A stretch of DNA of 54,640 nt from an uncultured Chthonomonas sp. (lineage in GTDB: Bacteria; Armatimonadota; Chthonomonadetes; Chthonomonadales; Chthonomonadaceae). The notes beneath the pieces are model-generated. The model did no database searches and was not told the DNA's origin. It saw nothing but the letters and a program-made list of their open reading frames with translations. The DNA lies in the NCBI GenBank assembly GCA_903859705.1, contig CAIONQ010000098.1:1-54640 (forward strand). Direction: 5' to 3'. Position numbers and translations under genes: made by a program. This document shows positions 1 through 54,640 of this stretch, in pieces (position 1 is the stretch's first letter; each line of letters opens with the position of its first letter).

Positions 1-1
1 G

Positions 2-214
2 GAAGCAGCGGCACCGGCCGGCGGCAAAACGATCTACCTGAGCTCTGATCGCCCCGACCTGGTTGGCCTTCCTGCCAGCATCAAGATCGCAGCTGGTAAA
101 ACAAAGGGCACCGTTACCTTCCCAACCGCAAAGGTAGCTGGCAAAACGGTGGTTACAATCCACCTGCTCTGCGGAGATCGCATCAGCCGCGGCCTGCTAA
201 CCCTTACAAAGTAA
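2..214 (+). CDS. Ig-like repeat surface protein, 3' end only
   Basis: The frame is open from the left edge and ends with TAA at 212-214, giving about 70 C-terminal residues. The text has the look of a bacterial Ig-like beta-sandwich repeat: a segment ending in LPASIKIAAG, then TKGTVTFPT and VAGKTVVTIHL. The alternation of short hydrophobic strands and the ASI.I.AG.T.GT..F pattern are typical of repeat modules in large secreted or cell-wall proteins. No anchor follows the last repeat. It is followed by a strong terminator, so it is the last gene of an upstream unit. The family assignment rests on pattern only; the N-terminal part lies outside the window. Confidence 0.6.
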   Translation, partial: EAAAPAGGKTIYLSSDRPDLVGLPASIKIAAGKTKGTVTFPTAKVAGKTVVTIHLLCGDRISRGLLTLTK

Positions 215-266
215 AAAACAATCACCCAACCCGGGCAGAGAGCAAAGTTGCTCTCTACCCGCAATC

Positions 267-306
267 AGCCAGGCTGTGGCACCACCCACAGCCTGGCTTT
301 ATTTTG
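267..306 (+). terminator. Rho-independent terminator after the Ig-like protein
   Basis: A perfect 13-bp GC-rich stem (267-279 with 286-298) has a 6-base loop and is followed by TTATTTT. It separates the partial gene from the polysaccharide operon. Confidence 0.9.
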
Positions 307-382
307 CTTAATGGAGGATTAACGCCTGCGGTAGACAATAGCCACATAACAACCAATTGCACAGCGAGAGAGAACACCGCTC

Positions 383-1933
383 ATGTCGAAGAATCCTACA
401 GCCAGAACCGCCAGAAACGCAGCCGCAAGCTACCTACGCTTCTTTGTTTCTATGATGGTGATGTTTCTGCTTACGCCGTACATAATCCGGCATGTAGGGC
501 AGCAAGAGTTCGGGCTGTGGTCGTTAACCTTCTCGGTGCTCGGCTTCTTCGGCCTGTTAGATATGGGGTTAAGCTCCAGTGTGGTGCGGTATGTGGCGGA
601 GTGCCGCGGTGCTGGCGATATAGACCGTCGTAACCGCATGGTGAGCACGCTTTCCATTGTTTATCTGGTAATTACCACCGTAGCTGCCATTGCAGTTCTT
701 GCACTTTCGCACAACTACACCCGGCTCTTCTCCATTCCACTTGAGCAGCAGAGCCGCGCCGTTGCATTACTGTGGATCCTTGCCGCACGCACCAGCCTGT
801 TTGCGCTTCCGCTCAGCCTGTTCCAGGGGATCTTGTTTGGAGAGCAGCGCATCGCGCTGCTCAATGGTATTCAAATCAGCACAACCTTGCTGTATGGCTC
901 GCTTTCCTGGGTGGCGTTGGCGCATGGCTCCGGCCTGGTAACACTGGCCTGGATAAACCTTGGCGCAATGATACTGGAGTACACGCTGTATGCGGTGTTC
1001 GCGTTTCGTACAGTTGGCGATCTGCGGATATCGTGGAAGCTGGCAGATAGATCACTACTGCGCACTGTGGCTGGATTTAGTTTTGCTCAAAGCATTGTGA
1101 GCGTGGCTGCCCTGGTACGCTTGCGCACCGATCCTCTAATCGTTCAGTACTTTCTGCCGATTTCACAGGTGGCAATTTATGCGGTGGCCCTGCGCATTGC
1201 AGAAAGTGCACTGCTGTTAATCAAACAGGGAATAAATGTGCTTTCGCCGCTTATGGCGCAGTTGCATGGATCGGGCGATCATGATAAGATTCGCACCACA
1301 ATGCTTGGGGCAGGCAAACTCAGCTTTTTCGGGTCTACCCTGTTAACGGTTCCTATCTGTGTTTTCGCCACTCAGATTGTTTCAAGATGGGTTGGAACAG
1401 GGTTTGCATCTGCCGGGCCAACGTTGATTGTCCTGATGCTTTCCATGTGGCTTGTTACACCGCAGCTTGTTGCTGCGAGCGTGCTGGCCATGACAGGGCA
1501 TCACAAAATAACTGCACGCGCAGAAGTTGGCGGCATGCTTCTGAACCTGTGCGTGAGTATAGCGTTGGCGCGCCCATTGGGGCTGGCCGGGGTAGCGCTG
1601 GGCACGCTGGTATCAACGATTATTGTAGATCTGCTATATATCGTATCTTACGCGTGCAGGGTTAATGGCATAACCTATGGAACGTTTACAAAGAAGGTAT
1701 TGCTTGCGGGTTTTGTGCCCGGAGCGGTTCAGACAGCTATTACGCTTGCAATCAAGCTCACGCTGCCTGCTCTGAGTATTCCAGTCATGCTGCTGGGTTC
1801 TGTTGCGGGCGGGGCCGCAGCACTTGCAGTTTTCTACACACTTTATCTGGAGCCCGATGAGAAACGTGCGGTTCTCAAACGGCTTCGGCGTGGCAAAGAG
1901 ACAGATGTAACCGCTGTGGCGGTATCCGGATAA
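383..1933 (+). CDS. Polysaccharide flippase (Wzx/MATE-like)
   Basis: The 516-residue protein is almost entirely hydrophobic helices, about 12-14 of them, and begins with the RNAAASYLRFFVSMMVMFLL type of first helix seen in the polysaccharide biosynthesis protein/oligosaccharide flippase family. Members move lipid-linked repeat units across the inner membrane. The sequence QQEFGLWSL near residue 40 is the family's usual YG.W-like turn between helices 1 and 2. Start: ATG at 383, with GAGAGAGA about 10 bases upstream. It is the first gene of a unit with a Wzz-type protein and glycosyltransferases, which supports a role in exopolysaccharide export. The final 15 residues are a charged cytoplasmic tail. 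The exact substrate cannot be told. Confidence 0.85.
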   Translation: MSKNPTARTARNAAASYLRFFVSMMVMFLLTPYIIRHVGQQEFGLWSLTFSVLGFFGLLDMGLSSSVVRYVAECRGAGDIDRRNRMVSTLSIVYLVITTVAAIAVLALSHNYTRLFSIPLEQQSRAVALLWILAARTSLFALPLSLFQGILFGEQRIALLNGIQISTTLLYGSLSWVALAHGSGLVTLAWINLGAMILEYTLYAVFAFRTVGDLRISWKLADRSLLRTVAGFSFAQSIVSVAALVRLRTDPLIVQYFLPISQVAIYAVALRIAESALLLIKQGINVLSPLMAQLHGSGDHDKIRTTMLGAGKLSFFGSTLLTVPICVFATQIVSRWVGTGFASAGPTLIVLMLSMWLVTPQLVAASVLAMTGHHKITARAEVGGMLLNLCVSIALARPLGLAGVALGTLVSTIIVDLLYIVSYACRVNGITYGTFTKKVLLAGFVPGAVQTAITLAIKLTLPALSIPVMLLGSVAGGAAALAVFYTLYLEPDEKRAVLKRLRRGKETDVTAVAVSG

Positions 1934-1942
1934 TTGTTAACT

Positions 1943-4111
1943 ATGGAAACTGATCAGATTCAGGAACCCGAAGAACCTAAACAAAAATCGCTGCCCATCG
2001 ATTTCCGCGCCATTGCTATCGGAATTTTTAAGAAGCTTCCGATACTACTGGTATGCGTTGCTGCAGCCGCTTACGTTGGAAACAAAGAGGCTAAAAAATA
2101 CGGCAAGAAAACGTATAAGTCCGAAACGCTGGTGCGCTTTGAGCGCCATGGTGAAGTAAAGCCTGAAACCGATGAAAAAACCACTATCCTTACTTTGAAG
2201 GATACGGTTAAGACGGAGCGAAACCTCACCATAGTTAAGGAGATACTTGGCCTTAAAGAGCCATTGCCGGTAATTGGTAAAGCTCTGGATGTTCAGGTAC
2301 AAAAAAACACAACATTGATGGACATATCCGCTACCTGGAAAACTCCGGATACGGCTGCGGATATGGCAAATACGCTTCGAGATGTGTTTTTGAAACAGTA
2401 CCGAAGTGGTACCAAATCTGTGTTTGCAAACCAGGTTAAGGATCTGGCATCCCGCCTGCAGGAAGTAACGAAACAGATACAAGCGGCGGATTCCAACCTG
2501 CAGAAGTTCACTACCGCAAACCATCTGATAGATATCGATAAACAATCTCGCGCATTGCTGGAAGAATCGAACTCAATGAGTGTTCTTCTGGAACAGGCGC
2601 AGGCCGATCGGCAGACAGTAGAAGAGCAGTCGGCAAAGCTCGATAGAGTGGTTACGGATCTTAAAGATAAGGTTGCTAAAGAGCAGAACACCAATGCAAG
2701 CCTTGAGAGCCTTAGTGATCTTAACATACGCATCGGCAAGCTAAAAGAGTCTATTCGAGAAGACAAAGAGTATCGTGCCAATGTGATAGAAATGTCTGAG
2801 AAACAGGATGAGATGGAGCGCGCTAAGAAGCTTATGCAGATGGGCGCAATCTCTCAGCTTGAATATCAACGCGCGGTTGCAGCATTTGATAAGGCGAAGG
2901 TAGCAGCTCAGGATACGGATCAAATCAAAGGCTGGCGGCAAGAGCTTGATAAGCTGCAGAAGGTGGTTATCCCAAAAGATGGCGTGCTTGCGCCTTCCGG
3001 GCCAATACTGCAGGAGATGCTGATCAAGACTTTCGATATTCAGCTGCAGCGGGTAGCCGTACAGGAGCGAGTGGCCTCACTTAGCCGCGCTTATAAGCGT
3101 GTAAAAGATCAGCTCGAACGTATTCCAGATTTGCAGCGCCAGTACGACATTTTAAATCGCAACGTACTCTCTCTAACGGAAGAACGTAAATCGGTTGAAG
3201 AGCGCCTGGCAGTAATGAAGCGTGCCTCGGAAGCGGAAACCCCGGATTTTAGCCCGGTAACCGAGGCATCTGCCGAACGAAGCCCTGTAAGCTCCAGCTC
3301 TAAAATGATCAAACTTGGAATTATCGGGGGCGGAGCCTTTGCCGGTCTGTTAATAGTGCTGATCCTCGAGTTTATGGATACCACCATACGCACCGGCCGA
3401 GAAGTTGAAATCCGTATGAAGACCGTGCTAATTGGTGAGATGCAGAACCGCCGTAGAGGCGCTCTGTTCACCAGCATAACGGATAGAAAACAGGCAGAAA
3501 CCGATACATTGATGGCTCAGAAGGTGCGCCAGTTGCTGCCACGTGGAGAGCCCACACACCTGCTACTTGTTTCGGCTACTGGTGCCGAGGGTATCGGCGA
3601 AATTGGCGCAAACCTTGCTGCCTGTTTTGGCCGCCAGGGGGAACGCTGCCTGTTTGTAGATATGCTATCTGCAGGGGCAGAGCAGGCCGCACTTAAGCCT
3701 CTTACAGAGGGCACCGGCGTGGATGGCAGGTTACTTCAGGCGTTTTTGGCCGGCGATAAGGTGGATGTAGATGCTATTGCAAAACCATCTACTCAGCAGG
3801 GGGTATCTGTTATTTCCCGCTGTGGCGAACCGATAAGCCCGGATCACCTGAGCTCCAACCGAATGGGTGAGCTTATCGAAGGCCTTAAAACAACCTATCC
3901 AATCATCATAACGGTTGCTTCTCCAATAGAAGATTCTATGGAGCCTCAGTTGCTTTCACGCTTTGCCGACAAGGTAGTGTTTGTAACGCGCAGCCGCAAG
4001 AATCGGGGTTCCAAGCTGCGATCTGCTATCGGCCGCATGGAGGCAGCGGGTGCAGCAGTATCGGGAGCAATTCTCATAGGGATGCAGCGCATCTATATGA
4101 GCAAGGAGTAA
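1943..4111 (+). CDS. Wzz/GumC chain-length protein with degenerate BY-kinase domain
   Basis: Start: the frame also opens with TTG at 1934, directly after the previous stop; the ATG at 1943 is preferred. Order of parts (numbering from the TTG): cytoplasmic tail, transmembrane helix around residues 36-52 (LPILLVCVAAAAYVG), a long periplasmic coiled-coil region to about 455, a second helix about 457-477 rich in glycine, and a cytoplasmic P-loop-like domain from about 540. This is the GumC/Wzc plan for polysaccharide chain-length control and export. The kinase half is degenerate: the Walker A position reads ATGAEGIGEIGANLA, where GKS/T is expected, so the ATP-binding lysine is gone. The A' motif (CLFVDM) and the Walker B region (YPIIITVASP) have lost their usual aspartates, and there is no C-terminal tyrosine cluster. 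It is probably structural rather than a kinase. Confidence 0.85.
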   Translation: METDQIQEPEEPKQKSLPIDFRAIAIGIFKKLPILLVCVAAAAYVGNKEAKKYGKKTYKSETLVRFERHGEVKPETDEKTTILTLKDTVKTERNLTIVKEILGLKEPLPVIGKALDVQVQKNTTLMDISATWKTPDTAADMANTLRDVFLKQYRSGTKSVFANQVKDLASRLQEVTKQIQAADSNLQKFTTANHLIDIDKQSRALLEESNSMSVLLEQAQADRQTVEEQSAKLDRVVTDLKDKVAKEQNTNASLESLSDLNIRIGKLKESIREDKEYRANVIEMSEKQDEMERAKKLMQMGAISQLEYQRAVAAFDKAKVAAQDTDQIKGWRQELDKLQKVVIPKDGVLAPSGPILQEMLIKTFDIQLQRVAVQERVASLSRAYKRVKDQLERIPDLQRQYDILNRNVLSLTEERKSVEERLAVMKRASEAETPDFSPVTEASAERSPVSSSSKMIKLGIIGGGAFAGLLIVLILEFMDTTIRTGREVEIRMKTVLIGEMQNRRRGALFTSITDRKQAETDTLMAQKVRQLLPRGEPTHLLLVSATGAEGIGEIGANLAACFGRQGERCLFVDMLSAGAEQAALKPLTEGTGVDGRLLQAFLAGDKVDVDAIAKPSTQQGVSVISRCGEPISPDHLSSNRMGELIEGLKTTYPIIITVASPIEDSMEPQLLSRFADKVVFVTRSRKNRGSKLRSAIGRMEAAGAAVSGAILIGMQRIYMSKE

Positions 4112-4156
4112 AGGGCACAACGCCCACTGCTGGTTGAACCTGGCAGAAAGCCTGCT

Positions 4157-5368
4157 ATGAAAATTCTGGTGCTAACAAATCTGTACCCGCCTCATGTGTT
4201 GGGTGGGTACGAAATTCTGTGCGAGCAGGTGTGCCGCCTGCTGCAAGAATCAGGGCATACGCTGCATGTACTGACGTCGGATCATGGGCTTGCACCCACC
4301 GAGCCGAAACAAGAAGTTGCAAATGGTATTTCGATTGATCGTGCACTCACGTTATATGTACCATTTGATAAGCCGGCCGAACGGTGCAGGCAAGAGCGCT
4401 CTGTGCTGGGTAAACAAAATACAAAGGCCACTCAGGATGCCATACGCGGGTTCCAGCCGGATGTAATCTTTGTTTGGAGCATGCTGCGGGTAACTATTGC
4501 GCCTGCTAAGGCTGCGGAAGCAAGCGGTATCCCCACGGTTTACACGTTTAATGATGAGAACATCTGCTCTTATCAGGCGGCGAAGTTTGAACTCTCGCCT
4601 CGGAAAGCGGCAGCCTGGTTATTAGATGCCACCATGCGGCAGATTACCCTGGATGGCCTTAGGTTTCCGATTTCTACGTGTATTAGCCAACGTCTTAAAG
4701 ACAATCTGCTTGAGCGCGGCCTGCCAATTCAGAACTCACGTGTTATTTATCAGGGCATTCCCATAGAACGGTTTCCGCTTAAAGCAGAACCAGGGGTAAT
4801 ACCGCCGGGCCAACCGGCCCGGCTTCTGTATGCCGGGCAACTGCACCATTACAAGGGGGTGCACACCATACTTGAAGCCGCCAAAACCCTGTGTGAGCGC
4901 GGTGTAGAGTTTAGCATTGATCTTGCAGGCGATGGCCCGGCGCCTTACAAAGCCGAGCTGAAACGCGAGGCCGATGCCAGCGGTGCAACCGTGAGGTTCC
5001 TGGGTAAACAGGGGCATGAGGCTATGCCTGCACTCTATCGCGAACACGATATCTTTCTGTTTCCATCTATCTGGCCAGAACCCTTTGGGTTAACGCATCT
5101 GGAAGCAATGGCCTCTGGCCTGCCCGTTGTTAGCACTGCTGGCGGCGGCCAGGGCGAGTTTTTGCGAGATGGTGAAAATGCCCTTGTATTCAAAGAGGCC
5201 GATTCGGATGGACTTGCTGCTGCAATTCTGAGACTGATTGAGAACCCGGATCTGCGGCTAAAAATAGCGCTTGAGGGCCGCAGAACGGTAGAACAACAGT
5301 TCACACTAAGTGATTATGTGGCCAGGTTGGATGGATTTCTTAAAGAGGCCACAGGAGGCAGGCAGTGA
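4157..5368 (+). CDS. Glycosyltransferase family 4
   Basis: The 403-residue protein has two Rossmann-like halves in the GT-B fold. The N-terminal acceptor domain begins MKILVLTNLYPPHVLGGYE, with the glycine-rich loop of GT4 enzymes. The C-terminal donor-binding domain carries LLYAGQLHHYKGV and the signature EPFGLTHLEAMASG followed by LPVV. These retaining enzymes add a sugar from a nucleotide-sugar donor to a growing lipid-linked glycan on the cytoplasmic face of the membrane. It lies 45 bases after the Wzz-like gene and overlaps the next glycosyltransferase by 4 bases. The donor and acceptor sugars cannot be deduced. Confidence 0.9.
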   Translation: MKILVLTNLYPPHVLGGYEILCEQVCRLLQESGHTLHVLTSDHGLAPTEPKQEVANGISIDRALTLYVPFDKPAERCRQERSVLGKQNTKATQDAIRGFQPDVIFVWSMLRVTIAPAKAAEASGIPTVYTFNDENICSYQAAKFELSPRKAAAWLLDATMRQITLDGLRFPISTCISQRLKDNLLERGLPIQNSRVIYQGIPIERFPLKAEPGVIPPGQPARLLYAGQLHHYKGVHTILEAAKTLCERGVEFSIDLAGDGPAPYKAELKREADASGATVRFLGKQGHEAMPALYREHDIFLFPSIWPEPFGLTHLEAMASGLPVVSTAGGGQGEFLRDGENALVFKEADSDGLAAAILRLIENPDLRLKIALEGRRTVEQQFTLSDYVARLDGFLKEATGGRQ

Positions 5369-6603
5369 AAACTGTTCAGGTACCAAGACGCTTTGTTACA
5401 CACTCCTGGGGCGGTACCGAAACAGTGGTGCTTCAAACCAGCAAACGGCTGATTGAACGGGGACATCCCACCGAAATACTGTGCCCGGATGCACTTGCCA
5501 ATAATAGGTCGGAAGTTATTGATGGCGTATCTGTTCGGCGTTTTTCGTACTTTTATCCGTATTTTGGGCTGAGTGCAGAGGCAAAAAAGCGTCTGGACGA
5601 AAAGGGAGGAAACATGTTTTCGTTTCCCCTGATGCGTGCACTTAAAAAAGAACCCGGGTTGGATCTGATTCATCTTCATACAGGCAACAGAATTGGCGGC
5701 ATCGGGCGATTTGTGGCAGAAAAGCGTGGAATACCCTATGTAATTTCGCTGCATGGTGGGCTTAATGATGTGCCTACAGAGGAGGCTGCCGCATGGACAG
5801 AGCCTACCAGGGGAGCATTTGAGTGGGGCAAACTGCTTGGTATGTGGGTTGGCTCCCGGCGAATAATGCAGGAAGCTGCTGCCATATTGTGTGTTGGCAA
5901 GGCAGAGCAGGAGATTACCAGTAAGAAGTACCCCAACACAAATGTACTTTACCTACCGAACGGAGTGAGCTCTGCCCGGTTTGCTGAGGGTGATGGGGCG
6001 GCATTTCGAAGCAAGTATGGCCTGCCACAGAATGCCCGCATTGTAGGCTCCATTGGCCGAATAGATCCTCAGAAGAATCAGCTATTTCTCATAAACGCCC
6101 TGCCACAGCTTCTGCAGCAAGAATCCAAAACTCACCTGCTTTTTGTGGGCCATGTAACCAATCCGCCTTACCATGAAAAGCTTAAAGCGGAGATTACACG
6201 GCTGGGGCTGGATAAGCACGTAACCATTATTCCTGGCCTGGATGCAGGGGGCGCATCTCTATCTGATGCGTATCATACCATTGATGTTTTTGTATTGCCC
6301 TCTATACATGAACCCTTCGGCATTGTGATATTAGAAGCCTGGGCAGCTGGCAAACCAGTTATTGCGGCGCGCGTAGGTGGCATTCCGTCTTTTGTACAGG
6401 ATGGCATTAACGGCCTGCTGTATGAGCCGGGCAACCAGGAAGCCTTTTTGCAGGCAATGAGCAGGCTTGTGGGCTCGGCAGAACTGCGGCAGCATCTGGC
6501 TGTTGCAGGGAAAGATACCGCTGTAACTCAGTATGACTGGGACGTTATAACCGACCAGTTGCTAAAAATTTATACAGAAGCTATTGAAAAGCACCGCAAA
6601 TAA
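5365..6603 (+). CDS. Glycosyltransferase family 4
   Basis: The 412-residue GT-B protein starts with GTG at 5365; the GTGA overlaps the preceding stop, and AGGAGG lies just upstream, so translation is coupled. The N-terminal half has the HSWGGTETVV glycine-rich loop. The C-terminal half has IGRIDPQKNQ and EPFGIVILEAWAAG, with the two acidic residues (E..FG..xxEA) that hold the nucleotide-sugar donor. It belongs to the same EPS assembly unit as its neighbours. It is less similar to the flanking GT4 proteins than a recent duplicate would be, so it probably performs a distinct addition step. Confidence 0.9.
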   Translation: MKTVQVPRRFVTHSWGGTETVVLQTSKRLIERGHPTEILCPDALANNRSEVIDGVSVRRFSYFYPYFGLSAEAKKRLDEKGGNMFSFPLMRALKKEPGLDLIHLHTGNRIGGIGRFVAEKRGIPYVISLHGGLNDVPTEEAAAWTEPTRGAFEWGKLLGMWVGSRRIMQEAAAILCVGKAEQEITSKKYPNTNVLYLPNGVSSARFAEGDGAAFRSKYGLPQNARIVGSIGRIDPQKNQLFLINALPQLLQQESKTHLLFVGHVTNPPYHEKLKAEITRLGLDKHVTIIPGLDAGGASLSDAYHTIDVFVLPSIHEPFGIVILEAWAAGKPVIAARVGGIPSFVQDGINGLLYEPGNQEAFLQAMSRLVGSAELRQHLAVAGKDTAVTQYDWDVITDQLLKIYTEAIEKHRK

Positions 6604-6653
6604 CAAATTTATGTGCCTGGCCTACTGCGCTTCCGTCAATTAACGGAGCTTTA

Positions 6654-6737
6654 ATGGCGAAACAGCATAATGATCCTGACGATGAATTCGACAGATCCCT
6701 GTTCGCTGTGACGTTCCAGAGTCAGGAGGCTCGGTAA
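6654..6737 (+). CDS. Possible 27-residue small protein ahead of the third glycosyltransferase
   Basis: An ATG at 6654, with GGAG 8 bases upstream, opens a frame for MAKQHNDPDDEFDRSLFAV and eight more residues. It ends with TAA three bases before the next gene's ATG. The next gene's AGGAGG (6724-6729) lies inside this small frame, a layout that suggests translational coupling or a leader-type arrangement. The peptide is highly charged, with no signal peptide. It is too short to assign a family. It could be spurious, but the placement, RBS and codon make-up are better than chance. Confidence 0.4.
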   Translation: MAKQHNDPDDEFDRSLFAVTFQSQEAR

Positions 6738-6740
6738 GAT

Positions 6741-7904
6741 ATGCACATCCTGTGGATTAACGAAGTGGCCACTATGACCGGTGGCTGTGAGCGGTACATT
6801 GTAGAATCTGTGAACCATCTGCGGACGGTTGGTTTTCGTTCTTCCCTACTATATGCTGTGGATGGCGGGTGCGATCCCGAATTCACCGGTGTTTTTGATG
6901 CCGCATTTCCGATGGTCGATGTTGCGGCCCAGATTGAAGCGCTTGCGCCAGATGTAATCTATGTACACCGTCTCAGCAACCTGGAGGCACTACAGGCTGT
7001 TGCTGGCAGCGGCGTTCCGGTGGCACGTTTCTTCCATGATCACAAACTGTTTTGCCTGCGAGAACACAAGTACACGGCAGTAGGTCAGCACACCTGCACC
7101 CAGCGCATTGGCCTGGGCTGCTACGCATGCCTTGGCTTTGTTTCCAAAACTGCAGGTTTCCCGGGCATCGGGGTGCGGACCTTAACCCGCCTTGAAAGAG
7201 AACAGCGGATCAACCGCACCTTCGATGCGTTTGTTGTTGCTTCTGAGTACATGCGAGGCGAAATTGTGCAGCATGGCTTTGAGGCCTCGCGGGTTCATGT
7301 GAACCAGTTGTACGCAGAGCCAATGGAGGCTGATGCGTCTATCGAGCGTGATCCCAATCTCCTTGCCTTTGCAGGGCAGCTAACTACGGGCAAGGGGGTA
7401 GACACGCTATTAACCGCTCTTAAAATGAGCAAATCCAACGCTAAGTTGATAATCGGCGGCACTGGCAAGTTTGCAGAAGCATACATGCAGATGGCCGAGA
7501 GACTGGGTATTTCAGACAGAGTAACTTTTGCAGGGCGGCTCTCGAGCGAACAGCTCGCTACCCTGTATCAGCGCGCGGCTTGTGTAGTTGTTCCAAGCCG
7601 TGCGCCCGAAACGTTCGGCCTAATCGGACCTGAGGCCATGCGTTTCGGCACACCGGTCATCGCAACGAAAGTTGGCGGGATGAATGAGTGGCTGATCGAA
7701 GAGCAAACCGGACTTGCTGTTCCGGTCAATAGCCCTCAACATCTTTCGGATGCGATCGACCGGATGCTTTTAGAGCCCGGCCTGCGGCAGAAACTTGGCG
7801 CGGGAGCTGTGGCGAAGTACCAGGCAGAGTTCCGCCCAGAGCGCCATCGCCGGCGCCTGGTGAACCTGCTATGTGAGCTTGCTTCCAAAGGAATCAACAA
7901 ATGA
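6741..7904 (+). CDS. Glycosyltransferase family 4 with Cys-rich insert
   Basis: The 387-residue GT-B protein has a strong AGGAGG 11 bases before the ATG. The acceptor domain holds HDHKLFCLREHKY and a following cysteine cluster (CTQ..GLGCYACLGF) around residues 95-132. A similar H-D-H and cysteine pattern is seen in a subset of GT4 enzymes of exopolysaccharide clusters. The donor domain shows FAGQLTTGKGV and PETFGLIGPEAMRFG, the usual E..FG....EA nucleotide-sugar site. It ends with ATGA, shared with the start of the nucleotidyltransferase-like gene. The function of the four closely spaced cysteines is unknown; metal binding is a guess. Confidence 0.88.
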   Translation: MHILWINEVATMTGGCERYIVESVNHLRTVGFRSSLLYAVDGGCDPEFTGVFDAAFPMVDVAAQIEALAPDVIYVHRLSNLEALQAVAGSGVPVARFFHDHKLFCLREHKYTAVGQHTCTQRIGLGCYACLGFVSKTAGFPGIGVRTLTRLEREQRINRTFDAFVVASEYMRGEIVQHGFEASRVHVNQLYAEPMEADASIERDPNLLAFAGQLTTGKGVDTLLTALKMSKSNAKLIIGGTGKFAEAYMQMAERLGISDRVTFAGRLSSEQLATLYQRAACVVVPSRAPETFGLIGPEAMRFGTPVIATKVGGMNEWLIEEQTGLAVPVNSPQHLSDAIDRMLLEPGLRQKLGAGAVAKYQAEFRPERHRRRLVNLLCELASKGINK

Positions 7905-9136
7905 CAACCCCTAACTACGGCAAGTTCACGGTATACGGATCGCAGGATGTTGAGCGCGCAATTACGGAGATGGTTGCAGAGGCGAGCGCTGCCATTGCCA
8001 GGGAGCTTGCGGCCGATAAGTACAAAGCACTTGTGCTAATTGGCGGTTATGGCCGTGGTGAGGGCGGGGTTGAGATGGCTGGCGGGATTCAAAAGCCGCA
8101 CAATAACCTGGATTTTCTCCTGATTTTAAACGACTCCGCTGCTGCCGAATCTAGTGAGATAAAGCAGAAGCTGGATGCGATTCTGTACGATCTTTCAAAG
8201 CAGTGTGGCCTTGGAATGGATCTGGGCATTATTACCACGGGCAAACTGCGGAATTCGCCCTGCCTTGTAATGTGGCATGATATGCGGTTTGGCCACAAAA
8301 CCTTACTGGGAGATTCCGAATATGTTCCTTCCCTAACCCGTTTCTCTCCTGAACGCATCGATCCATCTGATATCCGAAACCTGCTGGTTAACCGGGGCAC
8401 CTTGCTGGTGATTAATCAGATGCTGCTGGAGAAACCGGAACTCACTGAGGAGGCGAGCAGAACCGTTGTGAAGCATGCCATGAAGGCCATTATTGGCTAT
8501 GGCGATGCCCTTCTGTTTTCTGTAGGTAAATACCACTGGAGTTATGTAGAGAAGCAGAAGCGCATGGCTAGCAGCACTGAGGTTGCCGCAGATTTTCGAC
8601 GGCTTTACGATGCAGCATGCGAATTCAGATTCAGGCCAGATTACTCTGGCTGGCTTAGCCGAGATCTGCGTGCATGGATGCAGGAGCTTATTAGCGCCCT
8701 TGAGCCCGTTCATCTGGCATTTGAGGCTGTGCGCTTAAATCACCCCGGGTTAACCTGGGAGCAGTATGCGGATACTGCCTTTCGCCACAACCTGTCCGAA
8801 GATATCACATCTCCTCGCAGCATAGCGCGCAAAACCATGCGATTGCTGCAGCCGCTACCCACCTTACCCGGAGCTGATTTACTCACGCAACTGGGATACA
8901 AGTGCGGTGGTTGGCGTGGTTCTCTGCCAATTCTATTTCCTGTAATTGCCTACCCGTTGGATGCGCCACGATATAGAAAACGTGCACAACAGCTGCTTGA
9001 GGCTGCCGATGAATCTCCCCAGGCCCTGCGCAGGGCATACTTGCGGTGCTGGTCTACTTACGGAGATACGAACTTCGGTACAGTACTTAAGAAGCTGGGC
9101 CTCAGTCTGGATATGCCTTCTGAGTCGGCTATATAA
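7901..9136 (+). CDS. Nucleotidyltransferase-like protein of the polysaccharide operon
   Basis: The 411-residue protein overlaps the previous gene by 4 bases (ATGA). Near residue 49 it has LIGGYGRGEGG, then NNLDFLLIL about 20 residues later. This resembles the G-S/G-x-x-RGE loop and the following acidic strand of the polymerase-beta nucleotidyltransferase fold. The canonical DxD pair appears as N-x-D, so catalysis is uncertain. The rest, about 300 residues, is helical with no recognised domain. Position at the end of a glycosyltransferase operon suggests modification of the glycan or of a nucleotide-linked intermediate. I have no closer name for it. Confidence 0.55.
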   Translation: MTTPNYGKFTVYGSQDVERAITEMVAEASAAIARELAADKYKALVLIGGYGRGEGGVEMAGGIQKPHNNLDFLLILNDSAAAESSEIKQKLDAILYDLSKQCGLGMDLGIITTGKLRNSPCLVMWHDMRFGHKTLLGDSEYVPSLTRFSPERIDPSDIRNLLVNRGTLLVINQMLLEKPELTEEASRTVVKHAMKAIIGYGDALLFSVGKYHWSYVEKQKRMASSTEVAADFRRLYDAACEFRFRPDYSGWLSRDLRAWMQELISALEPVHLAFEAVRLNHPGLTWEQYADTAFRHNLSEDITSPRSIARKTMRLLQPLPTLPGADLLTQLGYKCGGWRGSLPILFPVIAYPLDAPRYRKRAQQLLEAADESPQALRRAYLRCWSTYGDTNFGTVLKKLGLSLDMPSESAI

Positions 9137-9555
9137 GTTCTCTTTTAACCACCCCCCAAAAAAACTATAATGCGCAGGCAGCCCATTGGCCGCCTGCGCA
9201 TTATGCTTAGTTCCTGTGTTCCCAGTTCCATCGGTAACCTGAAACACATCTGTTCTACCTACCAGTGCCAATCAAGTTGCAGAAACAACGCTACTGGAGT
9301 TGCGGCGAACTACCGAAAGTGCTTTAGCAATGCAAACTGGAATACCCCCCTGCATACGGTTTGTAGCTTGCATCTCTCGGTTATCTCCAAACTTACGCTA
9401 AATTAACGCAAAACTACGTGTTGGCTAACGCTTAGCTTACGCACTTTAACTTATGCTGTTTCCACCGTTGCGATTAGCCGGAACTAAAGCCAGCGGTTGT
9501 ATAGCGATGTACCGGTTTCGTTACCGTACACAGTTACCATACAAAGGATGAACCT
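9137..9555 (+). other. Gene-free spacer between the polysaccharide operon and the PEP-CTERM gene
   Basis: The first part holds the hairpin described separately. The part 9380-9450 has scattered TTACGC/TAACGC hexamers in both orientations. No credible frame is seen; the RBS AAAGGATG of the next gene is at the right end. A promoter must lie here, but I cannot name a convincing -35/-10 pair. Confidence 0.5.
9167..9204. terminator. Long perfect hairpin downstream of the polysaccharide operon
   Basis: Arms 9167-9179 and 9192-9204 are perfectly complementary over 13 bp, and the loop itself pairs (GCC with GGC). It lies 30 bases after the operon stop. There is an A-run on the left and no T-run on the right, so it fits an operon-end structure or mRNA 3' protection element better than a classic plus-strand terminator. 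Confidence 0.6.
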
Positions 9556-10176
9556 ATGAAGTCTCTCGCAATTGTTGCTGTTCTTGCTATGGCAGGCATT
9601 CTGTCTGGGCAGCCCGGCCATGCACAGGTGGTGAATGGTAACTTTGATGAATTTGTGCCAACCAACGCCACCGGTGGTGGTTGGACAACAACCGATGGTG
9701 ATAGTAATGGTGGATGGCGCAGCGATGCAGGGTTGCCAGACAACGGGTTTGTTTTAAACGCATCTGGGGCCTTTGCAACAGATCCAACAATATCACAATC
9801 TGTTAGCGGCCTTATACCGGGTGCCACTTATAATGTAACCGGCAACTTTCGCTCCTACTATTCCTTTGCAAGTAGTGGGGGAACGAAGGTGTTTGGAGTA
9901 GCCGTAAACCACGTGTTTATTTTCGAGAGCGCCGGGATTCCAGAGAAAACCTGGCACAGTTTTAGCGGCAGTTTTGTTGCCAGCGACACCTCGGCACTCT
10001 TGCAGCTTTCTGGTGAGCGAAATGGCTGGGATCTTGATTTTGCAATCGATAATATTGCTATGACCTTAGCATCTGCGCCAACAGATACGCCTGAGCCAGG
10101 TGCACTGGCTTTTGTTTTTGCCGGTTCGCTTGCAGGAGCAGCGGTTATTCGCCGCCGATACCGCACCCGTTTGTAA
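9556..10176 (+). CDS. PEP-CTERM sorted secreted protein
   Basis: The 206-residue protein has an N-terminal signal peptide (MKSLAIVAVLAMAGILSG, cleavage after AQ). The body is a beta-rich domain beginning with NGNFDEFVP and GGGW, like DUF642/CBM-like carbohydrate-binding modules. The C-terminus is a PEP-CTERM tail: TPEPGALAF, a hydrophobic helix, then the basic RRRYRTR end. Such tails are cut by exosortase and the proteins go to the surface or the extracellular matrix. It sits just after the polysaccharide operon, the usual genomic company of PEP-CTERM proteins. Start: ATG with AAGGATG upstream. Confidence 0.85.
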   Translation: MKSLAIVAVLAMAGILSGQPGHAQVVNGNFDEFVPTNATGGGWTTTDGDSNGGWRSDAGLPDNGFVLNASGAFATDPTISQSVSGLIPGATYNVTGNFRSYYSFASSGGTKVFGVAVNHVFIFESAGIPEKTWHSFSGSFVASDTSALLQLSGERNGWDLDFAIDNIAMTLASAPTDTPEPGALAFVFAGSLAGAAVIRRRYRTRL

Positions 10177-10211
10177 AATAGCTGTTGCTTTTGGTTTTGC
10201 TAAATATCCAG

Positions 10212-10246
10212 CCCCGCTTTACATGTTAAAAGCGGGGTTGTTGCTT
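10212..10246 (+). terminator. Rho-independent terminator after PEP-CTERM gene
   Basis: A 9-bp stem (CCCCGCTTT with its complement at 10229-10237) is followed by TTGTTGCTTT. Confidence 0.85.
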
Positions 10247-10284
10247 TGTGCAATTAATAATCCGGGTTTCTGAGAATGTATTAA

Positions 10285-10509
10285 CTGGGGTACATTGGTT
10301 TTCATATAAATGCTGAAGGCAACGATCCCGATGACCTGTATCGCACTTTATCAGAGCACGGAATCAATATCAAGGTTGCCCTGCGCCAATCCTCATTTCA
10401 TGATATGGATAGGCGGGGGCTGGAGAAGCTTTGTCAGGCATCCGTTCCCTATTTTAATACTGAACAGGAGCTGGCCAGGCTATGTGAAGTTGTGGCATCT
10501 GAGCAGTAG
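10285..10509 (+). pseudogene. Remnant of a class V aminotransferase/cysteine desulfurase C-terminus
   Basis: Between a stop at 10282-10284 and TAG at 10507-10509 the frame reads about 74 residues. They resemble the last part of PLP-dependent class V aminotransferases: GFHINAEGNDPDDLYRTLSE, then HGINIKVALRQ, and near the end VPYFNTEQELARL, which matches the family's H-Y-N-T-E-x-E motif. There is no start codon with an RBS, and the first 300 or so residues (PLP lysine, N-terminal fold) are absent. It is therefore a decayed gene end left between a terminator and the convergent hydrolase operon. Confidence 0.65.
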
Positions 10510-10514
10510 AGTGT

Positions 10515-12686
10515 TTACTTTGCGCCTGCATGCTTTTTAACCTCATCTGCGGATAGCGGCCTGTTGTAGAGTTTAACATCGTCCAGCAGGCCATGAAAAT
10601 AGGCGGAGTGCCCTTCGGTGTAGTTTCCGATGCACAGGTTAAACTCGTTGGTGTGCACGGGGCCCGGGCGCTCCATCTCGCCCTTCAGCTCGCCATCCAC
10701 ATACAACCGCATGGTTTGATTATCGAAAGTGCCGCAGATATGAACCCACTTACCAGCAGTAAGAGGCGTGTTGGAAGTAAGATGGTGGCTAAAATCGGTA
10801 AGGGGAATTTCGAAGCAGGGGCAATCATTGAGTACGCCCAGCCTGAAACCTGTAGAGGTACCGCCAGAGAGCACCCTGTTTACCATCCAGTTATTTCCCT
10901 GGCCGCTTTTATTCGCCTTTACCCAGCACTCCAGGCTCAGGCCATTCTCCGGATTCAGTAATGGCGAGGGCGCAACCAGTACGCATCCGCCATCGCAAAG
11001 CAGTGCCCCTCCAGATTTCCCCTGTGGGCTGCGTGCAATGCGGCGAAGTACTCCTCCCAATCGGTGTCCTGATCCATCGATGGCCACCTGAGATCCAGCC
11101 GGTTCATCAAAGCCCCACCAGCCTATCAGCCCGGGTTCGTTGCCACCGGGGTTTACAACCCTGCGGGAGCCGGCATGTTTCAGGGCCTCTGTTTTGGCAA
11201 GCTCTGCGCGGTAGGGTGCATCAACGGGCGGCCTGTGAGTTACTACATCTTCTGGCAGCAGATCTGTGTGTGCTCCGGCTGTGGGTGCAAATACATTCCG
11301 TACTGCATCCAGATATCCAAAACCATACTCACGATAGGGTGCTATGTAGTGCCCTTCTCCCCATTCATTCCAGTTATCCAGAAGCAGCATACGAGAAGCA
11401 AGGCTATTGGCTGGCTGTGCTTTCACGAGGTCTTTCGCCTTGCGAAGCAGTGTTTCAAACCCGGTTGGCGGCAGCTTCCATAAGGGCCCTTCATCCTGCC
11501 AGCCGCTCCACGCCTGGGACACCGTAGTGATCTTAGGCAGGATGCCTAACACCGATGCCTGAAAGTCATACTTAAACTGCGCATCAATGATCTGATCCGG
11601 TGTGGCTTTGTCCGGTGCGGAGAGGCAGTATGGAAACGAGGCATCCATGCCCAGCCTGGTAAACTGCGCAAACACTAACGGATCCAGCCCGCGGTATTCT
11701 CCTAAGATGTACAGCCCTTTCAAGCCCGCATCAGCGCACTTCTGGCGCATGGTATCCATGGCACGCCGAACATTCGCCTCACTGCCAAGATCCTGTACCA
11801 GAAACTCCGGCCGGTATATGTATAACACCGGCTTGCCATCTATCCGCTGATACAGTGGATCCTTGAAGTAGTTTTCCAGCCAGTATGGAAACAGGTTTTC
11901 AAACAGATCTTTTTCGTCTGAAACACCCGCCTGTCCACGTGATTGGTTTTCCCACATAATTGCGTAGTGCATTTTGCTGCGGTATTTGCTGTGGTAAAGC
12001 CCTCTATGAATGGCGCTGCCAAAGTTTTGCTTTACCGGGCCGCCCTGGCCATTACGGTACCAGCAGTATACGAAGAAGCTTATGCCGTGCTCGGTTGCCC
12101 AGCGCGTTTCCCAATCGGCAACTTCCGGGTTTTCCTGGGCATAAAACCCCAGTGCTGGCGTGCGCTCCGGATGTTTAAGAATGTTTGCCCACATCTCCGG
12201 GTGGTCTGCTTCCCACAGCGGGCAGGTCATGGCACCAACCTGGATCTCTGTTTGTACGGGCTTCGGAGGTTTTACGCTGCTTTCTGGTATCACGGGCGCA
12301 GCTGGAAGAAAAGATACCCTCAGGCTCTGATTTGCACTAAATGCGCCTGCTTTCGCACGTAGCGCAAGCGTGTATTCGCCTGGGGAATCTGCCTTTAGCT
12401 GCCATACCAGCTGCTTTTCATCGCGGTCTTCTATCCGAATACGCTGCGTACCCGCCGTTATAAGGTGCAGGCCTTTTGGCAGCGAGAGGGATGCGGCTAT
12501 AGTTGCAGGGTTGTCCTGTCGGTTTTCTATGATCGCCTTAATCTGAACCAGGCGACCGGCCCGGCACAGTGGCTGAATAGTTTCAAAACCTCTGATTTTG
12601 AGCGCGCCTGGCTCCGATGCCTGGCCAGCCGCACCAATTGCTGCAAGGGCGGCAAGCAAAGTGAGAGTAATGGAAGCGGTTTTCAT
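10515..12686 (-). CDS. Secreted GH99-like protein with C-terminal LamG domain
   Basis: 723 residues. The ATG at 12686 is chosen because it opens a clean signal peptide (MKTASITLTLLAALAAIGAAG); the longer open frame would run into the neighbouring gene. After a beta-sandwich of about 150 residues comes a TIM-barrel-like domain of the GH99/WbsX type, with WATEHGISFFVYCWYRNG, YAIMWENQ and LLLDNWNEWGEGHYI. The last 200 residues form a concanavalin-like LamG module (LIGWWGFDEPAGS, LSLECWVKA, LYVDGELKGE, DDVKLYNRPLS). The presumed role is binding and hydrolysis of extracellular glycans; GH99 members are endo-alpha-mannan enzymes, but the substrate here is unknown. It starts 2 bases after the upstream gene of the same operon. 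Confidence 0.75.
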   Translation of the reverse strand: MKTASITLTLLAALAAIGAAGQASEPGALKIRGFETIQPLCRAGRLVQIKAIIENRQDNPATIAASLSLPKGLHLITAGTQRIRIEDRDEKQLVWQLKADSPGEYTLALRAKAGAFSANQSLRVSFLPAAPVIPESSVKPPKPVQTEIQVGAMTCPLWEADHPEMWANILKHPERTPALGFYAQENPEVADWETRWATEHGISFFVYCWYRNGQGGPVKQNFGSAIHRGLYHSKYRSKMHYAIMWENQSRGQAGVSDEKDLFENLFPYWLENYFKDPLYQRIDGKPVLYIYRPEFLVQDLGSEANVRRAMDTMRQKCADAGLKGLYILGEYRGLDPLVFAQFTRLGMDASFPYCLSAPDKATPDQIIDAQFKYDFQASVLGILPKITTVSQAWSGWQDEGPLWKLPPTGFETLLRKAKDLVKAQPANSLASRMLLLDNWNEWGEGHYIAPYREYGFGYLDAVRNVFAPTAGAHTDLLPEDVVTHRPPVDAPYRAELAKTEALKHAGSRRVVNPGGNEPGLIGWWGFDEPAGSQVAIDGSGHRLGGVLRRIARSPQGKSGGALLCDGGCVLVAPSPLLNPENGLSLECWVKANKSGQGNNWMVNRVLSGGTSTGFRLGVLNDCPCFEIPLTDFSHHLTSNTPLTAGKWVHICGTFDNQTMRLYVDGELKGEMERPGPVHTNEFNLCIGNYTEGHSAYFHGLLDDVKLYNRPLSADEVKKHAGAK

Positions 12687-12688
12687 AA

Positions 12689-15037
12689 TCAATTTCTCTG
12701 TTTTTCTGGGGCTCGCTGCAGCGTGAGACCCAGCGGCGATTTTGGATCGGCGGGAGTTAAGATGCGGGATACAGGGCGATGCTTCAGGTAGTAAGAGAGC
12801 ACATCTGGAAAGTAGACGATGCCTTCTGGTGAACTCCCGCCAAAATCGGGCCGACCATCTGTATAGTCCCGATCCCTGTTTCGGTCTGCGGGATGGTGGT
12901 AGATTGCCTGTAGTTCTGCCGCAGTTTTTGGATTGGAACCAAGGTGTTCCCAACCTGTTAGTCCACCATACATCATGCCAGTTTTTTGCCAACCCAATAT
13001 GCGTTGGCGCAGCACCGCCTCAATGGCATTGAGATGAGCAGGTTTTGAGCCCGTTATGGTGTCTGCCCGGGAAATCTGCCATGCATGCTCTATGGCCTGG
13101 CTCATGATTACGTTGCTGGAAAGAGGATGAGGGTATCTCCAGCCGCCAACAGGATCCTGGCTGGCAGCCATGAAATCGGCGACTGCAGATACTACGTCCT
13201 TAAGTTTGTCCTCTCTGGGTTCGAGCCTGGATAGTTCGGGAAGGCCCTCTAGCGCGTAGCCAGCAATGTATGGTTTTGCAAAGGGATGTGTATAGCCCAT
13301 AGAGTCTTCATCGATAAACGGCGGATCAGAATCTATGGTTTTGCCACTTTCAGTAAACAGGTTTCCGGTTGAAAGCTGGCTTCGTAAATCATGGAATAGC
13401 CGAACGGCCTCAGTGCGATAGCGTTGCTCCCCTGTAAATCGGTACAGGTTCAGAAAATCCTTAACGCAGCCTATATTGCGTGTGTAATCTCGGCCAGCAT
13501 TCAGATACTGGGTGGCGTAACTGTTTTGGGCATCCACCGCTTCCTTCATGCGTGGGTCGCCGGTTTGCTCCCACGCAATCCAGAATGAATCCCAGCCCTT
13601 AGTACAGAAACTCACTGCTGAGTTGGACCGCCACATGTAGGTGGTGTCGCTTTCCGGCGCTTTACGGCCGGCTGCCACCACATTGTTGTAGCGTGTGCCC
13701 CCGGTTTGATTCGGGCCCCACCATATGGATTGATCATAGAAGTTATCACACCATAGGAGGCCGGTTTCTAAAAGGCGACTATCCCCAGATCGAAACGCAT
13801 CTGAAAAAATGGCTGTACAGTGGTTGAGGCGGTTCATGCCAAAGGCACCACCCAGTTTGGCACCATGATTGAAGCCAGTGACATTACCCCAGTCATCGCC
13901 ATGAGCCATGGCGTACACAATGGCATCGCGGTGGTACTTGAGGATCGCATCTATTTCCGGATGGCCAGCAACATGAATAGGTGCTTCGATGGCGTACAGC
14001 CTGTGGTACAACTGCCAGGGTGCTCTCACGATGTGCGGGGATTGCAGTGCAGGCGTAGGTGCAGGAATAGACGATGGGGTAACGCAAAACTCCACTCGCC
14101 GCCAGGTTGCCTGCTGCATTGGCGCGCGGTCTCCCTCTGATGCGGCGATACATTTGAGCGTAACCGTGCTGCCGCTTCTGCTGGCTTCAAATCTACCCCG
14201 GCGCTTAAACGGCGCAGCAGGCTGGGAGATTACCATCTGCTCAGAATCCAACAACAGCGACGCTGGCTTCTCGGCAGCATAGCCGTGAGTTAGTAACTCT
14301 GTACCAACTTCCGTACTCTTTGTGCCTTCCACAAGATGTGCAGAACCCTGAATTCCAGATGCGGTTATTCGCCAGCCAAAATCCGGAACTCGCCCATCAT
14401 CGGGCAACATTCTCTGGAGGTGAGCAACAGCGGTAACTTCGCCAAGGGAGCTGATGCGAACCTCAATAATGCGCGGGTATGTGGCATCGGCTACTTTCCA
14501 GCGCTCCCATCGGTAGTAGGCGTTTTCTTCCACCGTTTCTATTACTGCGGCACTGGCATGGGTTTTTGGAGCCAGCAGGGCTGCATGGATATGTGCTTTG
14601 CCGGGCACATTTATATCCAGCCCGTCGCCACCTACTGAAACAGTAGCAGCAAACTTCTGTGGGGTGGCTGCCTGAAGGCAGGGCCGTATTTGAAAATGGG
14701 TGGGAGATGTACTGCCAAATTTCCATGGGAAGGTAATAATGGCGCTTCTAACGGAGGCAGCACTTTGCGGCCTGTGAGGATACTCTGTAATGGGCCGCAC
14801 TGCTGCTACTATGGCACTGCCCTGGCCGCGCGCTTCAGCTTCAATGCGCAGGCTTTCTCCCGGGTGCAGCCAGCCTTCTGGCATAGGCACTGCCGCGCGC
14901 ACCATCTGTAGCCCTGCCGCGCCAGGAACTACATCAATGGGAATTGCGGCTCTTTCCTCATCCTGAGCACTTAACCCAACAGCTGGCGCCGATAGAAGAA
15001 GAAGTGCTATGCCCAGGCAGTTAGAACTTAGAGCCAT
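12689..15037 (-). CDS. Secreted RIFT-barrel/alpha-barrel protein, possible polysaccharide lyase-like enzyme
   Basis: The 782-residue protein has a signal peptide (CLGIALLLLSAPAVGLSA). The N-terminal part (VPMPEGWLHPGESLRIEA, FGWRITASG) resembles the RIFT-barrel domain of YetA/exo-rhamnogalacturonan lyase-like proteins. The C-terminal half is helical and tryptophan/histidine-rich (FNHGAKLGGAFGMNRLNH, WWGPNQTGGTRYNN, KGWDSFWIAWEQTGD, GGWRYPHPL), as in alpha/alpha-toroid sugar-degrading enzymes. It overlaps the esterase stop by 10 bases and is followed 2 bases later by the GH99-like gene, so all three act together. The PL26-like label is a tentative family-level guess; activity is not established. 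Confidence 0.55.
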   Translation of the reverse strand: MALSSNCLGIALLLLSAPAVGLSAQDEERAAIPIDVVPGAAGLQMVRAAVPMPEGWLHPGESLRIEAEARGQGSAIVAAVRPITEYPHRPQSAASVRSAIITFPWKFGSTSPTHFQIRPCLQAATPQKFAATVSVGGDGLDINVPGKAHIHAALLAPKTHASAAVIETVEENAYYRWERWKVADATYPRIIEVRISSLGEVTAVAHLQRMLPDDGRVPDFGWRITASGIQGSAHLVEGTKSTEVGTELLTHGYAAEKPASLLLDSEQMVISQPAAPFKRRGRFEASRSGSTVTLKCIAASEGDRAPMQQATWRRVEFCVTPSSIPAPTPALQSPHIVRAPWQLYHRLYAIEAPIHVAGHPEIDAILKYHRDAIVYAMAHGDDWGNVTGFNHGAKLGGAFGMNRLNHCTAIFSDAFRSGDSRLLETGLLWCDNFYDQSIWWGPNQTGGTRYNNVVAAGRKAPESDTTYMWRSNSAVSFCTKGWDSFWIAWEQTGDPRMKEAVDAQNSYATQYLNAGRDYTRNIGCVKDFLNLYRFTGEQRYRTEAVRLFHDLRSQLSTGNLFTESGKTIDSDPPFIDEDSMGYTHPFAKPYIAGYALEGLPELSRLEPREDKLKDVVSAVADFMAASQDPVGGWRYPHPLSSNVIMSQAIEHAWQISRADTITGSKPAHLNAIEAVLRQRILGWQKTGMMYGGLTGWEHLGSNPKTAAELQAIYHHPADRNRDRDYTDGRPDFGGSSPEGIVYFPDVLSYYLKHRPVSRILTPADPKSPLGLTLQRAPEKQRN

Positions 15038-16260
15038 TTCTTTAGCCAGTCCCAGGCTTCTGCCTGCATTTCTGTATTGAACTCGTGCGGGGTATCAAAC
15101 AGCAGTGTGCGCACTTTATCCGGGTGCCCCGCTTTCTTATATCCCGCGTGCAGGCGTTTAAAGGCGGCGTTCACACCATCCCTATCGAAGAGGCCATCTT
15201 TGCTGCCATTGATCACCAGCATTGCGGATGGCGCGGCAATGCACGCCACATCACAGTAATCCAGGCTGTTGTAGAGGCCAGGAACCAGCATGGAGTGGCC
15301 AATAGTGTTGTAGACGTTCTTTTTTAGTTGGTGTGGGAACGAGGTCATCCAGCCCACCACAACAGAGGCTTTAATTCGGGGATCCAGTGCAGCCAGGTGG
15401 CAGGAGCGGAACCCACCAACGGATAGCCCCACACATGCAATGCGTTTCGGATCTACATCCGGGCGGGAGCACAGATAATCTACCGTTCGGATATCGTCCC
15501 AGAACATTACTCCGGGCCAGGTAAAGCCGGCGGCGTAGATAGTTCTGCCTGTGAGGTTTTCTAACTCGCTGCTTCTCCTGTTGAAGGCTGTAATGCGCTC
15601 TGGAGAGATGCCATCCGGGCGGGTTCGCCAGTCGTCCGGGTCTTTATCCAGCAACAGGCGGCGTTCGCCCCAGTAAAACATATCAATAACAATCACAACA
15701 TATCCGCGTTTAACCATCTCTACGGCTATGCTGTGCCCGCCATAATACTGCTTTCTAAAGGCGGTAAGGCTCAAGTTGTCCCCAGCATCTTCCAACAGCT
15801 TTTCGCGGCCATAAAAATAGAACGCGCCATGATCGTGCAGGGCAACAACGGCGGGGCCAGGCTTTGTTCTTCCTTTTGGAATCAATACTGCAGCAGGAAC
15901 GCGGATATCCGGGGTGGTGCTGAATTCAATGTTTTCCTGAGTGTAGCCATCCCGCTCTTCTCTTGAAAGCAGTTTAGGAGCTATCGCGCATTTCGGCGGC
16001 GCATAGTGCAGGCTTTCAAATACAGTGCTTCGAGCCAGCTTTCGCCAGGCTTCAAAGTTTGAGAATGCCGGCTGCAGGCAGCTTTGTACAGGCAGGCCAC
16101 TCCTCTGGCAGCGTGCTGATTGAGCGGCAATAAAAGGGTACAGGCTTCCTATATCGGAGCCCGATGTAACAGGTGGGTCTGCAGAGGCTGTATCAATACA
16201 GGCAGGATCAACAGCTGCAGAAGCAGCAAGAAGCGTTAGAAAGTCTCGGCGGGTAGGCAT
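15028..16260 (-). CDS. Exported alpha/beta-hydrolase (esterase)
   Basis: The 410-residue protein begins MPTRRDFLTLLAASAAV, a TAT-like export signal. It has a complete alpha/beta-hydrolase triad: Ser280 in the nucleophile elbow GLSVGGF, Asp355 in NGSKD, and His392 in DTPHEF. HDHGAFYFYG near residue 142 forms the oxyanion-side loop. The arrangement matches large secreted acetyl-xylan or dienelactone-hydrolase-like esterases found beside glycan-degrading enzymes. It is first in a three-gene minus-strand operon, so removal of acyl groups from the same glycan is likely. The exact ester substrate cannot be read from the sequence. Confidence 0.8.
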   Translation of the reverse strand: MPTRRDFLTLLAASAAVDPACIDTASADPPVTSGSDIGSLYPFIAAQSARCQRSGLPVQSCLQPAFSNFEAWRKLARSTVFESLHYAPPKCAIAPKLLSREERDGYTQENIEFSTTPDIRVPAAVLIPKGRTKPGPAVVALHDHGAFYFYGREKLLEDAGDNLSLTAFRKQYYGGHSIAVEMVKRGYVVIVIDMFYWGERRLLLDKDPDDWRTRPDGISPERITAFNRRSSELENLTGRTIYAAGFTWPGVMFWDDIRTVDYLCSRPDVDPKRIACVGLSVGGFRSCHLAALDPRIKASVVVGWMTSFPHQLKKNVYNTIGHSMLVPGLYNSLDYCDVACIAAPSAMLVINGSKDGLFDRDGVNAAFKRLHAGYKKAGHPDKVRTLLFDTPHEFNTEMQAEAWDWLKKWL

Positions 16261-16321
16261 ATAGTGCTCTGGGCATTCAGAATGTATGATTGGCAGGAAG
16301 CATCCTTGAACTTCTATTGCC

Positions 16322-16364
16322 GTCTGTTTACAGCTTTTCCTGCCGCATGGGGCAGGAAACAGAC
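16322..16364. repeat. Double inverted repeat in the divergent promoter region
   Basis: An inner 9-bp pair (TTTCCTGCC 16336-16344, complement 16351-16359) and an outer 8-bp pair (GTCTGTTT 16322-16329, AAACAGAC 16357-16364) overlap between divergent genes. There is no T-run on either side, so this looks more like an operator or mRNA structure than a terminator. Confidence 0.4.
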
Positions 16365-16427
16365 TCCGTGCGGAACAAACTGTTTGCTGATAGAATTCCT
16401 ACTTGTTCGCTGAGGGTTTGCACGCTC

Positions 16428-18593
16428 ATGTTCTCCAGATCTGGTTCCCTGCGCTCCGTTCTCTGCCCGTTATCTATTGCTCTAGCTATAGCATCGCTGC
16501 AGATCACTGCCCTATGCGGCGCCGATACGGTTTTTCACGTAGCGGCAACCGGAAGTGACTTTGCCTCTGGTACCCGCAGCAAGCCATTTGCCACACCTTC
16601 GCGCGCTGCAGAGGCGGTGCGGCAGGCGGCTGCAAATGCTGCGCCTGGCGGGCGTATACGGGTGGTGGTACACGCGGGGAACTATGTGCTGGAGCATAGC
16701 CTGGACCCGGGTGTGCAGGCAAAACGAGGCATATCCATCGACTGGCATGCCGCCGCAGGGGAAGAGGTACATTTGCTTGGTGGTAAACAGATTCCGGCAT
16801 CCGCATTTAAGGCGGTAACCAATCCGGAAGTATCCTCTCGGCTGGATGCTGTAGCCCGTGGGCATGTGCTAGCGGCAGACCTGGGAGCACTGGGAATACA
16901 GGCTATTTCCCCATTTCCAGAAAACTACCATGGTGCCCCTCCCGGCCCAGAACTTTATTTTAATAGCGCACGCATGGAGCTTGCGCACTGGCCCAACAAA
17001 GGCTGGGCCACAATAGAAAAGATTTTGGATGCGGGTTCATTGCCCAGAGAAGGCGATACCAGCAACCGGCCAGGAAGGTTTCGGCCCGTAGGCAACCGCT
17101 CAAGCAGATGGAATGAAGCGGATGGCGTATGGCTTCAGGGTTACTGGTGCTTCGATTGGTATGATGAGGTTATACGTGTAGGCAGTATTAACCATGCCGA
17201 AAACAGTATTACGCTGGCTCGGCCACATGTATACTCACTTCGGCAGGGCAACCCATCCCCACGCAGGTACAGGGCGCTAAATGTGCTGGAAGAGCTGGAT
17301 TCTCCGGGAGAATTCTATATAGATCGCAACAGCCGCACGCTCTACTTCTGGCCACCTTCAGATATCAAATCTGCAGCTGTAACACTTGCAACTCTGGAAA
17401 CTCCTCTGGTTAACATGCATGGGGAAAGCAATGTTCGGTTCTCCGGGTTTGTGTTGGAGGCTGGGATTGCAGGGGGAATGGAGCTTACAGACTGTTCACA
17501 ATGTGTGGTACAGGGCTGCGAAGTTAAAGGCATGCGGCTCACCGGCATTACCATAACCGGTGGAGTTCGGGATAAAGTTGTGGATTGCGTAATTCACGAT
17601 ACAGGTACCGGTGGCTTAACCCTTGAAGGCGGAAACAGAGTTACCTTAACACCGGGCCTTCATGAAGCCATTAACTGCCACATCTACAACTTTTCTATAC
17701 ACCAGCAAACCGCGGCCTACGGCCTCACATTTGGTGGTGTAGGCTGCAAGGCATCGCATTGCGAAATACATGATGCTCCGCACCAGGCTATATTTGTGGG
17801 TGGTAATGACCATGTATTTGAATACTGCGAGATATACCGCGTGTGTACGGAAACGGATGATTGTGGGGCGCTGTATAAGGGCCGAAACCCATCCTGCCGG
17901 GGTAACCACATTCAGTTTAACTACTGGCACGATATTGGAAGCCCAATGGGCCATGGCAATGCCGCTATCTATTTTGATGATGGCGACGGGGGAGATACCG
18001 TTGACGGCAATATCTTTACCCGATGTGGCGATCCCGGGCGCGGCCCATTCGGCACCGTATTTTCACACGGCGGGCACGGGATTATCGCCCGCAATAACCT
18101 GTTTATAGATTGCAAACGTGCGTTCGGTTCAGCTCCCTGGGATGACAAGCGATGGCTCAACGCTCTTAATGGCGGCGAAGACTGCTTCTTCCCCAAGAAA
18201 CTTCTTCAAGATGTGAATATCACGCAGCCACCTTACACCACCCATTACCCGGAACTTAAAGGATTTATGAATCCTTCGCCTGGAGCAAACCGCAACAGTT
18301 TTGCCACAGAAAACATACTGATAAACTGTGGCGATGCGCATGGTGGCAACTGGTTGTTCGATAAAGATAAGAACCTTATGTTAAGCGCAACAGAAGGGTT
18401 CTCTGGCATTCAGAAAGCGGAGCTGCCCGAGAAGATAGAGCAGATTCAATCAGAACTGCCTGGCTTTAAACCACTGCACATTGAGCAGATGGGGCTGCTA
18501 AGGCGTAAGTTGCCGCAGGCAAACCAGCACAAGTTTTCATCTCTTTTTTATACATCATCAATTATTCATAAAATTTTCATCTCCACTTATTAA
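16428..18593 (+). CDS. Secreted right-handed beta-helix protein
   Basis: Start: ATG 16428 is chosen (GAGGG upstream, clean signal peptide LCPLSIALAIASLQITALCG); the frame itself is open to 16290. 721 residues. After the signal comes VFHVAATGSDFASGTRSKPF, the standard opening of secreted parallel beta-helix proteins. Later residues show repeated short turns with asparagine/histidine ladders (RFSGFVLEAG, CVVQGCEVKG, DKVVDCVIHDTGTGGL, HCEIHDAPHQAIFVGG, VFEYCEIYRV), as in polysaccharide lyases and glycoside hydrolases with beta-helix folds. It is divergent from the esterase operon and presumably acts on the same kind of glycan. The last 20 or so residues are AT-rich and look unlike the rest. Confidence 0.8.
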   Translation: MFSRSGSLRSVLCPLSIALAIASLQITALCGADTVFHVAATGSDFASGTRSKPFATPSRAAEAVRQAAANAAPGGRIRVVVHAGNYVLEHSLDPGVQAKRGISIDWHAAAGEEVHLLGGKQIPASAFKAVTNPEVSSRLDAVARGHVLAADLGALGIQAISPFPENYHGAPPGPELYFNSARMELAHWPNKGWATIEKILDAGSLPREGDTSNRPGRFRPVGNRSSRWNEADGVWLQGYWCFDWYDEVIRVGSINHAENSITLARPHVYSLRQGNPSPRRYRALNVLEELDSPGEFYIDRNSRTLYFWPPSDIKSAAVTLATLETPLVNMHGESNVRFSGFVLEAGIAGGMELTDCSQCVVQGCEVKGMRLTGITITGGVRDKVVDCVIHDTGTGGLTLEGGNRVTLTPGLHEAINCHIYNFSIHQQTAAYGLTFGGVGCKASHCEIHDAPHQAIFVGGNDHVFEYCEIYRVCTETDDCGALYKGRNPSCRGNHIQFNYWHDIGSPMGHGNAAIYFDDGDGGDTVDGNIFTRCGDPGRGPFGTVFSHGGHGIIARNNLFIDCKRAFGSAPWDDKRWLNALNGGEDCFFPKKLLQDVNITQPPYTTHYPELKGFMNPSPGANRNSFATENILINCGDAHGGNWLFDKDKNLMLSATEGFSGIQKAELPEKIEQIQSELPGFKPLHIEQMGLLRRKLPQANQHKFSSLFYTSSIIHKIFISTY

Positions 18594-18698
18594 ACTCCTC
18601 ATACCGCGCTGATGAATAGCTGGCTCGCTTGTTACCTTCTCAGGGCGGTACGGTCAGCATAGACGCTGCACGCTTACAAACGTGTCTGGAGGACGCAC

Positions 18699-20108
18699 AT
18701 GAAGAGAGCAAAACACATCATGATGGTCATGACTGCCGCCCCGGTTCTCACCGGCGCCGCAGCAATGATGGCTCCGAAGCCTACCATTGGCCAGGCCCAC
18801 AAGGTTCCTAACTTTGTGGAATCTCCCAACGGTCAGGGTATTTCGCGCACACTTACCACAGCCGCATCATTTGATCTGTCCAATCCATTCTTCAAGCCGC
18901 TTGGCACCAATGGCAGAACGTGCGCCACATGCCATCCGGTAAATCAGGGGCTCACCTTCACTCCAGATTATGCGCAGCAGGTGTTCACTTCTACACAGGG
19001 GTTGGATCCGCTGTTTGCCGCAGTGGATGGCGCAAACAATCCGCTGGCAGATATGTCTACTGTAGCAGCACGGGCCACAAACTGCAGCATGCTGCTTACC
19101 AAGGGTTTGATTCGGGTTGGGTTGCCAGTTCCTGCCAATGCCGAGTTCAGCCTGGAAGCAGTAGATGACCCATATGGTTATGCCAGTGCAAAGGATGTCT
19201 CTTGCTTTCGCAGGCCTTTACCCTCCACTAACCTGCGGTTCCTTTCTGCAGTAATGTGGGATGGCCGGGAGCTGTTGAACAATGGCTCGGTTCAGGCAGC
19301 ATTGCGGTCTCAAGCTCGAGATGCCGTGCTCGGGCACGAGCAGGCAGCTACTGCACCAACAGAGGCCCAGATAACTGCAATAGTGAACTTCGAGACGCAT
19401 CTGTATACCACTCAGGTATATGATGTGGATGCCGGTGATCTGGATACAAGAGGCATTGCTGCTGGGCCAGAAACACTGCTAAATGCTGTTTTTGCCCCGG
19501 GATTCAACGATGCATTTGGGCTGGCACGGCCGCTCCAGCGCTTCGATCAAAACGTGTTCAACATCTTTGTACCGTGGATGGGCGCGCGTGCACCAATGGG
19601 ACGCACAGCTCCAAAATTCAACGATCTGCAGGCCGCACAGGCATCGGTAGCACGCGGAGAACGGCTGTTTAATACCCGCCAGTTCACCATTTCTAATGTG
19701 GCTGGCCTTAATGACCTGCTGGGCAAACCAAGAATTGTTGGCACCTGCTCCAGCTGCCATAGCCTGCCGAACGTTGGCAGCAATGCCCTGCCGCTGTTTA
19801 TGAATACTGGTGTTTCAGATGCCAGCCATAGAACGGCAGATATGCCTCTATACACGCTGAAAAACCAGAAGACAGGCGAGGAAGTTCAAACCACCGATCC
19901 TGGAACAGCACTTACTACCGGTAAGTGGGCAGATATCGGCAAGTTCAAAGTTCCGAGCCTCCGGGCCCTGGAAACACAATCGCCATATATGCACAATGGT
20001 TTCTCTGGCGAGTTGCTTGATATTGTAGATTTCTACAACAAACGGTTCAACATTGGTTTGAGTGCACAGGAAGAGGCAGACCTGAAGGCCTTCCTCAAGA
20101 CACTGTAA
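18699..20108 (+). CDS. Di-heme cytochrome c peroxidase-like protein
   Basis: The 469-residue protein is exported (N-terminal hydrophobic stretch MMVMTAAPVLTGAAAMM). Two heme c attachment motifs are present: CATCH at residues 75-79 and CSSCH at 350-354. Between and after them are HLYTTQVYDVDAGDL and FKVPSLRALETQSPYMHNG, where MHNG and the following IVDFYNKRF match the C-terminal heme domain of MauG/cytochrome c peroxidases. The spacing between hemes (about 270) is larger than in classical enzymes. A role in peroxide reduction or periplasmic oxidation is expected. No partner gene is adjacent. Start: ATG with GGAGG upstream. Confidence 0.85.
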   Translation: MKRAKHIMMVMTAAPVLTGAAAMMAPKPTIGQAHKVPNFVESPNGQGISRTLTTAASFDLSNPFFKPLGTNGRTCATCHPVNQGLTFTPDYAQQVFTSTQGLDPLFAAVDGANNPLADMSTVAARATNCSMLLTKGLIRVGLPVPANAEFSLEAVDDPYGYASAKDVSCFRRPLPSTNLRFLSAVMWDGRELLNNGSVQAALRSQARDAVLGHEQAATAPTEAQITAIVNFETHLYTTQVYDVDAGDLDTRGIAAGPETLLNAVFAPGFNDAFGLARPLQRFDQNVFNIFVPWMGARAPMGRTAPKFNDLQAAQASVARGERLFNTRQFTISNVAGLNDLLGKPRIVGTCSSCHSLPNVGSNALPLFMNTGVSDASHRTADMPLYTLKNQKTGEEVQTTDPGTALTTGKWADIGKFKVPSLRALETQSPYMHNGFSGELLDIVDFYNKRFNIGLSAQEEADLKAFLKTL

Positions 20109-20124
20109 GCCAATACTTCCACCA

Positions 20125-20164
20125 GGCTCGGGCCGTGCAGATTCTTACCTGTACGGCCCGAGCC
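20125..20164. terminator. Bidirectional hairpin between convergent genes
   Basis: Perfect 12-bp arms (20125-20136 and 20153-20164) lie between the cytochrome stop and the DinB-like stop. The stem is strong and GC-rich; there is no long T-run on either side. Confidence 0.7.
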
Positions 20165-20168
20165 CATG

Positions 20169-20684
20169 TTATGCTCCTTCAGATTCGGCGGAGTTGCACA
20201 TAAGCTCCCATAGATAATCTGCATAGTCGGTATCTACAGTTTCCCCACCAAGTCTATCTACCAGTTGTGCCACCTGGCCGCGATGGTAACCAGCATGGAA
20301 TGCCAGTTGAACTAACTGAACCTCTATCGGGATTTGAAACTCTTCCCCGTTTTGTTCTATCAGCGAAAATAACCGCGGAAGGTCTGCGTCTGTCAGCGAT
20401 GCCAGGTAGCTTTGCCAGGCGGTATGGAGGGCATCAAAACGTGGCCTGAGCGTATCCAGGCTCTCAACATCGCTCCACCAGGGAACCTCAGTTCTGCCTT
20501 TACCCTGCATAAACCAGAGCCACTTTTCGCGCCCTCGTGCCAGGTGGTCGGCAAGCTTTATGGCTCGCAAATAATCCGGTTCAGTCCTGCGTTCCAATGA
20601 TACAGAATCGATCATTGCAAGCATCTTGTTGTCACAGGTTGTTTCGTATCTATACCAGCTCTGAAATCGCTCAATAATAGCCAC
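20169..20684 (-). CDS. DinB family protein
   Basis: The 171-residue protein fits a four-helix bundle of the DinB/YfiT superfamily. The three metal-binding histidines are placed as expected: one in ADHLARGREKW and two in FHAGYHRGQVAQLV. Family members bind a divalent metal and are usually thiol transferases or stress proteins. It is convergent with the cytochrome gene and divergent from the TlpA fusion. Length and motifs are complete, so it appears intact; the substrate is unknown. Confidence 0.85.
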   Translation of the reverse strand: MAIIERFQSWYRYETTCDNKMLAMIDSVSLERRTEPDYLRAIKLADHLARGREKWLWFMQGKGRTEVPWWSDVESLDTLRPRFDALHTAWQSYLASLTDADLPRLFSLIEQNGEEFQIPIEVQLVQLAFHAGYHRGQVAQLVDRLGGETVDTDYADYLWELMCNSAESEGA

Positions 20685-20788
20685 AGCTGCGCCTCCTTAA
20701 TGGTGTGGTGAACTGTTAAGAACCGCATCACGCGAGATTTGTACGAGTAATGGAGAGATTGCAATGCACATGAAGTATACTGGAACTC

Positions 20789-21973
20789 ATGAAAACACGA
20801 ACATGCCTTGTTAGCTTAGCTGTTGCGCTTTCCTGCGCATACACAGCGCCCGCATTTGCGCAGGCACCCGATCCTGAGGTTCAGGCGATCATCTCGAAAG
20901 TGGCGGGAGCCTATCGGGACCTCAACTCATTCTCAGCAACTCTGGAACTGAACCAGGGTTCTGGCCAGGCGGCCCAGAAAGTCACATCAAAGATTGTGCT
21001 GCAGAAGCCCAATCATGTGGCGGCGACCATCACAGTTTCTGGCAGCACGAAGCATTTTGTTGCCGATGGCACAAACTTTTACCTGGATACTGCGGGAGAC
21101 ACAAAAACTTACACCAAGGGCAAGACTGCAGACTTCACAGCTTCAGTGGATGCGCTTGCTTCCAACCGTGGTTGTGGTGTTGGCCTGCTGCCAATTCTGC
21201 TTACCAGCAAGCAGTCGGAACAGCAAATAATCCCGGGCAAGCCTACTTCGTTGAAGAAGCTGGCAGATGCAACCGTGGATGGCAGTGCCTGCGATGTGGT
21301 TCAGGCAGTGCTTGGCGCCGCCGATAGGCAGATGGATTACACCTTCTCCTTCGGTAAGGCCGATCACTTGCTTCGCAAGCTTTCTATTGGCCCACACAAA
21401 GATGGCGCAGAGCCGGTTGTTGTAGAAACATACTCCGATGTAACCACGTCGCCCACCGTAACCCCGGCAACCTTTAAGTACGTTCCCGCTCCGGGAGCCG
21501 TGGCTGCTGAGCCGCCAAAAGAACCAGCCTACTATGATGAGCGGCTGAAAGCCGGGTTCACCCCGTTCCCACTTAAGGGTAAAGACCTTGCCGGAAACGT
21601 TGCTTCCTACGATAAGTACAAAGGCAAAGTACTGCTTGTTGACTTCTGGGCAACCTGGTGCGGACCGTGTGTTGCTGAACTGCCGAACGTTATAGCAGCT
21701 TATGGCAAGTACCATGCTCAGGGATTTGAAGTTCTGGGTATCTCTTTGGATCAGAAGGATGCTCGCCCGAAACTCGAGGCGTTCATCAAAGAGCACAAAA
21801 TGCCGTGGCCACAGGTATACGATGGTGGCTATTGGCAGTCTGCTAACGCAGTAGCTTACGGCGTACGCGCCATTCCGTTCACCTTGCTCATCGGTAAGGA
21901 CGGCAAGATTGCGGCCGTAGGTGCACGTGGCCCGGCCCTGGCACCCGCTATTGAAGCAGCCCTCAAGAAGTAA
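20789..21973 (+). CDS. LolA-like domain fused to TlpA-type thioredoxin
   Basis: The 394-residue exported protein has a signal peptide (LVSLAVALSCAYTAPAFAQ). Residues about 30-235 resemble the LolA/DUF2092 half-barrel that carries lipid or lipoprotein (FSATLELNQG, VLQKPNHVAATI, MDYTFSFGKADHLLRKL). Residues about 255-394 are a TlpA/ResA thioredoxin domain with W290-C291-G-P-C294, the cis-proline loop (VRAIPFTLLIG) and the usual extra central insert. It probably transfers electrons to periplasmic or outer-surface thiols, with the first domain binding a hydrophobic partner. A paralogous thioredoxin half lies at the right end of the window. Confidence 0.85.
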   Translation: MKTRTCLVSLAVALSCAYTAPAFAQAPDPEVQAIISKVAGAYRDLNSFSATLELNQGSGQAAQKVTSKIVLQKPNHVAATITVSGSTKHFVADGTNFYLDTAGDTKTYTKGKTADFTASVDALASNRGCGVGLLPILLTSKQSEQQIIPGKPTSLKKLADATVDGSACDVVQAVLGAADRQMDYTFSFGKADHLLRKLSIGPHKDGAEPVVVETYSDVTTSPTVTPATFKYVPAPGAVAAEPPKEPAYYDERLKAGFTPFPLKGKDLAGNVASYDKYKGKVLLVDFWATWCGPCVAELPNVIAAYGKYHAQGFEVLGISLDQKDARPKLEAFIKEHKMPWPQVYDGGYWQSANAVAYGVRAIPFTLLIGKDGKIAAVGARGPALAPAIEAALKK

Positions 21974-22009
21974 GTAATTGTGCGCTCCGTTAATCGGAGA
22001 ACAGCTCAA

Positions 22010-22048
22010 CAAAAGGCGAAGCCGAATCATCGGCTTCGCCTTTTGTGC
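22010..22048 (+). terminator. Rho-independent terminator after the TlpA fusion
   Basis: Perfect 16-bp arms (22010-22025 and 22030-22045), a 4-base loop, and TTTTG forming the end of the right arm. Confidence 0.92.
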
Positions 22049-22165
22049 TTTATGGCATTGCTACCAAAGCATCCATGAGGGGTAACCTCCAACCAACAGT
22101 TGCGTCTAATACCCACCACCATACACCTGCGTGCGCACATTGTTTTTGAAAATATCAACCCACCC

Positions 22166-22210
22166 TTGACATTAGAGGCAATGGGTGTTAATGTATTAAC
22201 ATACTGTTAA
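22166..22210 (+). promoter_or_regulatory. Promoter with BlaI-type palindromic operator
   Basis: TTGACA at 22166-22171 is a consensus -35. Seventeen bases on is a TAATGT -10, which falls inside a perfect palindrome, TGTTAAT-GT-ATTAACA (22186-22201). A third TGTTAA half-site is at 22205-22210. A palindrome over the -10 just before a BlaI-type repressor fits autoregulation. The half-site differs from the TACA/TGTA core of classical Bla/Mec operators. Confidence 0.7.
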
Positions 22211-22221
22211 AGGATTAGCAC

Positions 22222-22611
22222 ATGATGGGTTATTCGGAAAAACTTGGCCGTAGAGAACGGCAGATACTTGAGGCGGTTTATCGGTTGGAAGCTGCCTCTG
22301 TAAGCGATGTGCTTGCCGAGTTACCAGACCCGCCTGGTTACACTGCGGTTCGCACGTTCTTGCGAATTCTTGAAGAAAAAGGGCATCTCACCCACACACA
22401 GGATGGTGCCCGTTACATCTATCACCCCACAAAACCCCGCCCGCCCGTTGCCCGGGAGGCACTGTTCAAACTGATGGAAACCTTTTTTGGTGGCCAGCCA
22501 GAACAGATTGTTAACACTCTCCTCAACGATGAGGAGCGCAAGCTTAGCCGCGAAGACCTTGATCGCCTTTCAGAAATGATTTCAGAGGCGCGTGAGAGAG
22601 GAAGTGAGTGA
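22222..22611 (+). CDS. BlaI/MecI-family transcriptional repressor
   Basis: The 129-residue protein has a winged helix with GRRERQILEAVYRL, then VSDVLAELPDPPGYTAVRTF, the DNA-recognition region, and LEEKGHLTHTQDGARYIYHP, the wing. The C-terminal helices (EALFKLMETFFGG, LDRLSEMI) form the dimerisation tail that BlaR1-type proteases cleave. Start: ATG 22222 with AGGA 7 bases upstream. It is coupled to the M56 peptidase gene by a one-base stop/start overlap. It probably binds the palindrome just upstream. Confidence 0.92.
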   Translation: MMGYSEKLGRRERQILEAVYRLEAASVSDVLAELPDPPGYTAVRTFLRILEEKGHLTHTQDGARYIYHPTKPRPPVAREALFKLMETFFGGQPEQIVNTLLNDEERKLSREDLDRLSEMISEARERGSE

Positions 22612-25370
22612 TGCTGATGTTCACAGGTGAACTGATTGCTCGTGGTGCACTTCTGTGTGTAATCACTGCCTTCACACTATTGATGCTTCGCCGCGTTGCG
22701 GCGGCATACAGGCACCTGATATGCGTTGTGGGCCTGGCGGCAATCCTATTGTTGCCTGTAGCTCAGCGTGCAATCCCTCCTCTCGCTTTGCTATCAGCTA
22801 ATTCGACAGGTGCGGTAACCTCAACTGCACCGGCAGAAGCGGTTCCGTCAGTTCGTATAGCGGCATCCAAATCTGCAGATCCTTCGGTATCTTCAACAAG
22901 GGATCATGGAATAAAAGATGTACTGTTTCCCGCACGTGAGCCCGGTAAACTAAGTGCTATCAAAATTCAACCGCCTACCAGAGCAAATTCTCACCTCCCG
23001 GCAATATTGATTCTCTGGGCCGTTGGATCGGTGGTGCTCTGCATCAGGCTGTTAGTAGCCATTATTCGCCTACAGCGCATTGGTAGGGGATCACGCCTTG
23101 CGAACGTTGGCGGGATACCTGTATTTGCTTCTGATACGGCTGAAACCCCACTAACATGGGGCTTGCGCAAGCCCATCATCGTGTTGCCTGCTGCCCTGCT
23201 CTCTGGCAACAACGTTGTGGCGGAGTGCGCTGTATTGCATGAACAGGCACACATACTCCGTAGAGACTGGGCCTGGAACCTGTTTGCCGAATTGGTATGT
23301 GCGCTTTGCTGGTTTCAGCCCGGTGTATGGTGGCTCCGCAGTAAGATGCGGATGGAAGCAGAGCTAGCATGCGATGATGCAGTATTGCTTACCGGCATAT
23401 CCGGCCCAGATTATGCCGATCACCTGGTGCAAATACTGCGTGCGGTAAACAAATGCGATCCAGCACCGGCAATGGCTCTGCACGGCACTCTTTCAAACCG
23501 AATGAACCACATTCTGAGCAATGCTCCGCGTCGCAAAACCCATGCAGGGGGGATGCTTGCATTTGCAATTTGCACAACCTGCTTGCTTTTATCCACGGCT
23601 CTTCGGCTTTCTGCAAGGCCAGTAAATCCGGGCAAATCCGCGATCTCAGATCCTGCCGTGCCCGATTTTATGCCCGCAGCGGAATCTCCCGGCATCAACC
23701 ATAGAGAAGTACACGCTATATCAGGCCTCCGGGCTGGCGGAGCATCACCATTTCAAGATGACCCTTTATCGGAGCGTGCTCTGCCTGGCAAGGTAGATTG
23801 GTGCGAACCAATGGACGGTTTGCAGGCAGGAATCATGTTTGCCCAATCTGCTGCATCAGGCCCCAGAACGCTGCCAGTGAACAGTGCCATTGAGTTTTCG
23901 GTATTAATTCGCAACACTTCAACCCGAGTTCAGATGTTTGAAGCCCAATGCTGGAACGCCGATGGGTTGGATATTCCCTATCTTATTCCTGGTTCGCAAT
24001 TGAATAACGCTTTTACCGCACCGGATGGTTTGAAGCCGTACCGTGCTGACTCCTGGCCATATTCGGCGCTTGGCCTGATCCCATCCTACAGCCTGAAGCT
24101 AAACCCAGGCGAAACAGTTGTTATACCTGGTTCATTTGGCCTATATGTAGGAGCCGCTAAGCAGAACAAATATCCTCAGATTTCAAAGGCGTCCGCAGGC
24201 GTTTACTGGGTTGTACAGCCGGTACGAATTCAGAAAATGAGCCGGGAAGATTATGTCAAATTAGCTTCCAGCAGCCCCATCGCTGTTACTATTTTTAACA
24301 GTAACGGCAAGTCTACTCCCGGGGTTGCCAGGTGTTTACCGGCAACTTCGGCGGGCAAACCGGTATATGTTAAGTCCAGCGTGACAGTGCTGAGCGAAGC
24401 TGGCTCCCCCTCGTCGCCTGCCGGTGAGGTGCTATGGGGCAAACCAGATAAAGGTCTGCAATGCGGCATGCGTGTGCTAACCAACGGCACCAATTTCAAA
24501 ACCGGGGATACTGTGAAAGCCGAAGTGCTATGGAGAAATGTAACCACACATGCTATTCATACGCCACGGCCAACAAAATTGGACCTCCAGTCATTTATCA
24601 TGGATAGAGATGGCAACTATCTGCCTGTTGACCAAGGACCGCGCGTGCTGATCCTACCATCCTGGGTGAATGTTAAATCGGGTGAAATTGTTACCCTTGG
24701 CACCTTCGAGGTTGTTCTTGCCCCGCGCACCTCTGGTGGAGCAGATAAAAGTTACAACACCGGTTATATCATGCTTCAACCCGGAAGATACCGCCTGTTA
24801 GCTTCTGGAGGAGTGAGTGCGATAGGAGGCGGAAGCCCATTAAGCGGTGGATTTGGGTTTACTTTTTACTCAGAAACAGACTATGGGAAACCGGGAGATC
24901 GCCCAATTGCCTGGGGCCAACAGAAGAACGGAATCCGGCTGGGGCTTCGTACGCCTGCCGATGGCAACGTTTTTGCTTCCTTCACGCAAATTCGTTTCGA
25001 TGTATTCGTTAACAATCAAACCACACATGCGCAGCAAATTCACTGGCTCCAACCGAGCCGCATGGAGTACTTAAGCCCCGATCTGTTTACGGCCAAAGGA
25101 GATCCAATCCGCTTCGAGCACTTGATAGCGGGGCCCTATATCGAACAAACGATTAATCTGGAGGCCGGGCAAACTGCCTTGCTCGGCGCAATTCGCTTGC
25201 CCGATAGGGTTGCAGAAACGTTCGATGCACTACCACGCGGGCCGTATAGTACGGGGAGTGCACCTCCAACGGTAAACTATCGTGCGGTGTTCAATATGGA
25301 GTTTAGGGTTGGCCCCAGCCAGGCATCAACACTAAAAAGTGAGCTGAAGTTTGGGTTTCTAAGGAAGTAG
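22611..25370 (+). CDS. BlaR1-type M56 metallopeptidase with large C-terminal three-repeat region
   Basis: Start: ATG at 22611 in the TGATG overlap (a GTG at 22608 is also possible); 919 residues. The N-terminal third has several membrane helices and the M56 zinc-peptidase site H210-E-Q-A-H214 (VLHEQAH), followed by LACDDAVLL, the third-ligand region. This is the part that cleaves BlaI-type repressors. Instead of a penicillin-binding sensor, the rest (about residues 395-919) is an extracytoplasmic region with three related segments, beginning near DGLQAG, KGLQCG and NGIRLG and spaced about 160-210 apart. Each is a beta-sandwich-like unit with an N-x-[TS] strand. The signal sensed is therefore probably not a beta-lactam. 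Confidence 0.88.
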   Translation: MLMFTGELIARGALLCVITAFTLLMLRRVAAAYRHLICVVGLAAILLLPVAQRAIPPLALLSANSTGAVTSTAPAEAVPSVRIAASKSADPSVSSTRDHGIKDVLFPAREPGKLSAIKIQPPTRANSHLPAILILWAVGSVVLCIRLLVAIIRLQRIGRGSRLANVGGIPVFASDTAETPLTWGLRKPIIVLPAALLSGNNVVAECAVLHEQAHILRRDWAWNLFAELVCALCWFQPGVWWLRSKMRMEAELACDDAVLLTGISGPDYADHLVQILRAVNKCDPAPAMALHGTLSNRMNHILSNAPRRKTHAGGMLAFAICTTCLLLSTALRLSARPVNPGKSAISDPAVPDFMPAAESPGINHREVHAISGLRAGGASPFQDDPLSERALPGKVDWCEPMDGLQAGIMFAQSAASGPRTLPVNSAIEFSVLIRNTSTRVQMFEAQCWNADGLDIPYLIPGSQLNNAFTAPDGLKPYRADSWPYSALGLIPSYSLKLNPGETVVIPGSFGLYVGAAKQNKYPQISKASAGVYWVVQPVRIQKMSREDYVKLASSSPIAVTIFNSNGKSTPGVARCLPATSAGKPVYVKSSVTVLSEAGSPSSPAGEVLWGKPDKGLQCGMRVLTNGTNFKTGDTVKAEVLWRNVTTHAIHTPRPTKLDLQSFIMDRDGNYLPVDQGPRVLILPSWVNVKSGEIVTLGTFEVVLAPRTSGGADKSYNTGYIMLQPGRYRLLASGGVSAIGGGSPLSGGFGFTFYSETDYGKPGDRPIAWGQQKNGIRLGLRTPADGNVFASFTQIRFDVFVNNQTTHAQQIHWLQPSRMEYLSPDLFTAKGDPIRFEHLIAGPYIEQTINLEAGQTALLGAIRLPDRVAETFDALPRGPYSTGSAPPTVNYRAVFNMEFRVGPSQASTLKSELKFGFLRK

Positions 25371-25379
25371 CAACTGGCC

Positions 25380-26117
25380 TCATCTGGGATCGAATGCCGG
25401 GAATCCTTCCCAGATGATGTTGTCTGCATACAACGCTACTGCTTCTGCAGCATCTTGTGAGGTAATTGTCCATGCGAGCACGGGAGTGCCAGCATCTCGC
25501 TTTGCACTAACTTCCACATTCGGCAGCGCGTTGAATTGATATCCAATAAAATCTGGAAGTGCCTCTTCAAAACCTGGAAGGCCGTGTTCCCCGCCCGAGA
25601 GTTGCCCCCGGCATATTGTGGGTTGATTTTGTCGGAACCAGGCGATCGTTGGTTGGTTGAATGATTGGATGGCAAACTCGCCGCTGTAGCCTGCCAACTC
25701 TACACACACTGCCTGCTCTAATGGCCCCGGCGCAGAACTGGTTTTCAGCTCAATCAGCAGCGGCACTTTGCCACAAACAAGTTCCAGAGTTTGCCGAAGC
25801 GTGGGTATGCAAAAGGCTGTACCCAGCACGCGCAAGTTCGCCAGGCCCTTCAAATTGAGGTCTACTAGCTTACCAGGAGTGCCAGTCATGCGGTCCAATG
25901 TGGAATCGTGAAATACGGCGACTGTGCCATCACAAAGCAACTGCACATCCAGTTCTATCGGGAACCCAAGGTTAACTGCCCTTTCAAATGCGGGCAGCGA
26001 GTTCTCAGGCGCATCGGGGCCGCAGTGCAGTCCGCGATGTGCAATCGGTACAGAAAGCAGCCCTGAAGGAATCCGTCCAGAATATCCAGTTAGCTCACCC
26101 CATTCGCCAGCTTGCAT
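25380..26117 (-). CDS. Glycerophosphodiester phosphodiesterase
   Basis: The 245-residue GDPD-family TIM barrel has the complete catalytic set: H27-R28 in AHRG, E38-N39 in PENS, E55 and D57 in ELDV, and H70-D71 in FHDS, followed by LDRMTG. LIELKTS supplies the later metal ligand. It hydrolyses glycerophosphodiesters to sn-glycerol 3-phosphate and an alcohol. There is no signal peptide, so it is cytoplasmic. Its stop is 9 bases from that of BlaR1 (convergent). Confidence 0.92.
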   Translation of the reverse strand: MQAGEWGELTGYSGRIPSGLLSVPIAHRGLHCGPDAPENSLPAFERAVNLGFPIELDVQLLCDGTVAVFHDSTLDRMTGTPGKLVDLNLKGLANLRVLGTAFCIPTLRQTLELVCGKVPLLIELKTSSAPGPLEQAVCVELAGYSGEFAIQSFNQPTIAWFRQNQPTICRGQLSGGEHGLPGFEEALPDFIGYQFNALPNVEVSAKRDAGTPVLAWTITSQDAAEAVALYADNIIWEGFPAFDPR

Positions 26118-26263
26118 GTGATCTCCAGATTACTGTACAACAAAGCTATCTTGCGTGCTTTATTCATATTATCGGGGTATACAGTTACTTCCTTTTCCAG
26201 AAGCAATGGATAAGGTGAGTAATAAGAATATGTGCAGCCTGTAGCTCCCTCTCCTCTCAGCCA

Positions 26264-27214
26264 ATGAATACAAAACATAACGTGCCCTGCGGCCAATGGC
26301 CGATCATTCTTATGTGCTTCCTGCTTACTATGGTTTCACCCACTGCGCTTGGGCAGGCAAAGCCCACTTCGAGCCACCCGGGCAAGCGGCTTTCCAGCGC
26401 TGAGATTGATGCCCTCTGGGATTTTGATGATCCCGCCAAGAGCAACGCAAGGTTTGTTGAGGCACTGATCTCTAATTCGGCCAATGCAGATGAGATCCAT
26501 ACCCAAATTGCACGAGCGCTCGGCTTGCAGGATAGGTTTGCGGAGGCACATGCTGAGATTGCAAAGGTTTCGCGGCATCCGGGTGATCTTGTATTGGTTC
26601 GAGTAGAACTCGAGGCTGGGCGTATTGAGAACAGCTCGGGAAACAAGGCAGCGGCAGAGCCGCACTTTTTGAAAGCCTTCGGCCTGGCCACAAAGCGAAA
26701 ACTCGATTTTTATGCCATCGATGCCGCCCATATGATGGGAATTGTAACCTCTGGCCAGATTTCTCTGGAATGGAACGAGAGAGCAATAGGAATGGCAGAG
26801 AAGACGCGAGACAAGCGGGCACAGGGTTGGAAGGGCAGCCTGTTAAACAACACGGGTTGGACCTACCATGATATGGGGCGTTTTGAAAAGGCTCTTGATC
26901 TATTCAATCGTGCTCTCACCTATTTCGAAACGCAAGGAAAAGAGCCGGGCATAAGAATTGCTAAATGGACCGTTGGCCGGTGCCTCAGGTCGTTAAAACG
27001 TTACGATGAAGCGCTGGCCATCATGCGCAAGTTGGAGGGTGGAGCAGAGGATGGGTCGATATCAGAGGAGCTCGGCGAGCTGACGCTTGCAACTGGCCAT
27101 CCGGCAGAATCTAAGCCCTATTTCAGGCGCGCGTATGAGAAATTAAGCGCAGACCCATGGGAGAAGGCGAATGAAGCACCGCGGCTGGAGCACCTGAAGA
27201 AATTGGGAGATTAG
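26264..27214 (+). CDS. Secreted tetratricopeptide-repeat protein
   Basis: The 316-residue protein has a signal-type hydrophobic stretch (WPIILMCFLLTMVSPTALGQ). It then has about five helix-turn-helix units with TPR spacing, the clearest being NNTGWTYHDMGRFEKALDLF and LRSLKRYDEALAIM. TPR proteins are protein-protein interaction scaffolds. It is single, between a minus-strand phosphodiesterase and a convergent ankyrin-type gene. No enzymatic domain is seen. Confidence 0.75.
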   Translation: MNTKHNVPCGQWPIILMCFLLTMVSPTALGQAKPTSSHPGKRLSSAEIDALWDFDDPAKSNARFVEALISNSANADEIHTQIARALGLQDRFAEAHAEIAKVSRHPGDLVLVRVELEAGRIENSSGNKAAAEPHFLKAFGLATKRKLDFYAIDAAHMMGIVTSGQISLEWNERAIGMAEKTRDKRAQGWKGSLLNNTGWTYHDMGRFEKALDLFNRALTYFETQGKEPGIRIAKWTVGRCLRSLKRYDEALAIMRKLEGGAEDGSISEELGELTLATGHPAESKPYFRRAYEKLSADPWEKANEAPRLEHLKKLGD

Positions 27215-27250
27215 TAGGCCCGGTGGTGCGGGCCCACTAATCTTGTTTTC
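27210..27250. terminator. Bidirectional terminator between convergent genes
   Basis: ATTAGT-GGCCCG pairs with CGGGCC-ACTAAT (27210-27222 with 27229-27241), followed by CTTGTTTT. The stop codon of the TPR gene lies inside the left arm. Confidence 0.85.
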
Positions 27251-27263
27251 GCAACTACCCTGA

Positions 27264-27899
27264 TCATGGTTTCTTGTTGGCACCCTGGGCACGCTGAAGG
27301 AACGGGTTGGGCTTCATTTCGATCTTCTTAACGGTTTGAAGATAATCCAGAACTGGCTCTGAAAGCTTGCCACCAACCTGGGCGTGGAAGTGCAATGAGA
27401 AGCCGTGTGGGCCTCTGGTATCAATTAGTTTTGGCTGCAGAGTTAGGAATGCCTTTACTGCATCCAATTGGCCCTTCATGGCTGCGCAGAAGATATCGAT
27501 TCTAGCGCCGCGCTCCAGCAGAAAGTCCACTATATCGTGCCGTCCCATGTGCGATGCGCCACCAAGGGCAGTTTCCCAATCGCCATGGCCCCAATCGATC
27601 ATGCCATTCAGAAGAAATGGCTCCTTATCCAGGAGTTTCTTCGTCATATCCAGATCAGAGTGTGCGTAAATCACAAAGTCCTGAACCATTTGGCGGTTTA
27701 TCTGTTGCTTTTTCCAGGATGGTTTGAAATCTGGCGCCGCGTAATCCCTTTCAAATGTTGCCTCAACTGGGCCAGTAGCTGCAGGCACAGGTACGGCAGG
27801 TGGCTGAGAATCTTCTGCTTTGGCAGCGCCTGTAAAAGTTGCCACCACCAGGCCAGTGGTAAGGGTAGTAAATGATCTGCGAGAGATGGGGTTGTTCAC
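27264..27899 (-). CDS. Exported ankyrin-type repeat protein
   Basis: Start: GTG at 27899 is preferred because AGGAGG (27905-27910 on the plus strand as CCTCCT) sits 5 bases upstream and it opens a TAT-like signal (RRSFTTLTTGLVVATFTGAAKA). 211 residues. The body has ankyrin-like units: WETALGGASHMGRHDIVDFL, LLERGARIDIFCAAMKGQLD and LTLQPKLIDTRGPHG. Ankyrin repeats mediate protein binding; no catalytic motif is visible. The longer open frame upstream is ignored because it lacks an RBS. Confidence 0.7.
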   Translation of the reverse strand: MNNPISRRSFTTLTTGLVVATFTGAAKAEDSQPPAVPVPAATGPVEATFERDYAAPDFKPSWKKQQINRQMVQDFVIYAHSDLDMTKKLLDKEPFLLNGMIDWGHGDWETALGGASHMGRHDIVDFLLERGARIDIFCAAMKGQLDAVKAFLTLQPKLIDTRGPHGFSLHFHAQVGGKLSEPVLDYLQTVKKIEMKPNPFLQRAQGANKKP

Positions 27900-28286
27900 G
27901 GAAGCCTCCTGAAGCAGCCTTGCAAAAAAGAGTGCAGCGGCATTCGCCACTGATAGGGAGTTACAGCACGGCTTCGCATCTAACAATCGCTCAGCGCGCC
28001 CATTGGTTTCAGTATACCTGCATGGTTTGCGCAACGACAAAGTGATGAAGCCATCGCGCTTAAGTAGTGTGGGCTTTGGCCAATGCAGTGTTGCAAATTG
28101 GGTAGGGCTGATGAGTTTAGCTTAAGACTAATCTGTGCGTTTGATCACTCGGCGGTATCTCCTCCTGAAGGCATGAGACCAACATTTCCACTCTGGCGAA
28201 CAAGAAGCCAGATAGGTCAGTCTTGAAGGTATGCTGCGCTGTACCGCTGAGAGCGATTACGCGTTTTCTTCGGGAGGTTTTGTGCC

Positions 28287-30368
28287 ATGAAGAAATCTGT
28301 TTTGTTGTTGCTACTAATTGCTGTAATGCTTTCAATATTGCGGGGGCCAGCGCTGGCACAGGGCTGGGTAAAAACAGCACCGCCTGGCATGGTTACGCTG
28401 GATTGTGGCAAGAATAACTCTGTTTTCATTGTTGGGGAGCCAATCGTTTTTAAAGTCAATGGCAACCGTGTAGCAAAGTGGGAAGTGCGGGGCTTTGACG
28501 GCAATATTGTGGATGGTGAAGTGGCTGTGAATGATGCGGAAATTCGCATCAAACCGCAACCACCTGCCTGGTATAAGCTATACATCTACGGTTCATTGGC
28601 CCATCCTCCCTTCGGCATGGAGATTGGTGGCACCACATTTTCGGTGTTTCGAAAGAAAGATGGTTTTCCAGACATTCCTGCGAAGGGTACGCCCACCGGG
28701 TCCAGTGCATCAATGGATGAGCCCATGCGCGGCGTAACAGGTATGGGGCCACAGCGGCATGTGGCCGATGCATCCAAACCTGAGGAATCTATACGCAAAC
28801 TGGAAGCAGATATAGCGTTAGATAAGTCTTACTACCTTCCATATGATCCTCTGCGCAAACGTGCACTATTGGTGGCGTTTCCCAGGGGAACACGAGATCT
28901 GGAGGGTGTTCGGAAGATAGTGCAGCGCTTCAAGAACGAAGTAGAGTACTGGGAACCACGAAATGAGCCCAACGGAGGAAGTTCTGGATCAGATTTTGTT
29001 ATTAAGGAGTTAAAGCCGTTTTATGAAACAGTAAAGAGCGTGGATAAAAGGCTGAAAGTTCTTGGCCCGGGCACGGTTTCCATTGGGCCATTTGGCTCCG
29101 GGTTAACCTGGATTGAAGACTTTATGAGAGCCGGGGGTGGCAAGTACATCGATGCGTTCTCATTCCATGCTTACAATACTGTTAATGGCGACCTGTGGCT
29201 TGCGCGCAAAGCACTGGATAGTCTCCATGCTTTGCTCGCAAAGCATGGTTTAGGGAGTATTGAAAAGTGGCAAACTGAGCAGGGATACTTTGCAGCCATG
29301 TATGGTTCATATCAGCCAGGGCACCAGGCAAGGTGGACCATGCTGCAGATGATGGTGTACGAGCAATATGGCATACCCAAAGAACACAACCACCTTTGGT
29401 ACGATCGAAGCCACGGGTTCTGGGATTTTCCTACATGGTGGGAAAATCAGGATGGCAGCCTGAATCCGGCCGCAGCCTTAATGCGAGTATGGTCGGAAGA
29501 GCTCTATGGAACTAGATTCGCCCATGCGTATGATCTTGGTGTAAACGGCAATACCATGTTTGTGGGCAGCATGTTTACTGGGCCCGGTAAATCGCTGGCT
29601 GTATTTCAGAGCGCGGGAAGTACGGATGGGAAGATACACCTAAAAGTATCCGGAGGATCAATCTTACATACGGTGTCGGCTTTTGGCGTAGAGAATGACC
29701 TGACGGTTCTGTCTGGATTGGTGATGCTACCAGTAAACCAATTGCCAGTGTATATAGAGCTCAAGCAGGGGCAAACCATAGTTCCCGTACCGCAAGATTT
29801 CGGGCAAAATCTTGCCCTTCAACCTGGAGTTACTGCCTTTGCCTCGGGAACTGGGCAACACCCAATCGATAAGCGTATTGACAACAATATCAATAAGATC
29901 ATAAACGGTGTGTACGACAACTGGTATTGGAGCCAGCAGAGAGACACACAGCCCTGGATGGACGATACTGTAGGATTTCCTGCGTGGGTTGAAATTCGGC
30001 TTCCTACAACGCAAAAGGTATCGAGGGTAATCGTATTTGCGGGTAATCCATGGCAGTGGATGGGCACGCTATTAGACTATGAACTGCAGGCAGAAGTGAG
30101 TGGAAAGTGGATTACATTGGAACACATTGTAGAGCCACCACGAACAATAAAGGTGTATACACCGGTTACACGCACCACTGTCGATAGCTTTGCATCCGAC
30201 AGATGGATATTTCAGCACTCATTTAAGCCAGTACTCACTTCAAAAATCAGGCTGCTTGTTCACAACACCACATTTGGAGGAGGCGCCACACAAGATGTGG
30301 TTGATGCCGGGGGGCAAACTGGTAAACACCAGATAACGCTGCGCGAAATCGAGATTTATGCGAAATAG
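28287..30368 (+). CDS. Secreted GH39-like glycoside hydrolase with F5/8-type C-terminal module
   Basis: The 693-residue protein has a signal peptide (VLLLLLIAVMLSILRGPALAQ). A beta-sandwich lies ahead of a TIM barrel with the clan GH-A pair: acid/base E227 in PRNEPNG and probable nucleophile E331 in WQTEQGY. YIDAFSFHAYN is the beta-5/6 strand motif. The last 170 residues (LQPGVTAFASGTGQ, PAWVEIRLP, LREIEIYAK) form a discoidin/F5-8-type sugar-binding module. The presumed role is release of glycan residues outside the cell. The family assignment among GH-A clan members is tentative. Confidence 0.7.
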   Translation: MKKSVLLLLLIAVMLSILRGPALAQGWVKTAPPGMVTLDCGKNNSVFIVGEPIVFKVNGNRVAKWEVRGFDGNIVDGEVAVNDAEIRIKPQPPAWYKLYIYGSLAHPPFGMEIGGTTFSVFRKKDGFPDIPAKGTPTGSSASMDEPMRGVTGMGPQRHVADASKPEESIRKLEADIALDKSYYLPYDPLRKRALLVAFPRGTRDLEGVRKIVQRFKNEVEYWEPRNEPNGGSSGSDFVIKELKPFYETVKSVDKRLKVLGPGTVSIGPFGSGLTWIEDFMRAGGGKYIDAFSFHAYNTVNGDLWLARKALDSLHALLAKHGLGSIEKWQTEQGYFAAMYGSYQPGHQARWTMLQMMVYEQYGIPKEHNHLWYDRSHGFWDFPTWWENQDGSLNPAAALMRVWSEELYGTRFAHAYDLGVNGNTMFVGSMFTGPGKSLAVFQSAGSTDGKIHLKVSGGSILHTVSAFGVENDLTVLSGLVMLPVNQLPVYIELKQGQTIVPVPQDFGQNLALQPGVTAFASGTGQHPIDKRIDNNINKIINGVYDNWYWSQQRDTQPWMDDTVGFPAWVEIRLPTTQKVSRVIVFAGNPWQWMGTLLDYELQAEVSGKWITLEHIVEPPRTIKVYTPVTRTTVDSFASDRWIFQHSFKPVLTSKIRLLVHNTTFGGGATQDVVDAGGQTGKHQITLREIEIYAK

Positions 30369-30381
30369 CCAGGTAGGCTGG

Positions 30382-30888
30382 CTACAGCCCGAGTTCTGCG
30401 AGGCTCGTTGCTGTAATTAGCTTGACGGCAACGTCTCTGGCAGCATTAACCGACAGACCTTGAACCTTAACTTCGAGCTCCTCAGGAACTTCGCCAAAAC
30501 GTGCGGCTATTTGCGCCAGAAGCAACAACTGCATGCCTTCTTGTCGGCCTTCCTGACGGCCCTCTTTCCTGCCCTGCTTAATTGGTAACTTTTGCATTGG
30601 TGCCAGTGTTTTCACAGTTTGCTGCTCCTCGAAATCATTAACCCGGGCCATGTAAGTAGTCTCATACTGTTCGGTTTGTGGCATAAGCAGATCGATAAAT
30701 AGTATCAACTGCTCTATTTTCTCTTTAGAATGGGCACCTGTTTGCGCATACAGCGATTCTGCTATCCGCAGCTTCCACTCAAACCGCGACTCTGGTTGTC
30801 CATACGTTTCAAGCGACTTTAGATGCGCCATCACCACTACGGCAAATGGGTTGGTGCTTGCCTCCAGCATATTCCACTGGCTGCTGTT
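30382..30888 (-). pseudogene. Truncated Rpn/PD-(D/E)XK-type transposase with DUF4351-like tail
   Basis: The open frame encodes TNPFAVVVMAHLKSLET, FEWKLRIAESLYAQTG, LILFIDLLMPQTEQY and a lysine/glutamate-rich linker (KEGRQEGRQEG), ending with a short helical tail (LEVKVQGLSVNAARD, LAELGL). That order matches the second half of Rpn/YhgA-like proteins and DUF4351. The N-terminal nuclease core (about 130 residues with D, E-x-K) is missing. Reading in frame continues upstream as WNML to a TAA at 30889-30891, so the break lies at that point. It is likely a dead mobile-element fragment. Confidence 0.7.
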
Positions 30889-30911
30889 TTACAATAAAAC
30901 ACCAACAGCCT

Positions 30912-30946
30912 GCCTGTAGCCACCAATTCGGAAGGTGGCTATAGGC
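30912..30946 (-). terminator. Terminator of the HicA-like/eRF1-like gene
   Basis: A 13-bp stem (one G-T pair) at 30912-30924/30934-30946 is followed on the minus strand by TGTTGGTGTTTTATTG. Confidence 0.65.
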
Positions 30947-30971
30947 ATCAATTATTTATTGGTTGGCAGTT

Positions 30972-31682
30972 TCAGTGCGCAAGCGCATCGTGCACAGTGG
31001 ATGCATTATAAGCAACATAGAAGGCGCGTGCCTTTTGTAGAATCTCATCTTCAGTCAGTGCCTCAATATCCAGGGTTACTGTGCCAACAACTCTGCTGGC
31101 AATCTCAGGATAGTGGGAGGTTAAGAAATCAACAAAGTGTGTTGCGGAACAACTGGAACCTGTGCCATTGCCTACAAGAAGCACCTCGCCGGCACTGGCA
31201 AGTGTGGCTGCAATTGCCTGATAATAGGCAAGATTCTCTGGTGCGCGGGATGCTTTGTCAACACCATCTGTATGAATGAGGCGGTTGAGGGATCCTTCTG
31301 GATCATATGGCTCAAAATGCTCGGGAACACTCCCTTTATCTTCTGAACGATAAACAAGGCCCTGCTTTCTGTTAATTACAACTACCAGCCGTAAGTCGGG
31401 ACCATTTGCAGCCGCTTTCTCCTCATGGCCGGCGCTCTGCAGGAAGTGCCTCAGATCGAGTATTTCCTGAACGTTAGAAATCTCTTTGCCCTGAGATCGG
31501 TGCAAAACCTGGGATATGCCGTTAACGGTTAGCAACAGGTGCCCGTTGTTCTCTTCTTCCACAGTTCCCAGGTGTTTCATTAGCGAAACCACATCATGAA
31601 ACATAACATTCTGGGAAGTTGGGTGCTGAAATAGCTGCTGTAGCGTTTTCTTATCGCCGCTGTTGAGGTGATCTGTATGCAT
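30972..31682 (-). CDS. HicA-like N-terminal plus eRF1/host-attachment-like C-terminal protein
   Basis: 236 residues. Residues about 12-75 (LFQHPTSQNVMFHDVVSLMK, LGTVEEENNGHLLLTVNG) resemble a HicA-like mRNA-interferase-type fold as found in a family of conserved hypotheticals. From about 95 (LRLVVVINRKQGLVYRS, PEHFEPYDPEGSLNRL, VLLVGNGTGSSCSATHFVDF) it matches the eRF1-domain-like/host-attachment family. No catalytic histidine of active HicA is obvious. Family members are often stress-linked. It is a complete gene with its own terminator. Confidence 0.5.
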   Translation of the reverse strand: MHTDHLNSGDKKTLQQLFQHPTSQNVMFHDVVSLMKHLGTVEEENNGHLLLTVNGISQVLHRSQGKEISNVQEILDLRHFLQSAGHEEKAAANGPDLRLVVVINRKQGLVYRSEDKGSVPEHFEPYDPEGSLNRLIHTDGVDKASRAPENLAYYQAIAATLASAGEVLLVGNGTGSSCSATHFVDFLTSHYPEIASRVVGTVTLDIEALTEDEILQKARAFYVAYNASTVHDALAH

Positions 31683-31877
31683 GATAGGTTGGGCTTTCTG
31701 CCTGGATATCTTTTAGCAAGAGTACATTAGCACCGGAAATTTGAACGCGATGCGAGCCAATATATGTGTCGAGTTCTAAATTGAAGCGAAGGGGTTAATA
31801 GTAAGCAGAAATGCGGTTCACACCCAGTATAGAGGGCGTCCCCTTGCTTCCATGATCCGGAATTGTATATGAGAATG

Positions 31878-31913
31878 CCCCTCTCTGCGCAGAACAAGGA
31901 GCGCAGAGAGGGG
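31878..31913 (-). terminator. Hairpin after the BON protein gene
   Basis: Perfect 13-bp arms, 31878-31890 and 31901-31913, are centred about 30 bases past the stop of the BON gene on the minus strand. No strong T-run. Confidence 0.6.
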
Positions 31914-31923
31914 TGAGTTGTTA

Positions 31924-32577
31924 CTATAGGGCTACAGCAAGGTCATCGTTTACCGATAGCACGCCGGGTGCCGACCACGCAGCATCAATTGCCTCGTCAT
32001 GCTCTTTCCATGAAGAAACGCTGCCGCTCAGCATCACATTGCCTTTGCTGGTTTCCACCGTAATTCGCCGGGCATCCATATCTGCATTTCTGCGGAATGC
32101 CGCTTCAATGCTGGTGGTAACATCCGTCCAATTAGCAGAGGGCTTAATCGTTACATTATTGGCAACCGCTTTTACACCTACCAGGTACTTAATGCAACGC
32201 TCTGCAGCATTCTTCTGATAGTGCCAATCCACATTGCCGTCAATGGTAACATAGCCATCAGAAACCACGACCTTTATACTATCCGTCGGAACCTGAAAAT
32301 CCCAGCGCAGTGAGTTTAGTGCCGCTTCTGCAATGTCCTGATCGGTGGGCTGGCCAAGGCCCTTCGGTTTTACAACTATATCGTTAGCAATAGCCTTCAC
32401 GCCGTAAACACGCTTTGCTGCATCCTGCGCTGCCATCTTTTCAATGTAGTGGCCAACCTGCCCCGTAAGGGTAATGGTGTTGTTATCGGCGGTTACACCA
32501 ATATGTGCTGCATCCAGGCTGGGCTGCCACTTCAGCTCTGCCAGTACATCGTTTCGCAATTGAGTGTCGCATTTCAT
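31924..32577 (-). CDS. Triple BON-domain protein
   Basis: Start: ATG 32577 with AGGAGA about 6 bases upstream is preferred over the longer frame to 32760. 217 residues, no signal peptide. Three repeats of about 70 residues have the BON pattern: HIGVTADNNTITLTGQVGHY, IKVVVSDGYVTIDGNVDWHY and ITVETSKGNVMLSGSVSSW, each followed by a helix and an I.V.ND.. or L.VNDDL strand. OsmY-like BON proteins are stress-induced and bind membranes or proteins. Single gene. Confidence 0.9.
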   Translation of the reverse strand: MKCDTQLRNDVLAELKWQPSLDAAHIGVTADNNTITLTGQVGHYIEKMAAQDAAKRVYGVKAIANDIVVKPKGLGQPTDQDIAEAALNSLRWDFQVPTDSIKVVVSDGYVTIDGNVDWHYQKNAAERCIKYLVGVKAVANNVTIKPSANWTDVTTSIEAAFRRNADMDARRITVETSKGNVMLSGSVSSWKEHDEAIDAAWSAPGVLSVNDDLAVAL

Positions 32578-32760
32578 GATAAATCTCCTAAGATGGTTCC
32601 GAAGCGTGCGTAGGCGTTTGAGCGCTTCTACCCCGAATGTGTGATAAACAACACTTCCGGCAACAGAACCACAGATGAGATCCAATGCAGGCATTAAAGG
32701 TTCCTTAAAGTGATGAAGGCAATCGATAGACACCAAAGATTGGTAATGTGTGAGTGTCAA

Positions 32761-33257
32761 ACTGTCCCAATATTAAAATGAGTAAGTCTGGAGATCAAAC
32801 TCAACACATCTCATTCAGGAGTTGTGTTCATGGCTCAATCAGAAGTTCCTCTTGCTCTGTGGCGGATCGCCTCGCCGCTATCGATTTGCTTGATGGAAGC
32901 TCAGGCAAGTCGTCCATCCAAAAACTCAACCCGAGCCAATATTATCGACGGCGTTGGGCAGCCTCAGCCAGCTCAATGAAAAGCTTTACACGGCCGAAGG
33001 CTGTGTGAGCATAAAATGGGATTGAGCATCACAGTGCGATGGTGCGTGGCAGACACAAAAACCTATGGCAATTCCCTAACTATTAAATTAATATTGCGTT
33101 GTAAATATCTGTGTGGCTTTGGTTAGCAAGTGCACAGAATATTCCGCTTACGGTCAGGCTTAACTATTGATTTGATACCTGGTGGAGATTTCTGGTGCGT
33201 TTTTCACGCTCTCAGCGATTAACAATTTCCAGCTTTTGGTTTAATTCGTTCTACACG
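32761..33257. other. Gene-poor spacer, about 500 bases
   Basis: A weak frame at 32830-32979 (49 residues, AGGAG upstream of ATG) is present but has no recognisable domain and an improbable composition. The rest is AT-rich, with no clear hairpin or promoter that I can support. It may hold degraded sequence. Confidence 0.4.
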
Positions 33258-35399
33258 CTATTTTTTCGATCCCATAAGGATGGTTCGTGCAACCTTTTCA
33301 ATTTCTGCTTCTGTTACAGGGTACATGTGTACTAATTGGTCTTCGCCCGCTGTTACGACGTACTTACCATTTGGAGTGAAACGCGCTATGTTCATCTTTA
33401 GGCCATTTCCACGCACAACCAGTTCAGGATGCTTCAGGTTGAAGGGGGCAGTGACAAAGGAGGCTGGTAGCCGCCATATTCTGGTGCTTCCATCGGCCCC
33501 AGTTGTTACAAGACGGCGGCCATCAGGTGAAAACATGGCGGAGAAAAGTGGAATATCACTGGCATGTATTACGCCAACCAGATTGCCGTGGAGAGTACCA
33601 AAGAGGTACGCTTTGCCATCGCCATCCGCCGTTAGTACAAACCTTTCATCTGGTGAATACACTGCGCTCCACGGAAGATACTCTGTTGGATATCCACGGT
33701 GGCCGGGGAGTTGGTAGACTGCATCCACTGAACCCAAACTCGTGTTGTACCGATAAGCACTTCCGTCATTGGCAGCTGCCAGAATATGAGTTCCGTCTTG
33801 TTCGAAAACTGCACTTACGAATGCAGATCCACTCGGCAGAGACCACTGTGCAATTTGATGTCCTGTTACTGAATCCCATACCCTTACTGTCTTGTCCTGA
33901 GAAGCGGTTACCAACTTTTTATTGTCATGAGAGAAAAATACTGTCCACACCCTGCCTGTGTGCCCACTTAGCTGAACTGCTGTACGTCCACCTATCTCAA
34001 GTTGATCTCTGTTGATAACATGGACACTTCCATCTGCTGCAGCTATTGCAATTTTTGAACCGTCTGGTGAGTAGACTGAATGGTCTAAGGGAGATTTGTT
34101 AAACTGGATACTGCGAATTGGGTCATAACGAAATCCGCGACTTTCTACAGAATTCTCAATATTCTGATTCAGATGCCAGATATGCACCGCACCATCGATA
34201 GAAGCCGCGGTGAGTTCACTGCCATCTGGTGAGCAGTCTGCATAGTATATTGTTCCCCTGGCACCGTTGTAGGTCAGCTGATTCAGAAGCCAGATATCAG
34301 CGTATCCGAACTGAGTTGTGGTGACCAAAGTACGGCCAGACTTACTGAATTGCACAGACCTAGCATCTAGTGTGCGTGTAGCCAGGGTTTGCATTGGCTG
34401 CATCATCTCCGGAATGTACCAAACTTGTACATTACCACGGGCATTTGCAGCAGCGAGCCAAAAGCTATCACCAGAATCGTGTAGATCCTGAACGGTGCCA
34501 TAGGCACCGTGGTATCTACGTGCTTCCTTGCCCCATTGGCTTGGGGCGGCGGCTGGTCCATAGTATGATATTAAACCACCTTCCTGAGAGCCAACGAAGA
34601 TGAGCTCTGAGAAGTGTGAAAAGGCAACAGAAATTGGGTGGAAATTCTCTCCCTGTATGTTAGGCCGAATTGTCATCAAACATGCACCGGTTCGTGCATC
34701 CCAGACTCTTATGGACTTATCATGGTCCACCTGGAGACTATCTCCGATTGATACAATGTAACGGTCAGAACCAGCGACATCTGAAGAAAAAGATATGTTA
34801 GTAACCGCGCCTGAATGGCCACGCAATATAATACGTGATCCGTTGCTAACGTCCCAAACAATCGCAGTTGAACTATCACCGTTCGTCACCAAATATTTGC
34901 CATCTGCGGAGAGATCGGCTTGAGCAAGGGCTTCTGTTTTGCACTCAAATTCACGGATGAGTTTACATCTAAACTCCGGTTCCTCAAGGAAGTCCCACAC
35001 TTGAAAAGCTGCTATGCCCCTTTCACTCCGGCAAGCAGTGACGAGGCGATGGGCTTTAAATGCAAAACGAGCAACCGCTATCTGTGAGACGGCAAATGAC
35101 GATGGAACAACCGGGATCGACGCAACCAGCTTCCATGTATTTGTGTTGTAGATTTGTGCAGATCTTCCCTGCCCTGCAAGCACCAGGAATCGGTCATCAG
35201 AAGAGAGGCTGCCGGTGTTGAGCTTGCCGTCATGTTTGATTCTATGAATGCGATGTGCATCTGCAGTTACTGCGTCAAAGAGCGCGCGGTACATCGAACT
35301 AGGTGGCCCATGGCCAGATTGACGAAATCGATCGATAGCGGATATTCCAAGTTCAACTGCCTCACTCTCGTTGCCAGCTTGCTGAGCAAGCAACCTCAC
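33258..35399 (-). CDS. WD40 protein, 14 blades, probable C-terminal half of a split protein
   Basis: 713 residues from a GTG. I count 14 WD-type units ending in motifs such as STAIVWDVSNG, KSIRVWDARTG, GNVQVWYIPE, GYADIWLLNQ, GAVHIWHLNQN, KTVRVWDSVTG and GSTRIWRLPAS, which would make two seven-bladed propellers. WD40 propellers are protein-binding platforms. The frame remains coding-like upstream of the GTG (LDAARANNEQESERV, to 35453), overlapping the end of the ATPase gene in another frame, so the two were probably one protein. Without frameshifting, the GTG or reinitiation 19 bases after the ATPase stop would start it. Confidence 0.85.
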   Translation of the reverse strand: MRLLAQQAGNESEAVELGISAIDRFRQSGHGPPSSMYRALFDAVTADAHRIHRIKHDGKLNTGSLSSDDRFLVLAGQGRSAQIYNTNTWKLVASIPVVPSSFAVSQIAVARFAFKAHRLVTACRSERGIAAFQVWDFLEEPEFRCKLIREFECKTEALAQADLSADGKYLVTNGDSSTAIVWDVSNGSRIILRGHSGAVTNISFSSDVAGSDRYIVSIGDSLQVDHDKSIRVWDARTGACLMTIRPNIQGENFHPISVAFSHFSELIFVGSQEGGLISYYGPAAAPSQWGKEARRYHGAYGTVQDLHDSGDSFWLAAANARGNVQVWYIPEMMQPMQTLATRTLDARSVQFSKSGRTLVTTTQFGYADIWLLNQLTYNGARGTIYYADCSPDGSELTAASIDGAVHIWHLNQNIENSVESRGFRYDPIRSIQFNKSPLDHSVYSPDGSKIAIAAADGSVHVINRDQLEIGGRTAVQLSGHTGRVWTVFFSHDNKKLVTASQDKTVRVWDSVTGHQIAQWSLPSGSAFVSAVFEQDGTHILAAANDGSAYRYNTSLGSVDAVYQLPGHRGYPTEYLPWSAVYSPDERFVLTADGDGKAYLFGTLHGNLVGVIHASDIPLFSAMFSPDGRRLVTTGADGSTRIWRLPASFVTAPFNLKHPELVVRGNGLKMNIARFTPNGKYVVTAGEDQLVHMYPVTEAEIEKVARTILMGSKK

Positions 35400-35418
35400 T
35401 CGTTCGCTCTCTTGTTCG

Positions 35419-36900
35419 TTATTTGCGCGTGCTGCGTCTAACTTCTGCGGTCGTTACCGCACGATTAAGCTCCTGAAGTTTGGCTTCTGTACTTGCGATG
35501 CTCTTTAATAGAGCGACCTTCTCTCTGGCGAGGCGTGCTCGATCGGAGCGTGTTCGAACCGTAACACTCTCCGATTGTTGATATTGTGTTTTCAAATCTG
35601 TGAGCTTCTCTGTGAAAGACAAGATCTGGTGATGTAAGCCATCAACCGTGCGCTTCTGCTGTGAGATTTCCACGCGGTAACTGTGTGCCTGCCGCTCACG
35701 CAGCTCTCGTTGGCTCCAGGCAATTGCCAGGGATGCCAGGAGCGTGATCCAGATAGCACTGGCCCTTATGAATCCGGCGCGCAATGCGGCTTTTTGGCGT
35801 TTCTGTTCAGCATCAGGCATCGCACCTTTTATCCATGCTGAATCGAATACCGCTGAATAAATCCGATTCCTGACTACAACAGTTGCACCTTCGGCTGAGC
35901 TGAAAATTCGCACAACTCCAGAAAGCATGAGTGCCTGCACGAACCTGTCTGCAGGATCATATTTAAATCCCTGTTTGTTTGATATGATTTTGGAGTACTG
36001 AAACAAGACTTCGGGTGTATCTTGAGCGTACGCTAGAAGGCGCCGCTGGACTAATGCAAGGTTGTCTTCCTGAAATCGCTCACCCCGGCGCAAAAAGTTT
36101 TCTGTACAGCAATGATCTACATCGTGAATTGTACTAGCGGCGGTGGATACCAGTGCAGCGCAGAGCTTCTGACTGAGATATGGGTGCCCACTTGTCCAAT
36201 AGTACACTCGGTCTAATAAATGGGAGCACTTGTCTGGCAGACCGTTCTGAAGTATCCTCATTTCATTAAATGTAAAATCTGAGAGCTCTATCCTCGTACC
36301 GATATTAAATGGTGTAACCCGTGCATCGGAAATCAATTCCGAAGGTGCTGCCACGCCAATCAAGCAGAATTGAATATCCTTTGGTGTGTCGCTATTTTTG
36401 CGCAGGTTGTAACACGCTCGGATCGCAGCGAATAGCTCGTCAGCACTGAAATCCAGGCTTGCCACAGCATCTATCTCATCAATGAAAATAACGAGCTTGT
36501 GGCCGTACCTCTCAAGCGCTTCGTGTCTAATGCACTCAAACAGTCGGTTTACACAACCAAGCCTATGCCGTGTGTTCCAGTGGGCTTCTAGCTCGTCTTC
36601 AATTCCCAGCTGTTCTCCGATGCTTACTAGCAATCCGAAGTACCATTGTTCTACGGATAGGTTCTTTCCACTGACGCTAAGATCAAGTACGGCTACGCCA
36701 TAGCCACGTTGCCTCAGCGATTCCGCACACCTGACCATCAGGGAGGACTTCCCAACCTGTCTGCAATCCAGCACATAGCACAGTTTGCCAGCACAGATCC
36801 CTTCCAGTAAATCTGTGTCAGCTCTACGCACGATGTACGACGGAGCATCAATCGTTAGAGAGCCACCTGTAACATAGAACATTTGCGATTGAGGCATCAT
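35419..36900 (-). CDS. Membrane-anchored AAA-like ATPase with coiled coil
   Basis: Start: ATG 36900, forming ATGA with the previous stop; 493 residues. AAA-like (PF14516-type) domain: SYIVRRADTDLLEGI, Walker A DCRQVGKSSLM (K51) and Walker B KLVIFIDEID (D141, E142). A later LSDFTFNEMRIL and YYWTSGHPYLSQKLC are typical of this STAND-related family. One transmembrane helix is at about 377-395 (ASAIWITLLASLAIAW), then about 95 residues of coiled coil to the end. In related proteins the coil continues into WD40 repeats; here a stop intervenes at 35419-35421. It probably senses a signal through the propeller and acts at the membrane. Confidence 0.85.
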   Translation of the reverse strand: MMPQSQMFYVTGGSLTIDAPSYIVRRADTDLLEGICAGKLCYVLDCRQVGKSSLMVRCAESLRQRGYGVAVLDLSVSGKNLSVEQWYFGLLVSIGEQLGIEDELEAHWNTRHRLGCVNRLFECIRHEALERYGHKLVIFIDEIDAVASLDFSADELFAAIRACYNLRKNSDTPKDIQFCLIGVAAPSELISDARVTPFNIGTRIELSDFTFNEMRILQNGLPDKCSHLLDRVYYWTSGHPYLSQKLCAALVSTAASTIHDVDHCCTENFLRRGERFQEDNLALVQRRLLAYAQDTPEVLFQYSKIISNKQGFKYDPADRFVQALMLSGVVRIFSSAEGATVVVRNRIYSAVFDSAWIKGAMPDAEQKRQKAALRAGFIRASAIWITLLASLAIAWSQRELRERQAHSYRVEISQQKRTVDGLHHQILSFTEKLTDLKTQYQQSESVTVRTRSDRARLAREKVALLKSIASTEAKLQELNRAVTTAEVRRSTRK

Positions 36901-38141
36901 GACAGACACCTGCGTAGGTAGGTGAGATAAAGTGGGCAACGAACTGTTGTATGAGTCGGTGCCTCTCCGGCAAGAACTCCAGCACTTTTCAGTCGTGCAA
37001 ACACATCAACGGGGCAAGGTTTTCCCGAGATCACCATGCTAACTGCAGCCTCTAGCTCCGGTACTGCCTGCACGAACAACCGAACTCTAAGCAAGTGATC
37101 AGCAAGTACCCCTGTTTCTTGATCAGCTGTTGCTAGCAACTCTTCGTATGTTAATGAACCATTTGCCAGTAAAGACAGGCATCTTTGTGCGAGGAATGGG
37201 TGCCCTCCAAGGAGTCCATGTAGAGTGCGAATATCTGCCTCTTGCAGCACACCATCATAGCGTGCATTTAGGGTTTGTAAATCTGCTAGTGTAAAATCAG
37301 CTGTCAAAACACGAACACCAACGTTAAACGGTGATTTGTTTATGTCGCGGATATAATGGTGTGCCTCTGTGGCACACGCAAGTATGAGGCTCAAGCGATT
37401 CCATGGCTTTTGTGGTTCGAACGCACGCTTTTCGTGCCACGATCGAATCATGGCAAATAACTCTGTCTGCCAGTCACTGCCAAAAATACGATCGATACCA
37501 TCAAGTCCCCATAGTAATGGAGCTTTGCTTCTAGTGAGCACGTGTCTATGCAAATACCGTTCCAGATTAGTATGTGGACCAAGTGATGAATTCCACACGT
37601 TGTCGGGCATTGTGACAAGTTCTAGTTCTTCTGCTATCGAACGTGCCATCCGTAAGCACACGGATTCCATCGAGTGCAGATCGGCCTCAGAAAACTGGTC
37701 AAAATTGGTGACTAATGCATCAAAGCCGCATGTTCTGCTGTGCTGAATTCCTCGTGCCATCAAGGAGGACTTACCCGTTTGCCTTGGGCCTTTAATCAAT
37801 ACGAGGCTCTCATGCCGATCAATTGCTGCGAACACAAGGCCATCAGCATCACGCTGTATGTAATGGTTTGAAAGGACTGGCACAGCTCCACCTATTGGTG
37901 GGGTAGCTGGTTGAACTTCACATGCATGAATACTCTTATCCGTTTCTCTTATGCCTTTTCCCAATTCAACCATTAGCTGAGGTGGAGCGAGCTTATATTG
38001 TTGGTGAAATATCGTTGCGCATTGCGCGAATGTCCGCAACGCCGCCACGCGCTCTCCACAATCGACCTGTGACTGCATAAGAGCAATCCATGCCCACTCC
38101 TCAGCTGGCCGCCACTTAATATATCGATCAAGAGTCGTCAA
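36897..38141 (-). CDS. Truncated-BTAD/AAA-like ATPase, Walker B glutamate missing
   Basis: 414 residues from TTG 38141, overlapping the upstream stop by 4 bases (TTGA). Residues about 1-66 (RYIKWRPAEEWAWIALMQSQ, VAALRTFAQC) look like the end of a bacterial transcriptional activator domain (BTAD), without its winged helix. Then comes the AAA-like domain: Walker A KGPRQTGKSS (K124) and Walker B LLWGLDGIDRIF, where the residue after the aspartate is glycine instead of glutamate. It is a paralogue of the following gene, with the same later motifs (FTLADLQTL, LLGGHPFLAQRC). It may bind ATP but hydrolyse it poorly. Confidence 0.8.
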   Translation of the reverse strand: MTTLDRYIKWRPAEEWAWIALMQSQVDCGERVAALRTFAQCATIFHQQYKLAPPQLMVELGKGIRETDKSIHACEVQPATPPIGGAVPVLSNHYIQRDADGLVFAAIDRHESLVLIKGPRQTGKSSLMARGIQHSRTCGFDALVTNFDQFSEADLHSMESVCLRMARSIAEELELVTMPDNVWNSSLGPHTNLERYLHRHVLTRSKAPLLWGLDGIDRIFGSDWQTELFAMIRSWHEKRAFEPQKPWNRLSLILACATEAHHYIRDINKSPFNVGVRVLTADFTLADLQTLNARYDGVLQEADIRTLHGLLGGHPFLAQRCLSLLANGSLTYEELLATADQETGVLADHLLRVRLFVQAVPELEAAVSMVISGKPCPVDVFARLKSAGVLAGEAPTHTTVRCPLYLTYLRRCLS

Positions 38142-38458
38142 TGCTGTCTTATGATCACTTGCTGAAAGTGCACTTTCACAATAGCCTTACTTGCTTTTGT
38201 ACAGAGATCTCGTGTTCCATAGGTCGCAGGAATGTCCATATCGCCATAGGGAGACGCTGACTTGAAAACTACTGACTTTGATGCAACATGCGCTTTGTTG
38301 GCATTGTCCGCATGTCTATATGCTATTGCCCCGACTGATGCGAGTACCACAATCAGGACGAGCACAATGATAGCGCGAAAGGATCCACCCTGAGAAGTAG
38401 GATGTTTGCCTGTTGTCGCACCACGCTGGTCTCTCGACCTTGAAATAACTGTTGGCAT
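38138..38458 (-). CDS. Small single-pass membrane protein opening the AAA/WD40 operon
   Basis: 106 residues. A basic N-terminus is followed by one strong transmembrane helix (AIIVLVLIVVLASVGAIAY, about residues 29-47) and a 55-residue external or periplasmic tail with one cysteine. No known domain. The stop overlaps the next start (TTGA), so it is co-translated with the ATPases. GAGAGG about 12 bases upstream can serve as RBS. It could be the membrane partner or sensor of the complex; function unknown. Confidence 0.6.
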   Translation of the reverse strand: MPTVISRSRDQRGATTGKHPTSQGGSFRAIIVLVLIVVLASVGAIAYRHADNANKAHVASKSVVFKSASPYGDMDIPATYGTRDLCTKASKAIVKVHFQQVIIRQH

Positions 38459-38907
38459 TTCGAACGCTGTCCTCTCTCACAAAAAGTGTTAGTTTACGGT
38501 CGAGTTCGACGGGGTTTGACCACGGTATTGTTGTGAATAAGTCCTGCAGCGCCGTCGATAGCTGCAGGCTACTTGTAGAGTAACACAATGCTCAAAACCG
38601 GTGTGTGACGTAAATGTTACCAAACTGAACTTGGGAGAGGGCATTTGTATGTCAAGACTAATGCACGTGACAATCATGTGTGCTTTTTGATAGCGGTGCA
38701 CGGGTTATAGTTACTCTGTCAGGCATTCTTCAGTCTGCTTTTGCCCGTGTGTGGTTTACTGCCTGTATCAGCAACTGACTTCTTGCTAAGCTTACGCATG
38801 GTGACACTGCAACGGCATTTCGTGACGCATCCTTCTGATGCATTCCGTGCTTCAGCTCGCGACTAGACTAAATTGCATAGAGCTTGGTGGATCGGGGAGG
38901 CGGGGAT
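38459..38907. other. Upstream region of the AAA/WD40 operon
   Basis: No credible gene is seen. It contains the inverted repeat at 38543-38568 described separately and must hold the operon's promoter. Other weak frames here have no support. Confidence 0.45.
38543..38568. promoter_or_regulatory. Inverted repeat upstream of the AAA/WD40 operon
   Basis: CCTGCAGC and GCTGCAGG (8 bp each, 10 apart) lie about 85 bases before the first start codon. They may be an operator. Confidence 0.4.
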
Positions 38908-39825
38908 CTATTCGCCGTATTGTCGATCTTCTTCTGCGGCCATCTTTGCTTCGCGCCGTCTCTCAGTTACCCATTTTCGGTCTGTGCGGCTCAGTGGTAG
39001 GTGTTGCATATCTGAGATCATGCGGCCAGCTATGGCATCTGCGAACCACAGGTTTACATCTGGCCCTGCAATGCCACTAACATACCTGCCGCTGGGGCTC
39101 CAGGAGTCTGCAAAGCCATCGCCCGCTGCAGTACCGTTTAGCATTTGCCCATTGGGCAGTATCAGATAAAAGGGAACACATGCCTCCAGGCCATCCACAA
39201 ACATTACGGCCTTCGGCATATGCATATCAATCTTGCGGCCGCCGAATTGAAGCTCTAATTCAGAGATGCAAAGATCGCCGGCGGGGCCATTTGCTATGTG
39301 GGTGAACTCTATGGAGATGCTTTTTGCTTTTGCTGCCGGGAAGCTAACAGCGTGCCAGCCCAGAGCATCTGGCAGTTTAAAGTTTCGTACCAGGGTGCTG
39401 CGCTTTAGCTCCAGCGTAACCCTTATCTCCAATGCACGGTTGTTTTTCAGAAATCGCTTTAGAGATTCGTTGTGCCCGTTCATAATGCGCAGCCCATCTA
39501 ACAAAATGGGCGCGTCTGGCTCCAGTTTAATCCCGTACCTGCTGCCAGATACCTGTTTATCCCACTCTGCAGATGTTGCGCTGTATACCCAGGCAGTATT
39601 GGGGTTTCCATCAAACAGCCTCGAAAGGGGGTATGCGGGCGCACCTACCTCATCATGGTAGGAGTACCTGGTGCCATCATAAAGCTCCTCGCTGGATGAT
39701 ATGCGCCATCCAGGCCACCAGATACTTGCTCCGCTTGCTCCAGCATAAGAGCACAAACAACAGCATGTGCCACAGATGAGTATGGCCATTACATGCCGCA
39801 CAAATTGTTTGTAAATACTCTTCAT
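38908..39825 (-). CDS. Secreted NADase-type glycan-binding-domain protein
   Basis: The 305-residue protein has a signal peptide (VMAILICGTCCCLCSYAGA). Residues about 45-195 match the discoidin-like domain: AYPLSRLFDGNPNTAWVYS, LDGLRIMNGHNESLKRFLKN and GDLCISELELQF. This NADase-type glycan-binding domain is common in secreted bacterial proteins. The C-terminal 100 residues are of unknown role, ending in a charged tail. Start: ATG preceded by GGAAG. Single gene. Confidence 0.75.
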   Translation of the reverse strand: MKSIYKQFVRHVMAILICGTCCCLCSYAGASGASIWWPGWRISSSEELYDGTRYSYHDEVGAPAYPLSRLFDGNPNTAWVYSATSAEWDKQVSGSRYGIKLEPDAPILLDGLRIMNGHNESLKRFLKNNRALEIRVTLELKRSTLVRNFKLPDALGWHAVSFPAAKAKSISIEFTHIANGPAGDLCISELELQFGGRKIDMHMPKAVMFVDGLEACVPFYLILPNGQMLNGTAAGDGFADSWSPSGRYVSGIAGPDVNLWFADAIAGRMISDMQHLPLSRTDRKWVTERRREAKMAAEEDRQYGE

Positions 39826-40091
39826 TAAGCTTCCACTTATATACAGGCGGTCGCAGTTTACATCTTCATCTGACTATATTATACAGATTTTGGAGCTCTG
39901 AATAGCAAAAAACCCTTTAAGAATAATCAAGCCAAACAGTTGAAGGCAATCTGATAATATCTGGGAATTGCATTCAGCAAGGTGCACATTGTTGATTTGG
40001 TGGGAGGTACAGAACAGCCATCTACTGAGGTTACAGGTACTCAGCAGATGGCGTTCTATTTTTGTTCAGCAAGTATGCAGCCTTTGGGCGC
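39826..40091. other. Spacer with a strong hairpin
   Basis: Contains the hairpin 40012-40066; otherwise nothing coding is seen. Confidence 0.5.
40012..40066 (+). terminator. Hairpin with T-rich right side
   Basis: Paired arms GAAC-GCCATCT-CTGAG and complement (about 40012-40029 with 40040-40056, single mismatched bases at 40016/40024/40045) are followed by TATTTTTG. It lies just past the stop of the minus-strand PEP-CTERM gene and probably ends transcription from either side. Confidence 0.6.
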
Positions 40092-40760
40092 CTAACGTAG
40101 TTTAGAACGGCGATTGCGGCGGATGTGTGCGCCAGCCCCAATCAGCGCAAGAGCAAATGCGGGTACAGCTGGCTCTGGAGTAGACCCCGATACAATACCG
40201 TTCACTCTGAGTGAAGGTGCTGTTGCGCTGAAGCCAAGCCATCCATCCGTAGGAAGTTGGGATACTGCATAGCCAAATGCGGTTGTGTTTGCAGCCATGT
40301 ACCAGCTTACCGTTGTGTAGGAGTGAACTGGCGTTAGCACCAGCCAGTAGTGCAGGCCCGGGCTCAGCACTGCGCCTGCGGCAAAATCAATGTTAACCAT
40401 GTGAGCCGGGCTGCCGTATGCGGCTAAACTGGAGGTTGCCAGCACCTGAGTATCATCCGGCGTAGCAAACGAGCCAACATTTATTGTCGCCACAAGAAAA
40501 GGGTCCGAATCCTGGCTCAGAGCAACATCCACGCTGGTAAGCAGGGAATCAACGGATACAGTAAATGGTGAAGCCACGCGTTTGGTAGGGCCAAAACCGC
40601 TGCCTCCGATGGATTCGTGCGTCGAAAAGTCGATGGAATTTCCATCTGCTGGTGAGAAGTTACTGAACAACGTGTCTGCATTTGCAGCCACTCCAAATAA
40701 GGAAACAACCGGAAGAGTTAAACCGATGCGTAGCATCACGTTTGCTAGCTTGTATCGCAT
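40092..40760 (-). CDS. PEP-CTERM sorted protein, choice-of-anchor type
   Basis: The 222-residue protein has a signal peptide (LRIGLTLPVVSLFGVAANA). The middle resembles the choice-of-anchor R beta-sandwich (SPFTVSVDSLLTSVDVALS, LSPGLHYWLVLTP, VSWYMAAN). The tail is STPEPAVPAFALALIGAG followed by a basic end (RRNRRSKLR), the PEP-CTERM plan. It is probably sorted to the surface by an exosortase encoded elsewhere; none is in the window. Downstream of the DUF4352-like gene on the same strand. Confidence 0.8.
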   Translation of the reverse strand: MRYKLANVMLRIGLTLPVVSLFGVAANADTLFSNFSPADGNSIDFSTHESIGGSGFGPTKRVASPFTVSVDSLLTSVDVALSQDSDPFLVATINVGSFATPDDTQVLATSSLAAYGSPAHMVNIDFAAGAVLSPGLHYWLVLTPVHSYTTVSWYMAANTTAFGYAVSQLPTDGWLGFSATAPSLRVNGIVSGSTPEPAVPAFALALIGAGAHIRRNRRSKLR

Positions 40761-40839
40761 TATCTACTCCAGAGCAAAGGTAAATGGAAAGCGGATTCAG
40801 AACCGGGCAATTGGCCAGGCCATATTGCAAACCTGGTTC

Positions 40840-41925
40840 TTATTTTCCAGCCATCGAAGCATCGAATAAGAACTGATGGTGGCTGGGTGAGCCTAAACGG
40901 GCTTGTTTAAAAACCACATTTTTCGGCACCTGAAACGCAACTCGGAAGTTTCTCTCCTCCAGCGCTTCCAGGTTACCTTCCGCATCATCATCTCGTTTCG
41001 GCTTAACAAACCGCGCTGCCGGGTATTTCTCCCCATCGGCATCAATCAACACCATTTGAGAAACAGAGTCTCCCAGATAAAAGCTAAAGATGGCCTGGGG
41101 GGCTTGTTTGGCATTCTTAACGGATACCTCTGCAAACACCCATTGCTTGCCTTCCTCAGCCGCAGCATCTCCAAGTTTCGCAGCTGTGGAGTAACCATTG
41201 AGTTTGAAGTAAAAAGAGTTGCTTGGAACCAGCTGGCCCATAGGAATGATAGCGCCCTTCTCAGCCCATTTTGGCAAGGGGGCAATCACATTCTTAGGGT
41301 CTGGTTTGCCGCCAGCTTCTGCCTCCGTTGCATCGGCAAGAAAGAACCGGATAACCTCTTCACTGGTGCCTTCCCTTCCCTGTTTTAATATCAATTTAAC
41401 CAAACGCGCTGTTTGCGGCATTTTAACTGCCACCATTACTTGCTCAGTGGCTGATTGGCCAAGACCCTGGCCCGGCTTCAAGGTTGGGCTAAATGGTTCG
41501 CCCGGTTTGCTCGCCTGTATGTGTGTTGAACCTTCAAAATTCTGATTCATGCTGTCAACAGCCTGTATTACATGGCCATCGCTATTAAACCAGTTGTCGA
41601 TTTTCCGATTGTTTTTAATCGCGATGTTTAGCACCACAAACTTCTCATCGCCGTTTGTTGCGTCAATGAAATCTGCAAACGGATCAATGGTATAGCGTGC
41701 CGATAGAACCTGGTAGGTAAAGCCACTCTTCAATCCAAATATCTCACCAAATCGGATTGCTGCTCCGGCCATCTGCCCTGCGCCTTTAATTCCAACTGTT
41801 GGGGGCCTGGTGCCTGTTTTTTGTGCTGATTTCTGCTGTGCATCGGCTGGAACCGTAAGAGCGCACGGCAATACCAGAGCAACAATGCCAGTAATGGAGG
41901 CGATGGATTTGGAAAGCGGGAGCAT
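40840..41925 (-). CDS. Secreted protein with two DUF4352-like domains
   Basis: The 361-residue protein has a signal peptide (ITGIVALVLPCALTVPADA). Residues about 70-200 and 230-355 are two beta-sandwich-like halves (YTIDPFADFIDAT, KFVVLNIAIKNNRKI; FYFKLNGYSTAAKL, KQWVFAEVSVKNAK) like DUF4352/telokin domains. No enzyme motif. It precedes the PEP-CTERM gene at 40760 by 79 bases and may be cotranscribed with it. Confidence 0.65.
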   Translation of the reverse strand: MLPLSKSIASITGIVALVLPCALTVPADAQQKSAQKTGTRPPTVGIKGAGQMAGAAIRFGEIFGLKSGFTYQVLSARYTIDPFADFIDATNGDEKFVVLNIAIKNNRKIDNWFNSDGHVIQAVDSMNQNFEGSTHIQASKPGEPFSPTLKPGQGLGQSATEQVMVAVKMPQTARLVKLILKQGREGTSEEVIRFFLADATEAEAGGKPDPKNVIAPLPKWAEKGAIIPMGQLVPSNSFYFKLNGYSTAAKLGDAAAEEGKQWVFAEVSVKNAKQAPQAIFSFYLGDSVSQMVLIDADGEKYPAARFVKPKRDDDAEGNLEALEERNFRVAFQVPKNVVFKQARLGSPSHHQFLFDASMAGK

Positions 41926-42114
41926 GTAACAACCTTTCGTATGGCTGCGTTAATGGGTTAAGAAAATTCAGGTGGGCTGTAAGGTCGAGCTTAATCTGAA
42001 TTATATTGTGGCAATCCGAAATATCTCCGAACAAGGCTACTGAGGGAGGCAGACGTAGGGGTATTATGCAAACTCGGGTCTATTAAAGTTGCGTAAAGCA
42101 GGTGAGGTGAACGT

Positions 42115-45100
42115 TTGGGTGCCAAATTTCGGCTTGAAATAATTGCCGGTATTAAGTTGTTTGTATATAACTGCAACGTGCCCGTGTATGAGCGCGTGGA
42201 TATGAGAGGGCGCAAGGCGCTTCTGCTCTTAATTTACTTATATCTGCACGGACGAGAAGCGGTACCAAGAGATCGTCTGCTGGAGCTGTTTTGGCCGGAA
42301 CATGATGAGGGCTCAGCACGTGATAACCTATCCACAACTCTGGGAGTTGTAAAACGGACACTTGGCAAATTTGCCCCGGATGGCGAGCAAGTGATCAGTG
42401 CCGATCGTGATACTGTTACGTTAAATCATAATAAATTTTCTTCTGATTATGAGGACTTTGAGCTGCTCGTTTCCAGGGCTAATGAGTCTGCAAACCAGCC
42501 TGAACGCATCGCATTTCTTACAGAAGCTCTTGCAGATGGAATTAATAAACCTCTTGAAGGTGTTTACACAGAGTGGGCGGTGGAGTTTCAGGATTCCTTT
42601 ATGGAGAAGTGTTCAGGTGTTGCCGCCGCACTTTTACATCTCAATGCAAACACTGGAGATTTTGCCGCCGTTTGTGAAGTGGCGGATACTGGTATTCGGC
42701 TACAGCCATTTGATGAGCAGTTTTGGCGGGCCAAGATGCGTGCATTGGCAACTCTCGGCAGGCATACCGAGGCGATAGAAACCTACCAGAAACTCACATC
42801 GTTGCTTCGTAGTGAGTTGGATACACAACCCTGCAAAGCATCCATGGAATTGGCACAACGTATTCGTACAGCGCCCGGCCAGTTCTCTGAGCGAGCGCAA
42901 GAAATTACGGCTGGTTCCGATGCTCCACCACAGCCACAAAAGCAAGAAACCGTACAACGTATTGAAGGAAGTGTGCCAGCTCGCCTAACCTCTTTTATTG
43001 GTAGAGATAGCGAACGTGGTACGCTGCAATTGCTGCTAGAAAGTCCTGATAACCGCGCTCGGCTTATTACTCTAACTGGCCCGGGCGGTACAGGCAAAAC
43101 CAGGCTTGCTATCGAGGCCGCACACATCGTTGGGTCGAAGTTCTCGGATGGCGTTCTCTATATTTCATTGGCAGATGTTTATAGTGCTGAAGCTATTCCA
43201 CCGCTAATACTGCACAGTATCGGCGCTTCCGGTACCCAATCAGAACACCTGTATGAAGCCATTAACAATATACTGGGAGCACGCGAACTGCTGCTTGTGC
43301 TTGATAATTTTGAGCAGTTGGTGGAGGAAGCCTCCGGGTTCATTCGATCCCTGCTTGATCGGGTTCCCGGGATAACGATTCTCATTACATCTCGCATCCG
43401 GCTGGAGTTGGAAGGCGAGGTAGAGGTTCATGTATATCCATTGCCAATTCCACATAGCCAATATTCATTGGAGGCACTCTCCCAGTGCTCCAGTGTAAAG
43501 TTGTTTACTGAGCGCGCCAGTGTATCGGCAACTCGCTTCGAGCTCACCGACGAGAATTGCGTGATTGTTGGCCACCTATGCGACCGCCTTGAGGGAATAC
43601 CGCTTGCCATCGAGCTCGCTGCGGCGTGGTGCTCTGTGCTGACAATTGATCAGATACTCACCGGTATGGCGCAGCGCTTTGAGCTAATGAAAAGTAGGCG
43701 GCGCGATGTTTCAAACCGCCACAGAACTCTTTACGATACCATCGGTTGGAGCTACAGGCTTTTGCCGGCGAGCGCCCAGGAGGCCTTTCGGGCACTATCG
43801 GTATTTCATGGTGGCTTTAGTGTAGAACGGCTGCATGATCTATTGAATCGGATGCCTGTGGTGGCTGCCGCGGCAGATGCCAGTGCCGCAAATACAATTT
43901 CAACCCAATCCATTGGTATAGTAGCCGGTCTGGTTTTTGAAATACACGCACATTCGCTGATACGAGCCGAGGAAGCAGCTATTGGCGAATCAAAACAGAT
44001 GCGCTACAGCATGCTGGAATCGCTGCGGGAGTTTGCATGGGAACAGTGTGATGACGGCCAGCGTGCATTGCTGCATCAGCACCATGCTGCCTGCTTTCAG
44101 GCCTGGATCTATTCAATGCGCAGGGAGATGGATAGCGCCTCCGATACGCGTAAGCGAGAGATATTGGATGCCCTTGAACTTGAGATGGATAACCTGCGTG
44201 CGGCCTTACAAACGTTGCTAGATGGCAGTAATGATCCCTCCATAACAGCTCAGATGGCCCTCGATCTCGACTGGCTGTGGATGGTACGCAACTATGCGGC
44301 AGACCGCCGGATGTGGTCGTTCACTGTGCTGGAACGTTTGAAAAACAGCTCAATAAGTGAAGAACAGCTCGATTACTTAACAATAAATGCGGGCCATTTT
44401 CTGGAACGAAACATAATTGTTGAACTGGCCGGTGCCAGAATCCACTCTGCCAGAGCGCAAAATTCTCACCGCAGGCTTGCACATCTGTTAATGCAATACA
44501 CGGGTTTTACGGATGATACCGAGGAAAAGATTGCAGCTGCCACCGAGAGCTTAGAGCTCTACACGGAATTGCGTGATGACTCCAGGGCGAGCCTCGCCCG
44601 GGCATACCTTGCCGGGGTTCACACGCATATAGGTAATTACAGCCAATCCTTGCCACTTCTTGCAAAGTGTCTCCAGTATAGCCGCGATACTGGTGATGAG
44701 TGGAGCACTGCTGTGGTGCTGGCCGCGCATGGGGAAATAGCGGTTGTTCAGGGCAGAATGGCTGAGGCAATAGGGCTATTTACGCAGGCGTTGGCGTTCT
44801 TCGAGCGCATTCAATATCGGCAGCGGATAGGTGGCTTGAACTGCTGGCTGGCGGCCGCCAATGCAGCGCAGGGCAACCTTACAGATGCCGCCGCCAATTT
44901 GGAAATATATATAGAAGAGTTTGTGCGAGATGGCACGTTAACCCGGGTTTGGGAAACGGTGGAAATAGCAGTTCCTGCACTGTTGTGCCTTGGGCATGAT
45001 GCCGTTGCTGAACGTATGATGGAGTATGAAAAGGTGCTTACTGCGGCCTATCCGCATGGTCTCCAACACTATTTACGGGAGCTTACACGGCTGGATTTGC

Positions 45101-45588
45101 ATCAAAATAACCTGGATCGCGCTGTAGTGCGGCATAAGGAGTGGGAGGCATCGCTGGCTGCCAGTGACAACCCTATAGTGCAAGCAGAATGGCGGGTGCT
45201 TGGCACCGTGATTGCCTACAGGCTGGGCGACTTAGAAAGTGCACACCGGGCACTTAGAATGGCAATGCCTCGAATAGCTCGGGAGCACCTCTACATGCTG
45301 CTTTTGGCATGCCTCCCGGCCGTAGGTGCAATTGCAAACAGCATTGGTAGGCATGAAGATGCGGTTTTGTTGTTGGGAGCGTTTACAGGGCTGCATACCG
45401 CCCGTGGCCTTGTGCAAACAACCATTGATCAAACAAACTTTAAGCTTGCATGCGAAAAAGTACAGCGTGAACTCCCATCAGAATCCTATCACAGGTGCTT
45501 GCATGCTGGATCACGCCTGGGATTTGAAGAGGCGTGCCAGTTGGTTAACCGAACGCTGGCAAATTATGTGCAAAACCAGGATGTGTAA
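42115..45588 (+). CDS. SARP-like regulator: winged helix, BTAD, P-loop NTPase, TPR
   Basis: 1157 residues from a TTG (AGGTGAGGTGA upstream; an in-frame TGA at 42103-42105 excludes a longer start). Residues about 1-100 form a winged helix (RGRKALLLLIYLYLHGREAV, ARDNLSTTLGVVKRTL). About 110-255 is the BTAD with paired helices (WRAKMRALATLGRHTEAI). About 295-700 is an NB-ARC/STAND P-loop: GPGGTGKTRLA (K328), LLLVLDNFEQL, ILITSRIRLELEGE. The last 400 residues are TPR-like. Such regulators bind DNA when ligand-released from the ATPase lock. Single gene; signal unknown. Confidence 0.9.
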   Translation: MGAKFRLEIIAGIKLFVYNCNVPVYERVDMRGRKALLLLIYLYLHGREAVPRDRLLELFWPEHDEGSARDNLSTTLGVVKRTLGKFAPDGEQVISADRDTVTLNHNKFSSDYEDFELLVSRANESANQPERIAFLTEALADGINKPLEGVYTEWAVEFQDSFMEKCSGVAAALLHLNANTGDFAAVCEVADTGIRLQPFDEQFWRAKMRALATLGRHTEAIETYQKLTSLLRSELDTQPCKASMELAQRIRTAPGQFSERAQEITAGSDAPPQPQKQETVQRIEGSVPARLTSFIGRDSERGTLQLLLESPDNRARLITLTGPGGTGKTRLAIEAAHIVGSKFSDGVLYISLADVYSAEAIPPLILHSIGASGTQSEHLYEAINNILGARELLLVLDNFEQLVEEASGFIRSLLDRVPGITILITSRIRLELEGEVEVHVYPLPIPHSQYSLEALSQCSSVKLFTERASVSATRFELTDENCVIVGHLCDRLEGIPLAIELAAAWCSVLTIDQILTGMAQRFELMKSRRRDVSNRHRTLYDTIGWSYRLLPASAQEAFRALSVFHGGFSVERLHDLLNRMPVVAAAADASAANTISTQSIGIVAGLVFEIHAHSLIRAEEAAIGESKQMRYSMLESLREFAWEQCDDGQRALLHQHHAACFQAWIYSMRREMDSASDTRKREILDALELEMDNLRAALQTLLDGSNDPSITAQMALDLDWLWMVRNYAADRRMWSFTVLERLKNSSISEEQLDYLTINAGHFLERNIIVELAGARIHSARAQNSHRRLAHLLMQYTGFTDDTEEKIAAATESLELYTELRDDSRASLARAYLAGVHTHIGNYSQSLPLLAKCLQYSRDTGDEWSTAVVLAAHGEIAVVQGRMAEAIGLFTQALAFFERIQYRQRIGGLNCWLAAANAAQGNLTDAAANLEIYIEEFVRDGTLTRVWETVEIAVPALLCLGHDAVAERMMEYEKVLTAAYPHGLQHYLRELTRLDLHQNNLDRAVVRHKEWEASLAASDNPIVQAEWRVLGTVIAYRLGDLESAHRALRMAMPRIAREHLYMLLLACLPAVGAIANSIGRHEDAVLLLGAFTGLHTARGLVQTTIDQTNFKLACEKVQRELPSESYHRCLHAGSRLGFEEACQLVNRTLANYVQNQDV

Positions 45589-45723
45589 TTACCAGCAGAT
45601 TCGGTAAATACCGGCCCACATAATTGTGGCAGCCCCATCGGGATGTGTTCGGAGGTTGTTCGGAGTGGTTCTTTATACTGAGTAATGCGCCGATAATATG
45701 GCGAGACTACATCAGGAGAAGTT

Positions 45724-46380
45724 ATGAGTATCCGTAATCTCTGCACCGCATTGGCCGTGGTGCTGCTGAGCATTACAATTACCCGTGCAAATGCACAGTT
45801 TGCTCTGGTTTGGGATAATGGGGGGCATTTCGCATTTCCGGCATCTACCCATACACCGGCGAATCCTCCAGATGGGTTGATGGCCTCGGGAGAACGGCAC
45901 GATATTACCGGCACACTTACGAATACCAGCGGGCAAACGCTCTACGTAAGTTCCGCATCCTGGTATGGCCTTCAAACCGCAGATGGCATTTATCTGGATT
46001 ACGAGAATAACACATACAGTGCTGGTACATACCCTGGCGATGAGCTCTCTTTCCTGCTCAACGCCGAAGGTATTGCGCCGGGCGCCTCGTTTCGTGGCGC
46101 GCTTTCTGCAATTTATATCGATAGCTCTACGGCAATGGGACTATATGATAGAAGTGGGGATGACCAAACCCAGTTTGCGAATGCCGGCATTCTCACAATA
46201 CAGGCATATACGGATCCCGCAAAGACAGTTGCTGTTGATAACTTCCGAAGTTCTAACATCAGCATTCGAATCGGCAGCGGTCGCAATTCAACGCCAGAGC
46301 CCGGTGCATGGCTGTTGTTCTCAACTCTGGTTTGTACCGGCGCAATATGCCTAAAGCGCAGAACAGCGCTCAGAGTTTGA
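45724..46380 (+). CDS. PEP-CTERM sorted protein
   Basis: The 218-residue protein has a signal peptide (LCTALAVVLLSITITRANA). The body is beta-rich, with no named family (LTNTSGQTLYVSSASWYGL, FRGALSAIYID). The tail is STPEPGAWLLFSTLVCTGA followed by CLKRRTALRV, the PEP-CTERM plan. AGGAGA is just upstream of the ATG. It follows the SARP-like regulator by 135 bases and may be controlled by it; this is an inference from position only. Confidence 0.75.
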   Translation: MSIRNLCTALAVVLLSITITRANAQFALVWDNGGHFAFPASTHTPANPPDGLMASGERHDITGTLTNTSGQTLYVSSASWYGLQTADGIYLDYENNTYSAGTYPGDELSFLLNAEGIAPGASFRGALSAIYIDSSTAMGLYDRSGDDQTQFANAGILTIQAYTDPAKTVAVDNFRSSNISIRIGSGRNSTPEPGAWLLFSTLVCTGAICLKRRTALRV

Positions 46381-46426
46381 AAAAAACTGCAGACAGTATG
46401 CTGGATGAATAGATTGCAGTATAGCC

Positions 46427-47068
46427 CTAACCCAACCCAACTTCTGTGGCAGGTGTTTTCAGGCTGTTGTAGTAAACAGCCATAATCCAGCAGCTGCAAC
46501 TGGCGTAGGTTAGCTTTTGCATAGTTGGCAGCATCCAGTACAGCACGTTCCCATAGTAGATAACTGCGCTAAGCAGCAGCACTACATTGCATGCCACACC
46601 TATCATTAGCAGCCGGGTTGTGCGCTGAATGTAAAGGCCATACATTATTGTGAGCACCGCTGTAAGATAAAATAGCAGGGCGATATTAACCATAAGGTTG
46701 TGCAACGGCGTTACCACAAGAAATCCATAAACCATCGATCCGATACCGCCGGTTTCAATAAACTTTCTGTGGCGGGCAGAGGCGGCTGCCCGTGAAATTC
46801 GCCAGAACGCATAGCCAAGGCTCAAACACAAGGCAAGCATCGCCAACACTGCGGGAATTCTCGCAGAGTTAGCGGCACCATTCAGTGCCAGCGGCTGAAA
46901 GAGGGCGCTAATAAAGTTGCGAGTCCAGGCGAAGCCCACGGAGTGTTTGTCAAAAGTGGATCCGCCGGGATATCGGGCAGCCGCAACTTCCAGCAATCCA
47001 CCCGAGGCAATTAAGCCGATAAGCGGTATGTGGGTTTTAAGCGTGGATGGTTGAATTTGGTTTGCCAT
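46427..47068 (-). CDS. Integral membrane protein, unknown
   Basis: 213 residues with about five or six hydrophobic helices (IPLIGLIASGGLLEV, RIPAVLAMLALCLSLGYAFW, LMVNIALLFYLTAVLTIMYGL, LMIGVACNVVLLLSAVIYYG). No known domain. Convergent with the PEP-CTERM gene. Function cannot be named. Confidence 0.6.
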   Translation of the reverse strand: MANQIQPSTLKTHIPLIGLIASGGLLEVAAARYPGGSTFDKHSVGFAWTRNFISALFQPLALNGAANSARIPAVLAMLALCLSLGYAFWRISRAAASARHRKFIETGGIGSMVYGFLVVTPLHNLMVNIALLFYLTAVLTIMYGLYIQRTTRLLMIGVACNVVLLLSAVIYYGNVLYWMLPTMQKLTYASCSCWIMAVYYNSLKTPATEVGLG

Positions 47069-47417
47069 AACTGTGCCAGCACTTTAGCTGTGTAGCTGAG
47101 TGTGAATAGGGTGGTGAGCAAACGGGTAGCTATCTTTGCTGGCCCCAACACGCGCCGCTCCAGAGTATTCGTTGCACAGCGCCCTGTTGGTTTTCCCTCA
47201 TTACGCTGGCGTGTATCGCGTGGTTTCGCAAGGTAATATCCCTCCCAATCTGCCCATAATTGATTCCTGGCTTCCCTCGTGATAATTGTCCTGAAGTCAA
47301 AAGGAAAGCCGCGTATCGCTGAGGAATCAGGTTGGTGTGAACCTGCAATAGTTTCGCATCACGGAGCACGGCCCAATTTCATCCCAGATAGTCAAGAAGC
47401 AGATCTAAGGAGAAAAA
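47069..47417. other. Spacer upstream of the tyrosinase
   Basis: No gene supported (minus frame 47130-47369 looks like a shadow). AAGGAG before the tyrosinase ATG is clear. No convincing promoter motif named. Confidence 0.4.
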
Positions 47418-48278
47418 ATGGACACTCGCATCAGCCACCATAAGATGTCGCAGCAGAGTAAGTCAGACTTTATTGAAGCCGTGCTGCTGTTGAAGAACAG
47501 TGTAGATAGCAAGCTGAACCCTGGCAGACAAAGCCGTTACGATGATTACGTGCTGATACATAAGAATGCGATGATGGGGCCGGATATGTTTATGCCGATG
47601 CCGCATCGCGGGCCTCTGTTCTTCCCCTGGCACCGCGTACTGTTGCGCCAATTTGAGCTGGATTTGCAGGCCGCAGCCGGCAAAACAAGCATTACATTGC
47701 CTTATTGGGATTGGAGCCTTGCTGGCTCCGACAATCCCTTTACTGATGACTTTCTGGGAAGCGATGGCGATCGTTCTCAGAGCAATCATGTAACTTCCGG
47801 CCCTTTCGCCCATTCAGCAGGGAAATTCGAGATAAAGGTTTGGGACGCTGCCACAGGCGATCCTGCCTTAAGGCGGGATTTTGGCGACGACCACACAGCC
47901 TATCTTCCCACCTCCAGTCAGGTTGCAACGTCACTTGCAAAGGTACCTTACTCGCCCGGGCCAGGCTCGTGGGAGGTAACATGCGAGGGCTCTTTGCATA
48001 ACCCGGTGCACCGGTGGATAGGGGGCAATATGGCGGATGCAACCTCTCCGAACGATCCGGTGTTCTTCCTGCACCACTGCTACATTGATTATCTCTGGGA
48101 AAAGTGGAAAACCCAGCATCCAACCACGGCACCTTACCTGCCAGCAACGGGCGGACATGGGCTGGATCTTGCCTCAACACTCGTGTATCACAAGTCTTCC
48201 CGCACGGCACCCTGGAGCCCAACGTATACAGTTAAGCAAACCCTTGATACCACCAGCCTTGGGTACACATACGGGTAA
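47418..48278 (+). CDS. Tyrosinase-family type-3 copper protein
   Basis: 286 residues with both copper sites. CuA ligands are H48, H63 (HRGPLFF) and H72 (WHRVLLRQFE). CuB ligands are H194 and H198 (HNPVH) and H220 (FFLHH), with DPVFFLHHCYIDYLW. The spacings match bacterial tyrosinases. It oxidises phenols or related substrates. No signal peptide, C-terminal lid or caddie protein gene is adjacent, so maturation must differ from Streptomyces-type systems. RBS AAGGAG. Confidence 0.88.
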   Translation: MDTRISHHKMSQQSKSDFIEAVLLLKNSVDSKLNPGRQSRYDDYVLIHKNAMMGPDMFMPMPHRGPLFFPWHRVLLRQFELDLQAAAGKTSITLPYWDWSLAGSDNPFTDDFLGSDGDRSQSNHVTSGPFAHSAGKFEIKVWDAATGDPALRRDFGDDHTAYLPTSSQVATSLAKVPYSPGPGSWEVTCEGSLHNPVHRWIGGNMADATSPNDPVFFLHHCYIDYLWEKWKTQHPTTAPYLPATGGHGLDLASTLVYHKSSRTAPWSPTYTVKQTLDTTSLGYTYG

Positions 48279-48309
48279 CTCTGTGTGCATACATTGGGGC
48301 TATCGTATT

Positions 48310-48355
48310 GTGATAGATCATATCACTTAAGTTGAGTTACTCGTGTTATTAATAA
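48310..48355. promoter_or_regulatory. Two palindromes upstream of the four-repeat protein
   Basis: GTGATA-gatca-TATCAC (48310-48326) and the perfect 12-base GTTATTAATAAC (48344-48355) are 17 bases apart. They may be operator sites for the downstream gene. Confidence 0.35.
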
Positions 48356-48424
48356 CCGAACAGATGTCGGCTGTGCAACAGTTTTGATTGTGTATGTGGC
48401 ACACCTGCTGCAAGGAGCCTGGAT

Positions 48425-49378
48425 ATGGTTGACTCAGAGGTTCTGTTTATCCCGAGGCGCCGTAAACCTCGCAAACCTCCCCTGGACGAAGATATGATAT
48501 TAGAGTGGGCAGATAAACACTACAATAGAACTGGTACTTGGCCGAATGGCGGTGGTGGCGTAATTGAAGATGCTCCGTTTCCGATAAAGTGGATTACCGT
48601 TGAAAACGCGTTGAGAGTTGGAATAAGGGGTCTGCTACCGGGTTCATCACTGGCTGTATTACTCAATGAGCGTAGAGGTGTTCGCAATAAACAGGCACTG
48701 CCAAAATATACGATAGAAAGCATTCTTTCCTGGGCGGACGCACATTACACGAAGCGCGGCACGTGGCCACAGGTTCAATCAGGTGCCGTGGACAGAGCAC
48801 CCGGCGAAACCTGGCTTGCAGTAAACCAGGCACTGACTAATGGAGGCCGGGGTATGCCCGGAAAGTCATCTCTTGCGCAATTGCTTTTGGAACATCAGCG
48901 TGCACGCAAGTGCAGGCCTTTGCCGGGCCTCACTACAGAACAAATATTAATCTGGGCGGAAAAGTACCATCAGAGAACCGGCAACTGGCCAACTCGCAAA
49001 TCAGGGGATATTCCTGAATGTATGGGCGAAACATGGGGCTCCATTAATATAGCACTAACATCCAGCAGCCGTGGGATTGGGAAAAAAACCTCTCTTGCAC
49101 GGTTGTTGAATGCGCACGTTGGTGCCCGAAACCGGAGCGCCCTTCCTGAGTTAACGATTGATCAAATTCTACTCTGGGCAGATGAGTTTATGGCAGCAAA
49201 TGGCAGCTATCCAACTTGCAATCGTGGTGACATAGCTGGGAGTAAGGGAGAAACCTGGAGTAGTGTAAACTCCGCATTGAAGGTTGGCCGCAGAAACCTT
49301 CCGGGTGGTTCGTCTTTAGCGCAGATCTTATTCGTTAATAGAGGCGTAAAGCGTGGGAAGGGGCCAAAACTACCGTAA
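48425..49378 (+). CDS. Protein of four tandem 74-residue repeats, unknown
   Basis: 317 residues. The same unit occurs four times, with a tryptophan start at residues 28, 103, 177 and 251. Each has W-A-(D/E), then a TW/SY-P core, G-E-T-W-x-x-(V/I)-N-x-A-L (except the first copy), (L/M)-P-G-x-S-S-L-A type loop and a basic tail with R-N. The N-terminus and linkers are lysine/arginine-rich, compatible with nucleic-acid contact. The same repeat type is common in Planctomycetota. No enzyme motif. Single gene. Confidence 0.75.
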   Translation: MVDSEVLFIPRRRKPRKPPLDEDMILEWADKHYNRTGTWPNGGGGVIEDAPFPIKWITVENALRVGIRGLLPGSSLAVLLNERRGVRNKQALPKYTIESILSWADAHYTKRGTWPQVQSGAVDRAPGETWLAVNQALTNGGRGMPGKSSLAQLLLEHQRARKCRPLPGLTTEQILIWAEKYHQRTGNWPTRKSGDIPECMGETWGSINIALTSSSRGIGKKTSLARLLNAHVGARNRSALPELTIDQILLWADEFMAANGSYPTCNRGDIAGSKGETWSSVNSALKVGRRNLPGGSSLAQILFVNRGVKRGKGPKLP

Positions 49379-49486
49379 AAATCCCAGATGGTTAGCAGTA
49401 TTTTCGCAACGTTGCGATCTCTGCCAAACAGGGGATCACAGCTATGCAGGTTTGCCTCCACAATAGCAGTGAAGGGGGGCAAAGTA

Positions 49487-50551
49487 ATGCAAACAATGCG
49501 AGCTAATGTATTTCACGGTGTTAACAATATAGCCGTTGAAGAGGTGCCTCGGCCCCGCGCAGGTGTTGGCGAGGCAGTTATTCGCATAACACTAACTACA
49601 ATCTGCGGCACGGATCTCCACATCCTGCGCGGAGAGTACCCCGTTAAACCGGGCTTGATTATTGGGCATGAGCCTGTAGGAGTGATTGAAGAGCTTGGGC
49701 CGGGAGTAACTGGCTACGAAATTGGTGATCGTGTACTGGTTGGGGCCATAACGCCCTGCGGCCAGTGCCGGGGTTGCCTCTCCGGGCAGTCTTCGCAATG
49801 TGGCCGAGATAGTGGCTACGAGGCAATTGGCGGCTGGAGATTTGGCAACACTATCAATGGTGCCCAGGCAGAGTATCTGCTAGTGCCCAATGCCCAGGCA
49901 AACCTGGCCAAAATCCCGGATGATGTATCGGATGAGCAGGTTATTCTGCTCGCAGATATCGCATCAACCGGTTTCAGTGGTGCCGAATCTGGGCAAGTAA
50001 GAATTGGCGATACCGTTGTTGTGTTTGCACAGGGCCCCATAGGCCTGTGTGCCACAGCCGGTGCCCGGTTAATGGGCGCTTCGTTTGTAATTGGGGTAGA
50101 TAGCGATCCCAATCGAATGAAGATGTCCAGGCACATGGGTGCAGACGTTGTATTGAACTTCGCAGAACAAGATGTGGCTGCTGAAGTTAAACGCCTTACA
50201 GGCGGTGGCGCGGATGTGGCCATCGAGGCGCTTGGCACCCAATCTACATTTGAAACCGCACTGCGCTCGCTTCGGCCGGGCGGCACGCTTTCAAGCCTGG
50301 GCGTGTACTCCGGAAAGCTGGCAGTGCCCTACGATGCCTTTGCGGCGGGCATCGGAGATTACAAAATAATAACCACTCTATGCCCTGGCGGCAAAGAGCG
50401 CATGCGCCGCCTTATCGAAACCGTAAGAAATGGCAGAGTAGACCTAACCCCGCTGCTAACCCACACGTTTTCTCTGGATAACATAGCCGCAGCCTACGAT
50501 CTGTTTGGCTCACGCTCAGATAACGTGCTGAAAGTGGCCATAAAGCCGTAA
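49487..50551 (+). CDS. Zinc-dependent alcohol dehydrogenase (MDR superfamily)
   Basis: Start: ATG 49487 preceded by a GGGGGG ribosome site; the frame is open to 49388 but that part is not conserved. 354 residues. Catalytic zinc: C40 in CGTD, H61-E62 in GHE. A structural-zinc lobe has C91, C94, C97 and C105. NAD(P) fold near VVVFAQGPIGLCATAGARLM. Closest to secondary-alcohol dehydrogenases of the isopropanol type. Substrate unknown. Confidence 0.9.
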   Translation: MQTMRANVFHGVNNIAVEEVPRPRAGVGEAVIRITLTTICGTDLHILRGEYPVKPGLIIGHEPVGVIEELGPGVTGYEIGDRVLVGAITPCGQCRGCLSGQSSQCGRDSGYEAIGGWRFGNTINGAQAEYLLVPNAQANLAKIPDDVSDEQVILLADIASTGFSGAESGQVRIGDTVVVFAQGPIGLCATAGARLMGASFVIGVDSDPNRMKMSRHMGADVVLNFAEQDVAAEVKRLTGGGADVAIEALGTQSTFETALRSLRPGGTLSSLGVYSGKLAVPYDAFAAGIGDYKIITTLCPGGKERMRRLIETVRNGRVDLTPLLTHTFSLDNIAAAYDLFGSRSDNVLKVAIKP

Positions 50552-50569
50552 CAAACCACCTGGCCTTTA

Positions 50570-50603
50570 CCGGGCCACTGATCGTGCATGGTCTCTGGCC
50601 CGG
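50570..50603. terminator. Hairpin between convergent genes
   Basis: CCGGGCCA (50570-50577) pairs perfectly with TGGCCCGG (50596-50603); it sits between the ADH stop and that of the next gene on the minus strand. Confidence 0.4.
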
Positions 50604-50604
50604 A

Positions 50605-51081
50605 TTATTCACTTTCGTCCGTTGATCCTGGCAGCATGAGTTGTAGCGAAACAGGGTTGGTTGGCTCTGGATCTTGAAGCACTACCGGGTGCATCAAAAG
50701 GCAGTGCTGAACGAGTTCTACAGATAATTTAAACATCCGGCCATCCACTACATTGCGCGCCAGTACGGGATACCTGTGGTTAGCGGTTTTTAGGCCAGCA
50801 ATCACAAACCGATACCCGTTGTGTATGAATGCTTTATCTATGTCGGTTGGTTGAAAACCATAATCCTCAGCATAACGGATAAAGTCTGCACGTTCCCGGC
50901 TAATTGGCTGGCCGGTAGCATCCTTAATACGCATTTCCAGCTCAAGTGAGGCATTCGTTTCGTCAAATTTGCATCGTTTTAACATGATGGAGATCCCATA
51001 CTTCCCCGCGATGTGGCCAAGTACGTGGTTAATATCTCCAACTATATCCGCTAAATTTTTGCTGTCAAAGCCCTCTATCAT
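50605..51081 (-). CDS. Small phage-like hypothetical protein
   Basis: Start: ATG 51081 with GGGAGG 8 bases upstream, giving 158 residues. It opens with IVGDINHVLGHIAGKYGISI, then FIRYAEDYGFQPTDIDKAFI and FVIAGLKTANHRYPVLARNV. This pattern resembles small conserved proteins found in phage and prophage genomes. No enzyme motif. Low certainty. Confidence 0.45.
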   Translation of the reverse strand: MIEGFDSKNLADIVGDINHVLGHIAGKYGISIMLKRCKFDETNASLELEMRIKDATGQPISRERADFIRYAEDYGFQPTDIDKAFIHNGYRFVIAGLKTANHRYPVLARNVVDGRMFKLSVELVQHCLLMHPVVLQDPEPTNPVSLQLMLPGSTDESE

Positions 51082-51305
51082 GCTCTGCCCTCCCCGTGAA
51101 TTGCAGATAGTATCATGGCTTAAGGCCTCAACATCCTGTATCGTAAGCAACTATTTTTCATAATCCGCACAGCCAGAACAAGCCTGGCCCAGAGCTGCTT
51201 GTTCTACGAGGCGTGCACTTATAGGCAGGATGCCCTTGCCTTGCATCGTGTTCCCTCTGTTCCCTTGTTTCCCCGTTCCCCAAACTCTGTGGTACAAATC
51301 AATAT

Positions 51306-51860
51306 ATGGAAAACTCAGTTACCCCTCGAAACCACGAACTTGAACCCGCTGTCTCATTTGTCATCCGGCCTATCGATTGGAATGCCGACCTGCCTGCCCT
51401 CGATCCACTTCTGGATGATCGAGATAGGCAGCGAATGCCTGCATTAAAGCAGTGCACACAGGAAGGCGATGCAGAGGTGCTGGTTGCCGAAGCCATAGGC
51501 TATGGGATTGTTGGCCGAATTACCTCCCACTATCGCTTTAGAATTGAGATGGGGTGGCTGCCCGATGCAGATACCGAGCATTTTCAATCCCCGGGCAATG
51601 CCTACATAGAAACACTGATGGTGGAGGCTTCACTCAGAGGCAAAGGCATCGGCAAACTGCTGCTGGATGCCGCCATAAGCAACGGAATTAAGCGTGGGAT
51701 TAAGCTCTTTGGCCTGCATACCGATGAAGGCAACCATGGCGCACGCCGATTTTATGAGCGCGATGGATGGAAGCTCCAATCCATTGTGCGCCCGGCCTGG
51801 AGCAACGGCTCTCTCATGTGCGTATACGCGCTGCAATATAATACCGATGATGCCGAATAG
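51306..51860 (+). CDS. GNAT-family N-acetyltransferase
   Basis: 184 residues. Acetyl-CoA site motif A: VEASLRGKGIGKLLL, with R-G-K-G-I-G matching R/Q-x-x-G-x-G/A. HTDEGNHGARRFYERDGW is motif B. Substrate unknown. Confidence 0.85.
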   Translation: MENSVTPRNHELEPAVSFVIRPIDWNADLPALDPLLDDRDRQRMPALKQCTQEGDAEVLVAEAIGYGIVGRITSHYRFRIEMGWLPDADTEHFQSPGNAYIETLMVEASLRGKGIGKLLLDAAISNGIKRGIKLFGLHTDEGNHGARRFYERDGWKLQSIVRPAWSNGSLMCVYALQYNTDDAE

Positions 51861-52042
51861 CATACAACCCGCGTGCACCGGCGAAATAGATCCCACCATT
51901 AAACGCATCAATTCCATTTCCCGCAATCAAATGGGCTTCTACCAAAACAGTGGTTTGCCGCTTCAGCGCAATCTTTCATGGTTGAAAGCCCATACATAGG
52001 GTGGAATTGCCTTACAATACACCCAATTCAAACTTGTAAAAC

Positions 52043-53410
52043 CTACATCTCCCCGCTCAACACATACGTGGTTACCGATTGCGGGGGAACGGTATCACGG
52101 AATTGCGTGCCGGTTATCCTGATAGCCGGTAAAGCCCTGCAGTTGTTCAACTCTCCGGGCTTATCATTCGCGGTTCGCCATACTTTCACCGCCCCGACCC
52201 AGCTGCCAAACTGTGTTAAATCAAAATCGTAACGATGTTCGTCTGTGCGGTCGTTTTGTACCACTATGGTCAGGCGCTTATCCCTGGCCGAGTATGCCGC
52301 CAATGTAGAATCATCCCCGGTTGCAAGCAGCCTGTCTCCCGGCCGAATAAAGGCAGAAAACTGCCTCACCGCATAATAGGATTTTGCAAACAGACCTTCG
52401 CCCGGTTGATAGGTTTTGCCATTAAAATTTACAGCCGTGTCCAGGCTTGTGGGTATCAGGCCATAGGTGTAGTTGTATTTTAGATCTTGCTGAAGAGGTT
52501 CTATCGGCTGCCAGTAAATCCAGGCACTGCAGTGCAGATTACGAATGTCATTCACAATAGATCGTGTAATCGGCATGGCGCATCGCATGTCGTTAGGAAT
52601 AAACCCCTCTGGCTTTGCTTCCCGAAACGTCACTTCAGACATCCAAACCACCGGAATCTGCTGCTCGGCCGCCAGTTTACGCAGCCGCACTTGCCAGTTA
52701 GCGCCACCATTGTAGGCATGCACGTTCAACTTATGCAGCAATGCACCGGTAATGCCGCCCCCATTGGGCGCTGGTGTAGTAAGCCACTTCAGGGTATTAA
52801 ACCCCTCCTCAGCTCCATTTTCATCCGATGCAGATATGCCTACGTTCAGCTTCCTATCCGATAAGGCCTTACCAAGCTCCCGCATCACATTTGCCTGCGT
52901 TGGCCAGTCTACTTTTGAGCCTTCCTGATTACTGGAATCTGGCTTCCACCACCAGGCAGAGGGCTCATTAAAGGGCGCCACAAAGTTGAAAGAGATATGC
53001 TCTCGGGTTTGGAACGCAGCCACCAGGTCGGCCAGCCATTTTGCATACGCGTTCTGGCAGTCTGGCTTCAGGTTTTCTTTGCCGCCATCGCCGCCCAGGG
53101 TGTTTCCGTTCTTTAACATCCAGTAAGGTGGCGAGTTTGCAAACAGTTCCAGGCGGTTGGCACCAAAGTGCATGGCATCTTTAAGGCAGGCAATCTGCGC
53201 CATGTCTCGCTCCGGGTGCCACGCCCCGTCGCTATCCAGCACGGCTCTAACATCCGCGCCAGGCCGATATCGGGCCGCATCTGCTTCCGGCGAGGTGCCG
53301 CCAGCATTGTATCGGCAGATATTCCAACCAAGGGCATCCGGGTCTGTGGAAAACAACAGCCTGCAAAGCTCCCAGCGGCGCTCCGGTTTCCAGTTCTTAG
53401 AGGGGTCCGA
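52043..53410 (-). pseudogene. GH30-like glycoside hydrolase, 5' end cut off
   Basis: The frame reads NICRYNAGG, then acid/base E131 in FNEPSAWWW (numbered from the ATG at 53356) and nucleophile E241 in WMSEVTF, as in GH30. The C-terminal beta-sandwich is present. But homology continues upstream of the ATG as KNWKPERRWELCRLLF until a stop at 53411-53413. The opening strand, usual signal peptide and start are missing. The break is near a long hairpin, suggesting a rearrangement. It may still be expressed from an internal start but is unlikely to be secreted. Confidence 0.7.
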
Positions 53411-53483
53411 TCACGAAACGGAAAATATCGTACGTTAAGGACTGGCGGACGGACGTAGCAGCCTGAATGTTTGATTAGTGTGT

Positions 53484-53540
53484 AGGGGCTCTGATAGTCA
53501 TTGCGAGCAGGGGAGCGGCGGAATGATTATCAGAGCCCCT
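53484..53540. repeat. Long hairpin/REP-like element
   Basis: Two 19-base arms (53484-53502 and 53522-53540), with a single G-T pair inside, enclose a 19-base GC-rich loop containing GCGAGCAGGG. The left arm ends TCATTGCGAG, a core seen in REP-type elements. It lies about 70 bases from the point where the GH30 gene is broken. Confidence 0.55.
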
Positions 53541-53575
53541 AAAATGAAGGAATCGTTGTCGGATACCAGTTACGC

Positions 53576-54640
53576 TCACTTGACCAGTTTAGCCAACATG
53601 GTTACTAACTCCTCACCATGAATGTCGACGGCAGCGATTCTGCCATCCTTGCCAACGAGGAAGGTGGCGGGAATGGCGGTGATGCCATAGGTGACCGCAG
53701 ACGGCGTATTCCATCCTTTGCCATCAAATGACTGGGGCCAGGACAGGCTATGGTCTTTGAGAAACTTAACCACCATGTCCTTACGTTCCGCGCCATCCAG
53801 CGAGATGCCAATGACCTCGAAGCCCTTGGCGTGATACTTATCATACGCCGATTTTATCCCTGGTAGGGAAGCGACGCAGGGGCCGCACCAAGTCGCCCAA
53901 TAGTCTACCAGCACCACTTTGCCTTTCATAGCGGCGAGATCCACCCTGGTACCGTCGAGCGCAGTGAACGCTATCTTGAGAGCGCCTCCGACTACTGGCC
54001 TGCCGCACATGCCTTCACATGCGGCAAACAGATGCGACGTTCCCTCTTTGTCGGTGCTGCCAGCAAATTCCTTTTTTCCGCGCGAGATCAGCTCTCTTGC
54101 CTTGGCCAGACTTGCTGGCTTATTCGATGCTGTCAGGCGATACACCCACTCATTGAGATTTGTCCCGAGAGCTCCAAAGTCCCTGGGGGTTTCCTTGACC
54201 AAAAAGGCGTGCTCCCTTTCCAGAGCGACCAGCGCCCGGTCCTCGGCCTCGATTCCGACGTAACACTCGAACTGAAACCGAAGTCCTTCCTTGAGTTCTT
54301 TGGCGTTGGCTCTGGCGACAAGATACTGATATTCCCTTTCCAGAGTGGCCAGCGCCCTCTTCTTATCCTTGGCCTCGTCACGGTAGTACATGAAGAGCTG
54401 CTGCAGTCCGTCTCTAAAATTACGGGCATTGGGATTGGCTGCGAGATACTCCTCTAGCGCCCTCGCCTGCGCCATGGTAGAAACTTTGTTATTCAGGGGC
54501 ATTTCATCGGAGGCGATACAGATCGTCCCGTCATTTCCCATCGAGGTAACCGCCCACCATTTACCATGAAATTGGAACGGCTGACTCCCGTTCACCACTT
54601 CACCTGCGTTGCGCTTCCCATCACCGTTGAAATCGAACCA
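53576..54640 (-). CDS. TlpA-family thioredoxin fusion, N-terminus outside window
   Basis: The frame is open to the right edge; 354 codons seen. The N-terminal part starts WFDFNGDGKRNAGE, a piece typical of secreted proteins of this type. Helical repeats with EREYQYLV and EREHAFLV lie about 85-160. The end is a TlpA thioredoxin: VLVDYWATWCGPCVASLP, ITAIPATFLVG. The thioredoxin half is closely similar to that at 21.6-21.97 kb, so the two are paralogues with different front domains. Confidence 0.85.
   Translation of the reverse strand, partial: WFDFNGDGKRNAGEVVNGSQPFQFHGKWWAVTSMGNDGTICIASDEMPLNNKVSTMAQARALEEYLAANPNARNFRDGLQQLFMYYRDEAKDKKRALATLEREYQYLVARANAKELKEGLRFQFECYVGIEAEDRALVALEREHAFLVKETPRDFGALGTNLNEWVYRLTASNKPASLAKARELISRGKKEFAGSTDKEGTSHLFAACEGMCGRPVVGGALKIAFTALDGTRVDLAAMKGKVVLVDYWATWCGPCVASLPGIKSAYDKYHAKGFEVIGISLDGAERKDMVVKFLKDHSLSWPQSFDGKGWNTPSAVTYGITAIPATFLVGKDGRIAAVDIHGEELVTMLAKLVK

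Follow-up and report, generated by a model that had tools for sequence, protein, structure and literature searches.

Locus architecture and the origin of the four open reading frames

In the window, that is, the whole 54,640-nucleotide stretch of DNA that was analysed, four minus-strand open reading frames (ORFs) lie where the initial annotation had placed them. ORF 1 (38138-38458) consists mostly of unrelated sequence with one transmembrane (TM)-like stretch, while ORF 2 (36897-38141) encodes an AAA_35 ATPase (PF14516, E 1.4e-68). ORF 3 (35419-36939), which scores 402 bits against the B profile and represents the 5' part of the gene termed B here, encodes a further AAA_35 domain (PF14516, E 3.6e-26), one TM segment and the start of a coil, in the order that had been proposed for it. 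ORF 4 (33258-35399), the 3' part of gene B, contains the end of the coil and a WD40 double propeller, and its model, with 56 strands in 14 four-stranded blades, agrees with the blade count suggested earlier. The ATPases of ORFs 2 and 3 are indeed paralogues, as both match PF14516. By contrast, the reading of the locus as four genes in a compact operon, with the small membrane protein and the WD40 sensor each encoded separately, was wrong, as this is a two-gene system broken at two places: gene A is truncated and gene B is frameshifted, and the four ORFs therefore stem from two genes.

The remnant of gene A (36897-38186, minus strand) consists of the C-terminal half of a BTAD domain and, behind it, the whole of an AAA_35 STAND ATPase domain. 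Its open frame runs from 38186 to a TGA at 36897-36899, with a TAA directly upstream at 38187-38189, and in tblastn searches 15 relatives aligned in this frame beyond the TTG of ORF 2 at 38141, reaching 38168-38186. Homology ends at 38186, and the N-terminal winged helix as well as the first half of the BTAD are gone: the window protein matches only positions 173-252 of the 267 in the profile of the winged helix-turn-helix (wHTH)-BTAD N-terminus, which the relatives match in full. A six-frame profile search upstream of 38187 revealed no wHTH remnant, and no direct repeats pointing to recombination were found at the 38187 junction. The retained AAA_35 domain (PF14516; 36912-37889, 232 bits, model pLDDT 92.7) carries, according to alignment columns, the Walker A motif GPRQTGKSS at 37764-37790, and a Walker B motif, LLWGLDG, at 37497-37517, in which the catalytic Glu is replaced by Gly. 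A fusion of wHTH-BTAD and ATPase, as in intact A copies, is also present in the window gene at 42106-45585.

The last 17 codons of ORF 1 (38138-38189) are the BTAD sequence of A read out of frame, so that the overlap between ORFs 1 and 2 lies inside BTAD coding sequence and marks no gene boundary. The coding signal of ORF 1 is weak, and 201 genomes of the phylum yielded a single weak match (E 8e-5, 27% identity) and no convincing relative. Its candidacy as a conserved small membrane component was rejected, and ORF 1 is probably not part of the system.

In gene B, the ATG of ORF 3 at 36900 overlaps the stop codon of A in an ATGA (36897-36900). This is the sole real junction among the 4-base overlaps that had been thought to join all four ORFs, as the stop of ORF 3 at 35419 and the GTG of ORF 4 at 35399 lie 19 bases apart and do not overlap. 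The AAA_35 domain of B (35908-36864) has intact Walker A (RQVGKSS) and Walker B (LVIFIDEID) motifs and is directly followed by the single predicted TM segment (35722-35778, Kyte-Doolittle peak 1.74). Downstream, the break zone at 35419-35453 contains a single +1 frameshift, whose best placement is 35431-35447. Residues 40-532 of the B protein of one relative (L020) align in frame -2 to 35431 and residues 529-1277 in frame -3 from 35438, and the alignment of another (L111) switches frame likewise, at 35443/35447. Upstream of ORF 4, its frame stays open as far as 35453 and extends the same helix; in its model (pLDDT 85.4), whose matches in the PDB include Apaf-1 and two-propeller proteins, helix 2-23 spans the GTG at residue 19. 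As B alignments are contiguous across the frameshift, ORFs 3 and 4 correspond to one protein in relatives, and gene B is a single ORF in all six further copies that this genome carries. No relative keeps four separate genes together; only A/B pairs were found, with the WD40 repeats fused to B. The in-frame homology, the frameshift, this A/B-only layout and the relative-less ORF 1 together rule out four independent genes.

In the absence of the A output domain and with the sensor cut from its membrane anchor, the locus is most likely a pseudo-operon that has lost signalling, and the window copy is probably inactive. Compared with 88 complete B ORFs and 70 complete A ORFs, its B tail (119 residues) and its A N-terminal part (87 residues) rank among the shortest, and its codon scores are 0.035-0.051 versus 0.083-0.158 in paralogues of the same genome. 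Conserved residues are mostly kept (deviations at 5 of 59 positions in A and 7 of 103 in B) and the ORFs stay open for 415, 507 and 714 codons, which indicates that the breakage is recent, that it reflects a sequencing or assembly error, or that parts are still made. An error in B, and perhaps also at the A junction at 38187, in an organism whose two-gene pair is intact, is unlikely: a single base would explain why B is split, apart from this the ORFs all run open for long distances, and the genome is a draft of 179 contigs, but the lesion in A is no simple indel, with about 170 wHTH/BTAD residues missing from all six upstream frames, the site in B has no homopolymer, and the codon scores fall below those of all paralogues. 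Still more improbable is a genuine multi-subunit variant with ORF 1 as a new membrane part and ORF 4 made separately through GTG re-initiation or programmed +1 frameshifting, since, despite a possible ribosome site (AAGAGAG) preceding the GTG and intact conserved residues in ORFs 2-4, the layout occurs in no relative, the predicted helix continues through the GTG, ORF 1 lacks relatives and ends in out-of-frame BTAD, and the codon scores are low. We therefore favour the reading that a conserved STAND receptor system of two genes is present here as a broken copy and, taken together with the mechanism proposed below for the intact pair, consider it likely.

The A/B family and its STAND fold

In the intact unit, A combines a variable N-terminal output domain with AAA_35, and B combines AAA_35 with one TM helix, a coil and WD40 (or TPR) repeats. 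The genome holds seven A/B pairs, namely the window copy and six others, and the numbers of A and B are near 1:1 across 31 genomes of the home class. Among 67 non-redundant pairs, 58 have the A-then-B order and 37 overlap. The two proteins co-evolve (Mantel r 0.777, as compared with 0.237 for the best of 2000 permutations), also among the paralogues of this genome (Mantel r 0.853, 3 of 5040 permutations), and a quick tree resolved A and B as sister clades, each recovered as one clade at support 100. On sequence grounds, A and B are thus two ancient sister clades that are usually adjacent and co-evolve. The initial annotation had named scattered single genes as the finding that would speak against a system; instead, A and B stay paired in relatives, which favours one. 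Nevertheless, among the 43 named B loci flanked on each side by 2.5 kb or more, 15 lack a nearby A, and B can therefore act without an adjacent A.

The family occurs in Armatimonadota, Acidobacteriota, Verrucomicrobiota, Planctomycetota, Cyanobacteriota and sulfur Proteobacteria. Cyanobacterial copies are also found on plasmids, and Nostoc has pairs of a TIR-bearing A and a WD40-bearing B, one of them on a plasmid of Nostoc sp. HK-01. Intact pairs include NIES2109_59890/59900 in Nostoc sp. HK-01 and one at 4013-9302 of L017. No third conserved gene was found beside the pairs, the largest neighbour clusters comprising 10 ORFs in 9 loci, and 50,697 phage records contained no relatives of B. The literature searched gave no name for the A/B pair, no paper with the accession PF14516, and only chance strings as text matches to AAA_35.

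The N-terminal domain of A is the variable part of the unit. Among 27 A proteins, mostly from outside Armatimonadota, TIR was present in 20, kinase in 11 and trypsin in two, BTAD was found in 25 of 41 A proteins of the home class, and cyclase-like and HTH domains occur elsewhere in the family. Several copies per genome carry swapped outputs (TIR, kinase or transcription) on a constant pair of sister ATPases. The Walker A lysine is present in all 41 A proteins listed. With regard to Walker B, the difference between LLWGLDG in ORF 2 and LVIFIDE in ORF 3 that had been pointed out is real, but it is no rule of the pair, as 26 of the 41 A proteins retain the Glu; loss of the catalytic residue as a general property of A, seen in only 15/41, was rejected.

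A sequence search of solved structures returned P-loop fragments only, and fold comparison was needed to place AAA_35. The model of A matched PAB2304 (Z 21.5), SSO1545 (20.4), CED-4 (18.2), the NLR RPP1 (17.5) and Apaf-1 (15.5) in an alignment covering residues 15-350, including the winged-helix part (P-loop core, helical and winged-helix parts, i.e. a NOD). Based on this model, the AAA_35 fold is the STAND switch of SSO1545-type ATPases, CED-4, plant NLRs and Apaf-1. The nearest solved folds, SSO1545 and PAB2304, are presumably MNS-clade ATPases. The C-terminal superstructure-forming sensor of STAND proteins is represented by the WD40 double propeller in B, or by TPR in the B protein of L098, and the N-terminal effector or output domain is found in intact A proteins and lost from the window copy. 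Exactly one TM segment, directly after AAA_35, is present in 63 of 68 long B proteins, and its N-side is the more positive one in 59 of these 63. This single segment with positive-inside charge suggests that the sensor lies outside the membrane, and hydrophobicity and charge would thus make the propeller extracytoplasmic. Taken together, the fold, pairing, co-evolution, variable A domains, and TM segment and propeller of B lend good support, at the level of the family, to the STAND-type sensor, switch and anchor that had been suspected from the window.

Comparison with known systems and possible roles

By analogy, the closest published parallel is the nSTAND2 two-gene counter-invader systems (Kaur et al. 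2021, PMC8195603, Fig. 6C), in which two adjacent genes encode STAND NTPases of the same family, one with variable effectors, and a hetero-multimer was proposed. The A/B unit likewise consists of two adjacent STAND genes of one family with variable effectors on one partner. However, in nSTAND2 systems the NTP-binding motifs of one partner are eroded and GT4 or HEPN serve as effectors (PMC8195603), whereas A and B both keep Walker A, the motifs of the effector-bearing A are not eroded and its effectors are TIR, Pkinase, BTAD, cyclase-like and trypsin domains. Moreover, the B partner bears a TM helix and a WD40 or TPR sensor, and the ATPase family is PF14516, which A and B match strongly; among nSTAND models only a sub-cut-off match to nSTAND6 was found, in one A protein, so that the likeness to nSTAND2 is one of description. 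MNS-clade STAND ATPases also include the "Npun2340/2341 family" (PMC8195603), whose consecutive numbers suggest an adjacent pair. The resemblance, again by description, lies in the nearest folds, SSO1545 and PAB2304, and in the TIR-A/WD40-B pairs of Nostoc; the literature searched describes no paired receptor mechanism for that family.

Several other systems share parts of this layout. NLR and apoptosome proteins have a STAND core with a winged helix, a WD40 sensor in Apaf-1 and a TIR effector in plant TNLs such as RPP1, but in A/B the effector and the sensor sit on two different sister ATPases, of which the one with the sensor is anchored in the membrane. EACC1 systems (2020, PMC7159879) also have two genes, a TM component and variable effector domains, yet EACC1 itself is a small TM protein whose partner is a caspase, and no AAA_35 pair is present. 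In MalT and SARP/BTAD-STAND regulators, a STAND ATPase is coupled to transcription, as it would be in intact A proteins with wHTH-BTAD joined to the ATPase, but these regulators are single-chain with TPR sensors and have neither a sister ATPase nor a TM sensor. The window copy itself has neither the N-terminal winged helix nor the full BTAD that define SARP/BTAD proteins.

Here we tentatively propose that the intact pair works as a split transmembrane NLR-like receptor, in which B signals through its one TM helix and nucleates a mixed A/B ring that activates the outputs of A. B would be an inner-membrane protein whose ATPase lies in the cytoplasm and whose propeller projects from the opposite face, and ligand binding by the propeller might release the ADP-locked STAND module of B. 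The freed ATPase could then co-assemble with the sister ATPase of A, and this co-assembly would switch on the N-terminal domain of A, be it TIR, kinase, cyclase-like or a SARP-type DNA-binding regulator.

As for the purpose of such signalling, an anti-phage or other conflict system, in which the cell is killed or arrested through a TIR NADase, kinase or protease output, is a real possibility that we rate somewhat short of even. The TIR, kinase and trypsin domains of A, the proximity of the fold to CED-4, NLR and Avs-type NTPases, the multiple copies per genome with differing outputs and the plasmid copies in cyanobacteria all point in this direction, but many A proteins of the home class carry the transcription output wHTH/BTAD, PADLOC gave no system match and only weak domain-level matches on the window proteins, and both the missing conserved neighbours and the absence from phage records argue against it. 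Alternatively, the pair might serve ordinary environmental signalling with no conflict role, for instance by coupling the sensing of nutrients or envelope stress to SARP-like transcription. This reading, which we hold only tentatively, is in line with the prevalence of wHTH/BTAD outputs in the home class, with the predicted extracytoplasmic sensor and with the precedent of MalT, a STAND protein able to act as an inducer-responsive transcription regulator (PMC4381067), but it fits less well with the TIR and kinase outputs that prevail outside the home class and with the swapping of outputs while the core stays constant, a pattern typical of conflict systems.

A search for a four-part complex would mislead, as both the supposed small membrane protein and the unattached WD40 sensor arose when the genes broke, and the intact two-gene family, which predicts receptor signalling across the membrane, is worth more than the window copy. 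If the proposed mechanism is true, paired sister STANDs with a receptor across the membrane would represent a signalling layout undescribed in the literature searched, and would link NLR-like switches to extracellular sensing.

The four ORFs of the window locus

The initial annotation described a compact operon of four minus-strand genes at 33258-38458, and the coordinates of the four ORFs (ORF 1, 38138-38458; ORF 2, 36897-38141; ORF 3, 35419-36939; ORF 4, 33258-35399) were confirmed, as were the relatedness of the ATPases ORF 2 and ORF 3, which both match PF14516 AAA_35 (E 1.4e-68 and 3.6e-26), their differing Walker B motifs (LLWGLDG and LVIFIDE, respectively) and the WD40 nature of ORF 4, with 14 blades from 56 strands in the predicted model. 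The four-gene unit itself did not hold, since the six other pairs in this genome consist of two genes, each one ORF: A, with a variable N-terminal output domain followed by AAA_35, and B, with AAA_35, one transmembrane segment (TM), a coil and WD40 repeats. Of the three junctions at which genes had been proposed to overlap, only that of ORF 2 and ORF 3 (ATGA, 36897-36900) can plausibly be taken as a boundary between genes.

Homology to ORF 2 does not stop at its TTG start but continues upstream in the same frame, to 38168-38186 in 15 relatives (tblastn), and the frame is closed upstream by a TAA at 38187-38189. Furthermore, a profile built from 21 wHTH-BTAD N-termini matched the window's A at positions 173-252 only, immediately before AAA_35, while positions 1-172 were found upstream of it in none of the six frames. 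Together, the extended homology and the partial profile match show that the window's A is truncated and that the final 17 codons of ORF 1 are BTAD sequence read in the wrong frame; the domain search of the window proteins gave no match for ORF 1, and convincing relatives of it were not found. The second strong profile match in the window (106.9 bits) belongs to a separate, complete wHTH-BTAD protein that also carries NB-ARC/AAA and TPR (SARP/AfsR-like; 42106-45585, plus strand), which lies 4 kb from the A/B locus and has an N-terminus related to those of intact A proteins. Another ORF (30382-30870, minus strand) ends in QGRKEGRQEGRQEG, by eye like the tail of Rpn-type transposase-like nucleases, and is short enough for another remnant.

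The B proteins of relatives align over the gap between ORF 3 and ORF 4 with no residues lost. That of locus L020 aligns with residues 40-532 in one frame to 35431 and with residues 529-1277 in another from 35438, that of L111 similarly gives overlapping alignments in two frames, and for those of L106, L108 and L109 the second frame resumes after a short unaligned coil stretch. In the sequence, the split of the window's B is a +1 shift. In a model of the WD40 part started upstream of the GTG, one helix (residues 2-23) crosses the GTG at residue 19. Codon scores of the window locus ORFs (0.035-0.051) are below those of family members elsewhere in the genome (0.083-0.158) and of other window genes (0.07-0.22). 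Because conserved residues are nearly all retained, the damage seems to be recent, or in part an assembly error. Decay of A/B pairs may be frequent. Split or internal-stop copies occur at L087, L089 and L104 and on contigs G102:C7, G135:C245 and G139:C1.

Pairing and spread of A and B

The window's genome holds 14 AAA_35 copies, forming seven pairs of one high-scoring type A and one low-scoring type B, which the A and B profiles split cleanly (402 versus 111 for the window's B and 366 versus 99 for its A). The remaining six pairs have B as a single ORF that encodes AAA_35, TM, coil and WD40 in 1072-1283 aa, and A as a single ORF of 520-593 aa with its N-terminal domain, except for one A ended by a contig edge; only the window copy is fragmented. 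Two tandem pairs occupy one 14.7 kb contig (L021, G000:C121, 2274-12748), adjoined by a transposase-like ORF (242-1576, by eye), and duplication in place is possible. At L017 (G000:C103, 4013-5794), B is placed upstream of A rather than downstream, and the A N-terminus resembles by eye a class III nucleotide cyclase, replacing wHTH/BTAD.

Across the class (31 genomes), the numbers of A and B track each other, and 57 of 291 phylum genomes have a B-profile match at E 1e-30. A scan of named genomes found B in Acidobacteriota, Verrucomicrobiota, Planctomycetota, Armatimonadota, Beggiatoa/Thioploca relatives and Desulfonema, with A present at 51 of 80 B loci, and at 28 of the 43 having 2.5 kb on each side. 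The 15 B loci without A within flanks of at least 2.5 kb per side, largely from Verrucomicrobiota (L122, L129, L134, L151, L160, L168, L169, L171, L175, L176, L180, L185, L192, L194, L195), represent solo B genes or have their A elsewhere. Pairs also occur on cyanobacterial and Abditibacteriota plasmids, and in Nostoc sp. HK-01 the 'TIR protein' and 'WD-40 repeat protein' genes, which share 4 bases, score as A and B. The numbers of A and B are unequal on an Allocoleopsis plasmid (L198, 792-11116), where two tandem B-type genes have one A-type gene close by, on the opposite strand.

A precedes B in 58 of 67 non-redundant pairs and overlaps it in 37, and the two form separate clades with support 100 in a quick tree. 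A and B have co-evolved: their distances are correlated (Mantel r 0.777, against at most 0.237 in 2000 permutations). The correlation holds as well for the paralogues within the window's genome (r 0.853; 3 of 5040 permutations), where species history is no explanation since the comparison lies within one genome. No third conserved gene was found among the neighbours of A/B pairs.

Domain anatomy, related systems and possible role

The model of the A ATPase (pLDDT 92.7) matches SSO1545-type ATPases (Z 21.5 and 20.4), CED-4 (Z 18.2), the NLR RPP1 (Z 17.5) and Apaf-1 (Z 15.5) over its whole length, winged helix included, and AAA_35 of A thus has the fold of a STAND switch. Its outputs are swapped, with BTAD (25), TIR (7), weak cyclase (4), kinase (2) and HTH_3 (1) N-termini in the class (n=41), and TIR (20), kinase (11) and trypsin (2) in the set from named genomes (n=27). 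At L077 (3549-6491) and L081 (382-2775), the A chain joins a protein kinase, TIR and AAA_35. B carries the TM and the sensor: 63 of 68 long proteins have a single hydrophobic segment directly after AAA_35 and none further on, and its N-side is more positive in 59 of the 63, which by the positive-inside rule would leave the ATPase in the cytoplasm and put the propeller on the outer side of the membrane. Structure matches of the B WD40 model include Apaf-1 and double-propeller proteins. At L098 (1990-4299), TPR repeats replace WD40 in B, so the sensor can be exchanged as well.

Among published proposals, the nSTAND2 two-gene system (PMC8195603) comes closest; it differs from A/B in its effectors, in that one of its NTPases is eroded, and probably in ATPase family; a TM sensor is not mentioned for it, whereas A/B has both TM and sensor on B. 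EACC1 System 4 (PMC7159879), a two-gene membrane system, is likewise distinct. We found no mention of PF14516 in the non-subscription literature searched. The A/B ATPase family may correspond to the 'Npun2340/2341 family', a name used in PMC8195603.

We propose that the B sensor lies outside the cell membrane, that A and B would co-assemble, and that the output of A might thereby be released. The role may be one in defence or in ordinary signalling, the TIR and kinase outputs favouring conflict and the BTAD outputs regulation.
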